From contig JAIPEG010000004.1 of NCBI GenBank assembly GCA_021737405.1, positions 186,001 to 250,000 of the forward strand: a stretch of DNA of 64,000 nucleotides. Direction: 5' to 3'. Source of the DNA: Bacteriovoracaceae bacterium. Its GTDB lineage: Bacteria > Bdellovibrionota > Bacteriovoracia > Bacteriovoracales > Bacteriovoracaceae. The notes beneath the pieces are model-generated. The model made no database searches. It was given only the letters and a program-made list of their open reading frames with translations, and was not told where the DNA came from. The position numbers and the translations under genes were made by a program. Below are positions 1 through 64,000 of this stretch, in pieces (the first letter of the stretch is position 1; each line of letters begins with the position of its first letter).

Positions 1-334
1 CTCCAAAGTGTTTTTCTTTTTTATAAAACGCTGACGAAAAATAGCAATCAGACTCTTTTAAACATAGGTCTGTTGGGTAAATGGCTTCCTGGAGCATTAA
101 GATATCTGGCTTAGTGGTATCAATGAGATGCTCTAAAGATTTCTTGAAGTTGCGCTTTCCCTCTTTGTAGATATTCCAAACAAGGAGGGAAAGCTCTTCT
201 TTGTCACTAGTACTTGCTTCTTGCATTAGGGTGATGGTCGCATGACCTTCTTCTTTGACTAAATACCCAAGTCCACCCCATGTTAGGGGGGACCAGAGAA
301 AAAGAAATAGGTGAAAATAGGAAATTAAAGGCAT
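1..334 (-). CDS. Endonuclease/exonuclease/phosphatase (EEP) superfamily protein, 5' part only
   Basis: The gene runs off the left edge, so only about the first 111 residues are visible. Read on the minus strand from the ATG at 334-332 it begins with a hydrophobic export-like segment (MPLISYFHLFLFLWSPLTW). Residues about 51-57 (LVWNIYK) and 77-83 (DILMLQE) match the first two signature blocks of the EEP fold: the Asn and the metal-binding Glu used by exonuclease III, DNase I-like and sphingomyelinase-like enzymes. Its start overlaps the stop of the upstream secreted-protein gene by 10 bp, so the two are probably translationally coupled. An exported nuclease or phosphodiesterase is likely; the substrate cannot be told from the visible part. 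Confidence 0.7.
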   Translation of the reverse strand, partial: MPLISYFHLFLFLWSPLTWGGLGYLVKEEGHATITLMQEASTSDKEELSLLVWNIYKEGKRNFKKSLEHLIDTTKPDILMLQEAIYPTDLCLKESDCYFSSAFYKKEKHFG

Positions 335-828
335 TTTGCATCAATTATTGAAAGTTTACCTTTCTTTATAGCGTCAGCACCTTGATTTCGAATATTCCTT
401 ACAAATCTTCTTAAGGTATTTCCGTCTTGATCGATATCTGAGTTTAAATTTTCACTATCATCAACAAAGGTAACAGACTCTTGATTACCTGAAAGTACTG
501 CTCTTACACGGACACGCTCTCGTAGTCCTTTGTAAAGGGTTTTATAATTATCAACACACTCACTAACATCAGGACTTTCTGTAAAATAACAAGCGGCTCT
601 AAGTGAACTAACGGCCGTTGATATCGTCCCAACCTCTGCTGCAAATTCACCGCGCTCTAATTGTTTTTTATTATAAAGGACAATAGCATCTCTTAAATCG
701 AGATAACCGTCTCTATATACCTCTACGCACTTTTGGTTTGATAAAGGCCCCTTATCTTGTGCCTGCGTTTGCAATGAGGAAAGACTTACGAGTGTAATGA
801 GTAGTATTGATAGCTTTTTCGGGGTCAT
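325..828 (-). CDS. Small secreted protein of unknown function
   Basis: 167 residues. I place the start at 828 rather than the in-frame ATG at 861: AAGGAG lies 6 bases before it, and the protein then opens with a classic signal peptide (MTPKKLSILLITLVSLSSLQ, then TQAQ). The mature part is charged and predicted mostly helical, with four Cys residues (KCVEV, ACYF, SECVD and the C-terminal KCL) that could form two disulfides in the periplasm. I recognise no family. It overlaps the EEP-family gene downstream by 10 bp and is probably co-transcribed with it, which suggests a shared envelope role. Confidence 0.7.
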   Translation of the reverse strand: MTPKKLSILLITLVSLSSLQTQAQDKGPLSNQKCVEVYRDGYLDLRDAIVLYNKKQLERGEFAAEVGTISTAVSSLRAACYFTESPDVSECVDNYKTLYKGLRERVRVRAVLSGNQESVTFVDDSENLNSDIDQDGNTLRRFVRNIRNQGADAIKKGKLSIIDAKCL

Positions 829-924
829 GGGTGCTCCTTGTAGTTTTAAAAACAACGCCATTATAGTAATGCAACAGATGGGCTTCTAGAGACTATGAAA
901 AATGTTTTGGGGGCCGTTAGAATT

Positions 925-1809
925 CTAACGGTTTGATTTTTGTAAGAAATTGGCAATCATTGGGAAGTGATCATTAGGGCCTGTCGAAGAAGTTAGAATA
1001 TCAATGTGATTATAGTCTAGTAAGTGACCATTCTCTTTAGAGAGTAAATGTACGTCTCTTAAAGAACTTCCTGATTCAAGGGCAAAGCGAGTAACATCTA
1101 AAATATGGCCTAGGCAGTAATCCTTTTTTCCCGTTATATAAAGAGTTGGTGGAAGAGGATGCTCTTTGGCCAAACGGTTGTAGTCAAGGTCATTCTCGTG
1201 ATCTACCCATTTGCGGGAGTAAACCCATCTTTGACTGTCTTTTAGAGTTCCCTTGGATTCTCCTTCTGGTCCATAAATCTTTGGGGGTAAATAACCTTTT
1301 ATCGCACTGATGATACTTCCAAAAAATATCCACATTAAATCTATATAAAAGAATCGATGAAAATTAATAACTCCAACTCTTCTCTTTGTAGAGATATGAA
1401 TATTACTCAAACAGCTCTCTAACCATTGTGGGCTTTTAAGGAGGAAACTATTTACCAATACTCCTCCCCATGAGTGGCTCACAAAGGAGAAGGTATTGGA
1501 TTTACTTTTTTCTCTCACAAAATCGATGATGAGGGGGAAATCGTGGTCGAGTATATCAAATTGATTAAAGTCTTCTGCTTCCTTTAGAGGAGGCGTTGAT
1601 AAACCTCTCGCCCTAAGATCTACGACAAAGCATTGGTGGCCCTGTTGGCATAGGTAAGGAGCTAAGCCCTTTCCGGTCTTTGAGTAAAAAATTGTGCCGC
1701 TTTCAATAGCACCGTGAATGAATATAAGAGGAGCTCCTTTACCTTTAAACTCCAAAACATGAAGAGAGTGGCCTAGGGGAGAATGGATATAATGAGTTGT
1801 TGTTTGCAT
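925..1809 (-). CDS. Alpha/beta-hydrolase fold protein
   Basis: 294 residues, no signal peptide. Near residue 30 LIFIHGAIESG is the oxyanion-hole HG block of alpha/beta hydrolases. FVSHSWGGVLVNS near residue 110 holds the G/S-H-S-W-G-G nucleophile elbow. The late LYITGKKDYCLG and NGHLLDYN segments fit the acid and His of the triad. The length is typical for a lysophospholipase or esterase-type enzyme. Substrate unknown. The N terminus (TTTHYIHSPLGHSLHVLEF) looks complete, and the ATG start has only a weak ribosome-binding site. It is followed on the same strand by the secreted-protein gene about 95 bp away. Confidence 0.8.
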   Translation of the reverse strand: MQTTTHYIHSPLGHSLHVLEFKGKGAPLIFIHGAIESGTIFYSKTGKGLAPYLCQQGHQCFVVDLRARGLSTPPLKEAEDFNQFDILDHDFPLIIDFVREKSKSNTFSFVSHSWGGVLVNSFLLKSPQWLESCLSNIHISTKRRVGVINFHRFFYIDLMWIFFGSIISAIKGYLPPKIYGPEGESKGTLKDSQRWVYSRKWVDHENDLDYNRLAKEHPLPPTLYITGKKDYCLGHILDVTRFALESGSSLRDVHLLSKENGHLLDYNHIDILTSSTGPNDHFPMIANFLQKSNR

Positions 1810-1879
1810 CTATTCTTAGAGTATTAGAAAGGTACGAAAATTTAAAGGTGTCATCTTATCCAGACAATTTTGACAAGTT

Positions 1880-1906
1880 GACCCCTCGGGTCTTGATCGA
1901 GATCAA
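1880..1906. promoter_or_regulatory. Two adjacent inverted repeats upstream of the sigma-54 promoter (possible enhancer site)
   Basis: GACCC-CTC-GGGTC (1880-1892) is immediately followed by TTGATC-GA-GATCAA (1893-1906). Both have perfect arms. They lie about 55-80 bp upstream of the -24/-12 element at 1959-1974, in the range where sigma-54 activators (bEBPs) bind. That they bind an activator is inference. Confidence 0.4.
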
Positions 1907-1958
1907 TTTCGGGGACGTCTTGTTACCACCTAAGTCACTGAATATTCAATTTTCATTT

Positions 1959-1974
1959 TGGCACAGTGCTTGCT
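1959..1974 (+). promoter_or_regulatory. Sigma-54 (RpoN) -24/-12 promoter
   Basis: TGGCAC-AGTGC-TTGCT matches the sigma-54 consensus TGGCAC-N5-TTGCW at every specified base. The GG (1960-1961) and GC (1972-1973) have the required spacing. Transcription should start near 1986 and run into the 78-residue gene at 2091, leaving a leader of about 105 nt. Confidence 0.8.
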
Positions 1975-2090
1975 TTATAATAGTCAGGTGCAGTCAGGAA
2001 GACGGTACCGGTCGTTAGGATGATGACCAGAGTGTTCAAGGATTAAAGAATAGACCATCACGGAAGACCAATGCAGAAAGCGGAGGATTT

Positions 2091-2327
2091 ATGACAAACA
2101 GGACGACTATCATAACAAAAAAGGCCATCAAAGGATTTTTACTTTTTGGTGTACTTGCCTTCTTTCCAGTTGCTGTTTTATTAGCAGATGCGAGGCCTCT
2201 AAATGGCCAAGAGATTGAAAAAATGAAAATCGAGCGCTCAGTTACCCAGTGGAAGGGGCTAAGGGCAGATTTAAACCAAGTTCTAAAAAAAGCCGACAGG
2301 CTCTCTCAATATAAAGCGATTCGATAA
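2091..2327 (+). CDS. Small membrane/exported protein, sigma-54 dependent
   Basis: 78 residues with a strong ribosome-binding site (GGAGG, 5 bases before the ATG). After a basic N terminus, residues about 14-33 (GFLLFGVLAFFPVAVLLADA) form a signal peptide or membrane anchor. The remaining 45 residues are charged and helical (EIEKMKIERSV, QVLKKADRLSQY), a possible short coiled coil. No family recognised. It is the only gene between the sigma-54 promoter and a hairpin terminator, so it appears to be a monocistronic, conditionally expressed unit. Function unknown. Confidence 0.75.
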   Translation: MTNRTTIITKKAIKGFLLFGVLAFFPVAVLLADARPLNGQEIEKMKIERSVTQWKGLRADLNQVLKKADRLSQYKAIR

Positions 2328-2358
2328 AAAAAGGCTGGTTTAAAACCAGCCTTTTTAT
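2326..2358. terminator. Bidirectional hairpin terminator
   Basis: GGCTGGTTT / AAACCAGCC stem at 2333-2351 with a run of A before it and a run of T after it. It serves the small gene on the plus strand and the dksA-like gene converging on the minus strand. Confidence 0.85.
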
Positions 2359-2381
2359 TTGCATTATAAGAAATTTAAAAT

Positions 2382-2753
2382 TTAACCATGTTTAAGAAAA
2401 CGATTTTGCTCTCTTTCAGCTTCCTCTGCATGGGTAATACAAAGATTAGTGAATGGTTGATTTTTTAATCTTTTAAAACCAATGTCATCACCACATTCTT
2501 CACATTCAGCATAATGACCACCTTCAATTCTATTTAAGGCTTGATCGATTGCTCTTAGTTTTAAGAGTTCTCGCTGGCGCATACTGAAACTAATTTGTTG
2601 ATTAATAACACTAGTTGCCAGATCCGCTTCATCTGGCAAATCTTCAGAGCTCACATGAAGATCTTCGGTTTGAGTAAGATAGCCCCCATTAAGAATTGAT
2701 TCTTTCATCTTTATGAGTTGCATTTTTAATTCATCAAGCTGTGCCTGTTTCAT
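2382..2753 (-). CDS. DksA/TraR-family C4-type zinc-finger regulator
   Basis: 123 residues, in the usual size range for DksA/TraR proteins that bind the RNA polymerase secondary channel and act with ppGpp. A coiled-coil N-terminal half carries D38-L-P-D41-E-A43, which fits the DxxDxA tip motif of DksA. The zinc finger follows (C84-x2-C87-x17-C105-x2-H108). The last ligand is His instead of the usual Cys, giving a C3H site. AAGGAGG sits 5 bases before the ATG. Likely a transcription regulator. Whether it is the housekeeping DksA or a paralogue cannot be told from this window. Confidence 0.85.
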   Translation of the reverse strand: MKQAQLDELKMQLIKMKESILNGGYLTQTEDLHVSSEDLPDEADLATSVINQQISFSMRQRELLKLRAIDQALNRIEGGHYAECEECGDDIGFKRLKNQPFTNLCITHAEEAEREQNRFLKHG

Positions 2754-2980
2754 GACATCCTCCTTGGAGCTGACCTTTTATTGGCTAAAGCGCTAGGGTC
2801 AACCCATTTCGCTTGTCCCACGCTACACTATATTTTAAGAGAGCACTGTGACAGCGCACAAGTAATAAAATTATGCCTAGGTCATCTTTTAGAACCCTCT
2901 CATATCGTCTGTCCTTTTCGGTAAGATAAGTTAAAAACTTAAGTTATTTTTCACAGCTAAGTAATTGATATTTCTTTATG

Positions 2981-3009
2981 TTGACATCCCTTGGAGCACT
3001 TCTTAGGCT
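2981..3009 (+). promoter_or_regulatory. Candidate sigma-70-type promoter
   Basis: TTGACA at 2981-2986 has a perfect -35 and is followed 17 bp later by the weak -10 TAGGCT (3004-3009). Transcription would begin at or very near the ATG of the next gene (3016). The rest of the 2754-3015 gap shows no gene. Confidence 0.35.
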
Positions 3010-3015
3010 GTTTTA

Positions 3016-3444
3016 ATGGCAAAAGAACCTCAAAAAATCCATCCATCCGAGTCATCACTCTTTTCTAAGATTAGAAACTCTCAATCAATAACTGAGGTAA
3101 TGGGTTATTTAGAAGAGGAAAATATTGCCGCTATTATAGAGACGATTAGGTCTGAAAAGTGGGGAGTTAAAATTTTTCCTCTTTATTTTAACCACCCAAA
3201 CTCTCTTGTGAGATATGAAGTCGCTTGCTCAGAGTCACTTGATGAGCAAACCTTATTTGAAATGTTAAAAGATAAGGAATTAATTGTTAGGCAAGCAGCA
3301 AAGAAAAACCTGATAAAAAGACAAATGAGAGATAAGTTTAAAGCTGAAACTGTTGAAGTTGTAGCCAGTCCTCCTCAAGAAGCAGATAACGAAAAAAAAT
3401 TAACTAAAATAAAAACGAAAAAGAAAAAAGGAAAAGAAAAATGA
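3016..3444 (+). CDS. HEAT-repeat-like cytoplasmic protein
   Basis: 142 residues with no signal peptide. The middle (FPLYFNHPNSLVRYEVAC, then LFEMLKDKELIVRQAAKKNL) reads like one or two HEAT-type helical repeats with the characteristic hydrophobic-x-VR pattern, usually a protein-binding surface. The C terminus is a lysine-rich tail (KLTKIKTKKKKGKEK). Its stop overlaps the ATG of the flavin-reductase-like gene (ATGA), so the two are translationally coupled. The function is not assigned, and the HEAT assignment is by eye only. Confidence 0.6.
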   Translation: MAKEPQKIHPSESSLFSKIRNSQSITEVMGYLEEENIAAIIETIRSEKWGVKIFPLYFNHPNSLVRYEVACSESLDEQTLFEMLKDKELIVRQAAKKNLIKRQMRDKFKAETVEVVASPPQEADNEKKLTKIKTKKKKGKEK

Positions 3445-3914
3445 GTGATGATATTGCAATTGGCGTAGGCCAAATACCTTCTGGTCTGTTTATTGTTTCA
3501 ATCAAGGATGGAGATCAAATGGATGGATACCTTGCCTCTTGGGTCCAGCAAGTATCATTTAAGCCTCTTGTCGTGGCCTTTACTATCAAAAAGGATCGAC
3601 CTGGTTATGAAGCAATAGCTGCAGGTAAGCCATTTGCGATAAATATTGTAGGAGATCATGATACCCAATATTTACGCCATTTCTGGTCGGGATATGATCC
3701 TAGTAATTCACCTTTTAATGAGATTGATCATATTGTGGGAGAGTCGGGTGGTTTGATTATAAAAGGAGCTAAATCAGCAATGGAATGTCGCTACCTTTCA
3801 AAAGCCGAGCCTGGTGATCATGAGGTCTTCTTCGCGGAAGTAATAGATTCGAGAGTTCTAAATAGTGAAGCGAAGCCTAAAGTCCATATTAGAAAAACGG
3901 GGCTTGATTACTAA
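3441..3914 (+). CDS. Flavin reductase-like (FMN-binding split barrel) protein
   Basis: 157 residues covering one split-barrel flavin-binding domain. Motifs in order: GVGQIPSGLFIVSIKDG near the N terminus, GYLASWVQQVSFKPLVVAF (the substrate/FMN contact block of flavin reductase-like proteins), KPFAINIV, and a late H-EVFFAEVID strand. Family members reduce FMN or bind it in diiron and oxygenase systems. The start overlaps the previous gene by 4 bp. The 3' end overlaps the convergent ytfJ-like gene by 4 bp, so no room is left for a terminator. Confidence 0.8.
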   Translation: MSDDIAIGVGQIPSGLFIVSIKDGDQMDGYLASWVQQVSFKPLVVAFTIKKDRPGYEAIAAGKPFAINIVGDHDTQYLRHFWSGYDPSNSPFNEIDHIVGESGGLIIKGAKSAMECRYLSKAEPGDHEVFFAEVIDSRVLNSEAKPKVHIRKTGLDY

Positions 3915-4441
3915 TCTTCTTTTAATTTTTCAATGAGGGCGAGTATCTTATCGCCCTCTTCTTTACTAACAAGACCGAACTTTGCATAAGCCACTTTTCC
4001 AGTTTTATCTAGAATGATGATGTCGTTTTCATCATCGGCAACTTTCCATGTGGTAACGGCTTTTTTAGTAAGGTCTTTAAGATAAAGAGTGTTTGGGTAC
4101 TTCTTTTGCTTCTTCTTAAGGGCTCCAGCAATGGCAAAATTTGGTAGCCATGTAGCCTCCATATTAATCATGCCGATGTATTGAACTTTTTCTTTTGAAA
4201 AGTCTCTCTTACTTAGCCTTTGAGAAATATCTTCATTCTTGTCTTTTACATCTGGATCGACATAGAAGATTACAGTGACTTTATTTTGAGCGATTGCCTC
4301 TTTTAAGCTCCACTCTTTACCATCTAGTTTGCCGCCATCATCGCCTGAGAGCACAAGATCAGGTAAGGCTTTACCAACTAGCTCATTGGCATTTATTGAA
4401 CTCAAGAAAATTGTAAAGAGTAAGAGAAGTAGGGGCTTCAT
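3911..4441 (-). CDS. YtfJ-like periplasmic thioredoxin-fold protein
   Basis: 176 residues. A signal peptide (MKPLLLLLFTIFLSSINA) leads to a thioredoxin-like domain: VGKALPDLVLSGDDG, VTVIFYVDPDVKDKN, and late IIILDKTGKVAYAKFG plus EEGDKILALIEKL. There is no CxxC, so it is not a disulfide oxidoreductase. This layout fits the YtfJ/HI0045 family of unknown periplasmic role. It is coupled to mltG upstream by an ATGA overlap (4438-4441), suggesting co-expression with cell-wall processing. Confidence 0.7.
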   Translation of the reverse strand: MKPLLLLLFTIFLSSINANELVGKALPDLVLSGDDGGKLDGKEWSLKEAIAQNKVTVIFYVDPDVKDKNEDISQRLSKRDFSKEKVQYIGMINMEATWLPNFAIAGALKKKQKKYPNTLYLKDLTKKAVTTWKVADDENDIIILDKTGKVAYAKFGLVSKEEGDKILALIEKLKED

Positions 4442-5487
4442 TTATTTTCCTTATTTTTCAGGTCACGCCAGCTCTTTCCTTTGCGGGCACGCCAATTCTT
4501 TTGAAATCGCTCTACAGCTTCTTTATGGTCTTTATAAGTTTTAGAAAAAACGTGAGTCCCATCATTTTGGGAGACAAAATACAGAAAAGAGTGATTTTCA
4601 GGCGAAAGAATCGCCTGAATTGACTTAATACCTGGGTTTGAAATGGGGCCTTTGGGGAGTGCAGGAATTTTATAGGTGTTATAGGGAGTTTTTTGTAAAA
4701 GGTCTGCCTTTCTTAGGTTTCCGTTGAAATTTTCATAAATGCCATAAATGGTCGTAGGGTCACTTTGAAGTCTCATCCTCTTTTTTAGACGATTTAAAAA
4801 TACTCCTGCAATCATTGGTCTCTCAAAGGAAGCGCCTGTTTCTTTTTCAACGACACTCGCTAAGATGACAACTTCATGCTTACTAAGGTTTAAGGGTGCT
4901 TGTGAAAAATCTAGAGACGAGGTTTTTTTATTAAAAATTTCAACCATATTTTTAATAACATCTTTAGCTTCAGACTTTGGAGTGAAGCGATAGGTATCAG
5001 GATATAGGTAACCCTCAACTCTTTCTGCAGGGATCCCGAGCTCTTTAGCAATTTCAGGTGACTTTGAGAGCCGAATAAATTCTGATACGTCTTCAATGAT
5101 GTCTTCACCTTTTAAGATCTCCGCAATCTCAAAAAGATTCTTTCCTTCAGGAATAGTTACGGTTTCAGTAAGACTTTGACCGTATATTAAGGTATCAAAA
5201 ATATCGAGCATCGATGACTGTGGTTTTATTTCGAATCTTCCCGCTTTAAACTTTGTCATCAGACCATTGATTTGAGCATAACGATGAAAAATTTTCGCAT
5301 TACTAATCAAACCTTCTTTATGAAGACGGCCATTAATTCTAGAGAAGCCCTCTCCGGGCTTAACTTCAAATACAATTGGTTCTCCTGAGTATTGCCAAAT
5401 GGCCATCATGTAATAAACCATTAAGGCGGCCATGGAGAATGCCATTGCTGGAGCGGCAAAAATAAAAATCCACCAGTACTTTTTCAT
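4438..5487 (-). CDS. mltG: Endolytic murein transglycosylase MltG
   Basis: 349 residues. A single N-terminal membrane anchor (WWIFIFAAPAMAFSMAALMV) is followed by a LysM-like region (VTIPEGKNLFEIAEIL) and the YceG/MltG catalytic domain. The domain shows VEGYLYPDTYRF, then VILASVVEKETG, whose Glu fits the catalytic acid, then MIAGVFLNRLKKRMRLQSDP and SNPGIKSIQAIL. MltG cuts nascent glycan strands in the inner-membrane/periplasm space and sets peptidoglycan chain length. The stop overlaps the ytfJ-like start. ruvX lies 14 bp upstream on the same strand, so all three probably form an operon. Confidence 0.93.
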   Translation of the reverse strand: MKKYWWIFIFAAPAMAFSMAALMVYYMMAIWQYSGEPIVFEVKPGEGFSRINGRLHKEGLISNAKIFHRYAQINGLMTKFKAGRFEIKPQSSMLDIFDTLIYGQSLTETVTIPEGKNLFEIAEILKGEDIIEDVSEFIRLSKSPEIAKELGIPAERVEGYLYPDTYRFTPKSEAKDVIKNMVEIFNKKTSSLDFSQAPLNLSKHEVVILASVVEKETGASFERPMIAGVFLNRLKKRMRLQSDPTTIYGIYENFNGNLRKADLLQKTPYNTYKIPALPKGPISNPGIKSIQAILSPENHSFLYFVSQNDGTHVFSKTYKDHKEAVERFQKNWRARKGKSWRDLKNKENK

Positions 5488-5501
5488 AAAAGATCCATTA
5501 A

Positions 5502-5984
5502 TTATGAGTCATTCTTAACAATCTGTTCTTGTAGGAACTGTTCAATTATAATCGAAGCGGCAAGAGCATCAATCTTTTGTAGGTCTACTTTAAAATTATA
5601 ACGCGGATCGTTCTTCATGCGCTCCTCTGCTTCGTAAGAGCTGAGGGTTTCATCTTGGAAATTTAGGGGAATTGGTGAGATGGCAGCCGCTAGTTTTTCA
5701 CCTGCAGACTTGATTTTGTGCGTCATCGTTGATTCTTTACCATCAGTTAAAAAGGGAAGGCCAAAAATGACACGATCAATCACTTCATCGTTAACGATTC
5801 TCTTTAGCTCCTCAATAGGATCACTGACTTTACTGACAATAATTCGGTCAAAGGGCATGGGAAAGGGCTCAATGCCAACCTTGTACATGGCAAGGCCTAT
5901 AACCTTCGCACCGTAATCGACCCCTAGTAGGGTTTGCCCACTTATTTCATGATAATCAATCAAACCTTTTCCTTTTGAGATCAA
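5502..5984 (-). CDS. ruvX: Putative Holliday-junction resolvase / pre-16S rRNA nuclease YqgF
   Basis: 160 residues as drawn, a normal length. RNase H-like fold: LLGVDYGAKVIGLAM (first Asp), RVIFGLPFLTDGKES (the GLP block), FQDETLSSYEAEERM (second acid) and KIDALAASIIIEQFL (third Asp). The family matures 16S rRNA 5' ends and was first described as a resolvase. The start is uncertain. 5984 is a TTG; a second in-frame TTG at 5963 has AAGGA upstream and would give a 153-residue protein beginning at IDYHEISGQ. Followed by mltG, as in many proteobacteria. Confidence 0.88.
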   Translation of the reverse strand: MISKGKGLIDYHEISGQTLLGVDYGAKVIGLAMYKVGIEPFPMPFDRIIVSKVSDPIEELKRIVNDEVIDRVIFGLPFLTDGKESTMTHKIKSAGEKLAAAISPIPLNFQDETLSSYEAEERMKNDPRYNFKVDLQKIDALAASIIIEQFLQEQIVKNDS

Positions 5985-6034
5985 GAACTTCTCGCATCAA
6001 CAGGAAACTGACAACTGAAAAAATTCCAGTAATC

Positions 6035-6062
6035 TTGACATAAAAGCCTTCTGGGATAATAT
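6035..6062 (+). promoter_or_regulatory. Promoter of rho
   Basis: TTGACA (6035-6040), 16-bp spacer, TAATAT (6057-6062). Start of transcription is expected near 6070, leaving a leader of about 190 nt before rho. Confidence 0.6.
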
Positions 6063-6150
6063 TAAAGCATTCTAATTCGAAAGACCTAAAAACAATCGCA
6101 ACTTTAAATTGCATTTGCTCGGCCTTCCTTAGGGAGCACTAAACAAAAGA

Positions 6151-6185
6151 AAATATTTTCCAAGAAAGAGTCTTAGGAAATATTT
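6151..6185 (+). promoter_or_regulatory. Hairpin in the rho leader
   Basis: AAATATTTTCC (6151-6161) can pair with GGAAATATTT (6176-6185) with one bulge. The 5985-6262 gap holds this hairpin and the promoter, and I see no gene. Rho genes are often autoregulated through their leader, and that role here is inference. Confidence 0.35.
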
Positions 6186-6262
6186 CTTCAAAAGGAATTT
6201 TTACACTTATTAATTCACAAAAAATAATCAATCATCATTATTCAGTAAAGAGGTAGGACCTA

Positions 6263-7510
6263 ATGCATCTCAATGATTTAAGAGAAATGGAAATTAAGAA
6301 GCTCAACGAATTGGCCAATGAGCTTAAAATTGAAAACTCCGGTGCGATGAAAAAGCACGAAGTAATTTTTGCCGTACTAAAGAGCAAAGCTAACAATGAC
6401 GAAGAAATTTTTGGTGGAGGAGTTTTAGAGATTCTCCCTGATGGCTTTGGATTTCTTAGATCACCAGGTTATAACTACCTGCCAGGTGCCGATGACATAT
6501 ACGTCAGTCCAAGTCAGATCCGTAGGTTCGGACTTAAAAAAGGTGACTCTATTGAGGGACAAATTCGTCCACCAAAAGATGGTGAAAGATATTTTGCTCT
6601 TTTAAAAGTGTCTACAGTTAACGATCAGAGTCCTGAGAAACATAAGAAAACAGTACTTTTCGATAACCTGACTCCTCTTTATCCTGATCGAAAGATTAAT
6701 TTAGAGGCCAAACCAACCAATTACAGTACCAGAATAATTGATCTCTATGTCCCACAAGGCTTCGGTCAGCGTTGTTTGATTGTTGCGCCTCCAAAAGCTG
6801 GTAAAACTGTTCTCCTTCAAGATATTGCCAACTCCATTACGGCCAATCATCCAGAATCTGTTCTTATCGTTCTTCTCATTGATGAAAGACCAGAAGAAGT
6901 AACGGATATGAAGAGAAATGTTCAGGCCGAAGTTGTTTCATCAACATTTGATGAGCCTGCTAACCGTCACGTACAGGTTGCAGAGATGGTTCTTGAAAAA
7001 GCAAAGCGTCTAACGGAAGCAGGTAAAGATGTTGTTATTCTTTTAGATTCAATTACGCGTTTAGCTCGTGCTTACAACACTGTTGTACCACCGTCTGGAA
7101 AGATCCTATCTGGTGGTGTTGATTCTAATGCTCTTCATAGACCGAAAAGATTCTTTGGAGCTGCAAGAAATATTGAAGAAGGTGGCTCTCTTACAATTAT
7201 TGCGACCGCGCTTATTGATACTGGTTCAAGAATGGATGAGGTTATCTTTGAAGAATTCAAGGGTACAGGTAACTCGGAGATTCAACTAGATAGAAAACTT
7301 CTTGAGAAACGAATTTTTCCTGCACTTGATATTAATAGGTCTTCAACTCGTAAAGAAGACTTACTGATGGATCCAAATGATCTTGCAAGAGTTTATGTTC
7401 TTCGTAAGGTTCTTCACCCTATGAACACAATTGATGCGATGGAGTTTATGTTAAGTCGTGTTACTAAAACTAAAACGAATGCAGAATTCTTAGATTCAAT
7501 GAACGGTTAG
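6263..7510 (+). CDS. rho: Transcription termination factor Rho
   Basis: 415 residues, typical length. The N-terminal Rho-N helical domain ([20 protein letters not shown]) is followed by the cold-shock-like RNA-binding domain ([20 protein letters not shown], then [19 protein letters not shown]). The RecA-like ATPase has Walker [16 protein letters not shown], Walker [17 protein letters not shown] and the Q-loop region ([20 protein letters not shown]). Rho is a hexameric helicase that ends transcription of untranslated RNA. It has its own promoter and a terminator directly after it. Confidence 0.97.
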
Positions 7511-7530
7511 CCTAAAATTTTTAAATAAAG

Positions 7531-7567
7531 AAACCCTCCTGAAGTCTTTGGACCTTAGGAGGGTTTT
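7531..7567 (+). terminator. Rho gene intrinsic terminator
   Basis: AAACCCTCCT (7531-7540) pairs with AGGAGGGTTT (7557-7566), followed by a short T run. It separates rho from prfA, whose ATG is only 18 bp further on. Confidence 0.8.
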
Positions 7568-7584
7568 CTGTATAAGGGAAGATC

Positions 7585-8658
7585 ATGTCTATATTTAGTA
7601 AACTCGATGCTGTTGTTGATCGTTTTGATAATCTCACGGAGAAAATGGGAGACCCTACACTTTATGAGAGGCAAGAGGAATATCAAGCCATTACAAAAGA
7701 GCGTGCAAACCTTGAAGATATCGTAAAAGCTTATAAAGAGTACAAGCAAGTTAAGGCCGATGTTGAAGAGGCTAAAGATATTTTAAAGAACGAAAAAGAT
7801 GAAGAAATGCGTGAGATGGCCAAAGAGGAGCTTTCTGAGAAAGAATCTGAGATTCCTGTTTGGGAAGATCGCCTTAAGTTACTTCTGCTTCCAAAAGATC
7901 CTATTGATGACAAAAACGTGATCATCGAAATTCGAGCTGGTGCGGGTGGAGATGAGGCAAGTATCTTTGTTGGTGATGTTTATAGGATGTATCAAAACTA
8001 TTGTCGCTCTTTAGGATTTAAAACAGAAAATATATCAGTTTCTGAAGGTGACGAAGGTATAAAGGAAATAATTTTTTCTATAAGTGGCGATAAAGTTTAT
8101 TCAAAGATGAAGTACGAGTCTGGAGTTCACCGTGTCCAAAGGGTACCCAAGACTGAGTCTCAGGGGCGCATACATACGTCGACAATTACTGTTGCCGTTC
8201 TCCCAGAAGTTGAAGACCTTGATTTTAAATTAAATATGAATGATGTGCGTGTCGACGTTTATCGCTCCTCGGGAGCAGGTGGTCAGTCGGTTAACACAAC
8301 CGACTCTGCCGTTCGAATGACCCACATACCGACCGGGGAAGTTGTTGCTTGCCAGGATGAACGTTCGCAGTTGAAGAATAAAGATAAGGCCATGAAAATC
8401 CTTACGGCCAGAATTTACGACAAGATGTTGCAAGAGAAAAATGCAAAAGAAGCCGCTGAGAGAAAAGGGCTTGTGGGAACTGGAGATCGCTCAGAAAGAA
8501 TCAGAACCTATAATTACCCGCAAGGACGTTGCTCAGATCACCGTATTGGCTTAACTCTCTATAGTCTAGACAAGATTATGGAAGGAGACCTTGGCGAGGT
8601 AACAGATGCTCTCGTCGCTCATAATCAGGCGGAGTTATTAAAAGGGCAAGAGGAGTAG
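7585..8658 (+). CDS. prfA: Peptide chain release factor 1
   Basis: 357 residues, as expected for RF1. The GGQ peptidyl-hydrolysis motif is at residues 232-234 (SSGAGGQSVNTTDSAV). The codon-reading loop is P188-K-T190, where E. coli RF1 has PAT, so the P-x-T rule for reading UAA and UAG is kept. Followed directly by prmC, the methylase that modifies the GGQ glutamine, a classic pairing. Its last bases supply the probable ribosome-binding site (AGGAG, 8651-8655) of prmC. Confidence 0.97.
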   Translation: MSIFSKLDAVVDRFDNLTEKMGDPTLYERQEEYQAITKERANLEDIVKAYKEYKQVKADVEEAKDILKNEKDEEMREMAKEELSEKESEIPVWEDRLKLLLLPKDPIDDKNVIIEIRAGAGGDEASIFVGDVYRMYQNYCRSLGFKTENISVSEGDEGIKEIIFSISGDKVYSKMKYESGVHRVQRVPKTESQGRIHTSTITVAVLPEVEDLDFKLNMNDVRVDVYRSSGAGGQSVNTTDSAVRMTHIPTGEVVACQDERSQLKNKDKAMKILTARIYDKMLQEKNAKEAAERKGLVGTGDRSERIRTYNYPQGRCSDHRIGLTLYSLDKIMEGDLGEVTDALVAHNQAELLKGQEE

Positions 8659-8662
8659 AGTT

Positions 8663-9529
8663 ATCAAAGATGTTATTGAAGAATTTTTTAATGAAAATTC
8701 TGAGAACTGGCGTGATAATTATCCAGGTCTATCTTTAAGGCGACTTTGTGAAGAATTTAATTTATACACCGGATGCCTTGGACCACAATTTTCTCAAAAC
8801 GAAAATATAGAAACCCCTGGGCCTTATTGGGACAACTTTTCAAGCAGCCTTAAGCAAGGTATTCCTCTTCAATATATTTCAAAGACAGCTTATTTTTATA
8901 AGAGTGAATTCTATGTGGATGAAAGGGTTCTTATTCCTCGCTCTGAAACTGAAATTTTAGTAGAAAAAGCTTGTGAGTATATTATGTCTCGCTCACCCTC
9001 TCAGATGAGTATTGCTGAAGTTGGAGTTGGAACTGGGGCAATAGGGCTTTCCTTATTACAAGAAATTAATGACAAAGAGCTCTCTTATTTAGGAGTTGAT
9101 ATCTCAAAAGATGCATTGGATGTATTTGAGATTAATCACTTTCGCCATGAATTTAAAATTAGTAACAAGCATATTGTGGCTTGGCAGCTAGGTGATCGAT
9201 TAGAAGGAGTTGAGGCCAAGTTTGATATGATTTTATCAAATCCTCCTTATATAAAAGAGAAAGAAGACTTAAACCTAGTACATGGCCAGGTTAAGAGCTT
9301 TGAGCCCCATGTTGCGCTTTTCTTAGCAGATGAATCATATGATGAATGGTTTACTAAGTTCTTTATTCAAAGTGCATCTCTTTTAAAGGAAGAAGGGCTA
9401 TTTTTGATGGAAGGCCATGAAAACCATTTAAGTCACTTATTGGAGCTTGCTGAGGATATTTATAAAAAGCCTGGTGAGATTATTAAGGACTATAATGAAA
9501 AAGATAGATTTTTAATCATAAGGAAGTAG
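8663..9529 (+). CDS. prmC: Release-factor glutamine methyltransferase PrmC (HemK)
   Basis: Open from 8642 in this frame. The first standard start codon is a GTG at 8915, which would give only 204 residues and remove the N-terminal substrate-binding domain. That domain is clearly encoded upstream: LSLRRLCEEFNLYTG, then GIPLQYISKTAYFYKSEF, running straight into VDERVLIPRSETE. The methyltransferase domain has EVGVGTGAIGLSLL (SAM loop) and the catalytic SNPPY. No ATG, GTG or TTG exists in frame between 8642 and 8915. AGGAG at 8651-8655 is placed for an ATC at 8663, which would give 288 residues, a normal PrmC length. A non-canonical start or a base error is implied. Modifies RF1/RF2 GGQ. Confidence 0.88.
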   Translation: MKDVIEEFFNENSENWRDNYPGLSLRRLCEEFNLYTGCLGPQFSQNENIETPGPYWDNFSSSLKQGIPLQYISKTAYFYKSEFYVDERVLIPRSETEILVEKACEYIMSRSPSQMSIAEVGVGTGAIGLSLLQEINDKELSYLGVDISKDALDVFEINHFRHEFKISNKHIVAWQLGDRLEGVEAKFDMILSNPPYIKEKEDLNLVHGQVKSFEPHVALFLADESYDEWFTKFFIQSASLLKEEGLFLMEGHENHLSHLLELAEDIYKKPGEIIKDYNEKDRFLIIRK

Positions 9530-9530
9530 T

Positions 9531-10784
9531 ATGGATAAATTAAAAGTTAATGGACCTACAAAGTTAAGTGGAGAAGTCAATATCTCTAAGGCGAAGAACG
9601 CTTACCTTCCACTATTGGCCGGCTGTATTCTTGCCAGTGATAAAGTTACCTTTTCTAAAGTTCCAGCTCTACGCGATATCGGAACAATGCATAGACTCCT
9701 TGAACACTTAGGAATGAAAATCAATGAGGAGTCAGATGGAACTTTTTCCTATCTTTTAGATAAATTAGAAAGTTATGAAGCCCCATATGATCTTGTTAAA
9801 ACAATGAGGGCCTCCATCTGTGTACTTGGGCCTTTGTTAGGTCGATTTAAAAAAGCGAAGGTAAGTCTACCAGGTGGTTGTGCTATAGGGACAAGACCTA
9901 TTGATTTGCATTTGAAAAACCTAGAAAAAATGGGTGCTAAAATTACGATCGAAGGCGGCTATGTCTTAGCGGAAACTGAGGGTCTTAAAGGAGCAAGACT
10001 GACTCTAGATTTTCCTTCCGTTGGAGCTACTGAAAACCTTATGATGGCGGCGGTTTTAGCAGATGGTGAAACAATTATTGAAAACGCAGCGCTTGAGCCT
10101 GAAATTACAGATCTTGGGCATTTTCTTTGTGAGATGGGAGCCGATATATCGGGGCTTGATTCAAAGACTATCACAATTAAAGGTAAGCCTTTAATGAAAG
10201 GATGTTCCTATACCGCTATTGGCGATAGGATTGAAGCCGCAACTTACATCATCGCCGGATTAATGACGGGCTCAGAGATTACGGTTAAGGGTTTTAATCC
10301 AAAACATATTGAAGCTGTCCTTCAAAAGCTATCTCAAATGAATGCTCAAATGGTTGTTGGAAAAGACTTTGTTAAAGTCAAACCATCAAAACTCAAAGCC
10401 AGCAATATTGATACGGCCCCATATCCTGGTTTTCCTACAGATGTGCAAGCTCAAATTCTAGCACTTGCAACCCAAGCAGAAGGAACATCAATTATAACAG
10501 AGCATATTTTTGAAAATCGTTTTATGCATGTTCCAGAATTACAAAGAATGGGAGCGGATATTACGGTTAAGGGGAATTCGGCCATTGTTAAGGGTGGAGT
10601 AAAGCTTAAAGGTGCACCTGTTATGTGTACCGACTTAAGAGCTTCGGCCGCACTTGTTCTCGCGGGGTTTTGTGCAGAAGGCATTACAGAGGTGCAGCGA
10701 ATTTATCATCTTGATAGGGGCTATGAATTACTAGGACAAAAGTTTGCATCCTTAAATGCAACTGTCACAAGAGTAGGTGAATAA
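9531..10784 (+). CDS. murA: UDP-N-acetylglucosamine 1-carboxyvinyltransferase
   Basis: 417 residues, usual MurA length. It catalyses the first committed step of peptidoglycan synthesis, moving enolpyruvate from PEP to UDP-GlcNAc in the cytoplasm. The opening KLSGEVNISKAKNAYLPLLA carries the conserved K and N of the active site. C117 in LPGGCAIGTRPIDLHL is the catalytic, fosfomycin-targeted Cys. PGFPTDVQAQILALA and DLRASAALVLAG are also standard blocks. It starts 1 bp after prmC and overlaps the HIT gene by 8 bp, so prfA-prmC-murA-hit looks like one transcript. Confidence 0.97.
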   Translation: MDKLKVNGPTKLSGEVNISKAKNAYLPLLAGCILASDKVTFSKVPALRDIGTMHRLLEHLGMKINEESDGTFSYLLDKLESYEAPYDLVKTMRASICVLGPLLGRFKKAKVSLPGGCAIGTRPIDLHLKNLEKMGAKITIEGGYVLAETEGLKGARLTLDFPSVGATENLMMAAVLADGETIIENAALEPEITDLGHFLCEMGADISGLDSKTITIKGKPLMKGCSYTAIGDRIEAATYIIAGLMTGSEITVKGFNPKHIEAVLQKLSQMNAQMVVGKDFVKVKPSKLKASNIDTAPYPGFPTDVQAQILALATQAEGTSIITEHIFENRFMHVPELQRMGADITVKGNSAIVKGGVKLKGAPVMCTDLRASAALVLAGFCAEGITEVQRIYHLDRGYELLGQKFASLNATVTRVGE

Positions 10785-11127
10785 GGTGGATTGTTTATTC
10801 TGTAAAATGATTAAAGGTGAAATACCTGTCGATAAAGTTTTTGAAAATGAATCGGTATTAGGTTTTAGAGATATTCACCCTCAAGCTAAAGATCATTTTC
10901 TTTTTATATCAAAACTGCACACAGAAAATATTAATCATTTAACCGATACTCATACCGAGCAACTCGGAGAGGTTTTTTCTGCTATTAAGCTTTTCTCCGA
11001 AAATAATGATCTCGCTGGTGATGGCTTTAGGGTTGTAACGAATATGGGTAAAAATGGCGGTCAGACGGTATTTCATACCCACTTTCATGTTCTTGGTGGT
11101 GAACCTCTAGGACGATTTGGTCGTTAA
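10777..11127 (+). CDS. HIT-family (HinT-like) nucleotide-binding protein
   Basis: 116 residues covering a single HIT domain. It opens with CLFCKMIKGEIPVDKVFEN, the typical Zn-type CxxC of HinT, and ends with the histidine triad TVFHTHFHVLGG. HinT enzymes hydrolyse AMP-lysine and other phosphoramidates. The GTG at 10777 overlaps murA by 8 bp. A second in-frame GTG at 10786 is an equally possible start and would drop three residues. Confidence 0.93.
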   Translation: MNKVDCLFCKMIKGEIPVDKVFENESVLGFRDIHPQAKDHFLFISKLHTENINHLTDTHTEQLGEVFSAIKLFSENNDLAGDGFRVVTNMGKNGGQTVFHTHFHVLGGEPLGRFGR

Positions 11128-11129
11128 CT

Positions 11130-11891
11130 TTACTGAAGACCTTCAAATAAACAATTGAGAGTCGCTTTTTGTAGTGGTGTTAAATCAAAGATTTGGGCCA
11201 TGATAATGACAGGACTCTCTTTAATTGAAGCAAGAAAGACAACCTGTCCTTTCTCTAAATCCCAAGAGTAAACTTCAAAATTGTTTGCAAACTTGCCTTC
11301 ATAGTTTTTAAAAAGGGCTTCACCAAGCTCTTTGTTTTCACTAGGGTTTGGTCTCGACTGGCCTTCTACAACTACTCTGATGAGTTGGTTTTTCTCCCCT
11401 TCTTTTTCAGCTTTTTTAAGATGATTGTAAGCAATCGTCATCTGAGTTGCGCCAAGGTTGGATCGAAGAAGGTGCCATAGCTCTTCAAAAAATGCGGTAC
11501 GATCGTTTGGCCAAAGTCCTTTTAAGTGACTTAATTGAGCAAACATATTTTCAATGAGTCCTAGGTTATTTTTAAGCGTCCAAGTAGAGTAGGTACTTTT
11601 GGTGATATTTTCTGCGGTTTGTAAGTCCATTGTATCGAAAAGCTCAGAAGTTAAGAAGTCTTCAGAGATGGTCTTAATAGGAGCATACTTATTGGTCTTG
11701 TTCAGTTTCTCAGTAAGTTCATTTGCCTTCTCCTCTTCTTTTAAAAGGTGCTTAGGCAAAAGGATGCTGTGGATTTCTTTACCTTCTAGGTCTTCAATAT
11801 CAAAAATTTGAGGCCTACCAGGCTTTTCCTCAGTAAAGGTTTGATAGAGAACTTGAGAGTCATTTTTAACAAAAGCGATTGAAAGATCCAT
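11130..11891 (-). CDS. Conserved-looking cytoplasmic protein, unknown function
   Basis: 253 residues, no signal peptide or membrane segment. The N-terminal 60 residues look like a small beta-rich unit (MDLSIAFVKNDSQVLYQTF), the middle is helical and charged (LLKEEEKANELTEKLNK), and the C-terminal part has strands ending QVVFLASIKESPVIIMAQIF. I recognise no family. It converges on the HIT gene with a 2-bp gap. A clear gene by its codon structure, but function unassigned. Confidence 0.65.
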   Translation of the reverse strand: MDLSIAFVKNDSQVLYQTFTEEKPGRPQIFDIEDLEGKEIHSILLPKHLLKEEEKANELTEKLNKTNKYAPIKTISEDFLTSELFDTMDLQTAENITKSTYSTWTLKNNLGLIENMFAQLSHLKGLWPNDRTAFFEELWHLLRSNLGATQMTIAYNHLKKAEKEGEKNQLIRVVVEGQSRPNPSENKELGEALFKNYEGKFANNFEVYSWDLEKGQVVFLASIKESPVIIMAQIFDLTPLQKATLNCLFEGLQ

Positions 11892-12005
11892 GAGTCTCCT
11901 AAAAGTAGTTGAGTTTCGCAGACTGTTATTTTATCTAATCAATTGTGGCTTTGAAAAGGTTTCTTTTGCCCATTTCCTGGCGGCTTTTGGCCTTTAAACT
12001 ACTTT

Positions 12006-12013
12006 GCTATAAT
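12006..12013 (+). promoter_or_regulatory. Extended -10 element next to the start codon
   Basis: GCTATAAT (12006-12013) contains a perfect TATAAT only 6 bp before the ATG at 12020, with no Shine-Dalgarno between them. If used, the transcript would start at or next to the ATG. No good -35 is seen at the right distance. Confidence 0.3.
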
Positions 12014-12019
12014 AATTTC

Positions 12020-12694
12020 ATGAACTTAATGCTTCGCGCCCCAGCCATTGTCCTTCTTTTCCTTTTTTTCTTGAGGTGTTCTTGGGGACAGGACGAGCGA
12101 TTATTTAGAGAGCTTTTACTTCATAATGAAAAAGAGAAGCTCAATAACAAAGTAGAAACACTTTATCGTATTAAGGCCCGCTCTAATCGACATTTTCTGG
12201 ACCTTACGGCCGATGATCGGCCAGAGAGTTTGTTTACGGCCAAGAGGGATGGGGAAGATTGGTTACAAATTTATGACCATCTTGGAAAAGAGGTTTATCG
12301 CACTTCACTGCAGGCAAGTGGTCCCTGGAGTCGCCTTTATAAAATTCAGGTTAGACGCCTAAATAAAGATACAAAAGTGCTACTTCTATATTTTTATGAA
12401 GGAGTTACGAGATACCTTGAATTTCAAGGGACAACACGTTTGTACTTTATAACCTATGAAAAAAATAAGCTTGATACGTTAAAGTTATATAAAGGTCCTC
12501 TTCTTTGGGACGAAAATAGAGATTTCAAGGACCACTATCACCAAAGAAAATATGAGGTCAGTCTCTATGATCTAGATGGTGATAATACTCGTGAAGTTTC
12601 TGTTTCTTATGGAAGAATGAACCGAGTTTATAAATACCTCGGAGATGGAGTGTGGTTTAATTTTGATGATCGTAAGACCCTTTTAAATTTCTAA
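12020..12694 (+). CDS. Secreted protein of unknown function
   Basis: 224 residues from the ATG at 12020; a GTG at 11945 would add 25. I prefer 12020 because the protein then begins with a clean signal peptide (NLMLRAPAIVLLFLFFLRC, then SWGQ). The mature part is rich in Tyr and charged residues, with LFRELLLHNEKEKLNNKVET, RFFT-like strands and a late LYDLDGDNTREVSVSYGR that resembles a single FG-GAP or calcium-loop-like unit (D-L-D-G-D-N). That could mean an extracellular beta-propeller-like fragment. Family not recognised. It converges with the next gene, overlapping by 4 bp. Confidence 0.6.
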   Translation: MNLMLRAPAIVLLFLFFLRCSWGQDERLFRELLLHNEKEKLNNKVETLYRIKARSNRHFLDLTADDRPESLFTAKRDGEDWLQIYDHLGKEVYRTSLQASGPWSRLYKIQVRRLNKDTKVLLLYFYEGVTRYLEFQGTTRLYFITYEKNKLDTLKLYKGPLLWDENRDFKDHYHQRKYEVSLYDLDGDNTREVSVSYGRMNRVYKYLGDGVWFNFDDRKTLLNF

Positions 12695-13143
12695 GAGGCC
12701 TTTGGGATATTATGATCTTCTTCGTCCTTCTTTCTCTTCTCTCTTTCTTTATTTAGATCAACGGTATTTGAGGTCGCAGAAAAGACTGGCTCAATAACAT
12801 AATGGTCTTGAGAATTCTTATTTTCTAGACCCTTCATAATTGAATACCAAAGAGCAAATGGTAGGCTGACTAAGCTAAAGAGAAAGAGATAAGTCGGCCA
12901 AGACTTTCTTTGACTTTTGGTTTGGTTAATAAGTTTTTTTTCTGCAGGTTCTCTTGTTTTAACTAAAATCGTTGAGTCGATGACAAAATTTCTTTGTTGC
13001 CAATTAAAGCCAGGGTCTTGCTTAGGACTTACTTCCTTATATTCTTCTATTGATATCCCTGTTACAGGTTCAACCGCAGGTGAACGACCGAAGGCTGCCG
13101 TAGACAGTAGAATAAGAAAAGGAATGAGGATTTTTGTGATCAT
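12691..13143 (-). CDS. Exported membrane-anchored small protein
   Basis: 150 residues. Signal peptide (MITKILIPFLILLSTAAFG), then a short periplasmic part (PAVEPVTGISIEEYKEV and DSTILVKTREPAEKKL). A membrane segment follows near residues 93-113 (YLFLFSLVSLPFALWYSIM) and then a charged cytoplasmic tail (EREKRKKDEEDHN). No family recognised. The ~190 bp upstream hold repeated TAAGGACTT motifs that may control it. Confidence 0.6.
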   Translation of the reverse strand: MITKILIPFLILLSTAAFGRSPAVEPVTGISIEEYKEVSPKQDPGFNWQQRNFVIDSTILVKTREPAEKKLINQTKSQRKSWPTYLFLFSLVSLPFALWYSIMKGLENKNSQDHYVIEPVFSATSNTVDLNKEREKRKKDEEDHNIPKAS

Positions 13144-13190
13144 AGTAGAGCCCCTTATATTGTCCTTTTCGGTCTAAGAGTAATCGAAGA

Positions 13191-13273
13191 TAAGGACTTT
13201 TTTGCTCAAAAGATGAATGCTTACAGGGGAATGCTTAATGCTAAGGACTTGAAATTATTCAGAAAAAGTCCTT
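13191..13273. promoter_or_regulatory. Repeated TAAGGACTT motifs with an 8-bp inverted pair
   Basis: TAAGGACTT occurs at 13191-13199 and 13242-13250. The reverse complement AAGTCCTT is at 13266-13273, so the second and third form a dyad with a 15-bp loop. GAATGCTTA is also repeated nearby (around 13215-13240). No T-tract follows, so it is more like an operator region for the gene ending at 12691 than a terminator. Confidence 0.3.
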
Positions 13274-13333
13274 CTGATAATTATAAACGTCAAAAATAAA
13301 GAAAGCTATCGGGGTAAAAAAGTCGATAATTTC

Positions 13334-14179
13334 TTAAGTGCCAGAAATCTTAAGAAGCATATTTTGATCCACTGAGATCATTTGTCCTTTCTCAAGAGGG
13401 AGCCATACATTCTCTCCACTTAAAGGCTCTGATGAAAAGATGAGATGATTTATATAGCCGGTTTTCGTACGGGCCTCACACTCTGGAGAAAACGAGGGAC
13501 AAGAGTCTCTATCTCCGCAGAGGTTTTTATAGGTGGAATAAAATAAGTTCTTACCACCTTGGTACCCGACCATATGTTTCCCATTTGTCAGAATAAAAGT
13601 GTAATAAGTGGCTTTTTCACCAGAGTCATCTTTGTCAGCGGGTGCTCCAGCAACCTTTATTAGTTCTTCCATTGCTTTTGCAAGAGTATCTGTAAGTAGG
13701 GAGTGTTCAATTGTTTTATCCCCGAGGTTATATTTTCCAGATAAGTGAGATAGAAGAAAGTAGAAAATAAGTTCGCTATCTGTCTCGCCTAAGATGAAGC
13801 GCCTTAACGAAGGGGAAACTCGCGCCTTTAATTCGTCTTTTTTATCATTAAAGTCAGTAATGTTGCCATTGTGAGCAAAAATCCAATTACCATATTGAAA
13901 AGGATGCGTGTTGAGAATGTTATTATTACCAACAGTCGTCTTTCTAATGTGGGCAACAACGGTTTCTGAACTTACTACACCTGATACTCTTTTAAAAATA
14001 GCGTCTCCTACTGCGGCCTGTGCTGACTTTACAACGTGAGGACTATTTTCGACATAATAGGCAACTCCCCATCCATCTGGATGTGAGCCACTTTGAATTC
14101 CAAGGGCATTTTCTGCATCCACAAGGCTTGAGTGGACCTGACTTTGAATAACGGATCTAAATCCAAATAATCTACACAT
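13334..14179 (-). CDS. Class II glutamine amidotransferase (YafJ-like)
   Basis: 281 residues. The N-terminal nucleophile Cys2 is present (MCRLFGFRS), exposed when Met1 is removed. The Ntn glutaminase blocks follow in order: PDGWGVAYYVENSPHVVKSA, VVAHIRKTTVGN, THPFQYGNWIFAHNGNITDF, then GETDSELIFYFLLSHL. This is the stand-alone YafJ/EgtC-type domain that frees ammonia from glutamine or hydrolyses gamma-glutamyl bonds. No synthase domain is fused to it. No neighbour reveals the acceptor. Transcribed alone, about 30 bp after tetR on the same strand. Confidence 0.88.
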   Translation of the reverse strand: MCRLFGFRSVIQSQVHSSLVDAENALGIQSGSHPDGWGVAYYVENSPHVVKSAQAAVGDAIFKRVSGVVSSETVVAHIRKTTVGNNNILNTHPFQYGNWIFAHNGNITDFNDKKDELKARVSPSLRRFILGETDSELIFYFLLSHLSGKYNLGDKTIEHSLLTDTLAKAMEELIKVAGAPADKDDSGEKATYYTFILTNGKHMVGYQGGKNLFYSTYKNLCGDRDSCPSFSPECEARTKTGYINHLIFSSEPLSGENVWLPLEKGQMISVDQNMLLKISGT

Positions 14180-14210
14180 AGTGAATTTATCGGCTTTTTA
14201 AACAAACTAC

Positions 14211-14846
14211 TTAATTTTTTAAAGAGTTGATGATGGCGCTCGCTAATTTTTTAAATGATTTTTCTTTTTGTTTAATCTCCATCCACTTTTCATCACCACA
14301 CTTACTTTTTAAGTAGTTCGTATTCATAAAGGTTGCGAAGTGGATGATATTGGCAAAGAGCATTCGCATGGCCCACTCTCTATCTTCGTAAGGAACTTGT
14401 TCGCCAACATCTCGAGTAATGACTTCTAAAAGGGCCTTTCCTCCGGGGGGACCAAACGGCTCGTCTTCAGAGTGAAGGTTGTCGTCTTCAGGGCAAAGGT
14501 GGTCACTTAAGATCATCTTAAATGAGTTGATAAGAGCGGTCCCATTGCTTTGAAACATATCAAACATTTTAAAGGTCATCTCTGGAGTCGTAATTCCTTC
14601 CTCATGAGAAAGCTTTTCTACACCGGACTCCATCCAGCGGTAGTTGTATTCGAAAATAGAATGAAGAAGGTTAAGTTTATTTTTAAAATGATAATTGATC
14701 GAAGCCACATTTACATCTGCTTCTTGTGCAATATCTCTAATCGATACTCCATCAAAGCCCTGGCGAGCAAAGAGTTCATTTGCTACTGCTAAAATTTTTG
14801 TTTTAGTATCAGTAATATCAATGTGACTATCATTTAAGTTAACCAT
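14211..14846 (-). CDS. TetR/AcrR-family repressor of the efflux operon
   Basis: 211 residues. The N-terminal HTH is typical: KILAVANELFARQGFDGVSI, RDIAQEADVNVASINYHF, KNKLNLLHSIFEYNYRWM. The C-terminal ligand domain is helical, with several Met and Phe. It is the last gene of the tolC-RND-tetR operon, 8 bp after the RND gene. Two identical 12-bp dyads (19449-19477) that overlap the operon promoter are the obvious operator. The inferred role is autorepression of the pump until a toxic ligand binds. Confidence 0.9.
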   Translation of the reverse strand: MVNLNDSHIDITDTKTKILAVANELFARQGFDGVSIRDIAQEADVNVASINYHFKNKLNLLHSIFEYNYRWMESGVEKLSHEEGITTPEMTFKMFDMFQSNGTALINSFKMILSDHLCPEDDNLHSEDEPFGPPGGKALLEVITRDVGEQVPYEDREWAMRMLFANIIHFATFMNTNYLKSKCGDEKWMEIKQKEKSFKKLASAIINSLKN

Positions 14847-14854
14847 GTCTCTTC

Positions 14855-17800
14855 CTAGGCATTAACGGAGCCAGATTTCTTTCTCATAAGAAAACTTGGC
14901 TTCCAGGTAACAATATCTTCAAGTATGGCATAAGCGCAGGGAACCCATATTAATGTGAGAACCGTTCCAGACGTTAGTCCCCAGGCCATGGCAAGAGTCA
15001 TTGGTACAAGTATAGCATCAGTTCCACCAATGCCGTAGGCGGTAGGGATGAGGCCACTTATGGTTGTCAGGGAGGTGACAAGGACGGCCTTTAATCTAAG
15101 CCCTGAAGCCTTGACTAAGATGTCATGAAGTTCCATCTCTCCTTCGTCTCGCATTTGATCGATAAAGGAGATAAGAACAATACCAGAGTTAACAATAATT
15201 CCTCCAAGACCTATAATACCAATAAGTGCCAAGAAACTGATGGGCCTTTGATGGGCCCAAAAAGCAATCGAAAAGCCAAGAAGGCCAAGAGGGATCGTGG
15301 TCATAATGATTGCTGGTCTTAAAAAGGATCGAAACAGAAAAACGAGTAGCGCGAAAATTCCAATTAAGCTTAAGACAAGAGCATCTTTAAGAGAATCAAG
15401 TGATTCTTGCGTACTCTCGGCAACACCTCCGAATACAAGGGAGACGGAAGGGAATTCGAAAGAGAATTTGTCATACAGATCGGCCAGCATTTTATTGGCC
15501 TTCATGGCCGTTATAAACTCATCATTAACATTGCCCGTGAGTGTTTTAGAACGCTTAAAGTCATATCTTTTAATTTGAGGAGTACCTGAGATCTCGTGAA
15601 ATTTAGCAATAGATCCTAGAGGAACAAGGTTGCCGCGATTATCCATGATCATAAGACTTTGAAGGTCCTTAGTATTTTTTCTAAAAGGCTCCTTAAAGCG
15701 CACCATCAAATCAACGTCTTTATTATCAAGAGTTACAGTTGAGACAATAAGTCCTGCAATAGCCGCTCTTACAGTAGAGCCAATGCTATCGACATTAAGT
15801 CCCAGTTGATCAGCTTTTCCATAGTCAATGTCGATATAAACTTCATTGTCACCAAAAACATCATCTGTTTTAAGATCACTTATTCCTTTGGTTTGAGAGA
15901 GCTCATCTTTAATTTTCCCAATCAATAAATTTAAATCCTGATTAGAGTTAGAGCGAAAGGTTGCTTCAATATCATTTCCAACCGGTGGTCCATTGACCAT
16001 GGCCTCGAAAGAAATATTTTTAGCATACTTTTGCCAAGCTATTTTTCGAAGCTCTTTCAAGGCCTCAATATGACTTAGGCTATTCTTTGCTTCTTCGGTT
16101 ACATAGATCGTGGCCATCCCAACATTATTTCCATCCTTTGCTTTGGGATCATTGGGTTGCATCTTGGACGTACCAGCACGAGTAATGATATGACTTACAT
16201 TTTTACCCAGTGTTTCTTCAATATTTGTAGAAAGAAGTTTAAGGGCATTATTTGTTTGTCTAAGTCTCGTGCCGTTTTCCATTTCAACCCTTGCGATATA
16301 AATCTCGGTTTGATCTGGAGGAAAAAGAATGAACTTGTTCGCAACTGCCATCAGGAAGATTGAAATGGCAAAACTTACAATAAAGCCAACCGACATCAGA
16401 TATCTTCTTTGAACACACCACTTCATAAGCGCTTCAAATTTAATTTGAAATTTTTCAAACCAATCAGAATGACCTTCTGCCGCTGTCTTCACTTTACCAC
16501 CAAAGAGAACCAGCCTCATCGGAAGCAGGAAGAAAGATTCCGCAAGTGATGCAATTAAAGAGATTGTGACAACAATGGGAATATATTTAATAAATTGCCC
16601 CATAATTCCTTTCGTTACAAGCATCGGAAGAAAGGCGGCAATTGTGGTAAATGCCGTTGCTGTAATGGGAAGCCAAAGCTTGGTCACGGACTCTAATGCG
16701 GCCTCCATTGGTGTCCTGCCTTCTCCCTGAAGTCGGGTAAAGTTTTCAGCAATAACAACAGAGTTATCAACAAGCATTCCAAGTGCGATAACCAACGCCA
16801 AAATAGTAATCGCATTTAAGTTCATGCCATATGTTGGCATGAGACCCATTGTCGCCATAATGGCCAATGGAAGTGACAGGGAGGCCATTAGACCAATTCG
16901 TCCGGGTAGGAAAATGAAAAGGAAAACAATAACAAGAACCAGGCCAGAGACGGCATTTGAAGTTAGAACATCTAGTCGATTGGCAACTTTCTTGGATTCA
17001 TTATTATAAACTTGAAAACTATAATCATTTCCATATCTCTTTCTAAAAGACTCTAGTTTCTTATCGATAGCATTCACTAAAGTGATTGTGTCAGCCCCGC
17101 CTTTTTTACTGACGATAATAAGGGTGGCCTCTTGACCATTACGACGGGCCAAAACTTTGATCTCTTCTTCAGAGTCTTCGACTGTCGCTATATCTTTTAA
17201 ATAAACCTTTTGACCAGTGAAGTTTGACCTAATAAGGATATCACCAAGTTCCTCTGCATTTTTGATTTTACCTTCAAGGCGAAGAAGAGTTTGTTTCTCT
17301 ATATCTTTTAAGTTTCCTCCAGGCACATTAACATTTCGTGCCTTTACCTTTGCCAGTACTTCTCTAACACCTATGTGATATTCGTTAAGTTTTTGGTAAT
17401 CAAGTCGTATTTGGAATCTTCTTGGAGCGAATCCCACAAGGCGTGCTTCTTTGACTAGCTTATTATCTTCAAATTCTTCTTTTAATAAATCAGCAATGAG
17501 GTCTCTTTTTCGCTGATCATTTTTACCGATGACAGCAATTTCTAAGACCGGAAATTCTTCAGATTTAATCTCAGTATAGATGGGGTCATCTAGAAGATCT
17601 TGTGGAAGACCGGTGACGCCATCAATTGATCTTTGTAAATCGGCCATGACCTCATCGACGTTCTCTACATTGTCCATATCGGCACGGATATAAATGCTAG
17701 AAAGTCCGGATTGAGAAACTGAACGGACATCTTTTATGCCTGATACTTCTCTTATCTTATCTTCAATAGGTTTTGTGATTTTTGTCTCTATGTCTTCTGC

Positions 17801-17968
17801 AGAAGCTCCATCATAGCGAGTTGTCACAAAAGCTTGTGCAAAATCAACAGTAGGAAAGGATTCTGAATTCATTTTTCCAAGCCCTTGAAGACCAAGAATG
17901 AGAAGGCCAATCGTTAAGACCAAGGTAAACTTTGAATTATCGATAAAAAACTTTGTTAGAGCATTCAT
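14855..17968 (-). CDS. RND-superfamily efflux transporter, AcrB-type inner-membrane subunit
   Basis: 1037 residues with the full RND layout. N-terminal TM1 is followed by a periplasmic porter domain (about 30-335), a TM cluster (about 335-480), a second porter domain (about 555-865) and a TM cluster (about 869-1006). The TM4 block ALGMLVDNSVVIAENF keeps one Asp of the proton relay but has Asn where AcrB has the second Asp, as in many RND relatives. It exports hydrophobic compounds using proton motive force. tolC is 8 bp upstream and tetR 8 bp downstream. No membrane-fusion (adaptor) protein is encoded in the operon, which is unusual. Confidence 0.93.
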   Translation of the reverse strand: MNALTKFFIDNSKFTLVLTIGLLILGLQGLGKMNSESFPTVDFAQAFVTTRYDGASAEDIETKITKPIEDKIREVSGIKDVRSVSQSGLSSIYIRADMDNVENVDEVMADLQRSIDGVTGLPQDLLDDPIYTEIKSEEFPVLEIAVIGKNDQRKRDLIADLLKEEFEDNKLVKEARLVGFAPRRFQIRLDYQKLNEYHIGVREVLAKVKARNVNVPGGNLKDIEKQTLLRLEGKIKNAEELGDILIRSNFTGQKVYLKDIATVEDSEEEIKVLARRNGQEATLIIVSKKGGADTITLVNAIDKKLESFRKRYGNDYSFQVYNNESKKVANRLDVLTSNAVSGLVLVIVFLFIFLPGRIGLMASLSLPLAIMATMGLMPTYGMNLNAITILALVIALGMLVDNSVVIAENFTRLQGEGRTPMEAALESVTKLWLPITATAFTTIAAFLPMLVTKGIMGQFIKYIPIVVTISLIASLAESFFLLPMRLVLFGGKVKTAAEGHSDWFEKFQIKFEALMKWCVQRRYLMSVGFIVSFAISIFLMAVANKFILFPPDQTEIYIARVEMENGTRLRQTNNALKLLSTNIEETLGKNVSHIITRAGTSKMQPNDPKAKDGNNVGMATIYVTEEAKNSLSHIEALKELRKIAWQKYAKNISFEAMVNGPPVGNDIEATFRSNSNQDLNLLIGKIKDELSQTKGISDLKTDDVFGDNEVYIDIDYGKADQLGLNVDSIGSTVRAAIAGLIVSTVTLDNKDVDLMVRFKEPFRKNTKDLQSLMIMDNRGNLVPLGSIAKFHEISGTPQIKRYDFKRSKTLTGNVNDEFITAMKANKMLADLYDKFSFEFPSVSLVFGGVAESTQESLDSLKDALVLSLIGIFALLVFLFRSFLRPAIIMTTIPLGLLGFSIAFWAHQRPISFLALIGIIGLGGIIVNSGIVLISFIDQMRDEGEMELHDILVKASGLRLKAVLVTSLTTISGLIPTAYGIGGTDAILVPMTLAMAWGLTSGTVLTLIWVPCAYAILEDIVTWKPSFLMRKKSGSVNA

Positions 17969-17976
17969 AATTAATC

Positions 17977-19428
17977 CTAAATATTATTAAGGGGACAAGG
18001 TGTATCTGTATAAACACTTAAATAATCGATAATCGTATTTATGACAGCGAGTTTCGTTCTGATCTCATCTAAGTTCGACTGTAGGTAAGAGTCTTGTTCT
18101 TGAACCAATTGTTCAACCGTAAGTCTTGCTTGGTTATACTTTTTCTTGGAGGTCTTTAAGGAGATCCCTAAGTACTTAGTATTGTCCCGTTGATTACGAA
18201 TAATTTGTTGTAACAAAGCTATCTGACTAACTGTTTGTGTGTGATAGGCTTTTATCTTCGCAAGCTCTCTTTGCTTTTGAGATCTGAATTTGAGTTTAGA
18301 GGCCTTATTTAAAATCTCCTGAGTTGTTTTCTTCTTGTTTTCAAGAGGAATGCTTAAGGTTAGTCCAACAGCTACATTGTTACGACCATCATCTTGAAGA
18401 TCATTAATAGAATCTGATCCGGAGTTGGCCCGACCCTTGACGCCATATTCAGTTTGGAATTGAACATCAATATCATCATAAGTGTCATTTATCTTCTTTT
18501 CCAGATTGGCTTGACGATCAAGAAGAGCAACGATTTCATCATATTTTGTAAAATTAAGTGGAGGCTGACTCTCGCTTGCAATTGTGGCGGTACAGACAAG
18601 AACTTTTTTAACGGTTTCATCAATGTTGTAGGGCTTTAGTTTGATTTCGTTTAGGGCAATATCAGGAAGCAGCTCTTTCAGTGATTTAATGAGAGAAGCC
18701 TTCTCATATTTTAGAGAAATAATACTCGCTTGGCGGGAAGCTACCTGGGACTGGTAACGGGCTACTTCTCCAGAGTCTGCAATATTATTTTGTTTTCGTC
18801 TTTTCGCCTCTTTTACTTGTAATAGAGAACTATCGAGAAGACCTTCTGAAATTTTCAGGGCCTCTTCATTCGCTACGATACTCCAGTAAATTTTCCGAAG
18901 AGTATTATTAAAAGTAGCTAAGCCAATTTCATTTTGCCATTGAGCTTGTTGGCCATACGCTGATGCTTGATTAAGTTGAGACTGTGTTCTTTTAGAAAAT
19001 AAATCTTTCCACAAGTTTACGCCGAGTTGAAGGCTCAATCCTGTCGTGCTTGCATCTTGAACAAAGTTATTTGAAAATTGGTCAGCAAATCCACGAAGAC
19101 CAACAGTAACACCAGAGCTAAATCTGCGGCTTATCTTTACTTCGTAGTTCTTAACGGGGCTTGTGACAGGGATGAAAGTCGCGAATTGTTTTTCGTCCGT
19201 CTTGTAGTAGGAAGCACTGGCATCGAGGTTTGTGTTGAACTTATCATCAAGGCCTGTCTCCTGTGCCCTTGCTCCAAGAAGTGCAGCATTTAATTGATCC
19301 ACTGTAGGTGGATTAGATTTTAGGCTTTCTTTCAGAAACGACTCATCAATATAAATAGTTTCTTGAGATTGGGCCGCTAAGGTTACAAGGACGCATATCA
19401 GGAGAAGTACGGCAGTCTTAAGTGTCAT
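17977..19428 (-). CDS. TolC-like outer-membrane efflux protein
   Basis: 483 residues. Signal peptide (MTLKTAVLLLICVLVTLAAQ), then the two-fold TolC pattern of long amphipathic helices and short outer-membrane strands. The first half has YEVKISRRFSSGVTVGLRGF and LSLQLGVNLWKDLFSKR; the second has NNVAVGLTLSIPLENKKKTT. Helices are rich in Q, N and K (LNQASAYGQQAQWQNEIGLA). It would form the trimeric exit duct for the RND pump. First gene of the operon, reading from a promoter at 19478-19506. Confidence 0.88.
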   Translation of the reverse strand: MTLKTAVLLLICVLVTLAAQSQETIYIDESFLKESLKSNPPTVDQLNAALLGARAQETGLDDKFNTNLDASASYYKTDEKQFATFIPVTSPVKNYEVKISRRFSSGVTVGLRGFADQFSNNFVQDASTTGLSLQLGVNLWKDLFSKRTQSQLNQASAYGQQAQWQNEIGLATFNNTLRKIYWSIVANEEALKISEGLLDSSLLQVKEAKRRKQNNIADSGEVARYQSQVASRQASIISLKYEKASLIKSLKELLPDIALNEIKLKPYNIDETVKKVLVCTATIASESQPPLNFTKYDEIVALLDRQANLEKKINDTYDDIDVQFQTEYGVKGRANSGSDSINDLQDDGRNNVAVGLTLSIPLENKKKTTQEILNKASKLKFRSQKQRELAKIKAYHTQTVSQIALLQQIIRNQRDNTKYLGISLKTSKKKYNQARLTVEQLVQEQDSYLQSNLDEIRTKLAVINTIIDYLSVYTDTPCPLNNI

Positions 19429-19448
19429 AGGTGATACCTTTGAGTTTT

Positions 19449-19477
19449 AAACATTTGTTTGAATTAAACATTTGTTT
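19449..19477. promoter_or_regulatory. Paired TetR-type operators
   Basis: AAACATTTGTTT occurs twice, at 19449-19460 and 19466-19477, separated by GAATT (17-bp period). Each copy is itself a dyad (AAACA-TT-TGTTT). The pair abuts the -10 element of the efflux operon and covers its transcription start, 21-49 bp upstream of the tolC ATG. Confidence 0.75.
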
Positions 19478-19506
19478 AAAATAAAGTAAGATTAAGGAAA
19501 CTTCAA
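19478..19506 (-). promoter_or_regulatory. Promoter of the tolC-RND-tetR operon
   Basis: On the minus strand, TTGAAG (19506-19501), a 17-bp spacer and TATTTT (19483-19478). The -10 touches the first operator base, so a bound repressor would block initiation. Confidence 0.55.
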
Positions 19507-19560
19507 GGACAAAGATATATCCAAGCGACTGAATTTACATTGTTCTTGTTGTGTCTAGAT

Positions 19561-21480
19561 TTAGCCTAACTCTTCAAGTTTTTCGTATAACTCCATGAGC
19601 TCTTCCTCTTTTTCCGACTTTTTTAGGGAAAGCTGAGCGAGTTTGTCGGCCGTTTCTGTACTTGATTGAAGGAGTCCCAGGTCTTTCATGACATTATCGA
19701 TTTTTCCAATTAGGGCTTCGACTTCATCAATTGATTTTTGGATATCACCAATATCGTATTTATTTACCTTGGGGGCATTATCAGGTTGAGGTGCTTTTTC
19801 AGTTGTTTTAATTTGTAGCTCTTCAGCTTGTAGATCTAGTTCTTTCTCTAGCGCCATCGCCTCGAGATAAGTTTCTGCTTGGTCATAACCACCTTCAAAA
19901 ACTTCTAAAATTCCTTTCTCTAATACAAATAATCGATTGGTCGTATTTTTAAGGAAGGCCCTGTCGTGGGAGATAATAATAATAGAGCCTTTGAAGGTTT
20001 CTAAAGTCTTCTCTAAGATAAGAAGGGTTTCTAGGTCAAGGTCATTCGTTGGCTCATCAAAAATCCAAATGTCAGCACTCTTTTTTAGATTGAGGGCCAA
20101 TTGGAGGCGGTTTCTTTCACCACCTGAGAAGGTTCTAAGAGGACGATGAATCTCATCTCCGTTAAAAAGAAAGGATTTAAAATAACTCATAACATGCTGA
20201 GTTTTTCCATCTGCAAGTGAGACTTGATCTGATCCGTCACCAAGTAATTCATAGGGGGATTTTTCTAAAGGTAATTCATCTCTTTGTTGTGAGAATAGGC
20301 AGACTTTTAAATCAGGGCTTGTCTTTATTTCCCCCGCAAATTCTTTTAGATCTCCTGAAAGCACTTTGAGAAGTGTCGTTTTTCCTGCACCATTTTCACC
20401 AATAAGGCCGACTTTATTACCTCTATAGATACTAAAATTTAAGTCTTCAAAGAGTGGGCCCTTTTCAGGATAGGAGAATCCTAATGCTTTCGCCTCTAAA
20501 ATGACTTTGGATTTTTTATTACTTTGATCAATATTAAGTTCGAGCTCTCTTCTCGCTCCTTCTTTGACCGTGCGAATACTATCTTTTAATTCATTAAAGT
20601 TCTCAACTCGTTTTTTGGAGCGTGTTCCTCTGGCCTTTATTCCTTGCTTCATCCAAGCATCTTCTCGTCTGAAACTATTTTTCAACCTATTGAGAAGTTG
20701 AAGTCTTTCTTTTTCCCTTTGAGCCTGTTGCTCTAAGAAGTCGGTGTAGTTACCCTCGAAGCTTGTGATTTTTTTTGAATTAATCTGAAAGATTCTATTC
20801 GTCGTTCTTCCGAGCAAATAGCGATCATGGGTTGTGAGGATAAACGTTTTTTCACTAGAGAGAAGCTCAAGCTCAAAAAGTCGAATCGTATCGATATCTA
20901 GATGGTTTGTCGGTTCATCATAAAGAATAAGTTCTTTGTTCGTGCTTAGACCAAGAGCTAAGAGAATTTTCTTTTTTTGTCCACCACTGAGGTTTTCAAG
21001 CTGTTCTTCAGTTTCTATGAGATTAAGGCTTTTGCAATAAGAGAGATAGGATTGTTGAAGGTTCCAAAGATTTTGATCTTCCATTTGAACCAAGAGGTAC
21101 TCTTGGCGCTTGAGATCTGAATCATTGCTCGCTTCTGTGAGGCGCTTATTTACAGCATCAAGTTCATCTACAATTTTTTTACCCTCAGAGTAAAAAAACC
21201 AGAAGACATCATTAATTGTCGTCTCTGGTGGAATATTTTTAGGCATGTCCTGTGGCACATGAAAGTAAGAATATTGTTCATTCTTATCAAAGGTAAAAGG
21301 AGGTGTTGATTGATCTGCTCCAAGTTGTCCTTCTAGTATTTTGAAAAGAGAGGACTTTCCTTTGCCGTTAAGCCCAAGTAGGCCAATTCTATCGCCTTTA
21401 TTGATGACTAGCTCAGCGTCTTCAAAGAGGGCCTTGCTGCCAAAGCTTAGAGAGAGATGGCGAAAAGAGCATAAAATCAA
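19561..21480 (-). CDS. uup: Uup-type ABC-F ATPase
   Basis: 639 residues from a TTG at 21480. GGAGG lies 5 bases upstream, and the protein then opens at ILCSFRHLSLSFGSKALFED, a normal ABC-F beginning; a longer reading to 21594 adds a non-homologous stretch. Two ABC domains: Walker A GLLGLNGKGKSSLF and GLIGENGAGKTTLL, signatures NLSGGQKKKILLA and TFSGGERNRLQLA, Walker B ELILYDEPTNHLDI and IWIFDEPTNDLDL. A charged inter-domain linker follows the first domain. The C-terminal coiled coil (from about residue 560, DIQKSIDEVEALIGKID onward) is the DNA/ribosome-binding tail of Uup. It has no membrane domain, so it is not a transporter. The role is in translation or replication-fork stability. Confidence 0.88.
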   Translation of the reverse strand: MILCSFRHLSLSFGSKALFEDAELVINKGDRIGLLGLNGKGKSSLFKILEGQLGADQSTPPFTFDKNEQYSYFHVPQDMPKNIPPETTINDVFWFFYSEGKKIVDELDAVNKRLTEASNDSDLKRQEYLLVQMEDQNLWNLQQSYLSYCKSLNLIETEEQLENLSGGQKKKILLALGLSTNKELILYDEPTNHLDIDTIRLFELELLSSEKTFILTTHDRYLLGRTTNRIFQINSKKITSFEGNYTDFLEQQAQREKERLQLLNRLKNSFRREDAWMKQGIKARGTRSKKRVENFNELKDSIRTVKEGARRELELNIDQSNKKSKVILEAKALGFSYPEKGPLFEDLNFSIYRGNKVGLIGENGAGKTTLLKVLSGDLKEFAGEIKTSPDLKVCLFSQQRDELPLEKSPYELLGDGSDQVSLADGKTQHVMSYFKSFLFNGDEIHRPLRTFSGGERNRLQLALNLKKSADIWIFDEPTNDLDLETLLILEKTLETFKGSIIIISHDRAFLKNTTNRLFVLEKGILEVFEGGYDQAETYLEAMALEKELDLQAEELQIKTTEKAPQPDNAPKVNKYDIGDIQKSIDEVEALIGKIDNVMKDLGLLQSSTETADKLAQLSLKKSEKEEELMELYEKLEELG

Positions 21481-21631
21481 ATTGGCCTCCAGGACAATTA
21501 TCCAATAATTATAAGAAGTTAAATATATTTCAAGACTTTTATTAGGAATTCTTAAACCCCTTTCTAGCGTCTTTGTAAACCTCCGATTGGGCAATTATTT
21601 CCCTGTGGCCATGAATATACGACACAAAATG

Positions 21632-21637
21632 TATAAT
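21632..21637 (+). promoter_or_regulatory. -10 element upstream of the YkgJ-like gene
   Basis: Perfect TATAAT. No convincing -35 is seen 16-18 bp upstream. It would give a leader of about 50 nt to the ATG at 21694. Confidence 0.35.
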
Positions 21638-21693
21638 ATTTAGAGATAAGAGTGATTTGCTTATCTATTAATTTGAGAAAAGGGGCTCGCCTC

Positions 21694-22344
21694 ATGATCA
21701 TGCCGGCAATTGCCACAAGAACTTATAAGATTTTTCAGGAGGATTCTTCCTTTAGAAAGCTTATTAAGCGCATGACTCAAAAAATCAGCAAAATCAGCGA
21801 TCCCATTAAAAAAGCCAAATACGTTCATAAAAAGATTAATGAAGAGATTGAATCTCAATTCAAAAATCAAATGGTAGATAAATTGGTTCAGTGTAAGAAA
21901 GGTTGTTCAGCTTGCTGTCATTCTCAAGTGGCCATTACAGAATCGGAGGCTTTCCTTCTCGCACAAAAAGTAGATGAAGGTTATGGAATTGATTTTGAAA
22001 GACTTCAAATTCAGGCTATGGCCGGAAATTCTGCAAAAGAGTTTTTTAAACTAAGTTATGAAGAGCGCGCCTGTGTTTTCTTAAATGATTCAAACCAATG
22101 TAGCATCTATGAAGATAGACCTTCCGTTTGTCGAACAAATTATGTCTTAAGTGACCCGGTCAATTGTGAAATTCGCGATGGTGAAAGCCCTTCTGTGCAA
22201 CTCTTAAATACGTTTAGTGCCGATAGTTGGGTTTATAGTTACTTTAAACTTGGCAATAATAACGGAGCTTTGGCCTTTCTCTTACAAAGAGTCCTAAAAG
22301 AAAAAGATAACAAAATTAGATTTCCTCTCTCTAAAGAATTGTAG
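21694..22344 (+). CDS. YkgJ-family metal-chelating (CxxxCxxC) protein
   Basis: 216 residues from the ATG at 21694, which has AAGGGG 8 bases upstream. A GTG at 21652 would add 14 residues but has no ribosome-binding site. After a helical basic N terminus comes CKKGCSACCHSQVAITESEA, then FLNDSNQCSIYEDRPSVCRT. This spaced Cys pattern defines the YkgJ/UPF0153 family, predicted to bind Zn or an Fe-S cluster, probably as a metallochaperone or oxidoreductase of unknown substrate. Stands alone between divergent uup and the Spx/ArsC-like gene. Confidence 0.8.
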   Translation: MIMPAIATRTYKIFQEDSSFRKLIKRMTQKISKISDPIKKAKYVHKKINEEIESQFKNQMVDKLVQCKKGCSACCHSQVAITESEAFLLAQKVDEGYGIDFERLQIQAMAGNSAKEFFKLSYEERACVFLNDSNQCSIYEDRPSVCRTNYVLSDPVNCEIRDGESPSVQLLNTFSADSWVYSYFKLGNNNGALAFLLQRVLKEKDNKIRFPLSKEL

Positions 22345-22401
22345 TCAAAATTCCAATTTGTTTATGTTAGTGTTTATCTTCATTTAATGGGGAGATAAGT
22401 T

Positions 22402-22737
22402 ATGTACACGATGTATGGAATTCCAAATTGCGATACAGTGAAAAAGGCGAGAAAAAGCCTAGAAGAAAAAGGCTTAGACTATGAGTTCTTTAACTTCAAA
22501 AAGGAAACTCCAACTGCTGAAATGCTAAAGCGGTGGGAGAAATTCTATGGAGAACTTCCAGCCAATAAACGAGGGCCAACTTTTAGAAAAATTAAAGAAG
22601 CCTATGAAGCTGGGAAAAGGGCCTCACAAGAAAAATTACTCTTAGAAAACTTATCAGCAATAAAAAGACCTATTCTTGAAAAGAAGGGAAAAGTTGTCGC
22701 CATAGGATTTGATCAAGAAGTCTATCAAGCTCTTTAA
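22402..22737 (+). CDS. Spx/ArsC (YffB-type) thioredoxin-fold protein
   Basis: 111 residues. It begins MYTMYGIPNCDTVKKARKSL, the G-I-x-N-C-D-T-V-x-K-A-R block of the YffB branch of the ArsC/Spx family. RWEKFYGELPANKRGPTFRK and a late AIKRPILEKKGKVVAIGFD complete the fold. Only the first active-site Cys is present, as in YffB. The family covers arsenate reductases, Spx regulators and glutathione-dependent thiol reductases. A simple thiol reductase is more likely than arsenate resistance, as no ars genes are near. Confidence 0.85.
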   Translation: MYTMYGIPNCDTVKKARKSLEEKGLDYEFFNFKKETPTAEMLKRWEKFYGELPANKRGPTFRKIKEAYEAGKRASQEKLLLENLSAIKRPILEKKGKVVAIGFDQEVYQAL

Positions 22738-22779
22738 CGGTACAATTTGTGTTGGAGAGTAAAAATGGCGCATCCGGCA
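22737..22779. repeat. 43-bp direct repeat, copy 1 (contains the last 14 nt of tRNA-Arg)
   Basis: Identical to 22825-22867, 88 bp downstream. Its right end, TGGCGCATCCGGCA, is the 3' terminus of the tRNA-Arg gene including CCA. The rest is the flank downstream of the tRNA. Between the copies lies a 45-bp piece with a small dyad (CTGAA...TTCAG). Confidence 0.85.
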
Positions 22780-22824
22780 CTGAAGGCGTAAGCGTTCAGC
22801 GAACCCTATAAAGGGCGAATCCTG

Positions 22825-22867
22825 ACGGTACAATTTGTGTTGGAGAGTAAAAATGGCGCATCCGGCA
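22825..22867. repeat. 43-bp direct repeat, copy 2 (at the intact tRNA-Arg)
   Basis: Second copy of the 22737-22779 repeat. It spans the tRNA-Arg 3' end (22854-22867) and 29 bp beyond it. Consistent with a tandem duplication or the footprint of an element that once used this tRNA as an attachment site. Confidence 0.85.
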
Positions 22868-22930
22868 GGATTCGAACCTGCGACCATTCGCTTAGAAGGC
22901 GAATGCTCTATCCAGCTGAGCTACGGATGC
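22854..22930 (-). tRNA. tRNA-Arg (anticodon UCU)
   Basis: 77 nt including encoded CCA. Acceptor GCATCCG/CGGATGC, D arm GCTC/GAGC, anticodon stem TTCGC/GCGAA around the loop CTTCTAA (UCU at positions 34-36), T arm GCAGG-TTCGAAT-CCTGC. It reads AGA/AGG codons. Confidence 0.95.
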
Positions 22931-23091
22931 GTAGCAAAATGACTATGAGCATAAGTATGCTCAAGAATTGTCAATTGAGTACTCGGAATTTAGGGGCTTT
23001 AACTAGAGTTGTCAATAACTTGCCCCCTAAATAGGCGGTAATTTATAGGGAAAAAATAGGGCCATCAATTCTTTCGTGATAAGTTATAAGC

Positions 23092-24456
23092 ATGGAAATT
23101 TACACAAAGGGCTTTAGTGCCATCAAGGATTTAAAGGATTACGTTCGCTTAAGTGAGCCTACCTTTTTTCACGGTAATCAGACTTCAACGGTTATTCCTT
23201 ACGATCGTCTGAACGAATATGGAGAACAGCAGGGGTGGACTTCCTTAACCCTTGGAAATCTTGGCCAGCTGCCGCAAGAGTGCTCACTTGATAAGGATAA
23301 TAACCTTATCATTAGCGGACCCGTCACATGGAAGCAGGCAAGAGAGTTTTGTCGATCAAAAGGGCGAAATACCATGACTTCTCCAACAGAGGAGTTAGCG
23401 GCCATTTTAAGTGGCGTGGCCACAAGCTGCACCGGCGAAAGGTGCTTTGGCTATGGAACGTTAAGAGAGCAGTTATTGGAGTGCACTTATCTTGATCATC
23501 AGGGAGAGGAGCAAAAACTTCTTGCGGCTAACGACCTAAGTGATCATCGTCTTTTTCAAAATGATGAAGGTCAAAAACTTCTAAAGAGATATCAGTGTTC
23601 TTATCAGCAATATCGAGAATTCAAGAATGCTCCTTTTCCAAGACTTGAAAAAGAAACTGACTTAATGACCGGAACAGAGGGACAGCTCGGAGTTGTCATT
23701 AATGGAATCTTTAAAACATCGAAATTAGAAAATGTGACTTATATATTTTTGGCATTACCCAAATGGGAGGAAGATGCCTCTATTCATCTTGATGTCTTTC
23801 AAAAAGTTCAAGGATTTCGTGAAAAAGTTTATTCCTGCGAGTTCGTGGATGAAAACTCCTGGAGCTATCTTTCAGAAGATTTAATCCCTCGAAAGGGCAA
23901 GGATATTGTCTTTTTAGAAATAGAGAATATTTATTTTGAGGAAGTCTATGAAAAGATTCTCTCTCAAATCACTCAACTTGATGAGAACGATATTTTTGAA
24001 GTTCCAGAATCGAGATGTCGTCAATTGAGAATGGAAATTCCCCGTGCCATATTTGAAGTTAACTCCAAAATGGGAGTGACAAAGAAAGGCACCGATGTAC
24101 AAGTCCTTTCCAAGGACTTCGCGGGCCTTCTTGAAGTTTATAAAAGTATGGCAAAAGGAGATGTCGCCTACAATCTCTTTGGTCACTTTGGAGATGCTCA
24201 CCTTCATTTTAACTTTATGCCGAATCAATTTGAGGCAGCTTCTTGTCAAAAGAAATTAGAGGAACTCTATAAATGGGTTTTTGAGGTCAAAGGCTCGCCC
24301 TTTGCTGAACACGGTATCGGAATGCTAAAGCAAAAATTTATTCAGCCTTTTTATACCGATACACAATATGAGATGTTTTCCTATCTGAAGAAAAGTATGG
24401 ATCCCAATAATCAGTTCTTTCCTCAAGGTTTTATGAATATGAGGAAAACACAATGA
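23092..24456 (+). CDS. FAD-linked oxidase (VAO/GlcD-type)
   Basis: 454 residues. The N-terminal FAD-binding domain (PF01565-like) shows FHGNQTSTVIPYDRL, then TMTSPTEELAAILSGVATSC and TGTEGQLGVVINGIF, which contacts FAD. The C-terminal FAD-linked oxidase domain shows LFGHFGDAHLHFNFMPNQ and EHGIGMLKQKFIQPFY (H-G-I-G-x-x-K), as in GlcD and D-lactate dehydrogenases. A flavin-dependent 2-hydroxyacid dehydrogenase is likely; the substrate is not decided. Overlaps rsgA by 4 bp (ATGA), so the two are translated together. Confidence 0.85.
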   Translation: MEIYTKGFSAIKDLKDYVRLSEPTFFHGNQTSTVIPYDRLNEYGEQQGWTSLTLGNLGQLPQECSLDKDNNLIISGPVTWKQAREFCRSKGRNTMTSPTEELAAILSGVATSCTGERCFGYGTLREQLLECTYLDHQGEEQKLLAANDLSDHRLFQNDEGQKLLKRYQCSYQQYREFKNAPFPRLEKETDLMTGTEGQLGVVINGIFKTSKLENVTYIFLALPKWEEDASIHLDVFQKVQGFREKVYSCEFVDENSWSYLSEDLIPRKGKDIVFLEIENIYFEEVYEKILSQITQLDENDIFEVPESRCRQLRMEIPRAIFEVNSKMGVTKKGTDVQVLSKDFAGLLEVYKSMAKGDVAYNLFGHFGDAHLHFNFMPNQFEAASCQKKLEELYKWVFEVKGSPFAEHGIGMLKQKFIQPFYTDTQYEMFSYLKKSMDPNNQFFPQGFMNMRKTQ

Positions 24457-25412
24457 GCGAAGTCCTTAATGCTCAAGTTGTTAGGTCTTCCCAGCGACAA
24501 TTCAGTTGTAAGTTGAATAGTGGGGAGATGATTGACGCCACTGCAAAGGGTAATTTACTAAAAGGTGATTCAATCGTTGTCGGTGACAAAGTTGAAGTAA
24601 GTTTTATTGAAGGCTCAAAAGAATATCAAATTGATAAGGTCTGTGAGCGAGAAAGTGAAATTTTTCGAGTTTCAGTGAGAGAGCAAAAAAAGAAAATCAC
24701 TGCTGCCAACTGTAACCTCCTGGTCATATTGTCTTCGGTTTCAAAACCCGCGTTTAAGCAAGGGATTGTTGATCGCTTCTTGGTGCGCGCTTGTCAGTGG
24801 GGGATTCGACCGATCGTTATTTTCAATAAGTGTGATCAATTGGAAGATTTAGACTTAGATTTTGAATCCAAACGCTTAGGGCCGTTAGGAGTAGAGTCTT
24901 ATGAAATCTCTGCATTAGAGGCGGAAAATTATAAGCCCCGCTTTTTAAAGAACGGCTGGCTTGAGTTGCAAGAAATACTCAAAGGAAGAACCGCTATCTT
25001 TTTAGGCCAGTCGGGCGTTGGTAAAAGTAGAACCATCTCCGCTCTCTCTGGCGGTACAGTTGATCTGCGCACCCACAAGGTCGGAAAGGTTGGAAAAGGG
25101 AGTCACACTACCACTTGGTCGGAGTTGATTCAGTTGCCCCTTTTTGATCTTATTGATTCTCCCGGTATTCGCTCTTTTTCTTTAGAAGACATAAATCCAG
25201 ATGATCTTTTGGCCCTTTTTCCAGATCTAGAGGAGGTGGCCGTTCACTGTAAATTCAACAATTGCCAACACCTTGAAAACTCAAAAGGTTGCGCTTTCCA
25301 TAAAAATGATTGGGATGATGCTAAAAGAAGGCGTATTTTCAGTAGGTTAGAGTCTTTCACTCGTATCGTTGAAGAAGTTTCTCAAACACCCATTTGGAGT
25401 AAAAAACTTTAA
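24453..25412 (+). CDS. rsgA: Ribosome small-subunit GTPase RsgA
   Basis: 319 residues. An OB-fold N terminus (CKLNSGEMIDATAKGN, KGDSIVVGDKVEV) leads to a circularly permuted GTPase: G4 IFNKCDQ, then G1 LGQSGVGKSRTISAL and G3 LIDSPGIRSFSL. The Zn site is C-x6-C-x-H pattern in HCKFNNCQHLENSKGCAFH. RsgA checks late 30S assembly and releases RbfA. Co-translated with the upstream FAD oxidase by a 4-bp overlap, a pairing whose reason is not apparent. Confidence 0.95.
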   Translation: MSEVLNAQVVRSSQRQFSCKLNSGEMIDATAKGNLLKGDSIVVGDKVEVSFIEGSKEYQIDKVCERESEIFRVSVREQKKKITAANCNLLVILSSVSKPAFKQGIVDRFLVRACQWGIRPIVIFNKCDQLEDLDLDFESKRLGPLGVESYEISALEAENYKPRFLKNGWLELQEILKGRTAIFLGQSGVGKSRTISALSGGTVDLRTHKVGKVGKGSHTTTWSELIQLPLFDLIDSPGIRSFSLEDINPDDLLALFPDLEEVAVHCKFNNCQHLENSKGCAFHKNDWDDAKRRRIFSRLESFTRIVEEVSQTPIWSKKL

Positions 25413-25471
25413 GTCCCACCCCCAAAAGTCCGATAAGTCTCTTAGTTGATTGCCCACTCAAGGAGACATAA

Positions 25472-25930
25472 ATGACCGATAAGGTATTGGATTTTTTAGA
25501 GAAAAGAAAAGAAAACATCGAGCAAAAGCGTCGTCAGTTTGAGCGTATTCTCTTCAATAACTTCTTAGGTGCTTATACTGTCGTTGATCAGGGTGGCTCT
25601 ATTTATCCTGTAAATCTGGTAGACGTGTCACGAGAAGGTTGTCTATTTCAAGTGCCTTGGAATGTTGATCGCGATACAAAAATTGCACAGGGTACTGAGA
25701 TCACTATGAGAATGTATTTCACAAAGAACTCATTTATCCCCGTGGTCATGAATGTTAAATATGATCGTGAATTTATAGATGAGGATGGTCTGACTTATAT
25801 GCAATATGGAGCAGAGTTTGATACCTCAATGCCCAGCTTTGCTGCTGTAGAAACCTTTATTGAGTTTATGTATAAGTTCGCTGAGCATTCAAGCTTTGAT
25901 AAGGGTTCTCATAAAGTTTATTTTCTCTAA
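25472..25930 (+). CDS. PilZ-domain protein
   Basis: 152 residues, cytoplasmic. A charged N-terminal helix with KRRQFERILF, which can supply the arginines of the c-di-GMP RxxxR motif, is followed by the beta barrel: YPVNLVDVSREGCLFQVPW (the D/N-x-S-x-x-G motif as DVSREG), then TMRMYFTKNSFIPVVMNVKY and YGAEFDT. A c-di-GMP receptor is likely, but the first motif is imperfect, so binding is not certain. Stands alone. Confidence 0.75.
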   Translation: MTDKVLDFLEKRKENIEQKRRQFERILFNNFLGAYTVVDQGGSIYPVNLVDVSREGCLFQVPWNVDRDTKIAQGTEITMRMYFTKNSFIPVVMNVKYDREFIDEDGLTYMQYGAEFDTSMPSFAAVETFIEFMYKFAEHSSFDKGSHKVYFL

Positions 25931-26009
25931 AATATAGGGAATAGGCTAATTCTCGGTATGTGGAGCATATAAATTTGCTCGAATTGTGAATTGGTGATAT
26001 TCCCAATCT

Positions 26010-27278
26010 ATGAAAATTGCAGTCGTTGGTAGTGGTCCAGTTGCCTTTGAAGTAGGCTTATCCTTTCATTTAGAGGGAGCAGACGTTAGGGTCATTGGGC
26101 GCCAAAGCCCCTGTTCAAAATTAGAGATGATGGCCAATAACTTTGGTCATTATTCACTAAATCCTGAGTCTTATATAAGCTCTAAGGGGCGCGAGTTCGT
26201 AGGTCTTGAAGAAGACCCTCAAAACTTTCAAGATTTGTGGTCTAATTATTACGTCCCCCTCATTCAAAAAATGGTTCAGGCAGGTCTCTTTCATCAACGA
26301 GATGTTTTAAGAGTTCAAAAGCGTTTTTTAGACACTGATGAGCACATTGATTCTCATACTCGACTCTATGATCTCTTTCGTCTCACCTATGGCCTTAATC
26401 CCAGTGGCCTTGTTGAGGAACAAATTAAGGAAAACCCAGAGCTAAAAGAAAAGCTGGGTCCTGAGATGCTCAATTCACTTAAAAATCAAGTGGAATCATT
26501 TGAAGACTTTGACCTCATCTTCGATTGTCGCGGTCCCTGTCAAAGAGCAATTCCAATGGGAGCAGGAAATCACTTTGCTCTTAATGAGCGATCTGTTGCC
26601 GAGCTTGGTGGTGTTCTCTACGGTGATAAGGGCATAAAGGAACTAGAGGAAGTTAAAAAACAAAAAATTTTAACGATTGTTGGTTCAAGCATTCAGTCAG
26701 CTCTTCAGTTTCTTTCTCTAAAAGAATGGTTAGAAGAAGAGGGTAATATCTTAAATATTATCTCAACCGAAAATTCAATGTTTCAAAAAGTTTTGAAAAA
26801 TGAACTTACAAATGAATCAATAAAGAGTGAACTTAAGAACTTGATACACACACATCTGGAAGTTTGGCGCCAGGCTTGTCTTAAGACTGAAGAAGCCGTC
26901 CATGAATGGCGACAACTTGCTCCTCACGAAAAGGTTAAGATTTCTGAGCCCCAATTTCCTGAGCCTAAGCTCAGGCTTTTTGAAGGTTATTCGGTAACAT
27001 CAGTAGATCGTTTAATTGACCGCGAAGGCCTTTACTTAACGCTAGAGATTCCTGAATGGCGTGATTCACAAAAGAGAGAAATGGTCACAGTCTCCCAAGA
27101 ACGAGTCATTGCTGCAGTGGGATATCTCCCTGATTATGAGTTTTCTCTGGGTCTTCACCCGGAGGAGCCGGGATATTTTAATTTTTCAAAAGATATTGAT
27201 GCCTGGACGCCTAAACCTAGTCTAGAGCTTATTCCCTTGGTAAAATCTGAGGTCTTTAAATACTTCACTAAGGCCTAG
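26010..27278 (+). CDS. FAD/NAD(P)-binding Rossmann-fold protein
   Basis: 422 residues. It begins MKIAVVGSGPVAFEVGLSFH with GADVRVIGRQ, a GxGxxA/G dinucleotide-binding turn and its strand-2 acid-free end (R), suggesting FAD or NADP. A second nucleotide-binding block is visible as ILTIVGSSIQSALQFLSL, and a late RVIAAVGYLPDYEFSLGL resembles the ATGxxP block of pyridine-nucleotide oxidoreductases. The specific enzyme is not recognised. The next gene starts 4 bp later, so the two are likely co-transcribed. Confidence 0.7.
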   Translation: MKIAVVGSGPVAFEVGLSFHLEGADVRVIGRQSPCSKLEMMANNFGHYSLNPESYISSKGREFVGLEEDPQNFQDLWSNYYVPLIQKMVQAGLFHQRDVLRVQKRFLDTDEHIDSHTRLYDLFRLTYGLNPSGLVEEQIKENPELKEKLGPEMLNSLKNQVESFEDFDLIFDCRGPCQRAIPMGAGNHFALNERSVAELGGVLYGDKGIKELEEVKKQKILTIVGSSIQSALQFLSLKEWLEEEGNILNIISTENSMFQKVLKNELTNESIKSELKNLIHTHLEVWRQACLKTEEAVHEWRQLAPHEKVKISEPQFPEPKLRLFEGYSVTSVDRLIDREGLYLTLEIPEWRDSQKREMVTVSQERVIAAVGYLPDYEFSLGLHPEEPGYFNFSKDIDAWTPKPSLELIPLVKSEVFKYFTKA

Positions 27279-27282
27279 ATTT

Positions 27283-28065
27283 TTGCAGATATTAAAGTAC
27301 CTAATATTAGTTTTTAGCGTCCTCAGCGGTTTATTCTTTGGCTGTACTCGTCTGCCTAATGATGAAAGTAACCCCCATTCACTTCAAAGAAGAAAAGTTG
27401 AGGAGTACTTTGTCAGCTCTGGTGTAGTTCGTTACTTTCTTCCAGAAATTCCTTACTGGGCGAACTTTTCAGAGTCAGCGGGTTGTAGAAGAGAAGAGTC
27501 TATAAAGTATTTAGATTTAAAAATGGTCAGAGGCTCCTTATCTCTAACATATGAAGAGGCCATTCAACTGCAACTAATGTTGAATAATATGATTTTCGAT
27601 TTAAAAGAAGAAAAACATATTTCTCATATTCCTTTTAAAGAAGAAGAAGGTCTTTTCTTTAAAGCAAGTGACCGCATCCAAGCAGGAATTCGTACCTTTA
27701 GAGTACCAAAATTTAAGAGAGTTCACTTGATATGGATTGACCCCTATCTTAAGAACGTCACAGGCTTAAAAGAACTGATGCAAAAAAGTAGTGTCGGTTT
27801 AGGACACCCTGTTTTTGTTAGCCTCTGCCTTACCAGGTCACACCTTGATAACTGGATGAAGACCAATGACTTTGCTAATAAGAATATTCGTCTGCTGAGC
27901 TATGAGATGCTTTCTCCTTACGATCTAGAAGGCGAGTTAAAGACGAAGTATCATATTTTTGTCGATGAAATTTTTGGAAAAGATAAATCAACTTTTTTCT
28001 ATGGCCCAAAAGATAGACCTGTACCTCAGGTCTTTGAGGGGAACTTTAAAATTATCCGATACTAG
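27283..28065 (+). CDS. Putative lipoprotein of unknown function
   Basis: 260 residues from a TTG start. N terminus QILKYLILVFSVLSGLFFGC is a type II signal peptide with Cys after G (lipobox-like F-F-G-C), followed by TRLPNDES. The mature part has two more Cys, strands such as KRVHLIWIDPYLKNVTG, and a late KIIRY end. No family recognised. Lies 4 bp after the Rossmann-fold gene and 8 bp before the cyclophilin gene on the same strand, so it is probably in a three-gene operon. Confidence 0.6.
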   Translation: MQILKYLILVFSVLSGLFFGCTRLPNDESNPHSLQRRKVEEYFVSSGVVRYFLPEIPYWANFSESAGCRREESIKYLDLKMVRGSLSLTYEEAIQLQLMLNNMIFDLKEEKHISHIPFKEEEGLFFKASDRIQAGIRTFRVPKFKRVHLIWIDPYLKNVTGLKELMQKSSVGLGHPVFVSLCLTRSHLDNWMKTNDFANKNIRLLSYEMLSPYDLEGELKTKYHIFVDEIFGKDKSTFFYGPKDRPVPQVFEGNFKIIRY

Positions 28066-28073
28066 GAGGAAAT

Positions 28074-28613
28074 ATGTTTGGAATGGGTAGTGTTAAAAAA
28101 TCTGATTATAAAGAAGACCTTGATCGCGTTAAGGTAAATTTTCAAACGAACTTTGGAGAGTTTGAAGCTGAGCTTTATGCAAAAGAGTGTCCTGAGACAG
28201 TTTGGAACTTTGTGAACCTTGCAGAGGGACGCCAGGAGACTAGTAAGGGTGGAAACTTTTATGATGGTCTAATGTTTCACAGAGTGATTAGTGGTTTTAT
28301 GATTCAAGGTGGTTGCCCTGACGGTGTTGGCTCAGGTGGACCAGGTTACCGTTTTGGTGATGAGTGTCGTGCTGAGCTTCCTCATGACAGTGAAGGTATC
28401 TTTAGTATGGCCAATGCTGGACCAGGGACAAATGGATCACAATTCTTTATAACTCTAGGTCCAACTCCCCACTTAAATGGTCGTCATACCGTGTTTGGTA
28501 AAGTGACAAGTGGTATGGATGTGGTTAAGAAAATTGGCTCAACAAATACTGATCATAGTGATCGTCCTAATGAGCCGGTAGTAATGGAAAAAGTAACGAT
28601 TATTAGAGGTTAA
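28074..28613 (+). CDS. Cyclophilin-type peptidyl-prolyl isomerase
   Basis: 179 residues with no signal peptide, so cytoplasmic (PpiB-like). Catalytic and peptide-binding blocks are intact: GLMFHRVISGFMIQGG (with the active Arg), PHDSEGIFSMANAGPGTNGS, QFFITLGPTPHLNGRHTVFG. It speeds cis/trans proline isomerisation in folding. AGGAGG precedes the ATG. The stop overlaps recJ by 4 bp, tail to tail. Confidence 0.95.
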   Translation: MFGMGSVKKSDYKEDLDRVKVNFQTNFGEFEAELYAKECPETVWNFVNLAEGRQETSKGGNFYDGLMFHRVISGFMIQGGCPDGVGSGGPGYRFGDECRAELPHDSEGIFSMANAGPGTNGSQFFITLGPTPHLNGRHTVFGKVTSGMDVVKKIGSTNTDHSDRPNEPVVMEKVTIIRG

Positions 28614-30340
28614 ATCTCATCGATGGTTACTTTATTAACCATCAACTGAATATATTCATTTCCATTAAAACGATTTATACCCAGGGTGAAATAGAGAGTG
28701 ATCTCTTCTCCCTGGGTTTGTTTTGAGAAAATCTCTTGTGGATGTAATTTTTCAAAGCCGCCAATATAATTAAAACTGATTCCCTTTAGGGGAGCCGTTT
28801 TTGGCCCTTTAAGCGCCTGAAAAGTCCAACGAACATGGACATCTTTTAAAACGTCAAAGTTAGTTAAACGGACATTCTTCATTTTAAAAAGTGGCTTTTC
28901 GTTACCCATGCCATAAGGCTCTAGTTTTTCGAGGTCCTTCAAAAGCTTGGGAGTTATCTCATGAGGTTCAACTTCTAGGTCATAGGAAAATTGCACAGTT
29001 CTCTCTATCGCAGGAACTTCTTTAAGGAGATAATGCATTTTTTCTTTAAAAGCACCCAGGTTTTCAATAGGCATGCTCAGGCCTGCTGCGGCCTTATGAC
29101 CACCAAATTTTATAAATAAATCTTTGCACTGATCTAAATATTTAAAAATATTTAAATCACCTGCGGCCCTAGCACTTGCTTTGATGACTCCTTCTTCTTC
29201 TGCATTGGTAAATACAATGGCAGGAACTTTATAAGTTTCAACAAGCTTACTAGCGACAATTCCAATAACACCTTCGTGCCAGGCTTCATTATAAACAATT
29301 GCGATTAAAGGATCAGATCCATCAAAGCTTTTAACAAATACTTCTTTGGCCTCTTCAAAAACTTGGGCCTGAATATATTTTCTTTCTTTATTGCTGACTT
29401 CAAGGTGACTGTAAAACTCATAGGCCTTGGTAGAGTCATCACTAATAAGAAGATTTAATGCTTTCTCTGGATGATCTAAACGCCCTTTAGAATTAATAAG
29501 AGGTCCTATATTAAAGGAGAGCTTTTCACTAGGAACGAATGGTAATTTTCTCTCTTCAGCACTAAAGAAGGCCCTTATTCCTGGGTATTCAGTCTTTGGA
29601 ATTTGCTTAAGACCATGGCGCACGAGTTTTAAATTCATTGGCGTCAGCTTAGCAAGATCACAAATAGTTCCGATCGCTACAAATTGCAATAATGGATACA
29701 GTGAAGGACACTCTTGACCAATTTCTTCTAATTTCTTTTTAACTTCCCAGCAAACGGCAAAAGCAACACCTACACCAGCTAATGGTTTAAGGGGAGAATC
29801 CTCTGGCTCATCTCTGCGATTGGGATTAACAATTGCGAGGGCATTAGGCATTTCATCACGACCATCTTTGTGGTGGTCAGTGATAATGAGATCAAGGCCT
29901 CTCTCTTTTGCATAATCGGCGGCTTCATTATTCGTAATTCCGCAGTCTACTGTTATAAGAAGGCTGATTCCATCGGATAAGGCTTGATCAATGCTACTTG
30001 CATGAAGGCCATAGCCTTCAATAAAACGACTTGGTTGAATAAGCAAAACTTCTAATCCAACCATTTTAAAAAAGTGATAGAAAAGGGCACAGCTAGTGGT
30101 GCCATCAACATCGTAATCACCGTAGATGCCAATGACTTCTTCATTCGCAATCGCATCGAGAATACGGTCAGTGCATTCAGGCATTCCCTGCATACTAGTA
30201 AGATCTGGTAACTCTAAAAGGTCCCAAGAAAGAAATTCTTTTATTTCTTTTTCTCCCCAGCCTTTCTTTTCAAAGAGGCGAAGAATAATCGGATGGAGGC
30301 CAGGCTTGGTCGTGGGTGTCGTGTTTTGATTTGTCGTCAT
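28610..30340 (-). CDS. recJ: Single-stranded-DNA-specific exonuclease RecJ
   Basis: 576 residues, usual RecJ length. DHH-family motifs in order: VIGIYGDYDVDGTTSCALF (I), LLITVDCGITNNEA (II), LDLIITDHHKDG (III, the DHH), ALAIVNPNRRDE, then the DHHA1 part with WHEGVIGIVASKLVETYKVP and KFGGHKAAAGLSM. A 5'-3' ssDNA exonuclease of the RecF and mismatch-repair pathways. The C-terminal OB fold (NVRLTNFDVLKDVHVRWTF) is present. Convergent with the cyclophilin gene. Confidence 0.95.
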   Translation of the reverse strand: MTTNQNTTPTTKPGLHPIILRLFEKKGWGEKEIKEFLSWDLLELPDLTSMQGMPECTDRILDAIANEEVIGIYGDYDVDGTTSCALFYHFFKMVGLEVLLIQPSRFIEGYGLHASSIDQALSDGISLLITVDCGITNNEAADYAKERGLDLIITDHHKDGRDEMPNALAIVNPNRRDEPEDSPLKPLAGVGVAFAVCWEVKKKLEEIGQECPSLYPLLQFVAIGTICDLAKLTPMNLKLVRHGLKQIPKTEYPGIRAFFSAEERKLPFVPSEKLSFNIGPLINSKGRLDHPEKALNLLISDDSTKAYEFYSHLEVSNKERKYIQAQVFEEAKEVFVKSFDGSDPLIAIVYNEAWHEGVIGIVASKLVETYKVPAIVFTNAEEEGVIKASARAAGDLNIFKYLDQCKDLFIKFGGHKAAAGLSMPIENLGAFKEKMHYLLKEVPAIERTVQFSYDLEVEPHEITPKLLKDLEKLEPYGMGNEKPLFKMKNVRLTNFDVLKDVHVRWTFQALKGPKTAPLKGISFNYIGGFEKLHPQEIFSKQTQGEEITLYFTLGINRFNGNEYIQLMVNKVTIDEI

Positions 30341-30417
30341 GCTTTGAATTTAGCATGAGCAATATCTAACGGATAGAAATAGCTTTTTAACGCGTAGAAA
30401 AACTATTGTTTTTACTA

Positions 30418-30663
30418 TTACCAGAGAACGCTAATTCCCTTTATAAGGTCTTCTTCGTGCAGGTCGTCACTACTGGAAAATAGCTCATCGAATTCTTTTG
30501 AGTTTTTAGCATGAACCTTGCTGAAGTAATTCGTTGGCAGAAAAGACTTCTTACATTGAGTGCACTTTTTACGCTCAATATAGCTTTCCATTAATGAGCC
30601 ACAAACGTGACATTTCTTTACGAGTAACTTGCCTTTTTTAGTCAGACTTTCATTAAGTTTCAT
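30418..30663 (-). CDS. Small zinc-ribbon protein
   Basis: 81 residues. I start at the ATG at 30663, which has AAGG 6 bases upstream; an ATG at 30684 would add 7 residues. A two-CxxC zinc ribbon occupies the first half (KKCHVCGSLMESY and KCTQCKKSFLP, 14 residues between the pairs). The rest is acidic (DELFSSSDDLHEEDLIKG). No further domain. Such proteins often bind RNA polymerase or nucleic acid. Function not assigned. Confidence 0.65.
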   Translation of the reverse strand: MKLNESLTKKGKLLVKKCHVCGSLMESYIERKKCTQCKKSFLPTNYFSKVHAKNSKEFDELFSSSDDLHEEDLIKGISVLW

Positions 30664-30792
30664 AAGAGACCTTGCTTCCTTCATTCGATGGTTTTGGGCG
30701 GTCTAATTTGCCCTTGGGAAGAATTCTAAAAATCTTCCTAAGGTATATATCGACATATAGAATTTAATATTTAGGAAATTTTTGCCTCTTTT

Positions 30793-31548
30793 TTACTGGA
30801 AGAAAAGAGTCGGTTGCTGCTCCCAAGGTGTACTTGGTCTTTGATCAATTGGTGTTTGGGCGTGATAAAGCTCTTGAGGATTTTGTCCTTGGCCAAGAGG
30901 GTTTCGATACATGTCTTCAATATTTTGAAAGGCATTAGGGCCACCATAAATTGGATTCGATAGGTGTCCTTGAGCGTTCCATTGTGGTTGCCAATAATTA
31001 TTTTTTTCCATTGAAAAGGAAAGACGGTTCATCATAACCATCTGTAAATAGTTTGTTAATTGTTGACTGCTAGGATTATGAAAAGGACTTGAAGCCGTAA
31101 TAATCGGAAGAGGCATGCTCATTTGGGGGGCAGGAGTTTGCATCGAAAACATCATGGCATTTAATAGTGCTGCCTGTGATATTTGATTTTCTTCTACCTT
31201 TTCTTTCTTTTCTTTTTTCTTCTTCTCTTCTTCTTCAATTTCTAAGGTGTATTTTTCAAGAGCAGCAACGACTCTTGCTCTCTCCTTTTGCAAATGCTCG
31301 AGGTCCTCTTTGAGAGTGTCAATTTTGCTATCATTGTTACAAATGGTCTCAAGAGAGGCTTCAATAGTTGTCTCACCTTCTGCAATAGAAGAAATTTTTC
31401 GATGACGACAAATCGAAGGAGTCTTTGGAGTTAGATCTCGACTTATTTTATTATGGTCTGAACTGCGCTTCAATCCTGCAGTAAAGAGCATACTCAAGCC
31501 TGTTAGACCTAAAACCAATGTGACTTTCATTTTTCTCTCTCTCGTCAT
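30793..31548 (-). CDS. Exported coiled-coil protein with Met/Asn/Gln/Pro-rich tail (paralogue A)
   Basis: 251 residues; AAGGAG sits 6 bases before the ATG. An N-terminal signal or anchor (VTLVLGLTGLSMLFTAGL) leads to a short region with two Cys, then a coiled coil (about 75-120: DTLKEDLEHLQKERARVVAA, then a Glu/Lys-rich block). The last 130 residues are low-complexity, rich in M, N, Q, P and S, with no regular helix. The pattern I-C-x(n)-coil-M/N/Q tail is shared with the neighbouring gene 31709-32764. No family recognised. An envelope or secreted structural protein is my guess. Confidence 0.6.
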   Translation of the reverse strand: MTRERKMKVTLVLGLTGLSMLFTAGLKRSSDHNKISRDLTPKTPSICRHRKISSIAEGETTIEASLETICNNDSKIDTLKEDLEHLQKERARVVAALEKYTLEIEEEEKKKKEKKEKVEENQISQAALLNAMMFSMQTPAPQMSMPLPIITASSPFHNPSSQQLTNYLQMVMMNRLSFSMEKNNYWQPQWNAQGHLSNPIYGGPNAFQNIEDMYRNPLGQGQNPQELYHAQTPIDQRPSTPWEQQPTLFFQ

Positions 31549-31643
31549 TAATGACTCCTTGGTCTTATATATCCAAGAATGATGCCAATTTTGTCTATCT
31601 AAGTAGCTGTAATTTTGAGGTGAGTTTCAGGAATAGTGTTGAA

Positions 31644-31691
31644 AAAATTGACAGTGATGAGAAAGTTTTATGCACCTTTGTCATCACTGTC
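31644..31691 (-). terminator. Strong hairpin terminator
   Basis: GACAGTGATGA (31650-31660) and TCATCACTGTC (31681-31691) are perfect complements, and the inner AAAG/CTTT lengthens the stem past one mismatch. On the minus strand the hairpin is followed by a T run (31649-31644). It ends the gene 31709-32764, so its downstream paralogue must have its own promoter in the 31549-31640 gap. Confidence 0.8.
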
Positions 31692-31708
31692 TTTGGAAAT
31701 CACTTTTA

Positions 31709-32764
31709 TTAATTAGTAACTTGGTTGAAATCAAATGAACCAGTTAGGCCATTTCCTCTTTCAAAAATGGCTCCGTTTGGAGAGTTAAAGCCTGCGCGAA
31801 GACCCTGTAGGTAAAGCCCTTGCTGATCACCAGGAAGTTGTTGATTCCCCATAAAGGCATCTCGTCCAAAGTTTGTCATGGAAGGCATACCCATATAAGT
31901 TCGCTGTTGATTGTAGACCGGTGCATAGTTAATGCTCGGTGCTGGAGCAAAAGGATTTGAACCTGCGAGCATCTTAGTCATCATGAGAAAGTTCATATCT
32001 AAACCCATTGGGTTTTGTTGAGAAGCTAGTCCCATAGGTTGGGAAGCGTTGAAAAAGTCATTTGCATTCATTTGATAAGGTTGTGAGAAAGCTCTAATCA
32101 GGGCGATTGTGTCCAAAGTAGACATCTGACCGTCACTTGAAGAAGCCTCTTCTGTTGAAACCTCAGCAACAACCTTTTCTTTATCTTGAATAAGTTTTTC
32201 AATTTTTGAACTTAGAGAAGAGAGCTCTCTATTTTGTTCACAAATACTTGTATTAATGTCGTTAAGTGCTTTTTCTTGAGCGATGGTTTTCTCTTCGATG
32301 GCCTTTTCAATGGCCCCTGATAGATCAACAGATAATTTAACGAGCTCTAAATCTTTTAATTGATTGTGGACGACCCCAAGTCTTTTACCAGCTTCTGTCA
32401 CCATCTCACTTTCACTAGTACTTTCACCGAGAAACTTATTGATAGCAGCTTTAGCAACTCTATGCTCTTTTAGTAGGGCCTTTAGATCTAATAGATCCTT
32501 ATCTCTATTGCTCAAAAGACCATCTAGCTCTAATTTATCAGCATCAATATTTTCTCTAATAGATTCTTTTAAGGAAACTATCTCGTTAGCTCTCTTTTCT
32601 AGTTTTTCAATGTGGGAGATAACATTGTCGATACTCACTTCAACTTGTTCTTCTGAAGCAACACCCCTCCAAAGGGATTGTCCTGTTTGGTATTCATAGA
32701 CAACGTTCGTTGACCAACCTGTTCCAAGTAAAAATGCCGCAATGGCCAAGTGACGAGCTTTCAT
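31709..32764 (-). CDS. Exported coiled-coil protein with Met/Asn/Gln-rich tail (paralogue B)
   Basis: 351 residues. An N-terminal hydrophobic signal (HLAIAAFLLGTGWSTNVVY) is followed by about 190 residues of near-continuous coiled coil (IEKLEKRANEIVSLKESI, LLSNRDKDLLDLKALLKEHR and others). A Cys in NTSICEQNRELSSLSSKIEK is followed by a 130-residue M/N/Q/P-rich tail (PYQMNANDFFNASQPMG and similar). The Cys-coil-tail order and residues KIEKLIQDKEKVVAEV match paralogue A (DLEHLQKERARVVAAL). Presumably envelope-located. Function unknown. Shares a 213-bp divergent promoter region with the gene at 32978. Confidence 0.6.
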   Translation of the reverse strand: MKARHLAIAAFLLGTGWSTNVVYEYQTGQSLWRGVASEEQVEVSIDNVISHIEKLEKRANEIVSLKESIRENIDADKLELDGLLSNRDKDLLDLKALLKEHRVAKAAINKFLGESTSESEMVTEAGKRLGVVHNQLKDLELVKLSVDLSGAIEKAIEEKTIAQEKALNDINTSICEQNRELSSLSSKIEKLIQDKEKVVAEVSTEEASSSDGQMSTLDTIALIRAFSQPYQMNANDFFNASQPMGLASQQNPMGLDMNFLMMTKMLAGSNPFAPAPSINYAPVYNQQRTYMGMPSMTNFGRDAFMGNQQLPGDQQGLYLQGLRAGFNSPNGAIFERGNGLTGSFDFNQVTN

Positions 32765-32977
32765 AGTTCCTCCAAAAATAATTATTCAAGGATCTACTTA
32801 CAAGAAGAGTGCCAATACTTGCTGGAGATAAACCCCTAGTTTTAGACTTTCTTTTTTTCAGAGTTGTTCAAATAGTAGACGACTGTAGCAATCGGTCATT
32901 AAAAATAAATTGCCGCCTATATAGGAGTTCAATAGATGGTTAAAATGGGAGTGTCTTTTAAAATCAAGGAAATCTAG

Positions 32978-34075
32978 ATGAAATTTATCTTTAAGTGCGC
33001 TTTTTTCGTTTTATATTCTTTTGCAGCTCTCTCAGCTGTTGATTACTCCGCTTGCCAAGCTTTTTTACAACCGAATACAAATCCAGGTATAGGCTTTGGC
33101 GGATTCAAGCCCATTATGCCTTTTTCTTTAAAAGACGATGGATCAATTCAAAAAGCGGATTTTGCTGATCTAAAAACAGAAGATGGTGGACGAACCCAGA
33201 TTTTCTCTTATTCCCTTCCAGGTGGTTTTCCCATCCAAGAGGGAGCAGAAATTAAGACCAACACTATCCCAATGCAAGTCACTGTTAAAAGAGACGAGAA
33301 GGGAAATATTACTGAAATTATCCAAGGCGATAATCAAACAACGGAAATGCTTAAGACTATGGATAAGTGGTCAAAAGAAAATTACGAACGAAGTGTTCCA
33401 GAGAGCATTCGTAAGCAAAATGATGAGTTTCTTGGTGGAGAGGATAAAAAGTATTATCCACCATTCTTTTCCTATAGAGGTCAGTCCATCGATTTTGATA
33501 TAAAAAATGGAAAGTGTATCCCATCAAAAATAAATCAAAGTTTCTACACCGAACCTAAGAAGAATGGAGACTCTGTTAGTATCACTCTTATGGATACACA
33601 GCTTTGTCGTGACGTTAATGAATTTATCAAGGCAAATCCAGAAGCATCAGCTTGTTTTAGAAAAGATATTAACGATCGCATGGGTATGATTTTTAAAAAA
33701 CATGCTCCGAATTATCAACAAGAGGCCAGTAATATTATGTCAACTGGTAATCCCTTTGGAGGATTTGGTGGCGGTTACGGTGGTTTTGGGATGCTTGGCG
33801 GAGGAGGCTTTGGTGGCATGGGTGGATTTGCGTACAATAGTTTGGCCACCAATGTTTTAAGTGGTGATGAGCAGTTTCTCAAAAATACAAGTGATGTAGA
33901 TTATCTAGAGATAAAAAGACGCTTTGGAAATACTCCTGTTATGAATGGTCAGCGTATCCTTCAGAGTTGTTTTGATAATGGGATTCGAAATATAATTGAA
34001 GACGAGAGTATATGGAAGAGAGCTGAGAATAGTGCTTCCGGACAGGCGCCATCTAATGAAGCAAAAATAAGATAA
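32978..34075 (+). CDS. Secreted protein with glycine-rich segment
   Basis: 365 residues. Signal peptide (MKFIFKCAFFVLYSFAALSA), then an N-terminal half of beta-type sequence (SYSLPGGFPIQEGAEIKTN, MQVTVKRDEKGNITEIIQGD) and five Cys in the mature protein. Near residues 250-280 there is a Gly/Phe/Met-rich tract (NPFGGFGGGYGGFGMLGGGG, then FGGMGGFAYN). The tail is charged. No family recognised. The glycine tract suggests an extracellular or surface structural role. Diverges from paralogue B, and the three genes plus 34107-34385 form a cluster of odd exported proteins. Confidence 0.65.
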   Translation: MKFIFKCAFFVLYSFAALSAVDYSACQAFLQPNTNPGIGFGGFKPIMPFSLKDDGSIQKADFADLKTEDGGRTQIFSYSLPGGFPIQEGAEIKTNTIPMQVTVKRDEKGNITEIIQGDNQTTEMLKTMDKWSKENYERSVPESIRKQNDEFLGGEDKKYYPPFFSYRGQSIDFDIKNGKCIPSKINQSFYTEPKKNGDSVSITLMDTQLCRDVNEFIKANPEASACFRKDINDRMGMIFKKHAPNYQQEASNIMSTGNPFGGFGGGYGGFGMLGGGGFGGMGGFAYNSLATNVLSGDEQFLKNTSDVDYLEIKRRFGNTPVMNGQRILQSCFDNGIRNIIEDESIWKRAENSASGQAPSNEAKIR

Positions 34076-34108
34076 AAAAAAGCCTCTTTTTTAAGAGGCT
34101 TTTTTTTT
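34074..34108. terminator. Bidirectional hairpin terminator
   Basis: AGCCTCTT / AAGAGGCT stem (34081-34100) with runs of A on the left and T on the right; it serves the converging genes on both sides. Confidence 0.9.
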
Positions 34109-34385
34109 ACATATTTTCTAAATTCTCTAAATTTTTAGCAAAAACTCTTTTCATTTTTTTCATGAGCTCGATTTCTTGGCGAAGTCTCAATGTTTCAATT
34201 TGCTTACGGACGAGTGCTTCATTTCTTGCTTCTAGCAATTTTCGTTGTTGCTTAAGCCTTTCAGAGGCAGAAGCAGGTCTATTTTGATATTGACCATCAA
34301 TGTTTATGGTCTTGTCCATATTATGAGTTTCTGAACGCACTGCAGTGGAAAGTGTTATAAAAATAAGAGGAATGAGCATTCTCAT
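34107..34385 (-). CDS. Small exported coiled-coil protein
   Basis: 92 residues. AAAGGAAA lies upstream of the ATG. Signal peptide (MRMLIPLIFITLSTAVRS), then a 70-residue, strongly charged helix predicted as one coiled coil (SERLKQQRKLLEARNEALVR, LRQEIELMKKMKRVFAKNL). No Cys, no known family. Convergent with the glycine-rich secreted protein through a shared terminator. Confidence 0.6.
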   Translation of the reverse strand: MRMLIPLIFITLSTAVRSETHNMDKTINIDGQYQNRPASASERLKQQRKLLEARNEALVRKQIETLRLRQEIELMKKMKRVFAKNLENLENM

Positions 34386-34458
34386 TGAAATTTCCTTTAA
34401 AAAAATTGATCGCTACAGTGTGTTACTTAAATCTGCATGCTTTGACAAGATGGGTTGA

Positions 34459-34485
34459 TAAAAAAGGGCCGAAAAAATTCGGCCC
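34459..34485 (-). terminator. icd terminator
   Basis: GGGCCGAA / TTCGGCCC (34466-34485) read on the minus strand is followed by a T run at 34465-34460. Confidence 0.85.
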
Positions 34486-34511
34486 CGTATCAACTTTCAG
34501 TAAATGGATGA

Positions 34512-35738
34512 CTAGCTGTTGAGTTTTCTTTGAAGACCCTCATCAAGGGCAGCAAGGAAATCTTCTGTATTAAGGTAATGGCTATCATTTAACTTCTTAC
34601 CATGAATACAAAGGGCTAAGTCTTTAGTCATTTTCCCAGACTCAACTGTTTCAATACACACAGTTTCAAGCGCTTGAGAAAAGTTAATCAGATCTTGGTT
34701 TCCATCTAGTTTACCTCGGTGAGCAAGACCACGTGTCCAAGCAAAAATTGAGGCAATAGGGTTCGTTGACGTTTTCTTGCCTTTTTGGTGCTGACGAAAG
34801 TGACGAGTCACGGTTCCGTGAGCAGCTTCCGCCTCAACAGTTTGTCCATCAGGTGTCATGAGAACAGAAGTCATAAGGCCAAGAGAGCCAAAACCTTGAG
34901 CGACAGTATCTGATTGAACATCACCATCATAGTTTTTACAGGCCCAGACAAATTCACCATGCCACTTAAGGGCAGAGGCGACCATGTCATCAATAAGACG
35001 GTGCTCATAGGTAATACCGAGAGACTCAAACTTCTTTTGAAATTCATTTTCATAAACTTCTTGGAAGATGTCTTTGAAGCGACCGTCGTATTGCTTAAGA
35101 ATGGTATTCTTTGTTGATAAGTATAAAGGCCACTTCTTTTGAAGAGACATATTGAAACAAGAGCGAGCAAAACCAACGATTGATTCGTCAGTATTGTACA
35201 TTCCCATCGCAACGCCATCACCTTTGAAGTCGTAGATGTGGTGCTCTTGAGGCTCTCCATTTTCCGGAGTAAAGGTAATTGTAAGTTTTCCTTTGCCTTT
35301 GGTTTTCATATCAACCGCTTTGTATTGGTCACCATGAGCGTGACGACCGATAACAATCGGAGCCGTCCAGTTTGGTACTAAGCGTGGAACGTTCTTACAA
35401 ATAATAGGCTCTCTAAAAACAGTACCGCCAATAATGTTACGAATAGTACCGTTTGGTGAGCGCCACATTTTCTTAAGTTTAAATTCTTCTACGCGCTCTT
35501 CATCGGGAGTGATCGTCGCACACTTGATACCAACACCATATTTTTTGATGGCCTCAGCAGCATCAATCGTGATTTGGTCATTTGTCTCATCACGTTTTTC
35601 CATACCAAGGTCATAATATTTAATATCGATATCAAGATAGGGAAGGATGAGTTTCTCTTTAATAAACTTCCAGATAATTCGAGTCATTTCATCGCCGTCA
35701 AGCTCAACGACAGGATTGGCCACTTTGATTTTTTCCAT
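34512..35738 (-). CDS. icd: NADP-dependent isocitrate dehydrogenase (subfamily II, eukaryote-like)
   Basis: 408 residues. The start [19 protein letters not shown], the substrate-phosphate region [20 protein letters not shown], the [20 protein letters not shown] block, the metal-site [10 protein letters not shown] and [20 protein letters not shown], and [17 protein letters not shown] (NADP-type His/Arg) are those of the homodimeric IDH1/IDH2-like subfamily II, not the E. coli Icd type. It makes 2-oxoglutarate and NADPH in the TCA cycle. Single gene with its own terminator. Confidence 0.95.
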
Positions 35739-35832
35739 AGCGTCAAATTCCTTCTATATAGAGGTTAATGATGGGCGAATATTAGATTTTTTAATGCCTT
35801 AAGCCAAGATGCAGCGAACTAAGTCAGGGGCT

Positions 35833-36231
35833 TCATTTCTCAAGTGGGGCTATTTTTTGAACTTTGGACACGATTTGTCCATCATTTTGGATTTCAACAA
35901 TATAATCATTCGCTCCTTCCCGAATCACCTGAAGGATATGATCGGGGTCATTCTCAGGATTAACGAAAAGAATAGGCAGTTTCTTTTTACTCTCATTAAC
36001 TTCTCTCATAAGAAGGAGTATTTCCCTGCCCGGCATGTCTTCAGACTCGCCAAGAATCACAATCATTTTATAAAATTTTTTGGAATTATTACTTTTCTCT
36101 AAAAGGCTAATGGCGTGAAAGCCTGACGAAGTAAGCTCAGTTGTATACCCCATCATTCTTAGACGAGAACTAATATTATTTTTCCTTGTAGGGTTTTGGT
36201 CAATAATGAGGACTATATTTTCTTTTTTCAT
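35833..36231 (-). CDS. Degenerate receiver-domain protein
   Basis: 132 residues, a stand-alone CheY-like fold: VLIIDQNPTRKNNISSRL (strand 1 with one Asp where two acids are usual), MGYTTELTSSGFHAISLLEK, KMIVILGESEDMPGREILLL, KLPILFVNPEND, VIREGANDYIVEIQND. Aligning the MPG turn, the phospho-accepting Asp is replaced (Ser/Glu), the strand-4 Thr is replaced by Val/Asn, and the Lys of strand 5 is Glu. It is therefore probably not phosphorylated by a kinase and acts as a pseudo-receiver or partner-binding module. No kinase is near. Confidence 0.75.
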   Translation of the reverse strand: MKKENIVLIIDQNPTRKNNISSRLRMMGYTTELTSSGFHAISLLEKSNNSKKFYKMIVILGESEDMPGREILLLMREVNESKKKLPILFVNPENDPDHILQVIREGANDYIVEIQNDGQIVSKVQKIAPLEK

Positions 36232-36529
36232 AAGTACTTATGAATCTTAGATTAAAACCGGCTTGCTATCAATACTCTCTCTTTAGTCGGGAATATTTGG
36301 CCACCATTCATTACTGCTCTTTCTTGTCCTCTTAAATTTCTTTGTATCCACTAAAATGGTATGCTTTTCAAAAAACTAGGTTGTGGCGCGTAATATTGGG
36401 GATTACCATATCCAAGACTTCTGGCAAGTTTTTAATGGGGCAAGGTAGATCAGTTAAATTATGTTGCCAAATTTTATCCATGGGAGAAAAGGTTTTTCGT
36501 TTCGCTGAGTAATGTTTTTAATCATTTTG

Positions 36530-36922
36530 GATCTCCCTAAGTCATAAACCATCTTAAATTCTTTAGAACCCAATTTTCGTCTAAGAATTGGTCGGAAATT
36601 ATCTTTAAGAGTATTTTTATAAACATGTTACTCAACTGGATCGATGGTTCTTTGTACTATGTTTTCACCAAGTCTATATGAAGAATTAATCAGCACGGCA
36701 TATTTAAATCCACTCTCTGTGTCGATTGAAAACATTACGCCTGAGGCCGACCTCTCCATTTTTTGAACGCCAATAGAAAGGGCAATTTTAAAATGACCAA
36801 GAACCATTTTGGGATAGCTCCTGAACCATTTCACCAAGAGAAGCGTTTTTACCTCCGACGAGGGCAACATCGTCTATGGAAAACTCACTAAACCATTTTA
36901 TAAAATCAAAACTAGACTCCAT
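36530..36922 (-). pseudogene. ppsA: Decayed phosphoenolpyruvate synthase gene remnant
   Basis: On the minus strand three pieces in order match PEP synthase. From the ATG at 36922: [20 protein letters not shown] then [10 protein letters not shown], the PpsA N terminus, which soon stops. Then, in another frame, [20 protein letters not shown] and [20 protein letters not shown] followed by GENIVQ, equal to PpsA residues near 180-240. Then FRPILRRKLGSKEFKMVYD, the following block. About 150 codons between the first two pieces are deleted and the frame changes at least twice. The rest of the gene is absent. It is not functional. 36232-36529 further left holds no gene that I can support. Confidence 0.85.
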
Positions 36923-36968
36923 TAGTATTTTTTTTGCTAAGCTTAGTGCGTTAGATGTTAATTAAAAG

Positions 36969-37148
36969 TTATGCGGCTTTTTTTCTGTCCTTTTTATCTG
37001 TAAGATAAAAGGCATAAAGCTTTTCGAGACTCATCTTAAAAGTTTGATCATTAAGATCTTTATAGGGACCATCACCCCCAAAAGATTTTTGCCTCTCATC
37101 TTTTTCATTTATTTCTTCTTTATTGGTTTCGTTTGTTCCTGCTGACAT
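36969..37148 (-). CDS. Small charged protein, 59 residues
   Basis: A complete small frame with AGGAG 7 bases before its ATG. Sequence starts MSAGTNETNKEEINEKDERQ, continues with FGGDGPYKDLNDQTFKMSLE and ends LTDKKDRKKAA. The N-terminal half is acidic and probably disordered; the C-terminal half looks like one amphipathic helix with a basic end. No family recognised. It lies directly upstream of the ppsA remnant on the same strand. Three ATGACAT-type motifs precede it. Confidence 0.6.
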   Translation of the reverse strand: MSAGTNETNKEEINEKDERQKSFGGDGPYKDLNDQTFKMSLEKLYAFYLTDKKDRKKAA

Positions 37149-37177
37149 CTCATTTCTCCTTTTTCTGTTAGCCTAAT

Positions 37178-37235
37178 TTATGTCATTTTTAAAAACTAAG
37201 TGCCATGACATTTAACATTAAGGAACATGACATAA
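37178..37235. promoter_or_regulatory. Three ATGACAT-type motifs upstream of the small gene
   Basis: TTATGTCAT (37178-37186) is the exact reverse complement of ATGACATAA (37227-37235), and a further ATGACAT sits at 37205-37211. Spacings are 25 and 22 bp, roughly two helical turns. Placed about 30-90 bp upstream of the 59-residue gene. Looks like an operator cluster for an unknown regulator. Confidence 0.4.
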
Positions 37236-37272
37236 GTGGAAGGAGTTTTGTTGGAGAGAAGTAAAAATCGAT

Positions 37273-37286
37273 CTGACTTAAATCAG
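37273..37286. promoter_or_regulatory. FNR/CRP-type dyad upstream of the glucan synthase gene
   Basis: CTGACTTAAATCAG resembles the FNR/DNR-type site TTGAT-N4-ATCAA (TGAcTTAAaTCA). It lies in the 353-bp gap (37149-37501) between divergent genes, about 215 bp before ndvB. No clear -35/-10 pair was found for ndvB. Confidence 0.35.
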
Positions 37287-37501
37287 GTCCGATATAAACA
37301 AAGCTCATATATTTAAAAGTATTACTCTTGTATTAAATTCCTATGATTCTAGTTAGGAAAATGATTAGCATGGGGTTGAAAGTTAGAGATAACACCATAT
37401 TAAGGAAACTATAGTCCCATTTGTGTGATGGTTCCTATCCCTCAGTATCAAAAATTAACCTTAATTGAATTTAATTTATTAATAATTAATGGTGCTAGTC
37501 T

Positions 37502-40500
37502 ATGTTTAGAAAGAAACTAAAAGATGATATTATACAGGATCCTATTAGGGATGAGGTTTTTAGCCCTGAACGGTTAGAGCTTTATGCATCATTCCTCGCT
37601 TCAGAACTAGCGATTGCCGATAAAAAAAGTAAGGGAGTATCTCTTCTCCCAAGAGTAAAAGAAAATGAAGAATCAATAAAGCAATCATACCTGAGGTTAT
37701 CGCAAGCAGTGACCAAGGATATTCAACTATCTCCTGCTGGTGAGTGGATAATTGATAATTATCATATCGTTGAAGATCAAATTAGAGAAATAAAAGAAGA
37801 TTTACCTGAAAAGTATTATCTTGAGCTTCCCAAGGTGAAAAGTGGAAGTTTGGCTGGATTTCCTCGGGTTTATGCCATAGCTCTCGCTTTAGTTGCTCAC
37901 TCAGATAGTCATATAAATGTAGAGACTGTTAAGAACTTTGTTCACGCTTATCAGAAAGTTACGCCTCTCCTTATTGGTGAGATTTGGGCCATTCCAATTG
38001 CTTTAAGAATAACACTTATTGAAAATTTAGGACGTTTATCCAATCAAGTCATTCTCTCTCAGGATATCAAAGAAAAAATAGAGGCGATATCAAATGATAT
38101 CTTTGAAAATTTTGGATTTACTGAAGAGAGCACAAAAAAACTTACTGATGAGCTTTCAACGATACTAGGGAAATCAAAAATTTGTGATTGTTCCTCGATT
38201 TCTCAATTGTCCCATGAACTTCATACGAGGAGAAAAGAATTTCTTCCTGTTTGTGAGTTCATTGATCAATATCTTGCAAAAAGAAATCTTAATATTGATG
38301 AAGTTGTCCATTCCGAGCATAAATTTCAAGCTTCTGCCCAAACAAGTGTCAGTAATGCCATCTTGAGTATGAAGCTACTTTCAAGTACGGATTGGCATAA
38401 CTTTTTTGAAAGCTTATCTCTTGTAGAGCCTATTCTAGAACAAGATCCTGTTGGTGCTTATCATACAATGGATTTTGCTAGTCGCGATCAGTACCGAAAT
38501 GCAATTGAGCGTATCCACAAGAAAACAGGGTATGGAGAAATTAACATAGCTAAAGAGGCGATGGCCTTGGCGCTTGATTCCTATCGTAATAATGACGAAG
38601 ATACCGCCAAACACCACGTTGGGTATTATCTCGTGAAAGAGGGAATAAGGGAGATTGAAAAAAAGATTAAGTACAAACTAACTATCAAAGAATGGATTAA
38701 AAGGTTTATCTTAGACAATCCTGCTATGTTTTATCTGGGGCTACTGATTATATCAATGTGTTTGATAATAGCCCCCACCATAATATACGTTCATGGGATT
38801 AATTCTAGTCCGCTTTGGCCGATATTGATTGTTTTTCTAACCATTATTCCTGCCAGTGATAGTTGCCTCAATTTACTAAACTTATTTCTCACTTATTTAA
38901 TAGGGCCATCTCTCCTCCCCAAAATAGATTTACAAAAGGGAATACCAGACAATGCTAAGACTTTTGTCGTGATTCCAACTATTGTCGAGTCTGTTGATGG
39001 CCTATCTCGATTATTCGAAGATTTGGAGATTCGGTTTTTAGGAAACCAAGATAAGAATCTATTTTTTGCTATATTAAGTGATTATTCAGATGCTGATGCA
39101 AAAAATATTTCAACAGACGAAGAGGTTCTTCGTTCCTTAAGGAAAGGGATTGAAAATCTCAATGATAAATATGCAAATGGGCAAAGTAAATTTTATCTCT
39201 TTCACAGAGAAAGACTGTGGAACCCAAAAGAAAACAAATGGATGGGTTGGGAGAGAAAGCGTGGTAAAATTCACGAATTTAATCGCTTTCTAAAGCAAAA
39301 TGGTGAAGCTAGCTTTGTCGCTCATCCGGTCCATACTCCATTTTTTTCGGATATTGAGTACGTTATTACTCTAGACACAGATACGAAGCTTCCTCGAAAT
39401 TCTGCTAGAAAATTATTGGGGACGATTCTCCACCCACTAAATAAACCTCAATTTAACGAAGACCTAGGGATAGTCACTAAAGGTTATAGTATTTTACAAC
39501 CTCGAATTAGTATTAACCCCGAGAGTTCCGATAGATCTATTTTTTCAAAAATATTTTCAGGTTACACTGGAATCGATCCTTATACTACGGCCGTATCAGA
39601 TTCATACCAAGACCTCTTTCTTGAAGGGATTTATACAGGAAAAGGGCTTTATGTCGTAAAATCCTTTGAGAGATCCCTACAAAATAGATGTCCGGAAAAT
39701 AAACTTTTAAGTCATGATCTCTTTGAGGGACTTTTTGCAAGAGCAGCCCTCGTTTCTGACATAGAGTTTTTGGATGATTATCCTTTCCACTATGAGTCTT
39801 TCGCAAAGAGGAGCCATCGTTGGATAAGAGGAGATTGGCAAATCATAAATTGGATTTTTTCTAAAGTTCCTGATTCCGGAAATAATTTGATAACTAATCC
39901 ACTTAGCTTAATTTCGAGATGGAAGATTTTTGACAATCTGAGACGTAGTTTGGTTGCGCCTACAACGTTACTGTGGCTAATCTTAAGTTGGATAATTCTT
40001 CCTGGTGCCCCTTTACTTTGGACCTTCATTATTCTTACAGTTTTGGCCTTACCATTATATGCTCATACTGCGAGCAGCTTCTTTAAACACCCAAGGAATT
40101 TACCTTTTACTGAACATCTTTTGGGTATTCTTGAAGATATAAAAATAAATCTCATTCAACTAGGCTTAACAATTATTACCTTGCCCTATCAGTCCTATCT
40201 TCATTTGGACGCCATCTTCAGAAGTTTGTATCGCGTCTTTATATCAAAAAGAAATTTATTAGAGTGGAAGGCCGCTGCTAAAGTCGAGATGGACATATTA
40301 AAAGGATCATCATTTTTTCTTAGTGTCGCTAAATACTCTTGGTTTTTTTCGCTTATCATTCTCTTTTTTGTATTAAAATTTAATCCTTACTCTATATATG
40401 TGGCCGGTATTTTCCTATTTGCATGGTTCTTCTCACCTTTTATTTTAAGCCATATTAGCAAAGAAATACCTAAGAGTACCTTTAAAATAAATGTTGAAGA

Positions 40501-43500
40501 CAAAGATCTCGTAAGGGAAATTGCTATACGGACTTGGAACTTTTTTGAAAACTTCGTCATTGAACTTGAAAATTGGCTTCCTCCTGATAATTTTCAACAA
40601 GATCCTGAAGAAGTCGTCGCCCATCGAACATCTCCAACTAATATGGGACTTTATTTATTATCTTGTTGTAGTGCTTATCATTTTGGATATATCGGACCAC
40701 TTGCTACAATTAATCGTTTAAGACAAACTTTAGATGTGATGCAAGGACTGCCTAGATGTTTCGGTCATTTTTATAATTGGTATGATACACGCAGTTTAAG
40801 ACCACTAGAGCCTGAGTATGTATCGACGGTAGATAGTGGGAATTTGGCAGGGCATCTTCTCGCTATAAAGCAAGCCTGTCTAGAGATTAGAGAAGATCCC
40901 GTTCGATCTTCATTCTTATTATCAGGCTTGAATGATATTACGAGGATAATTCAAAGCGAAATAAAAAAGCTCTCTAATGTAATTATTGAATCTACACCGA
41001 ATTACTCATTGAAAAATTCAGCAAATAAAATTCAACAAATGATTAATAGCTTAAACGATAAAGATATTCTCCAGTGTATGGGGATTTTTGATGAGCTCCT
41101 TTCCGATATAAATATATTTTTGAATGAACTTAGTAAAATATCGCGAGAGCATAGCGATAGCCATTATAAATCTCTCTTCACATGGAGTAATAAGCTTTCG
41201 GTAAGAATAGAAGAGATAATGATGGAAATACACTATTTCTCTATAGAATCTAACGCGACTCACTTTAAAGAGAGATGTGTTGAGATTAATGTGATTTGTA
41301 ACGATCTTTTTTCCAAAATGGACTTTACCTTTCTCTACGACAAAGAAAAAGCGCTTTTTAGTATTGGTCATAATGTAAAAGACGGAAGAAACGATGGTAG
41401 TTATTATGATCTTTTGGCCTCAGAGGCGAGACTCGCTAGCTTCATAAGTATTGCTAAAGGAGACGTTCCTGAAAAGCATTGGTTTCATCTAGGTAGACAG
41501 ATGACATCACTTTTCCGTCAACGAACTTTGATATCTTGGTCGGCGTCAATGTTTGAATACCTCATGCCATTGTTGGTAATGAAAAACTACTTTGGGACTC
41601 TTTTAAGCGAAACAAATAGGGCAGTAGTAAAACAACAGATTAGCTATGCAAATCTTAAAAGGCGACCATGGGGAGTATCGGAGTCTGGGTTTAACGCAAG
41701 AGATTTGAATAAGAATTACCTTTACGGTCCATTTGGAGTACCAGGCCTCGGGCTTAAGCGTGGGTTAAGTGACGATTTTGTTGTTTCGCCATATTCAACT
41801 GCTCTGGCCTCACTGGTGCTTCCTCAGGAAGCAATAGAGAATTTAAAATTACTCATTTCTCAGAATTTTTTAACTGATTTTGGATTTTACGAAGCTATAG
41901 ATTATACGGAAGGTCGTATTCCTCCTAAGCAAAACTATGCTGTTATTCAAAATTTTATGGCCCATCATCAAGGAATGATTTTGGTTGCTTTTGATAACTT
42001 TCTTCATGATAGCTCGATTGTAAATTATTTTCATAAGAACTCGCTAGTAAAGTCGTCAGAACTTCTACTGCAAGAGAGAGTGCCGAAGAAAGTTTATGTA
42101 CTTCACCCACGCTCTGAAGAAATCTCCACTATTAGAGAACGAGACTTTAACTCCCTTCCTAGTTTGCAACATATTCCTAATGTAAATACGGATATTAATC
42201 AAACACGGGTTTTATCAAATGGAAGCTATACTTCGATGTTGACTGCCACAGGATCTGGTTTTTCAAAAAGTGATAATAGGTTTCTTTTTAAATGGGATGA
42301 AGACTCTACGCTAGAGAAAGATGGTAATTTTGTTTTCGTTAAAAATAAACTGGACGGTTCACTGTTTTCAACAACTTTCCAACCCTTGTGTAAAGATTCC
42401 GAAAATTTCAAGACTATCTTTTCTGAACATAAAGTTGAGTATTTTTTCGAAAACAATAGTCTTGCTATTCATTCCGAAATCATTATTTCTGCAGAAGATG
42501 ATGTGGAAATGAAGAAGATGAGTTTTTCAAATTTAACAAACAAGCAACAATCCTTTGATGTTATTAGTTATGCAGAGCCCACTCTTGCGACGTTAGATGA
42601 AGCACGTGCTCACCCTGTCTTTAATAAAATTTTCATAGAAACTGAGTTTGTTGCTGAAAAAACGGCGCTTTTGGCAAAGAGAAGAAGACGGTCAATCGAA
42701 GATGCAGAATATTATGGTGTTCACCAAATCATTCTTGATAAAAAGAGATGTCATAATCTTCAGTATGAAACAAATCGAGAAAATTTTTTAGGGCGTAAAA
42801 ATCAATTAGTTAACGCCGACTGTTTAATGGAAAAAAAGGAACTTTCCAATACTGTTGGCACCATACTGGATCCTATCTTTTCATTCAAAACCACTGTTTC
42901 TTTAGCTCCTAGGGAAACAGCTCGTATTATGTTCATTTCTGGAATGGCTTCATCGCGCAATGAAGCTCTTAGTTTGATCGATAGGTATCATGATTTAAAC
43001 TCTTTCAATAGAGAGGATCAAATGTCTTGGACTCAATGTCAGATTGAGTTAAAGCATCTTAATGTTGATGTAGACGAGGCAAATACTTTTCAAAAACTTA
43101 CGAGCGCTCTTTTATACCCATGCTTAGAGATTAAATCCTCGACGTCAATTGATGTTATTTCCAAAAAGGCCCAGGATAGTCTTTGGGCATACGGGATAAG
43201 TGGAGATTTGCCGATTCTTTTAGTGTCAATAAAGTCCCAGCAGTACATGCCTTTTATTAAAGATATTCTACAATTTCATGAATACCTCAGAATGAAAAAT
43301 ATCCAATTTGACCTTGTCTTTTTTTATGATGAATTAAATTCTTATCGAATGGAGTTACACGAAGAGCTTCATCACCAAATCAGGATGTCTGGTGCACAAG
43401 TTTATCTGAACAAGCCGGGGGGAATTTTTCTGTTTAAAAAGGATTTAATACCAGAGGAGGACAAGGCATTGCTAGAGTCCGTTAGTAGGGTCTATTTTGA

Positions 43501-46024
43501 GGCGCATCATGGAAGTCTTAAAAAGCAAGTCGAGCACATATTTAAAACGAGTATTACAAAGGAAACTGATTTAAACATGCCGGTTGCTTCTCAGTGGACA
43601 ACATCTCCTGTGAAAAAGCCCGAATTACTTTTTTATAATGGTTTTGGAGGTTTCTTAAATAACGGTGAGGAGTATCAAATTTATCTAGATAAAAGTGAAG
43701 TTACTCCGACACCGTGGATTAATGTCATTGCTAATTCAAAAGATTTTGGTTTTATGGTTTCTGAGTCAGGAAGTGTTCACACTTGGTCACAAAATAGTAG
43801 AGAAAATCGTATTACGCCATGGAGTAACGATCCCGTTATTGATCCTTCAGGTGAAATTCTTTACCTTCTCGATGAAGACACAAGAGAGTTTTGGACTCCT
43901 ACTCCTGGAGCCGCTCGTGATGATGACCCTTACCTTATTAGGCATGGACAGGGTTATACAATTTTTGAACATAATAGTTTTGGAATTTCACAAAAAATAA
44001 CCATGTACGTATCTCTAGAAGATGAAGTCAAATTCGTACGTGTGAAATTGAAAAACCTTAGTGGTGTGAATAGGAAATTGGCGGTAGTTTATTATTTAGA
44101 ATTAGTTTTGGGTTTTCATCGTGCCAAGACTTTAGGTCATATTGTTACTGAAAAAGGATTAATCCCAAATAGTTTTTTGGCAAAAAATCATTTTGATCCT
44201 AATTTTGGAGATAGAATTACGTTTGTTTCTTCTAATAAGGATGTCTCAGAGTTTACTTGTAAAAGATCCTCTTTTATAGGGCGCCATGGCTCTCTAGAAA
44301 GCCCCTTAGCTTTAATTGAAAGAAAGTTTGATGGAAAAATAGGAGTAGGCTTGGACCCTTGTTTTGCCTTAAAGATAAACCTCGAACTTAAAGTCGAGGA
44401 AGAAGATGAAATTCTTTTCCTAGTGGGCCAAGTAAATAGTGACGATAAATTAGAGCAGCTGATTAAAAAAAATCTGGAAATTCAAACTGCTGATAAAGTC
44501 TTTCGAAGTGTTCAAGAGTTTTGGGATAAGAGCGTATCTTCCATAAAAATTAAAACTCCCTTTCCACACTTTGATATACTGATAAATCGATGGTTACTCT
44601 ATCAAACTCTCTCTTGCCGTATTTGGGCCCGCACTGCTTTTTATCAATCAGGAGGAGCCTATGGTTTCCGAGATCAACTCCAGGATGTAACTTCGCTTTT
44701 ACATGCAAGCCCAGAAATCGCAAGAGAGCACATACTTAAAGCTGCTGGTAAACAATTTCTGGAGGGTGATGTTCTCCATTGGTGGCATGCTCCAATTAAT
44801 AAAGGTGTCAGAACACATTTCTCCGATGATCTATTATGGCTTCCCTTTGTCACCCATCACTATATCAATTCTACTGGCGACGAACAAATACTGGATCAAG
44901 TCATACCTTTTATAGAGGGACCTTTAATTGCTGAAGGTGAAGACGACCTATACTTAGAAGCTGTTAAAAGTAGTAAAGAAGCGAGTTTGTATGAACATTG
45001 TCTGTTGGCACTTGATTATAGTTTAAAACTTGGTAAGCACGATCTCCCCCTAATGGGATCAGGAGATTGGAATGATGGAATGAACAAAGTTGGACACAAG
45101 GGGCAAGGGGAGAGCGTTTGGTTGGGTATGTTCTTAGGAACATGTCTGAGAAACTTTTCAGAGATTTGTAAGAAGAGAGGAGATGATGAAAAGTTCAAGA
45201 TTTATCAGGATCATTTAAAAAAAATAGAAACGTCTTTGGAAAACGCTGGCTGGGATGGGTCATGGTATCGAAGAGCGTATTTTGATGACGGAACCCCGCT
45301 TGGGTCAAATACAAATGAAGAATGCCAAATCGACTCTATTGCTCAATCGTGGAGTGTTCTCTCTTCATTAGGTTCTGATAGTCATAGATACAATGCTCTT
45401 GAATCTGCAAAACAGCGACTTGTTGATGAGGAAGAAGATATGGTTTATTTATTTCAGCCCCCATTTGATAAAACCCCCCTCAATCCAGGATATATAAAAG
45501 GTTATCCTCCTGGAATTAGAGAAAATGGCGGTCAATATACTCACGCAGCGATTTGGCTAGCAATGGCATTTGCTCAATTAAAGGATCATAAGATGTCCTT
45601 TAAAATTATGGATATGCTTAATCCCATAAAGCTTTCTCTGGATCTCGTAAAATGCGACCGTTATAAGGGAGAGCCTTATGTTGTTTCGGCCGATATTTAT
45701 TCCTCTGCGATGCAAAAGGGAAAGGCCGGTTGGACTTGGTATACCGGTTCCTCCGGTTGGTATTATAGAGCTTTTATCGAATCCATTCTGGGAATCAGAA
45801 GAAATGGCAATGCTCTCGTGTTGGAGCCGGTAGATGATGAGAACTTTTTTGAGTATGAGGTGCAATACCGCTTTGGTTCAACTTATTACAATATATTGTT
45901 CCAAAAAACACAGGAGAAGAATTGCCTTTATGTGGATGGTCTCAATCAGGGAGAACATTTAATCTTTCCGTTGGTTGATGATCAAAGAGATCATTCCGTT
46001 ATTGTTAAGGTTTTGATCAATTAG
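37502..46024 (+). CDS. ndvB: Cyclic beta-1,2-glucan synthase (NdvB/ChvB-type)
   Basis: 2840 residues, the normal size for this giant inner-membrane enzyme that starts, extends, trims and cyclises beta-1,2-glucan from UDP-glucose. Order: N-terminal domain with LSPAGEWIIDNYHIVEDQIR; membrane segments near 410-470; GT84 glycosyltransferase (FVVIPTIVESVDGLSRLFED near 490, TLDTDTKLPRN near 623, KRSHRWIRGDWQI near 770); membrane segments near 820-850 and 945-985; a glycoamylase-like region (about 1040-1500, AHRTSPTNMGLYLLS, NFMAHHQGMILVAF). Then a C-terminal GH94 phosphorylase-like part (from about 2040) with the hallmark GSGDWNDGMNKVGHKGQGES near 2518. All blocks are intact. It is monocistronic. 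Confidence 0.93.
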   Translation: MFRKKLKDDIIQDPIRDEVFSPERLELYASFLASELAIADKKSKGVSLLPRVKENEESIKQSYLRLSQAVTKDIQLSPAGEWIIDNYHIVEDQIREIKEDLPEKYYLELPKVKSGSLAGFPRVYAIALALVAHSDSHINVETVKNFVHAYQKVTPLLIGEIWAIPIALRITLIENLGRLSNQVILSQDIKEKIEAISNDIFENFGFTEESTKKLTDELSTILGKSKICDCSSISQLSHELHTRRKEFLPVCEFIDQYLAKRNLNIDEVVHSEHKFQASAQTSVSNAILSMKLLSSTDWHNFFESLSLVEPILEQDPVGAYHTMDFASRDQYRNAIERIHKKTGYGEINIAKEAMALALDSYRNNDEDTAKHHVGYYLVKEGIREIEKKIKYKLTIKEWIKRFILDNPAMFYLGLLIISMCLIIAPTIIYVHGINSSPLWPILIVFLTIIPASDSCLNLLNLFLTYLIGPSLLPKIDLQKGIPDNAKTFVVIPTIVESVDGLSRLFEDLEIRFLGNQDKNLFFAILSDYSDADAKNISTDEEVLRSLRKGIENLNDKYANGQSKFYLFHRERLWNPKENKWMGWERKRGKIHEFNRFLKQNGEASFVAHPVHTPFFSDIEYVITLDTDTKLPRNSARKLLGTILHPLNKPQFNEDLGIVTKGYSILQPRISINPESSDRSIFSKIFSGYTGIDPYTTAVSDSYQDLFLEGIYTGKGLYVVKSFERSLQNRCPENKLLSHDLFEGLFARAALVSDIEFLDDYPFHYESFAKRSHRWIRGDWQIINWIFSKVPDSGNNLITNPLSLISRWKIFDNLRRSLVAPTTLLWLILSWIILPGAPLLWTFIILTVLALPLYAHTASSFFKHPRNLPFTEHLLGILEDIKINLIQLGLTIITLPYQSYLHLDAIFRSLYRVFISKRNLLEWKAAAKVEMDILKGSSFFLSVAKYSWFFSLIILFFVLKFNPYSIYVAGIFLFAWFFSPFILSHISKEIPKSTFKINVEDKDLVREIAIRTWNFFENFVIELENWLPPDNFQQDPEEVVAHRTSPTNMGLYLLSCCSAYHFGYIGPLATINRLRQTLDVMQGLPRCFGHFYNWYDTRSLRPLEPEYVSTVDSGNLAGHLLAIKQACLEIREDPVRSSFLLSGLNDITRIIQSEIKKLSNVIIESTPNYSLKNSANKIQQMINSLNDKDILQCMGIFDELLSDINIFLNELSKISREHSDSHYKSLFTWSNKLSVRIEEIMMEIHYFSIESNATHFKERCVEINVICNDLFSKMDFTFLYDKEKALFSIGHNVKDGRNDGSYYDLLASEARLASFISIAKGDVPEKHWFHLGRQMTSLFRQRTLISWSASMFEYLMPLLVMKNYFGTLLSETNRAVVKQQISYANLKRRPWGVSESGFNARDLNKNYLYGPFGVPGLGLKRGLSDDFVVSPYSTALASLVLPQEAIENLKLLISQNFLTDFGFYEAIDYTEGRIPPKQNYAVIQNFMAHHQGMILVAFDNFLHDSSIVNYFHKNSLVKSSELLLQERVPKKVYVLHPRSEEISTIRERDFNSLPSLQHIPNVNTDINQTRVLSNGSYTSMLTATGSGFSKSDNRFLFKWDEDSTLEKDGNFVFVKNKLDGSLFSTTFQPLCKDSENFKTIFSEHKVEYFFENNSLAIHSEIIISAEDDVEMKKMSFSNLTNKQQSFDVISYAEPTLATLDEARAHPVFNKIFIETEFVAEKTALLAKRRRRSIEDAEYYGVHQIILDKKRCHNLQYETNRENFLGRKNQLVNADCLMEKKELSNTVGTILDPIFSFKTTVSLAPRETARIMFISGMASSRNEALSLIDRYHDLNSFNREDQMSWTQCQIELKHLNVDVDEANTFQKLTSALLYPCLEIKSSTSIDVISKKAQDSLWAYGISGDLPILLVSIKSQQYMPFIKDILQFHEYLRMKNIQFDLVFFYDELNSYRMELHEELHHQIRMSGAQVYLNKPGGIFLFKKDLIPEEDKALLESVSRVYFEAHHGSLKKQVEHIFKTSITKETDLNMPVASQWTTSPVKKPELLFYNGFGGFLNNGEEYQIYLDKSEVTPTPWINVIANSKDFGFMVSESGSVHTWSQNSRENRITPWSNDPVIDPSGEILYLLDEDTREFWTPTPGAARDDDPYLIRHGQGYTIFEHNSFGISQKITMYVSLEDEVKFVRVKLKNLSGVNRKLAVVYYLELVLGFHRAKTLGHIVTEKGLIPNSFLAKNHFDPNFGDRITFVSSNKDVSEFTCKRSSFIGRHGSLESPLALIERKFDGKIGVGLDPCFALKINLELKVEEEDEILFLVGQVNSDDKLEQLIKKNLEIQTADKVFRSVQEFWDKSVSSIKIKTPFPHFDILINRWLLYQTLSCRIWARTAFYQSGGAYGFRDQLQDVTSLLHASPEIAREHILKAAGKQFLEGDVLHWWHAPINKGVRTHFSDDLLWLPFVTHHYINSTGDEQILDQVIPFIEGPLIAEGEDDLYLEAVKSSKEASLYEHCLLALDYSLKLGKHDLPLMGSGDWNDGMNKVGHKGQGESVWLGMFLGTCLRNFSEICKKRGDDEKFKIYQDHLKKIETSLENAGWDGSWYRRAYFDDGTPLGSNTNEECQIDSIAQSWSVLSSLGSDSHRYNALESAKQRLVDEEEDMVYLFQPPFDKTPLNPGYIKGYPPGIRENGGQYTHAAIWLAMAFAQLKDHKMSFKIMDMLNPIKLSLDLVKCDRYKGEPYVVSADIYSSAMQKGKAGWTWYTGSSGWYYRAFIESILGIRRNGNALVLEPVDDENFFEYEVQYRFGSTYYNILFQKTQEKNCLYVDGLNQGEHLIFPLVDDQRDHSVIVKVLIN

Positions 46025-46107
46025 AAATGTATAGGTTTTGCCGTTAAACGTGAGGAATGTGAAATATTTGTGCTCCATTGTAAGGTTGCTTAAAAAAAAA
46101 CAAACGA

Positions 46108-46161
46108 TAAATGGAGCGGGCAACCCGATTCGAACGGGCGACCTTCTGCATGGCAAGCAGA
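46108..46161. repeat. attL-like repeat: partial tRNA-Gly 3' part
   Basis: 54 bp identical to 50490-50543. It stops being tRNA-like at 46162, so no functional tRNA is formed here; only the part from the anticodon stem to CCA is present. Marks the left end of the integrated element. Between ndvB (46024) and this site I see nothing else. Confidence 0.9.
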
Positions 46162-46287
46162 TTCAACTCTTTTTAGATCATTCAATAACTCGCAGAAATC
46201 ATTGAGGAAACTCAATGATATTAATCGTTTAACTGAACATTCAAGTTCGTAAATTTTCGGAAGAGTTCGATGGTTTTCGGATACTGA

Positions 46288-46309
46288 TGGCACACTTTTG
46301 GCACACATT
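46288..46309. repeat. Two 11-bp tandem repeats, possible integrase arm sites (left)
   Basis: TGGCACACTTT followed directly by TGGCACACATT, about 130 bp inside attL. The same arrangement and orientation recur at 50407-50428 beside attR, which suggests integrase arm-binding sites. Confidence 0.55.
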
Positions 46310-46344
46310 TTTGTGGTCGGTATTTTCTCTTTTCTCAAAAACCA

Positions 46345-46373
46345 TTGTGTAGACAAATTTGTCTACATATGCT
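46345..46373 (+). promoter_or_regulatory. Toxin-antitoxin promoter with 20-bp palindromic operator
   Basis: TTGTGT (46345-46350), 17-bp spacer, TATGCT (46368-46373). The spacer is almost entirely a perfect palindrome, TGTAGACAAA plus its reverse complement (46348-46367). Such an operator fits autorepression by the HTH antitoxin encoded 330 bp downstream. Confidence 0.7.
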
Positions 46374-46393
46374 AATGTTTGAAGAAGGACTTT

Positions 46394-46702
46394 ATGGAAG
46401 AAATAAGAAGAAGTTACGACTTAAGCCCACCGATTCTCATAAATGATAGGAAGATTGTTAAAGTTGTTATTGATCCGCATGTAGATAAGCATTCAGATCA
46501 TATTAACGACGAGCTGATTTTAGATTTAGTAAGGCTGCTGGATGGAAGAAATTACAGTTCTGTTAAGGAAAGTGGTAACTTTGAATATTTTGTTTCACAG
46601 ATAAGGGCAAAAAATCGCAATTACAGACTTGTTTGGCTACTTGAGAGTGAAGAGGTCTATATCGGTGTGATTACAGCATTTAAAGACAGAGGAGTGAAGT
46701 AA
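46394..46702 (+). CDS. Candidate toxin of a type II toxin-antitoxin pair
   Basis: 102 residues from the ATG at 46394 (AAGGA upstream); a TTG at 46379 would add 5. Basic, small and single-domain: KIVKVVIDPHVDKHSDHIND, ELILDLVRLLDG, then FEYFVSQIRAKNRNYRLVWL and EVYIGVITAFKDRG. The closing strands, N-Y-R-L-V-W-L-L and Y-I-G-V-I-T-A-F, look like RelE/HigB or DUF4258-like folds. The order toxin-then-HTH-antitoxin with 1 bp between the genes, under a palindromic operator, is the HigBA layout. Target unknown; toxicity not shown by sequence. Confidence 0.6.
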   Translation: MEEIRRSYDLSPPILINDRKIVKVVIDPHVDKHSDHINDELILDLVRLLDGRNYSSVKESGNFEYFVSQIRAKNRNYRLVWLLESEEVYIGVITAFKDRGVK

Positions 46703-46703
46703 A

Positions 46704-47012
46704 ATGGCCTTTCCAAATGCGAATGAAATTGAAAGTATCTTAAACGAACTTAAGGACGCAGAGCCAACTCTCGTTATTGACTACAAAGAAGCTAGTTACT
46801 CTGATGTTTTAAAATATAAGCTGTGCCAAGAGTTTGTGAAGCTTCTTAAAGAGGAAAAAATATCACAGGCCGAACTCAGCAGAAGACTAGGTGTGGATAA
46901 AGCGGTCGTTAATAAGATCATATTACATCGTATAGAGCATTTTACGATTGACCGTCTTGTCGACCTGTATTCGTCTTTAAGGCCTTTAAGCATTAAGTTG
47001 GAGACTTCTTAA
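46704..47012 (+). CDS. XRE-type HTH antitoxin (HigA-like)
   Basis: 102 residues. The N-terminal half (NEIESILNELKDAEPTLVID) may bind the toxin. The C-terminal half is a lambda-repressor-like HTH: FVKLLKEEKISQAELSRRLG, VDKAVVNKIILHRIEHFTID, RLVDLYSSLRPLSIKLE. Begins 1 bp after the toxin gene and probably represses their shared promoter by binding the palindrome at 46348-46367. Could also regulate other element genes. Confidence 0.75.
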   Translation: MAFPNANEIESILNELKDAEPTLVIDYKEASYSDVLKYKLCQEFVKLLKEEKISQAELSRRLGVDKAVVNKIILHRIEHFTIDRLVDLYSSLRPLSIKLETS

Positions 47013-47015
47013 ATA

Positions 47016-47573
47016 ATGACTACCTCAACTAGCGATCTCAAATGCACAAAACTGAAAATTTTAGACTTCTTACCAGGGCATTTTGAGAGAGATATTTGGA
47101 CAGCAAAAATCCTTGAGAATGAAGCAATTTTTAGATGCACGGATAATAACCTTCACAATGAAGGCCTTTTAAAAGATGAGCCACGTGAACATGTACCTTT
47201 ACTCATTGATAAGGTCATAGAAGTGCCTTTAATGTTATTTAGTGGAGAAATAAAAAAGTTCCATCCTGATGATGATCTACGTAAGCAGCTAGCTGAACTA
47301 AACAGCTTTTCTTATGAGAAGATAAGTGGGGAAGTGGATATGTATTCAGCCAATAGCAAGTGGATTTTTATTGGTAAATTTGTGAAAGAATTTAAACTAG
47401 AAGATGATTATTTCATAGAGATTCATTGTAAAAATATTACTTTTTACTTGAGTCCAGATCAAGATCGAGAGCTAAGCATTTATAAAGAGGGTGACATGGT
47501 TCAAGGTAGTGGCTTTCCATATTTAAACCTCGAATCTTATGTAGAAAATACAAAATCGCTAAGTTATTTCTAG
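47016..47573 (+). CDS. Element cargo protein, unknown function
   Basis: 185 residues, starting 3 bp after the antitoxin gene, so it may be co-transcribed with the pair. No signal peptide, no membrane segment. Mixed alpha/beta look: LKILDFLPGHFERDIWTAKI, then DNNLHNEGLLKDEPREHVPL, SGEVDMYSANSKWIFIGKFV and ITFYLSPDQDRELSIYKEGD. No motif that I know. Could be a third TA component, an anti-phage protein or an unrelated passenger. The following 110 bp are AT-rich and carry no gene. Confidence 0.6.
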   Translation: MTTSTSDLKCTKLKILDFLPGHFERDIWTAKILENEAIFRCTDNNLHNEGLLKDEPREHVPLLIDKVIEVPLMLFSGEIKKFHPDDDLRKQLAELNSFSYEKISGEVDMYSANSKWIFIGKFVKEFKLEDDYFIEIHCKNITFYLSPDQDRELSIYKEGDMVQGSGFPYLNLESYVENTKSLSYF

Positions 47574-47683
47574 AGTGGGACTTACGGAAACATAATTTGA
47601 GCATTTTCGCTCTAATTACTTAAGTCTATAGTTTTACTCCACAAATCTAAAAAAAAGTGTGAGAGTATTGAGAAATTTGACGT

Positions 47684-48355
47684 TTGATTTTGAACAAAGG
47701 TGTAGATTTGGGAAAAAGTTGTAGGAGTAAAGAAGATATTCTTGCCTGGAGTAAAAAGAATCAATATGTACACTATAAACCTCAACAAAAAATATCAGAG
47801 ATCACTTCCCTTTTCGACCCTATTAAAGGAAATGGGGCAGTCACCACCGAACTAGGTTCACCGCTAAAAAAAGAGGATGCTGAAAGCCTACGTCAAGAAA
47901 TGAAGAATGAAGGTATTCATCAAATATTTCGTGCTGGGATGGACGACTTTTTAAAATGTTCTTTTGGAAACCTAAATCTTCTTGAAAATATTAATATTTA
48001 CCTGAATAAAGTTAGCGACTTGTTTTCTCAGATTGAAGGAATTGAAATGAGTTCGGGACACTGGGGGATTAGGACTGAAGACAGTAGAAAAATTCTTGAA
48101 GAAGATGGGCACAAGCATGGGGAAAATACATACGCGTCAGTCACTATTTCATTAATCGGCCCTGGGACTTGGTTTTTTAATAAAGATAAAGAGAAACAAA
48201 TCTCACTTCCTTATGAAACTGTATTCATAACAGATGGTGCAAGGGCAATAAGGATCGCCAATGACCTTAATTTTGCAAATGTTCATGGTACACCAGATTG
48301 GCCACATGAAAGATTAATCTTTTTTTGTGGGCCAGAACCTAAGCTAAAATACTAA
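47684..48355 (+). CDS. Element cargo protein with an oxygenase-like C-terminal half
   Basis: 223 residues from a TTG (a second in-frame TTG lies at 47708). The N-terminal half is charged and helical. The C-terminal half, D-G-H-K-H-G, then SVTISLIGPGTWFFNKDKEK and HGTPDWPHERLIFFCGPEP, resembles the strand pattern and spaced His/Asp/His of 2-oxoglutarate/Fe oxygenase-like folds of the DUF1826 kind. This is a weak, by-eye match. Position inside the element, apart from the TA operon, suggests an independently expressed passenger. Confidence 0.55.
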   Translation: MILNKGVDLGKSCRSKEDILAWSKKNQYVHYKPQQKISEITSLFDPIKGNGAVTTELGSPLKKEDAESLRQEMKNEGIHQIFRAGMDDFLKCSFGNLNLLENINIYLNKVSDLFSQIEGIEMSSGHWGIRTEDSRKILEEDGHKHGENTYASVTISLIGPGTWFFNKDKEKQISLPYETVFITDGARAIRIANDLNFANVHGTPDWPHERLIFFCGPEPKLKY

Positions 48356-48506
48356 TTTTTAGAATCCTTACCCGCTGAAAAGGCTGGGAGCTACCATGCT
48401 TTAAAAGCCCAACTCGTTAGAACAATCCTTTTGAATAAATCACTTGTTGCTCTTGCTCAATAATAAGAGATATATTGGGCATTAAAGAATAGTGATCTTC
48501 CCTTCG

Positions 48507-48868
48507 TTTCACGAAGCCACCCTCGTGAAATAACCCTCTCGTAACTAATTAAAAAGTCATTCTCAATCCGTTTCACGTAACTTTCGCTTGAAAAAAAGGT
48601 ACTCAATAAGATTCTTTCTTGGTTTCTTCTTTCTCATATGAAGGGAGCGGATTAGCGTGAGAATCGAGTTGAGAAAAGGGTGTCGTTGACCCGTCGTAAC
48701 TACGTCGCTGCCATGTCGCTTTGTAGGTGAGTTTCAAATTCGGCCCGCCAACTCTTTGTTATCAAAGAGATGCTCACCGCTCCGAAAGTGACCACCCCCT
48801 CACAACATGTTTTAGAGGAGGTGGTCACTTTCTACGCTAACAGCATAGAGAAATTAAAGGGGCGGGCC
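48507..48868. other. Structured non-coding region with nested inverted repeats
   Basis: In the 614-bp gene-free gap 48356-48969. Elements: TTTCACGA/TCGTGAAA (48507-48514 and 48523-48530); GGTGAG/CTCACC (48726-48731 and 48773-48778); CTCTTTG/CAAAGAG (48752-48758 and 48763-48769); an 18-bp stem GAAAGTGACCACCCCCTC with 48815-48832 (one mismatch, 13-nt loop); and GGCCCGCC/GGCGGGCC (48742-48749 and 48861-48868) that encloses the previous two. The GGTGAG and GGCCCGCC pairings cross each other, a pseudoknot-type arrangement. There is no T-tract, so this is not a terminator. It is more GC-rich than its surroundings. Candidate structured RNA or a DNA site for element replication or transfer. Confidence 0.65.
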
Positions 48869-48969
48869 AAAATTAATTATTGAGAAGTTTTAATATTAAA
48901 GAGGAGGAGAGTGGAAATATAGAGAGATGAAGAAGAAGTGATTTAGTTTAAGGATGGATTTAGAAGGTT

Positions 48970-49293
48970 ATGAGGAGATTTAGATTGATGATGGGAAATA
49001 ATGATAGAGGTAATTACGGATTGTCTAGAAAAGGCTACAATGAAGCCGAAGTAGGAGAGGAAACATCTGAACGCTCGCCTACGACGATAGAAAATTTACC
49101 GGATTTAATTGTCCCCGAGCTTGCGGCAAAGTTGTTGAAAAAGTCTGTGAAGACATTTTACGACTGGAAGTATCGGGGAAAGATGAGAAAAGAGAAAATA
49201 CCACCAGAATTATTTGTAAAATTAGGTGGCCGTCTTTATTTACGAAAAGATGTGCTCATTAATTGGGCCTTCCATCAGAGCTCTTCCTCTTAG
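48970..49293 (+). CDS. Excisionase-like HTH protein
   Basis: 107 residues; a start at the ATG at 48988 (MGNN...) is also possible. C-terminal part: LIVPELAAKLLKKSVKTFYD, WKYRGKMRKEKIPPELFVKL, GGRLYLRKDVLINWAFHQ. This is the MerR/excisionase-type winged HTH (HTH_17/AlpA-like) with the usual R-Y-R-G-K and a strand that ends G-G-R-L-Y-L. It directly precedes the integrase (10-bp gap, AGGAGG between them), the normal xis-int order. Likely controls excision. Confidence 0.75.
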   Translation: MRRFRLMMGNNDRGNYGLSRKGYNEAEVGEETSERSPTTIENLPDLIVPELAAKLLKKSVKTFYDWKYRGKMRKEKIPPELFVKLGGRLYLRKDVLINWAFHQSSSS

Positions 49294-49303
49294 GAGGTAG
49301 ACT

Positions 49304-50395
49304 ATGACAATAAAGAAAGTAAAGACGAAAAAGAAAATCTGCTGGGAAGTCACAACGAGACTTCCTGCAGATAAAGCTAAGAGAGTAAGAAGACGCTTTA
49401 ATAAGAAAATTGAAGCGCAAGAGTTTCTAGATTCTCTTAGGTTTCGTAAAAAATCTCTTGGTTCTAAGGGCCATGCCGTCAAAGGCGATGTTGAAGGGAC
49501 CTCTGTAAACCAAGAAATTGACTATTGGCTGGAGAAAAAAGGGCCTTACTTCACACCAGGTTATAGACGTGTCGTGAATCCGGCCCTGACGCGCATTCGT
49601 AAGGCATTAGGGACAGAGAAGATCTCTTCAATGACGCCTGAGCGTTTAACGGATTTTAGGCTTTCTCTCAAAGATGAAGGCTTAAGTCCTGCCACTCAAA
49701 ACCGCTACACAGACATTATCACTCGTGTGCTTAATTTCTCCTTTACCCAAAGAAGGATTGATTACAATCCTTGTCTGGGTTATCAAAAAGTTAAGGAGTC
49801 CACTGACACTATTTCTTTTTGGGATAAGAGTGAAGCTCAAAACTTTCTTGCTTTTGCCAATGAGAAGTATCCCACCGGATCAAGTAAGCGCTGGGTTTAT
49901 GTGGTGTATTTAATGGCCCTAGAAACTGGGATGCGCGCCCGAGAAATTTGGGGAGTCAAAGTTTGTGATCTTCCTCGTGAGGATTTAAAACTCAGAGTCG
50001 TGCGGCAAGCGATTAGAAAAGGCTTTTCGCATACTAAAGGAAAGGACTTTCGCTTCGTGCCTTTTACCAGCTCTCTTAAAGAAGAGTCGCGGCTTTTGTG
50101 TGAGGGGAGTAATCAGTTTGATCGTTGTCTTTTTACCTCTTTGAGGGGAGGGCCGATAGATCATGATAGCTTCTCAAAGCGCGTTTTTAAGCGTGATCTT
50201 GTTGAGTCTAGGCTGCGCGCTATTCGTTTCCATGATTTGCGCCACACGGCCATTACGCTCATGGTTCTGCGTAATATCCCTCTACCTATTATTCAAAAAA
50301 TAGCGGGGCATAAGGATGTGAAGACCACAATGCGCTATGTCCACCTAGTGGGGGCAAGCATTGATAGCGTTGGTTCGGCTTCATCTTTTGCGTAG
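49304..50395 (+). CDS. int: Tyrosine-recombinase integrase
   Basis: 363 residues. The N-terminal arm-binding part is basic (KKVKTKKKICWEVTTRLPAD, KRVRRRFNKKIEAQEFLDSL). A SAM-like core-binding domain follows (TPERLTDFRLSLKDEGLSPA). The catalytic domain has Arg I (ETGMRAREIWGV), the Lys strand, HDLRHTAITLMVLRNIPLPI (box II H-x-x-R-H), GHKDVKTTMRYVHL and the Tyr nucleophile (Y-V-H). All active-site residues are visible. Adjacent to the intact tRNA-Gly, it would recombine the 54-bp repeats. Confidence 0.92.
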   Translation: MTIKKVKTKKKICWEVTTRLPADKAKRVRRRFNKKIEAQEFLDSLRFRKKSLGSKGHAVKGDVEGTSVNQEIDYWLEKKGPYFTPGYRRVVNPALTRIRKALGTEKISSMTPERLTDFRLSLKDEGLSPATQNRYTDIITRVLNFSFTQRRIDYNPCLGYQKVKESTDTISFWDKSEAQNFLAFANEKYPTGSSKRWVYVVYLMALETGMRAREIWGVKVCDLPREDLKLRVVRQAIRKGFSHTKGKDFRFVPFTSSLKEESRLLCEGSNQFDRCLFTSLRGGPIDHDSFSKRVFKRDLVESRLRAIRFHDLRHTAITLMVLRNIPLPIIQKIAGHKDVKTTMRYVHLVGASIDSVGSASSFA

Positions 50396-50406
50396 GAAAA
50401 AGGTAA

Positions 50407-50428
50407 TGGCACATTTTTGGCACACTTT
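50407..50428. repeat. Two 11-bp tandem repeats, possible integrase arm sites (right)
   Basis: TGGCACATTTT then TGGCACACTTT, same orientation and period as at 46288-46309, 12 bp after the integrase stop. Confidence 0.55.
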
Positions 50429-50437
50429 TTTTGAAAA

Positions 50438-50467
50438 CAAAAAAGCCCCTGTCAAAAGGGGCGTTTA
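50438..50467 (+). terminator. Integrase terminator
   Basis: GCCCCT (50445-50450) pairs with AGGGGC (50457-50462), A run before, short T run after. Confidence 0.7.
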
Positions 50468-50489
50468 AGTACCAAGAATTATTGGATTT

Positions 50490-50543
50490 TAAATGGAGCG
50501 GGCAACCCGATTCGAACGGGCGACCTTCTGCATGGCAAGCAGA
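50490..50543. repeat. attR-like repeat within tRNA-Gly
   Basis: 54 bp identical to 46108-46161. Forms the 3' part of the intact tRNA gene, starting at tRNA position 27, plus 4 bp beyond CCA. Confidence 0.9.
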
Positions 50544-50569
50544 CGCTCTACCAACTGAGCTATGCCCGC
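50494..50569 (-). tRNA. tRNA-Gly (anticodon GCC)
   Basis: 76 nt with encoded CCA. Acceptor GCGGGCA/TGCCCGC, D arm GCTC/GAGC, anticodon stem TCTGC/GCAGA with loop TTGCCAT (GCC), T arm with TTCGAAT. Complete despite the integration, because the element supplies the identical 3' half. Confidence 0.95.
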
Positions 50570-50727
50570 ATCAAAGGACCTAAGCCTTTTAAAGCTAGGG
50601 CATAATGCCGTTAGGTTGTGGGCTTGTCAAGAATGAAGTCTTATTAAGATTTACTCCCTCCTTCCTTGTCAAAAAGGGGGCTTAGCGTTATTATGCGCGC
50701 CATAACAACCTAGATAAGGATTGATTG

Positions 50728-51771
50728 GTGTTTAATAGAATGCACTTTCTTGCACTATGCTTTCTTTTTAGTCTGAATTCATTGGCAGGCAGTGCCTGTT
50801 CTCGCTCACCTTTTATGGTGAAGGTTTTAGAGTCTCAATTGCAAAAGAAGTGCAAGGATATCTCTCTCGAGGAGATAGGCCTTGTTAAAAGTTTAGACCT
50901 CAGTGGGCTAGATTTAGAGAAGCTCTTAACTTTAGATTTTCTGGGGTTTACTTCACTTGAGTCCTTAAATATTTCTAATAATAAAATTGAGAATTTTTCG
51001 GATAGTTTTTTGCCACTATTTCCCAATCTTAAAGAGTTTCAGGCAAGGTCTAATGATATTACAGAACTTCCTGAGGGAGGTTTCACTAAAAATAAGAAGC
51101 TTGAGTGGATTGATTTTGGACAAAATAAATTGGTTAATCTAGCGGATGGGACTTTTTCTGAAGCTAGGAACCTAAGGTACCTAGACCTTGGCCAAAACTA
51201 TATAGAAAAAATCTCTAGTCTGCTTTTGGTTAACAACTCAGGTCTTAGGAGTCTTTTCCTTGGGGGGAATAAAATTTCGATTATAGAATATGGAGCCTTT
51301 AAGTCATTGGTTAATTTAAGAAACCTAAGTATTTATTCTAATGATTTAAGATATTTATCCTCTGAGCAGTTTCGCAATTTAGCTAGTTTGGAAGAGTTAT
51401 CTTTAAGCTTAAATCGAATCACTTGGGTTCCTTCTGATACTTTTAGGGCCTGTATTAAATTAAAAAGAGTTTACTTGGGAGGAAATCCTTTAAGGTTTAT
51501 TCCGAGTGGTCTTTTTAATGGACTTACTTCAATTGAAGAAATCTTTCTAAACTACTTGGAGATTACTGATTTAGATAAATCTCTTTTTCACGGGTTACCT
51601 AAATTGGTAAGGCTCTTATTAAATGACAACCAAATTGAAAATCTTCACGAAGACACATTTAAGCCTGGCTTATTCAATGAAAAAGCCTATGTAAATATGA
51701 TGAGAAATCCTTTAGATGATAATTTTAAGGGGCTTATCAGCAGCCAACTCTTAAATCGCGTTGTCTATTAA
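50728..51771 (+). CDS. Secreted leucine-rich-repeat protein
   Basis: 347 residues from a GTG at 50728, 7 bases after AAGGA; a TTG at 50725 and an ATG at 50740 are alternatives. Signal peptide (HFLALCFLFSLNSLAGSACS). About ten LRRs of 23-24 residues follow, e.g. LESLNISNNKIENFSDSFLP, LEWIDFGQNKLVNLADGTF, LRYLDLGQNYIEKISSLLL, LEELSLSLNRITWVPSDTF (L-x-x-L-x-L/F-x-x-N-x-I/L). These are the typical extracellular kind, closed by PGLFNEKAYVNMMRNPLDDN. No membrane anchor at the end. Likely a periplasmic or surface binding protein, plausibly for contact with other cells; the partner is unknown. Confidence 0.85.
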   Translation: MFNRMHFLALCFLFSLNSLAGSACSRSPFMVKVLESQLQKKCKDISLEEIGLVKSLDLSGLDLEKLLTLDFLGFTSLESLNISNNKIENFSDSFLPLFPNLKEFQARSNDITELPEGGFTKNKKLEWIDFGQNKLVNLADGTFSEARNLRYLDLGQNYIEKISSLLLVNNSGLRSLFLGGNKISIIEYGAFKSLVNLRNLSIYSNDLRYLSSEQFRNLASLEELSLSLNRITWVPSDTFRACIKLKRVYLGGNPLRFIPSGLFNGLTSIEEIFLNYLEITDLDKSLFHGLPKLVRLLLNDNQIENLHEDTFKPGLFNEKAYVNMMRNPLDDNFKGLISSQLLNRVVY

Positions 51772-52769
51772 TCTTTAAGTGCGAGTACTTTTCCTGCACC
51801 GTTAGGTTGTTCAATGACGTAATGGGGAAGAAGGAAACCACTCGATTCTTCTTTTAATTTCTTATAGATACTCTTGCCCTCTTCTCTTGAGATCATGAAA
51901 TGCATTGCGCCTTTCGTGGGATCAGGGTGATGAAGATAGTAAGGTGTAACTCCGTTAGAAACAAGGGAGGAGAAAAGGATTTTTAAATCAAACCAATTAT
52001 CATTAACGCCCTTAAGAAGTACGCTTTGGCTTAAGAGATTAAGACCAGTAGATCTAAGTTTTTGTAGTCCAAGTAGAAATTCTGGTGTCCATTCAGAGAG
52101 GTGATTGGTGTGAATGACAAGGCTTAAGATTGAAAGTTTTTGGCTAAAATGCTTTAAAATATCGATAAGCTCTTCATCGATCCGATTGGGCAAAATAACC
52201 GGCGTCCTTGTATGAAAACGAATCATCTTAACTGTTTTAACTTTTGAAAAAGCCGCTAAAATCTCTTCAATCTTATGATTGGCCAAAATGAGAGGATCTC
52301 CCCCTGTTAAAATCACTTCTTCAACTTGTGGATGAAAGGTTGCATAATTTACTGCTACTTCAAGGTTATTTTTAAAAACGTCATTATTTTGAAGAAGTTC
52401 ATTCTTTCTAAAACAATAGCGACACTGGATAGGGCAAACTTCAGTGGGAGTAAAAAGGATACGGTTTTTATAACGATGAATAATTCCTTTTCCCTTAGAG
52501 AAGAGCTCATCGGAAATGGGATCTATTAAACCTTCAGGGCGATGCTCTTCTACCGCCGGTAAAAACTGACGTCCTAAAGGAGAGTCGATTCCAGCATTCT
52601 TAATTTTAAAAGCATAGGGGCGTGGAATAAAGACTGAATAAGGTATTTGGGGAAAGGATTCCTCAAAGTAATTCTCAAGGTCGGACAAGCTTTTAAGCGC
52701 CTCCCTAAAGTCTTGTTGCCAGTCAACAGAGAAAAGTCCCTCTCGTATAGGAGAAACGTTATTGATCAT
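51768..52769 (-). CDS. epmB: KamA/EpmB-type radical SAM aminomutase
   Basis: 333 residues from the ATG at 52769, which overlaps the stop of the upstream gene. The longer frame to 52823 lies inside that gene. The radical SAM Cys motif is CPIQCRYCFRKNELL (C-x3-C-x2-C). Further blocks: FTPTEVCPIQ, EEVILTGGDPLILAN, RFHTRTPVILPNRI, LLSQSVLLKGVNDN and THYL-like PYYLHHPDPTKGAMHF, all characteristic of lysine 2,3-aminomutase relatives. Length favours EpmB (beta-lysine for EF-P modification), but epmA is not in the window. Convergent with the LRR gene. Confidence 0.85.
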   Translation of the reverse strand: MINNVSPIREGLFSVDWQQDFREALKSLSDLENYFEESFPQIPYSVFIPRPYAFKIKNAGIDSPLGRQFLPAVEEHRPEGLIDPISDELFSKGKGIIHRYKNRILFTPTEVCPIQCRYCFRKNELLQNNDVFKNNLEVAVNYATFHPQVEEVILTGGDPLILANHKIEEILAAFSKVKTVKMIRFHTRTPVILPNRIDEELIDILKHFSQKLSILSLVIHTNHLSEWTPEFLLGLQKLRSTGLNLLSQSVLLKGVNDNWFDLKILFSSLVSNGVTPYYLHHPDPTKGAMHFMISREEGKSIYKKLKEESSGFLLPHYVIEQPNGAGKVLALKD

Positions 52770-53007
52770 TTTTTTTCTCTTGTTTGAGGTCTTGCTGGTA
52801 GTGATATTTTCCCCAGGCAGCACATCCCCTAATAAGAGCAGCTCCGTAAATGGACATGCCGATATAATGAACTAATACGATACTTGTTTTCTCTGTTCCA
52901 AGCTCTGCAAGAGTGTAATACATCCACTTTAACAAAATTAGGTGCAGCACTAATATAATGAGCTGCTGCAGACGAAGAGAAATGTTTTCTTTATTGAGGA
53001 GGTTCAT
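52759..53007 (-). CDS. Small two-segment membrane protein
   Basis: 82 residues. Two hydrophobic helices: LQQLIILVLHLILLKWMYYT (about 13-33) and SIVLVHYIGMSIYGAALIRG (about 42-61), then a charged tail (KYHYQQDLKQEKKN). No family recognised. Coupled by overlap to epmB downstream and 9 bp from the exonuclease gene upstream. Confidence 0.6.
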   Translation of the reverse strand: MNLLNKENISLRLQQLIILVLHLILLKWMYYTLAELGTEKTSIVLVHYIGMSIYGAALIRGCAAWGKYHYQQDLKQEKKNDQ

Positions 53008-53016
53008 GACCTATAT

Positions 53017-53916
53017 TTAGGCGTTTTTCCCTACTTTTTCTAGGTCTTTGAAGCGTTTACTTATCTCCTGCGCATTTAGTTCCCTAACTTCTTGAATCTT
53101 GTTTAGGGCAAAGCTTTTATGGAGATTTGAAAGTAGGCATAGGGCGTAAAGAATACTGCCCTCAGGCATCGGAAGAAGGCTTATGGGCTTTATGGGGCGA
53201 AATTTACCTTTATGGCTGCCACCTTTGTACTTTATATCGACTAGAGTTTGCCTTTCAACTTTCTTGATGAGGACTTTAAGCTTCTCAGGCAGGTCTAAAA
53301 GTTCGTTCTTTTTAAATTCCTGGACATTGAAAAGAAAGGAATCTTTGCGCACCCTTTGCCTATTCTTTTGCTCCATTGCTTTATTAAATACCCTTAAACA
53401 AGCAAGAGCATCATCAAAAGCTCTGTGATGATTATCTAAACCTAGATTAAAAGCTTTAGCCAATGTGGCAAGCTTATGATTTTCCATATCAGGAAAAGCC
53501 CTACGACTGGCCTTCACGCTGCAATAAACTTCATTTTTACGAAGTTTAATCCTTAGCTGGTGTTGAGCGAAAACAAGAAATCCCACATCAAAGCGAGCAT
53601 TGTGGGCAATGAAAGGAAGATCCCCACTAAAATCCAAGAAGTCTTCTAAAACATCAGAAATAATGGGGGCATCTTCGACCATTTCTTGGGTAATTCCATG
53701 GATATCAATAGTAAAAGCAGGGATTTCGACTTTAGGGTTAATCAGCTTAGACCATACAGTGATGCCCGTTGGCTCGACTTTTATGGCCGCCAATTCAATG
53801 ATCTTGTCCACAAGAGGAGAGAGGCCCGTCGTCTCTAAGTCGATGGCCACAATTCCCTGGGGAAACTCTTCTAAAAGTGGAGCGAATTCTCGCTGGTCAA
53901 TATTCAACAATGTCAA
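53017..53916 (-). CDS. DnaQ-like (DEDDh) 3'-5' exonuclease
   Basis: 299 residues from a TTG. The exonuclease domain fills the first 175 residues: IVAIDLETTGLSPLVDKIIE (ExoI, D-x-E), PFIAHNARFDVGFLVFAQHQ (ExoII), and HHRAFDDALACLRVFNKA (ExoIII, H-x4-D). The remaining 120 residues (QEFKKNELLDLPEKLKVLIK, KYKGGSHKGKFRPIKPISLL) are not the DnaQ theta-binding tail or a known fusion. Probably a repair or RNase T-like exonuclease rather than the replicative epsilon. Confidence 0.85.
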   Translation of the reverse strand: MTLLNIDQREFAPLLEEFPQGIVAIDLETTGLSPLVDKIIELAAIKVEPTGITVWSKLINPKVEIPAFTIDIHGITQEMVEDAPIISDVLEDFLDFSGDLPFIAHNARFDVGFLVFAQHQLRIKLRKNEVYCSVKASRRAFPDMENHKLATLAKAFNLGLDNHHRAFDDALACLRVFNKAMEQKNRQRVRKDSFLFNVQEFKKNELLDLPEKLKVLIKKVERQTLVDIKYKGGSHKGKFRPIKPISLLPMPEGSILYALCLLSNLHKSFALNKIQEVRELNAQEISKRFKDLEKVGKNA

Positions 53917-53949
53917 TCAGTTAGTGGTGTGCGTTAAGCCTTAGATTCG

Positions 53950-53978
53950 TTGACATAAGGCGGGTCCAATTCTAAAAA
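53950..53978 (+). promoter_or_regulatory. Promoter of the lpdA operon
   Basis: TTGACA (53950-53955), 17-bp spacer, TAAAAA (53973-53978), about 50 bp before the lpdA ATG. Confidence 0.55.
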
Positions 53979-54031
53979 TGCTTATCTAAAGTCTCATTAC
54001 ATAACTTAAAAAATGAAGGGTTACAAATCCT

Positions 54032-55420
54032 ATGAAAAGCTTTGATGTCGTTGTTATTGGTTCTGGTCCTGGTGGTTACGTTGCGGCGATTCGCGCCAGT
54101 CAGGTTGGTTTAAAAGCAGCTATCGTTGAATACGATAAAATGGGAGGGGTCTGTCTTAATAAAGGCTGTATCCCAACTAAGGCCGTCCTAAAGTCCGCAC
54201 ACTCTGTTCACGAGATTAGTGATTTTAAGGAGCTTGGAATTGATGTTGAGATTAAAGGTCTCGACGGTTCACAAGCTGTAAAGCGCGCTAAGGGAATTTC
54301 TGACAAGATTTCTAAGGGCGTTGAGTATCTTATGAAAAAAAATAAGATCGAGGTTTTTAACGGTAAAGGAACAATTAAGTCAAAGACCACGATCGAAGTG
54401 AAAAGCGATAAAGGTCACACCGATACAATCCAGGCTAAAAATATCATTGTCGCCACTGGTGCTAACTATAAAACATTCCCGGGTCTTGAGCATGATAACA
54501 AAAGACTTATCGGTGCTTGGGAAGCAATTAAAATGGAAAAACTCCCAAAGAGTATCGGTATTATTGGTGCTGGTGCAATTGGTGTTGAGTTTGCCTATTT
54601 TTGGAATGCCTTTGGTGTAGACGTCCATATCTTTGAACTTCAAAAACACCTTCTTCCAATTGAAGATGAAGACTCTTCTAAAGAAGTTGAAAGGGCTTAT
54701 AAGAAATATGGCATCAAGATGTCTTTGGGAGTTGAGAAGGTATCTGCCAAAAATAATGGTAATGATATTACGATCACGGCCATCGAAAAAGGTAAGTCAG
54801 TTGATTATAAATTCGAGATGGGACTTATCGCAGTTGGAATGGTTGGTAATATTGAAAATGTCGGCCTTGAAAATGTCGGTATAAAAACAGAACGTGGCTT
54901 TATAGGTGTAAACGCTAATTACCAAACGAATGTTGAAAATATTTACGCCATTGGTGATGTTTCTGGTCCTCCACTTCTTGCTCATGCCGCTTCTCATGAA
55001 GGAGTAATTGCCGTTGAGCATATGGCCGGTCTTCACCCTCACCCAATGGATAAGATGAATGTCCCAGGCTGTACTTACTGTCAGCCTCAAGTGGCGTCTG
55101 TTGGTTACACTGAAAGAGCACTTAAAGAACAAGGTATTAAATACTCTGTTGGTAAACTTCCTTTTCAAGCAAATGGTAAGGCCGTAGCTTCAAATGAAAC
55201 CGTTGGTTTTGTGAAGACATTGCTTGGTGAAGATGGAGATCTTCTAGGGGCCCATATCGTAGGAACTCAAGCGACAGAGCTTATTCATGAATATGCTCTC
55301 TTTAAAACGATGGAAGGCATCGACGAAGAGATATTTGCCACGGTTCATCCCCACCCAACTCTTGGTGAGTGGTTGGCAGAATCAGTTATGGCAGCAAAAG
55401 GTAGAGCGCTAAATTTTTAA
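54032..55420 (+). CDS. lpdA: Dihydrolipoyl dehydrogenase (E3)
   Basis: 462 residues. FAD motif VVIGSGPGGYVAAIRASQVG, redox-active disulfide GVCLNKGCIPTKAVLK (C-x4-C), NAD motif SIGIIGAGAIGVEFAYFW, second FAD motif NIYAIGDVSGPPLLAHAASH and the dimer-interface His-Glu, HPHPTLGEWLAE. It reoxidises the lipoyl group of 2-oxoacid dehydrogenase complexes. It is followed 12 bp later by the E2 gene. Confidence 0.96.
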   Translation: MKSFDVVVIGSGPGGYVAAIRASQVGLKAAIVEYDKMGGVCLNKGCIPTKAVLKSAHSVHEISDFKELGIDVEIKGLDGSQAVKRAKGISDKISKGVEYLMKKNKIEVFNGKGTIKSKTTIEVKSDKGHTDTIQAKNIIVATGANYKTFPGLEHDNKRLIGAWEAIKMEKLPKSIGIIGAGAIGVEFAYFWNAFGVDVHIFELQKHLLPIEDEDSSKEVERAYKKYGIKMSLGVEKVSAKNNGNDITITAIEKGKSVDYKFEMGLIAVGMVGNIENVGLENVGIKTERGFIGVNANYQTNVENIYAIGDVSGPPLLAHAASHEGVIAVEHMAGLHPHPMDKMNVPGCTYCQPQVASVGYTERALKEQGIKYSVGKLPFQANGKAVASNETVGFVKTLLGEDGDLLGAHIVGTQATELIHEYALFKTMEGIDEEIFATVHPHPTLGEWLAESVMAAKGRALNF

Positions 55421-55432
55421 GGAGAATATGTA

Positions 55433-56728
55433 ATGGCAAAGCACGAAATCGTTATGCCACAAATGGGTGAATCAATTACCAATGGTACGATCACCAAGTG
55501 GCACAAACAACCGGGTGACATGATTGAGCTTGATGAAATCTTGCTCGAAATCTCAACGGATAAAGTTGAATCAGAAATACCTTCTCCGATGGAAGGAAGA
55601 ATTGAAGAAATTCTTTTTCCAGAGGGAGACACTGTTGATGTCGGCATATTGATTGCTGTCATCGAGGACGATCCTAGCAATGTTGCTTTTGGTGGTGGGG
55701 CTTCCACTAGCGCTCCAAAGACAGAGGCACCTGCAGCTGAAGCTTCTGCTCCTGTCGCAGCTACCGAGTCAGTAGTAACTGCCGCACCTGCGAAAAGTGA
55801 AGGCCGCCGTTTCTACACTCCACTTGTAAGATCTCTTGCTAATAAGCATGGAGTTGAGCTTTCTGAGCTAGCTCACCTTAAGGGAAGTGGAGCTGCTGGG
55901 AGAGTGAATAAAGCCGACTTTATGAATTTTCTCGAGAATAGAGGTGCTGCACCAAAGGCCGCAGCTTCTACTGCCGCTCCTACTCCAGCTGCTGCTAAAC
56001 CAACTGTTCCTGCCTTTGCAACAGGAGACAGGGTTGAAATTATCCCAATGGATAATATGAGAAAAGTTATCGCGAGAAATATGGTTGCTTCTAAGCAAAT
56101 TTCTCCTCATGTAAACTCTATCGACACTGTTGATATGACAAAATTGGTGAAGTTTAGAGAAGGCTTTAAGAAAGAGTTCCAAAAGCAAGAAGGCTTTTCT
56201 CTTACTTATACTCACTTTATTCTCTACGCAATCGTTCAAGCCCTTAAGGAATTTCCTTATGTGAATGCTTCAATTGATGGGGATAATATCATTCTTAAAA
56301 AAGACATCAATCTCGGTTGTGCTGTAGCCGTTCCAGGTAATGGTCTTGTTGTTCCTGTCATTAAAGGTGCCGACAATCTAAATATTACGGGGATTGCACG
56401 CAGTTTAAATGTTCTAGTTGAAAAAGCCAGAGCAAAGAAACTTACGATGGATGATTTAACTGGTGGTACTTATACCTTCACGAATAATGGATCTTTTGGG
56501 ATTTTGGCGGCAACGCCTGTTATTCTTCAGCCTCAGCTTGGTATTTTCTGTGTTGGTACAATTAAGAAAACACCTGTTGTGACGGCAGATGATGCAATTG
56601 CCATTCGTCAGATTATGTACGCGACCCATAGTTATGATCACCGTTTAATTGATGGTGAAGTAGGATCAAAGTTTCTTAAGCACGTGCTTAACACTTTGGA
56701 GTCAATGGATCCTAAGGCCTTATTCTAG
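55433..56728 (+). CDS. Dihydrolipoamide acyltransferase (E2)
   Basis: 431 residues. One lipoyl domain (residues about 1-80, lipoyl Lys in EISTDKVESEIPSP), an Ala/Pro-rich linker, a peripheral-subunit-binding domain (YTPLVRSLANKHGVELSELA, GSGAAGRVNKADF), a second linker and the catalytic domain, closing with the active-site THSYDHRLIDGEVGSKFL (H-x3-D-G). The lipoyl-domain wording (GESITNGTITKWHKQPGD) is closest to 2-oxoglutarate or branched-chain complexes, but I cannot decide which. Lies behind lpdA. The E1 gene is not in the window. Confidence 0.92.
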   Translation: MAKHEIVMPQMGESITNGTITKWHKQPGDMIELDEILLEISTDKVESEIPSPMEGRIEEILFPEGDTVDVGILIAVIEDDPSNVAFGGGASTSAPKTEAPAAEASAPVAATESVVTAAPAKSEGRRFYTPLVRSLANKHGVELSELAHLKGSGAAGRVNKADFMNFLENRGAAPKAAASTAAPTPAAAKPTVPAFATGDRVEIIPMDNMRKVIARNMVASKQISPHVNSIDTVDMTKLVKFREGFKKEFQKQEGFSLTYTHFILYAIVQALKEFPYVNASIDGDNIILKKDINLGCAVAVPGNGLVVPVIKGADNLNITGIARSLNVLVEKARAKKLTMDDLTGGTYTFTNNGSFGILAATPVILQPQLGIFCVGTIKKTPVVTADDAIAIRQIMYATHSYDHRLIDGEVGSKFLKHVLNTLESMDPKALF

Positions 56729-56753
56729 ATTAAAATTGGAATTCTTCAATGAA

Positions 56754-56780
56754 AGAGGCGCTGTAAAGCGCCTCTTTTTA
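56754..56780. terminator. Bidirectional terminator
   Basis: AGAGGCGCT (56754-56762), loop GTAA, AGCGCCTCT (56767-56775), then a T run. It ends the lpdA-E2 operon and also lies at the end of the converging hydrolase gene. Confidence 0.9.
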
Positions 56781-56786
56781 TTTATT

Positions 56787-57737
56787 CTAAATTCTTTGAA
56801 TAAAATTCAGAATGAGGTTCTTTGTAAATTCTGGTCTTTCTCGGTGAACAGATTGACCACACATTGGAATAGTCGCCAATTCAAAATCAGGGCGAATTTT
56901 TAGGAACTCTTCTGGTTTTTCTAAGAGGTCATCAGTGGTACCAGAGCTTTCAGCTTCTTCGCCAAAGATCATAAGAGTTGGACTATTTGCTAAACGAGAT
57001 GCATCTCGAAATGATCTTGTGAGCTGACCACCTACAAAAGAGATGGTGATCCATTTTTGAGCTTGGTTTTGTCCGGCAAGTTGAGTTTCTTGGATTCTTA
57101 AATCAGTAATAAGCGAGTCATCATAAACGGTTTTTTCAAGAAAGAATCTCAAGTTAGTCTCAGTAAAGACGGATTTATAAAATGAATCAGCAAAAATGTC
57201 GTTGTTATATAGACGTTGATAGAGTTGATCCTGTGCCGGGTTACCTGTGGCCAAAGAATTGATTCCTGTGGGTGAGAGAAGAACAAGTCCTTTAACTAGG
57301 TCTGGTCTATCTCCTGCAATCTTTAATATTGATGTTGTAAGAAGAGATTCTGCCACTAGAGTTGCCGGACCCTTAACAACGTCTTCTAAGAATTTTGTAA
57401 TAAAGCGATCAAAGAGCTCCATAGAATAGGTTCTCTTTTCAAGAATTCCATTTTCTCCAACCCCAGGTAGGTCAACTAAGTAAACTTGTAGTCCAGCTTG
57501 ATCGAGAAGAGGGAGCATGTCTCTCCAAGTGATATGAGTAGAGCCAGCATAAATCCCATGAATGAGAACAATCTTTTCGCCACGGCTACGACTTTTTGGA
57601 CCGCGAAAAGAGACTTCTCCAAAGTCTTGCATTTGAATTTTTTTATTCAAGCGCGACTGAAGTATATCAGGAATTGGGTTTGAAAAAGTGGGGATTGAAA
57701 TTAAGCAGGTAATGAGAAATAGAACGACCTTGTTCAT
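56787..57737 (-). CDS. Exported alpha/beta-hydrolase-like protein
   Basis: 316 residues. Signal peptide (NKVVLFLITCLISIPTFS). Alpha/beta fold: VLIHGIYAGSTHITWRDMLP (oxyanion HG), VYLVDLPGVGENG, then GPATLVAESLLTTSILKIAG, where the usual G-x-S-x-G elbow reads A-E-S-L-L. Ser is kept but both glycines are lost. PTLMIFGEEAESSG fits the acid and CGQSVHRERPEF the His. Periplasmic lipase or esterase, possibly with altered activity. Confidence 0.75.
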   Translation of the reverse strand: MNKVVLFLITCLISIPTFSNPIPDILQSRLNKKIQMQDFGEVSFRGPKSRSRGEKIVLIHGIYAGSTHITWRDMLPLLDQAGLQVYLVDLPGVGENGILEKRTYSMELFDRFITKFLEDVVKGPATLVAESLLTTSILKIAGDRPDLVKGLVLLSPTGINSLATGNPAQDQLYQRLYNNDIFADSFYKSVFTETNLRFFLEKTVYDDSLITDLRIQETQLAGQNQAQKWITISFVGGQLTRSFRDASRLANSPTLMIFGEEAESSGTTDDLLEKPEEFLKIRPDFELATIPMCGQSVHRERPEFTKNLILNFIQRI

Positions 57738-57987
57738 AATAAAAACTCCTTTTTTAGTGCTCTTAGGCTAGCAATCTTCGCAAGGATTGCCGAGATTCTT
57801 TTAGTTAGAAGAAATTGAGACGATATAGGTAACCTGTTGAAAATAATGAGTCTAATCTTGGCTCTGATATTAGTTAGGACTAATGCTTGTCTTAAAATAT
57901 ATGAACTGGATCTAATAATTATTCTTAACACTACATAGTGGCGGGAGTATAAAGAAATTGTAAGAAACCTTAAAAAAGGGGAAAGAA

Positions 57988-58353
57988 ATGAAAGTCCTAT
58001 TAGTCGTATTATCACTGTTTGCTTCACTGGCCGTTAGTGCGGACTACGACTGTTACCGGAAGGCCTTAAATGACTTTTCTGTTGATAGTATGGCATTCCA
58101 AGTTAAAAGCGAGGAAGCTGTCGTTATGTTTGAAGATCGTCCAGATAAGGCGGTTTATTCTGTGATCAGAAGTCTTGAGCAGAACCTCGGATGTTCTAAT
58201 AAGTCTTTTGAATTGGCAGAGGTTTCTTGTAAAGAAATAGTTCCTGGTAACGCTCTTTCAAGTATTTGTTATGTAGAAAGCCAGCACGGCTACTTTTTCA
58301 TTTCAATGGATATGATGGAAAGTATAAACGTGGTCTTTAACCGCTGGGATTAA
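57988..58353 (+). CDS. Small secreted protein, paralogue 1 (GYFF-RWD family)
   Basis: 121 residues. Signal peptide (KVLLVVLSLFASLAVSA), then DYDCYRK and three further Cys. It ends [29 protein letters not shown]. This closing stretch matches that of the gene at 61054-61455 (CYVETNLGYFFLTKDLLENI, NISYSRWD), while the middles differ. Both keep the same Cys positions. No known family. The 250-bp gap upstream holds a perfect dyad ATTAGT-TAGG-ACTAAT (57870-57885). Convergent with the photolyase operon. Confidence 0.7.
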   Translation: MKVLLVVLSLFASLAVSADYDCYRKALNDFSVDSMAFQVKSEEAVVMFEDRPDKAVYSVIRSLEQNLGCSNKSFELAEVSCKEIVPGNALSSICYVESQHGYFFISMDMMESINVVFNRWD

Positions 58354-59558
58354 GACTCCCATAAACGGCGATAAGCTCCGTTTTGATCATACACTGAAGC
58401 CTGTTTAAGAGTGTTAAAGTATCTATTCGGGCGGGGATCATTTCCAATCCCCGCTATGTACTGCCAGTTACCCCAGTTTGAATAAACATCATAATCAATC
58501 AATTGATTTTCAAAATATTCAGCACCCCACTGCCAATTTAATAATAAATCTTTGATAAGAAATGAAGCAACATTTTGTCGTCCACGATTACTCATGAAGC
58601 CGGTTTTCTTAAGCTCCAGCATGTTAGCATCCACAAAGTCATTACCTGTCTTACCATCACACCATTTTTCAAAGAGGGCGATATCATTCTTAAGGTCTAA
58701 TGACTTATTTTGAATTCCTTTTACAGAAAAAAAACTGTGATAGTATTTTTCAAAGACCCAGCGAAAGTATTCTCGCCACCAAAGTTCAAATTTAACCCAG
58801 TAGGTGTCTTGGTTTTTTTTGACACGACTTTCATAGGACTCAACTTCATGGAAGATAGCATTCGCAGAGAGGCAACCTAGTGCCAACCAAGGGCTGAATT
58901 TCGTTGAATATTCAGTTCCAATGAGCCCATTTCGGGTTTTCTTATAGGATTCAATGGCATTCGTTTCATAGGTATAGCTTCTTAGGCGCTCTATTGCGGC
59001 TTTTTCTCCGCCTTTAAAAGGAAAAGCGCTTCTCACATCATGATTGTCAAAAGAGGGAGCTTCTAGAGTGGAGAGCGTGAGGCTTATATTGATCGGCCAA
59101 TTTTTTGGAGGGACCTCTGGTAAGCGCGGTAAAAAGTTTAACTCTACTTGTTTTCTAAAATCAGTAAAAATATCGGGAAGATTTTTAACGCCTGATGGAG
59201 GAACTTTAAGGAGCCTGTCGGTCCAATAGCTTATGATTTTTATTTCTTTAGAGAGATCAGACATTTCTCTACTTTCATAATGGGTATTATGAAGAGGGGT
59301 ATAAAGAAAATCGAAATTCTTCAAAATCTCGGTTGGAATCTTTTTAATGATTGCCAAGTCATGTCCAAAGCCTAAAAGCTGCTCCTTTAAATCAAGAAGA
59401 GATTCCCAGTGAAACTTTTGACGCCAGTGCCCCCAATTGTCCTGTGGTGCTTTTGCGATAAACATAATCTCATCAGCTTTATCAAGGGCTTCATTTAGAA
59501 GTGGATTATCCTGTAAACGGAGATCATTTCGAAAGTAATAAAGTACCTTCATCTCCAA
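58350..59558 (-). CDS. Cryptochrome DASH / photolyase-family protein
   Basis: 402 residues. Photolyase-type N-terminal domain ([20 protein letters not shown]) and C-terminal FAD domain: [94 protein letters not shown]. These blocks are the CRY-DASH type (single-strand CPD photolyase or blue-light sensor). Overlaps the upstream photolyase gene by 10 bp, so both are translated together. Confidence 0.88.
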
Positions 59559-60997
59559 CCACCGGGGTTTGAGTGCTTAGCCAGTATTTTCTTTCCGTGT
59601 CTTCTTGTTTTTGACTCGCTCTTTAAGCGCCAAAGTGTATCTCGCGCACTCTTTGCTGCCTGATCGTGATTCACAATAGGCTTAGGATAATCAAGGCCAT
59701 AATTAAAGTTATACATGACCTCTTCCATGGGAGTGATTTCCCAAGGGCAATGAATGAGATTCAGAGGAAGGTTTGAAAGTTCTGGTACCCACCTTTTTAT
59801 AAATTCACCGTTAGGATCTTTCTCTCTCGCCTGCTTTGTCGGATTATAGATTCTAACAGTATGAATCCCTGTTGTTCCTGCTTGCATTTGAAACTGAGGA
59901 AAATGAATGCCTGGATCATAATCAAGAAACATGCGGGCAAGATAACGAGCTCCCTCTCTCCAGGGTTGCCATAAGAGGTGGGTGAAAAAACTGACGACCA
60001 TGGCCCGCATTCTAAAATTTAGGTAGCCTGTTTCTTTAACACATCTCATAGAGGCATCGACCAAAGGATAACCTGTACGTCCCTCTTTCCATGCTTTTAT
60101 AAGACGCTTATTCTTTTTGGCCCTAAACTGATCATATACAGGGTTTTGATTTGAATGCTCCATCTCACATTCCATTTCGAACTTTTGGATAAAATGACTT
60201 TGCCACTTTGTTCTTGTTTGAAACTGATTAAGACTTTTTTTATGGGAGGTTTGTGGGCGCAGTTGATCTATGGCCTGATTTATTTGCCTTATCGTAATAT
60301 TTCCCCACGCAATATAGGGGGATAGGCGAGAGCAGAAATAACGAGATTTTTCAGGTAACGAAATTGATGAAAAATATTGAGGGATTAATTCATTGAGAAA
60401 TATGTTTAATCTCAAAAATCCAATGGATTCACCTCCAACCTGAAAGGACTCATTCTCTTCTTTTGCCTCATTTGGAATCTCTTGAGCAAAGGACCGACAG
60501 AGAAGTTCATCAGGAGGAAATGAAGGCGATAAGGGAGACTTCATCACCGAAATCCAGTGAGCATCCCAGCCCTTTCTATCTTTTAGTCCTCTCAGGACCC
60601 CATTTGTGTTGCACTCTTTCCATGGAACTTTAGCTTTCTTTAGTAATCTAGAAACCTCTTTGTCTCTCTCGTATGTTAGAGAAACACCGGTTTCCATATG
60701 AGAGAAAACCTTTTTTACTTTAGTTTTGTTTAAGATATCGCTTAATACGGGTATGACTTCTTGATGATAAATACTTATGAAAGATCTTCCTAATGACTTC
60801 TCCATGTCTTCAAGTGACTGCCTAACAAAGCGCCAATGACGGATATCGAAATCATAATGATAAGAGAGGGAGGGCTCAAAGAAATAGAGAACAAGAATGG
60901 GGAGGCCTTCCTTTTGAGCTAGATAAAAAGGCTCATGATCATTAAGTCGAAGATCCCTTTTGAGCCAGACAATGGAAATTTCTTTTGGAAGGGTCAC
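59549..60997 (-). CDS. Photolyase/cryptochrome-family FAD protein
   Basis: 482 residues from a GTG. N-terminal domain: [23 protein letters not shown] domain: [98 protein letters not shown]. Class I photolyase-like, with the N-F-R-M-R lesion-pocket block. It is first in a two-gene operon with the CRY-DASH gene. DNA photorepair is likely. Confidence 0.85.
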
Positions 60998-61053
60998 CTT
61001 CCTAATATATAGGAAGCTTGAGAAATTCCCTAGATACTGAGGCTAGACTTAGG

Positions 61054-61455
61054 CTAATCCCAGCGAGAATAAGAGATATTGATGTTTTCTAGAAGGTCTT
61101 TAGTAAGAAAGAAGTAACCAAGGTTTGTCTCAACATAACAGACTCTTGTGTGTTCTTGATTACGGACGACTTTGCTACAGCGAGAGTGACTTCTCCCATG
61201 TGGGCCTTGACCAAAATTAACATCAGTTGGACTACAGCCTTCACGGTCAAGCAGTGTACGAATGGTGAAGATGGCCTCAGCGAGGAAGTCACGACCAAAG
61301 TCGCGATCTACGTCATCACTGTGAAGAGTGAAGTTAAAAGTGTCACGAGTATCGTTACCCATTAGAGTTGTGATGCAATCTTTTGGAGCCGCTTGTAGGC
61401 CTTGACTTAAGAAGACGAGAAAGGCGAGGGCAATTAATGATTTAACGACTGTCAT
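61054..61455 (-). CDS. Small secreted protein, paralogue 2 (GYFF-RWD family)
   Basis: 133 residues. Signal peptide (LIALAFLVFLSQGLQAAPKD), four Cys in the mature part (DCITT, EGCSPT, SRCSKV and VCYVET) in the same order as in 57988-58353. The C-terminal 30 residues GYFFLTKDLLENI, NISYSRWD are the shared signature. Function unknown. Located upstream of the photolyase pair on the same strand, about 57 bp apart. Confidence 0.7.
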   Translation of the reverse strand: MTVVKSLIALAFLVFLSQGLQAAPKDCITTLMGNDTRDTFNFTLHSDDVDRDFGRDFLAEAIFTIRTLLDREGCSPTDVNFGQGPHGRSHSRCSKVVRNQEHTRVCYVETNLGYFFLTKDLLENINISYSRWD

Positions 61456-61542
61456 GCATATGCTCCATGAATGGTTTTATTAATGAGTCTCTGTGCCCCA
61501 TTTTTACCGAAATCGAGCTAATACTGTAAAGCAAAAGCTATT

Positions 61543-61623
61543 AGGTTAACCTTGTAGAACGGGATTCCGCACTCTTTGCGCACTGCCAATTATTTGGCTA
61601 AATACGTTAAATTAGGTGAACCT
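61543..61623. promoter_or_regulatory. Two AGGTTAACCT-type dyads between divergent secreted genes
   Basis: AGGTTAACCT (61543-61552, perfect palindrome) and AGGTGAACCT (61614-61623, one mismatch), each in a shared 13/15-bp context, 71 bp apart. Placed between the divergent secreted gene (61455) and endonuclease I (61693). Possible shared operators. Confidence 0.35.
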
Positions 61624-61692
61624 TAAAAAAAGTATTAGTAATACTTCTAAAAAATAGATATGAAACTAGTGTCTGTGTGCAAAGGAAAAACA

Positions 61693-62520
61693 ATGAAACA
61701 ACTTGGAACTTTCTTTTTACTTCTCTTCACTCTTTCGGCCTTGGCCACAAGTTCGTATTATCCAACAGAATACAAAGACGCCTTTAAAGAAAAAGAATTT
61801 GCCAAGGGCGAGTTAAAAGAAAAACTCTTTATTCTTCTAAGTTCAGTTCATATTTACAAGGCCAATCGTGATGATCAAATTGCTCCCCATTGTTCAGGAG
61901 AGGGCAAGTGCTATGAGCATAAAAGCATTGGTTATCGTGGAGCTCGTAAAGTTTTATTTGGTAAAATTCATTTAAAAGAAGATTCTCAAGGCTATTATGT
62001 AAAAGATGTTTATTGCCGTAAAAAAGTCACAAGAAATATGACCAATGTTGGTCCTAATATCATTCCTAATAATAACGTCATTAACTGTGAGCACACGTGG
62101 CCACAATCTCGATTTAATGGAAGCTTTGATAAAGGTTTACAAAAATCTGACCTTCACCACCTTTACCCAACTGACTCTAAGGCCAACTCGGTTCGTGGCA
62201 ATAATGAGTTTGCTGAAGTTGATGGTGATAAACTTAGTGATTGCGATGGTTCCTATACAGGTGTTGAAAAGTGGCAAGGTCCTTATTTTGAGCCGCCTAA
62301 TGAGCACAAAGGAAACGTTGCCCGCGCACTTTTCTATTTTTCTGTTCGCTACAAATTAAAAATTTCTACAATAGAAGAAGAATACCTCAGACATTGGCAT
62401 GATCTTGATCCTGTTGATAGTGATGAACTAGAAAGAAATGAACTCATTCATAAGGTTCAAGGTAATCGTAATCCTTTCATCGACTACCCTGAGCTAGTTG
62501 GACAAGTAAAAGATTTCTAA
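61693..62520 (+). CDS. endA: Endonuclease I (Dns/NucM/EndA family)
   Basis: 275 residues from the ATG at 61693 (AAAGGA upstream); the earlier ATG at 61660 would put 11 residues before the signal peptide. Signal peptide (KQLGTFFLLLFTLSALATSS), then the Endonuclease_1 domain: VINCEHTWPQSRFNGSFD, LHHLYPTDSKANSVRGNNEF (catalytic H and metal-binding Asn), GNVARALFYFSVRY. Cys residues can form disulfides in the periplasm or outside. A secreted nuclease that degrades DNA nonspecifically; in a predatory bacterium it would fit digestion of prey DNA. Confidence 0.93.
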   Translation: MKQLGTFFLLLFTLSALATSSYYPTEYKDAFKEKEFAKGELKEKLFILLSSVHIYKANRDDQIAPHCSGEGKCYEHKSIGYRGARKVLFGKIHLKEDSQGYYVKDVYCRKKVTRNMTNVGPNIIPNNNVINCEHTWPQSRFNGSFDKGLQKSDLHHLYPTDSKANSVRGNNEFAEVDGDKLSDCDGSYTGVEKWQGPYFEPPNEHKGNVARALFYFSVRYKLKISTIEEEYLRHWHDLDPVDSDELERNELIHKVQGNRNPFIDYPELVGQVKDF

Positions 62521-63050
62521 GCAGACTCTTTTTCTTCTTCGTTTTCTGGGCTTTGTCTCTTCGTTCTACGATTATAGAGAGGAAGCCCAATTTGAATTGG
62601 AGTGGATTCGTTAAGTCTTGCAACTAATCCTAGGGCTTGTTTTTTAAGACTTAATTCCACTCTCAGCAAGTTATTCATAAAAAGAGCATACACTTCGGGG
62701 TTCTTTTCAAAAATTCCCTTAAAGACATTAAAATCTATCCTTAAACAAGTGAGATCCGTTTTGGAAATCACGCTATAGGGGTGAACCTGGTCATTACTAA
62801 AAAGAACTTCTCCAAAGTGATCCCAGGGTATGAGCTCTTGCATGAGAAACTCTCTCCCCCATGATTGATAAACTAAATCAGCCTTCCCTTCCATGATGAT
62901 GTAGAAAGCTTCAATGGGGCTACCACCAATACAAGGGCAATCTCCTGAACTCCAGCTATATATTTTTTGTCCCTTTAAAAAGAGATCGATTTCTTCTTCA
63001 AGAATGTCGTGAAAAAGGGGAGAGCTTTTTAAGCTTAGAGCGAGACTCAT
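62517..63050 (-). CDS. Cyclic-nucleotide-binding-domain protein
   Basis: 177 residues. One CNB/CAP-type beta roll: FYIIMEGKADLVYQSWGREF, LIPWDHFGEVLFSNDQ, VHPYSVISKTDLTCLRIDFN. The phosphate-binding cassette keeps F-G-E but lacks the Arg that holds the cyclic phosphate, so cAMP/cGMP binding is doubtful. No HTH follows, so it is not a CRP-type regulator. Convergent with endA. Confidence 0.7.
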   Translation of the reverse strand: MSLALSLKSSPLFHDILEEEIDLFLKGQKIYSWSSGDCPCIGGSPIEAFYIIMEGKADLVYQSWGREFLMQELIPWDHFGEVLFSNDQVHPYSVISKTDLTCLRIDFNVFKGIFEKNPEVYALFMNNLLRVELSLKKQALGLVARLNESTPIQIGLPLYNRRTKRQSPENEEEKESA

Positions 63051-63155
63051 AGGATTTCCTTCACTAACGTGCAGCAGCCTCTTATCATATCTGGCAACCT
63101 CGCTTTGACCGAATTTTGGCTTAAGTGTCTGAATAGTGGTGACGCTTATTTGTAC

Positions 63156-64000
63156 TTAAAAGCGCTTAGGCCACAACTTTTTAAGGCGATCTAGAATTTT
63201 GGCTTCAGTGCCATTACCGGTTGGTCTATAGAAAGACGGTGTCTCAAGAGGTGAGTATTGTTGCTCTACGAATGCACCAGGATAGCTGTGGGGGTATTGG
63301 TAATTATATTTGTCAGGGTGAGTGTTGCGAAGATGGGTAGGGACCTCGACGGTTTGCCTTGTACGTACATACTCTAGGGCCTCATCTAACGCTTTATAAC
63401 AAGCATTAGATTTTACGGTGGAAGCTAGATAAGTCGTTACTTGGGCCAGGTTAATACGAGCTTCGGGCATTCCGATATTTTCAACTGCAGAGAGGCCTGA
63501 AATGGCCAAAGTTAGAGCTTGAGGGTCTGCATTACCAACATCCTCTGAAGCAAAAATAACAAGTCTTCGAGCGATAAATTTAGGGTCTTCCCCACCATCG
63601 AGCATAATGGCGAGATATAATAGAGCAGCATCTGGATCACTTCCACGCATGGATTTAATAAAAGCGGAAATGACATCGTAATGACGATCTTGGTTTTTGT
63701 CGTAATTACGAACAGCTCCACCAATACTCTCTTTTACATCTTCAATGGTCACAGGACCTTCTCGTAGAACGAGGGCCTCTAGTGTATTAAGTGCTTGGCG
63801 AGCATCACCATCAGCGAGTTTAGAGAGAACTTCAATAATCTCTGGCGCAAGCTTTTTGCCAATCTTATCCATGGCCTCATTGAGAATATTTTCGAGGGCT
63901 TCTGGGCTTAGTTTGGCCAGAGTAACCAGATGAACTCTCGAGAGGAGGGCACGATTTACACTCGTCTTTGGATTTTCTGTGGTGGCCCCAATAAAAATAA
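63156..64000 (-). CDS. rarA: Replication-associated recombination protein RarA (MgsA), C-terminal part
   Basis: Cut by the right edge; about 281 residues are visible. The first seen are FIGATTENPKTSVNRALLSR, the sensor/arginine-finger region of the AAA+ ATPase. Then ALVLREGPVTIEDVKE, YDKNQDRHYDVISAFIKSMR, GSDPDAALLYLAIMLDGGED (the helical lid and tetramerisation domain), and the close YKYP-like PHSYPGAFVEQQYSPLE, YRPTGNGTEAKILDRLKKLW. Acts at stalled replication forks. The frame is open to the edge. Confidence 0.93.
   Translation of the reverse strand, partial: IFIGATTENPKTSVNRALLSRVHLVTLAKLSPEALENILNEAMDKIGKKLAPEIIEVLSKLADGDARQALNTLEALVLREGPVTIEDVKESIGGAVRNYDKNQDRHYDVISAFIKSMRGSDPDAALLYLAIMLDGGEDPKFIARRLVIFASEDVGNADPQALTLAISGLSAVENIGMPEARINLAQVTTYLASTVKSNACYKALDEALEYVRTRQTVEVPTHLRNTHPDKYNYQYPHSYPGAFVEQQYSPLETPSFYRPTGNGTEAKILDRLKKLWPKRF

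Follow-up and report, generated by a model that had tools for sequence, protein, structure and literature searches.

The 4.4-kb integrative element described here is probably an oriT-only ("iOriT") integrative mobilizable element that would use a helper for its transfer. It lies in a window of 64,000 nt (contig JAIPEG010000004.1, positions 186,001-250,000 of the forward strand, Bacteriovoracaceae bacterium GCA_021737405.1), which comes from a relative of predatory bacteria (Bdellovibrionota). Genes for a relaxase, a coupling protein, or mating-pair formation were not found in the element. Because it lacks a relaxase, TraD, and a T4SS but carries origin DNA, it is best read as an oriT-only hitchhiker using a helper. 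Our searches likewise revealed no packaging or replication genes, in agreement with a preliminary description of this DNA. The absence of transfer functions claimed there is correct for the genes but not for the DNA, as a conserved block resembling a transfer origin is present. Judged from sequence, this block, which the preliminary description noted only as structured and non-coding, looks like a cis transfer site common to conjugative-type elements.

The element is integrated site-specifically at a complete tRNA-Gly(gcc) gene (50494-50569, minus strand) and is flanked by attachment repeats. The left repeat (46108-46161), a displaced tRNA-Gly 3' end consisting of positions 27-76 plus 4 bp, is 100% identical to the right repeat (50490-50543), which lies within the tRNA gene; the 54-bp perfect direct repeat reported earlier is thus confirmed, with a start-to-start distance of 4382 bp. 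Two arm-type repeats with 92% identity to each other, at 46287-46312 and, near the other element end, at 50406-50431, are likely integrase arm sites, and an 18-bp perfect palindrome (46349-46366) upstream of the gene 1-2 operon is likely an operator. A search of 46000-50700 against Rfam returned the tRNA matches together with sub-threshold matches to microRNA families, the latter read as chance.

The tyrosine integrase (49304-50395, plus strand) is an open gene that matches PF00589 at 78.9 bits (cut-off 27.1). The element also has its own putative recombination directionality factor, a xis-like gene (48970-49293, plus strand) whose matches to HTH_17 (20 bits, under the cut-off of 27) and to a PHROG excisionase family (E 0.0021) are weak, and whose assignment is backed by synteny: homologues with 40-57% identity are located directly upstream of related integrases in all six of the relatives' loci examined. 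Both genes had been proposed in the preliminary description, and both proposals hold.

Genes 1 and 2 (46394-46702 and 46704-47012, both plus strand and 102 aa) form the toxin-antitoxin (TA)-like pair noted earlier. Gene 2 encodes an antitoxin-like helix-turn-helix protein (HTH_26, 22.4 bits, cut-off 22; HTH_37, 26.2 bits, just below its cut-off of 27), and gene 1, the toxin-like partner, belongs to no assigned family and has homologues phylum-wide, in 115 of 368 genomes with its own included. A gene 2 homologue directly follows gene 1 in 10/10 loci examined, among them the window and the same-genus genome G004, giving a conserved bicistron with a helix-turn-helix partner as in a type II toxin-antitoxin module; neither gene 1 nor four of its homologues matched a known toxin family over the cut-off. 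The pair probably stabilizes the element. The other two genes, gene 3 (47016-47573, plus strand, 185 aa) and gene 4 (47684-48355, plus strand, up to 223 aa from a TTG start), are unassigned cargo, as had been suggested, with nothing at E < 0.01 in Pfam, PHROGs, PADLOC, or NCBIfam and uninformative structure predictions (mean pLDDT of 31 and 33, respectively). Among 59 genomes searched, its own included, gene 3 has a homologue only in G004 (92% amino acid identity). Gene 4 is an orphan with no convincing homologue in the phylum (of 368 genomes, five gave matches: its own and four more at E 4.5e-4 to 0.0068) and no match in plasmids. We had presumed that gene 4 might be DUF1826-like, an assignment dropped as no match was found in its own genome.

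Comparison of the tRNA-Gly locus in relatives, as the preliminary description proposed, was possible within the genus. G002 has an apparently empty site, with about 225 bp between the tRNA-Gly and the next gene. On contig C23 of G004 lies a broken copy that shares the att repeat; in it, the equivalent of 47585-49804 is missing and the integrase is truncated. The complete tRNA-Gly of G004 is on a different contig. Genes 1-3 share 93-96% nucleotide identity with G004, longer alignments of the flanks give 66-73%, and dN is below dS in all three genes (0.032 and 0.089 for gene 3). These sequence comparisons suggest horizontal movement and recent sharing of genes 1-3 between species. The reading as a compact tRNA-Gly integrative element stands, and its continued mobility is plausible.

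The structured non-coding block recognized earlier is real as judged by fold stability: 48600-48900 has z = -6.3, and none of 100 shuffles was as stable. It comprises four 11-bp iterons (48682-48725, plus strand), likely the relaxase binding site of the oriT and detected by lag-11 autocorrelation (shuffle P 0.0015), followed by a conserved branched inverted repeat (48741-48868, plus strand), the putative oriT core, with an outer stem, a small hairpin, and a long hairpin at 48784-48832. The 11-bp signal recurs in relatives, with z 13.2 over 55 non-redundant loci to which 71 upstream stretches were reduced. By blastn, the window hairpin matches elements of the genomes G021, G033, and G029, and the block is homologous to the oriT of conjugative elements, the nearest being that of G093 (68% identity). 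A structure model of the repeat, R1, was trained on 8 rows, among them the window, which it scores at 106 bits. At E <= 0.01, R1 finds matches in at least 72 of the 129 genomes of the family, and at E <= 0.001 in 100 of the 368 from the phylum, including 31 that are not family members, against a best background score of 14.6 bits in 873 kb from 79 unrelated loci.

We then asked how the stems vary. The R1 search gave 138 matches in 72 sequences, of which 73 were kept: at each place the better strand was taken over its opposite, and one weak match (L202:5542-5659, 25.3 bits) was discarded. The 73 were reduced to 63 rows at 90% identity and to 58 without the model's own rows. In an alignment fitted to the R1 model itself, the 21 core pairs of these 58 sequences, a count omitting 8 of 29 pairs judged poorly aligned, were Watson-Crick in 1171 of 1218 cells, compared with a mean of 768 and a maximum of 797 after shuffling. 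The remaining cells included 12 G-U and 8 A-C. With all 29 pairs and 63 rows, G-U and A-C were about equal (46 and 38 of 1827 cells), whereas 13 tRNA-Gly sequences, a small control in which 15 "other" cells suggest some mis-register, gave 22 G-U and 6 A-C of 273 cells. Covariation in the stems thus preserves Watson-Crick pairing, and G-U pairs are nearly absent, so the block reads as DNA, a transfer origin, and a structured RNA or RNA leader is disfavored.

The surroundings of the other copies point in the same direction. For 63 copies, 900 bp or more of upstream sequence was available; 50 of them directly follow a PF13814/MOBC-type relaxase gene, often inside conjugative-type elements with the recurring order VirB4, VirB6, VirB8, TrbI, lipoprotein, TraD, relaxase, origin, ORF122, SSB, int. 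In 50 of the 55 relaxase-bearing loci, the relaxase stop codon is separated from the downstream origin by 31-97 bp. Outside the family, a relaxase homologue is located upstream in 3/3 loci checked, with TraD in between in L309. Ten further contexts, searched later and outside the iteron, covariation, and 50/63 counts, were divided into six with and four without a relaxase.

The relaxases share an invariant H..D..ExE..K signature in 21 sequences (H92, D126, E143, E145, and K149) and a winged-helix-like N terminus, which matches a PadR-like PDB entry weakly (best profile E 0.0013), in line with a predicted winged helix plus PD-(D/E)XK catalytic residues. Taken singly, 7 of the 21 match PF13814 at E <= 0.01; as a profile aligned with hhalign to that of six proteins that match PF13814, five above the cut-off, they reach E 2.9e-22. 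PF13814 corresponds to MobC in PMC5357655. The same genome holds a conjugative-type element with a relaxase and an origin on contig C34, whose relaxase alone gave no PF13814 match. Its oriT is a poor match to that of the window (48% identity, rank 53/72), which gives no support to this resident as the helper; the true helper may be another element.

Transfer of the element could proceed as follows. Int and Xis would excise it as a circle, and the MOBC relaxase of a conjugative element resident in the same cell would bind the iterons and nick in or near the inverted repeat. A single strand would then leave through the helper's coupling protein and T4SS, circularize in the recipient, and be inserted by Int into the tRNA-Gly. 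The hitchhiking that the preliminary description had guessed at thereby gains likely carriers, conjugative elements engaged via oriT.

Similar elements occur elsewhere: nine relaxase-less elements with origin and int were found in eight genomes, the window included. Eight of the 13 relaxase-less copies among the 63 fall in seven small elements, one of which (L176) is visible over only 1.7 kb upstream. The others are L172, which has ORF122, SSB, and int; L190, inside a T4SS element, with no relaxase detected; and L185, L198, and L094, where no int was seen, two of them stopping at or near a contig end and L198 having 7.8 kb downstream. Besides the window, flanking repeats in the first set are clear in L186 and L192, and none convincing was found in L158, L176, L178, or L191. 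Two small elements have an incomplete integrase frame, L191, where the contig end cuts it, and L301.

The window element could be a dead remnant, an integrative conjugative element immobilized by deletion of its transfer genes, with the oriT as a leftover. The int and xis of the window element are related to those of T4SS-bearing elements (39-42% identity for int), the G004 copy is clearly decaying, and R1 scores are low for two of the nine small elements (44.6 and 39.9 bits). We nevertheless consider this reading unlikely. In the window, the integrase, xis-like gene, att and arm repeats, iterons, and stems appear undamaged, in line with the intact attachment and integrase signals reported before, and the dN below dS and recent between-species sharing of genes 1-3 also speak against it. 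Moreover, the seven small elements of the first set retain oriT scores of 65-106 bits, and their state requires at least four changes between small and full on a tree of 59 integrases, 6 of which belong to neither group.

It is similarly doubtful that the conserved DNA acts instead as the replication origin of the excised circle, as an accessory site for recombination, or as a promoter (for example one that works on single-stranded DNA) for the SSB-xis-int operon. An int, where found, does come downstream of the structure, either behind ORF122-SSB or immediately behind xis, and iterons with a hairpin would also suit a replication origin. The position of the structure after a relaxase gene, both in the 50 of 63 copies and in the three loci outside the family, argues against these roles, as does the separation of the iterons from the inverted repeat, which matches the MOBC bind/nic layout in PMC12857230; an RNA leader is disfavored by the near absence of G-U pairs. 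The conserved DNA may serve as both oriT and oriV.

Small tRNA islands are often phage satellites or defense islands, and gene 4 is an orphan. Such an identity is very improbable here: PHROGs gave no packaging or capsid match of weight (chance-level matches of gene 4 to a minor tail family, E 0.46, and of gene 2 to a portal family, E 0.15), genes 3 and 4 have no relatives in viral contigs, and the anti-phage role suggested earlier found no good support, the PADLOC matches being gene 2 with PDC-M69A (E 4.4e-4, and weaker ones), confined to the helix-turn-helix, and the xis-like gene with PglZ (E 0.025).

Taken more widely, it is slightly more likely than not that Bdellovibrionota have a phylum-wide MOBC conjugative family with an oriT recognized largely by DNA shape (iterons plus a Watson-Crick-covarying branched repeat), and that origin-only satellites down to 4.4 kb have repeatedly derived from this family or recombined with it, forming a lasting class of hitchhikers with TA, arsenic-type, and orphan cargo. 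With the structure model, oriT-like DNA becomes recognizable throughout a phylum, and a 4.4-kb island that had seemed inert can now be tested as a hitchhiker. Among the open-licence literature matches listed, none describes this origin or iOriT elements in Bdellovibrionota.

The closest known systems each share part of this organization. MGIVflInd1-type islands, mobilized by SXT/R391 (PMC5704250), also encode a tyrosine integrase and a directionality factor of their own but no conjugation protein, and their oriT is related to one from a conjugative element; they measure 18-33 kb and use MOBH helpers in gammaproteobacteria, whereas the window element has 4.4 kb and a MOBC-type origin with 11-bp iterons in Bdellovibrionota, and its mobilization is predicted from sequence. 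The iOriT hitcher class (PMC11389934) likewise integrates and has an oriT but neither a relaxase nor mating-pair genes; the helper of the window element is, in comparison, postulated from sequence only. Streptococcal IMEs with Rel_PF13814/MobC (PMC5357655) combine a PF13814 relaxase with a VirD4-type coupling protein, as do the relatives of the window element, but the relaxase is encoded by the IMEs themselves and their integrase is of the serine type. Finally, the MOBC relaxase TraX of the Enterococcus plasmid pAD1 (PMC12857230) is also a winged-helix and PD-(D/E)XK protein, and it binds direct repeats 70-120 bp from nic, a binding site away from the nic region whose described layout resembles that of the iterons and branched repeat in the window.

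The 4.4-kb element (46108–50543; window at 186001–250000 of contig C37; host genome 3.36 Mb, 84% complete) has the anatomy given in the preliminary description. The tRNA-Gly is complete, the perfect 54-bp repeat, the integrase, and the order of the genes were recovered as well, and no transfer gene was found in the element. Just within both ends lies a pair of 26-bp repeats (at 46287 and 50406, 92% identical) that look like integrase arm sites. The gene 1-2 pair (46394–47012) is a widespread module that falls in no named toxin family; 115 of the 368 genomes of the phylum, its own among them, have gene 1 homologues, and the pair may function as a toxin-antitoxin system. A 19-bp perfect inverted match links the gene 1 upstream region (46319–46337) with the xis-like gene (49184–49202), compared with a longest distant match of 14 bp in 60 Markov-resampled sequences. 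Its left copy is retained in the same-genus genome G004, and its counterparts in two small elements (L186 and L192) measure only 11 and 10 bp. An antisense or protein site is possible.

The same tRNA-Gly locus was compared in same-genus genomes, as proposed. A leucine-rich-repeat protein gene lies on the tRNA 5' side in all six genomes. In G002, the tRNA is followed by ~225 bp and then by a response-regulator-like gene (named by eye from its sequence), which looks like an empty site. In the window, this gene (35842–36231) is separated from the tRNA by the element and an 8.5-kb GH94 gene (37502–46024), which is cyclic glucan synthase-like. The GH94 gene has its G002 homologue (63%) on a different contig and so appears likewise to have been inserted next to the tRNA. 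The G004 copy consists of the left att repeat, genes 1–3, and an integrase fragment, the equivalent of 47585–49804 being entirely absent. Its att copy agrees with G004's own tRNA allele; the complete tRNA sits on a different contig, so the att-tRNA join was not seen.

Genes 1–3 of the window and G004 share 93–96% nucleotide identity, with dN < dS, whereas flank alignments of at least 300 bp are 66–73% identical. These alignments show sharing of element genes between species well above the level of the flanks, which argues for recent horizontal movement.

Other features were seen around these tRNA genes. By sequence identity, the leucine-rich-repeat gene (50725–51771) is diverging much faster than a neighbor gene (37–66% versus 86–94% within the genus). 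Beside the tRNA-Gly of G006 are two tandem units of ~190 bp (L066:8161–8620), each beginning with a short copy of the tRNA 3' end and holding an inverted repeat. Contig G025:C27 (loci L075 and L076) carries partial tRNA-Gly copies at 25.6, 34.4, and 37.2 kb and a complete tRNA at 56.2 kb, suggesting a tandem array of elements in that tRNA gene.

The structured non-coding block noticed earlier folds much more stably than shuffled sequences (z −6.3). Searched as DNA against 58 relatives, its hairpin matched in three (G021, G029, and G033) as well as in its own genome. The hairpin is flanked in G029 by a gene whose PF13814 similarity narrowly misses the cut-off and, on the other side, by an ORF142-SSB-int group; the SSB-(xis-)int order recurs in G033 and G021. 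A covariance model built from 8 sequences, including the window's, detected homologues of this putative transfer origin (oriT) at E ≤ 0.01 in 72 of 129 genomes of the family and at E ≤ 0.001 in 100 of 368 across the phylum, 31 of the latter outside the family. The best background score was 14.6 bits (873 kb, 79 unrelated loci fetched with integrase). One origin-like match at a contig end (L094, G033:C6:11–140) has a GC-rich stem, long and perfect, close to a gene resembling a pilus-type ATPase; no integrase was seen beside it on the contig.

Upstream of the stems, autocorrelation across 55 non-redundant loci peaked at 11 bp (z 13.2) and 22 bp (z 7.4), one of these being the top lag in 24 loci; the downstream sequence gave no 11/22-bp peak. 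In the window, where iterons and stems lie within 48682–48868, the iterons are GTCGTTGACCC, GTCGTAACTAC, GTCGCTGCCAT, and GTCGCTTTGTA. Within the stems (63 sequences), 17 of 21 core pairs showed two-sided Watson-Crick changes, in an alignment fitted to the model and hence biased in favor of structure. Of 1218 core-pair cells in the 58 sequences that did not train the model, 1171 were Watson-Crick (12 G-U, 8 A-C, 20 other, 7 gaps), against a shuffled mean of 768 and maximum of 797. All 29 pairs in the 63 sequences gave 1587 Watson-Crick, 46 G-U, 38 A-C, and 135 other cells and 21 gaps. Near absence of G-U is expected of single-stranded or cruciform DNA, not of RNA; the origin structure is therefore conserved as DNA.

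Among the matches listed, 73 origin contexts share a recurrent order: VirB4, VirB6, VirB8, TrbI, lipoprotein, TraD, relaxase, origin, ORF122, SSB, (xis,) int. The profiles were seeded from a single element (G021:C15), and VirB4, VirB6, VirB8, and lipoprotein were named by eye. Pfam supported VirB4 (P-loop_TraG), TrbI, TraD/TraG, and SSB members and gave no match for VirB6 and VirB8 members. Where 900 bp or more of upstream sequence was available, 50 of 63 contexts had the relaxase; where 6.5 kb or more was available, 29 of 45 had all three of VirB4, TraD, and the relaxase. Ten further contexts had the relaxase in six and lacked it in four; the three of these ten that come from other families of the phylum each had a relaxase homologue upstream, one with TraD between. 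In the conjugative-type element of the window's own genome (contig C34), the T4SS ATPase, coupling protein, SSB, and integrase are Pfam-supported, a TrbI-like protein falls narrowly short of the cut-off, and there is a weak CagX match; its relaxase and ORF127 gave no informative Pfam match.

Alignment of 21 relaxases revealed invariant H, D, E-x-E, and K residues, which we read as the PD-(D/E)XK nuclease pattern, preceded by a region weakly resembling PadR winged helices. The relaxase profile matched six PF13814-matching proteins (probability 99.5%, E 2.9e-22). CONJscan equates PF13814 with the MobC superfamily (PMC5357655). The MOBC prototype, TraX of pAD1, is described as having an N-terminal winged helix and binding five direct repeats 70–120 bp from nic (PMC12857230).

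Nine elements in eight genomes carry the origin and an integrase with no relaxase, TraD, or T4SS in the visible stretch: the window's, G100:C30 (two tandem origins), G021:C75 (only 1.7 kb visible upstream), G142:C107, G144:C23, G072:C7 (integrase cut at the contig end), G071:C1, and, with scores of only 44.6 and 39.9 bits, G071:C25 (integrase frame incomplete) and G063:C1. Three more relaxase-less copies retain ORF122 and int, two with SSB (L172 and L305) and one without (L300). The ends are clear in two of the small elements: the G144 element spans 5.4 kb, with a 15-bp repeat at a tRNA-Leu 3' end, and that of G071:C1 6.6 kb, with a 24-bp repeat containing one mismatch. G144 cargo comprises an ArsR-type regulator, a low-molecular-weight phosphatase-family protein, an SBF-family transporter, and an FMN reductase, in our reading an arsenic-type operon; G142 carries a RelE-type toxin and an HTH partner.

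On the integrase tree (59 rows), the small-element label on seven rows required five changes, which may be gains or losses, at least four by well-supported branches. The label showed some clustering (12 of 500 shuffles gave as few changes), and the row of the window sits on a long branch and is uncertainly placed. In G100 and G021, the closest relaxase-bearing oriT was in the same genome (three of three origins); lineage effects may contribute. The resident C34 oriT ranks 53 of 72 in similarity to that of the window element, whose best match is in G093; the comparison included no same-genome oriT for the other four.

Taken together, the element is most simply read as an oriT-only mobilizable element, a class termed iOriT (PMC11389934). 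It would excise, be nicked at its origin, and transfer by using a helper. MGIVflInd1-type islands, as described in PMC5704250, are a comparable kind at 18–33 kb; the window element is at least four times smaller and appears to carry a MOBC-type origin.
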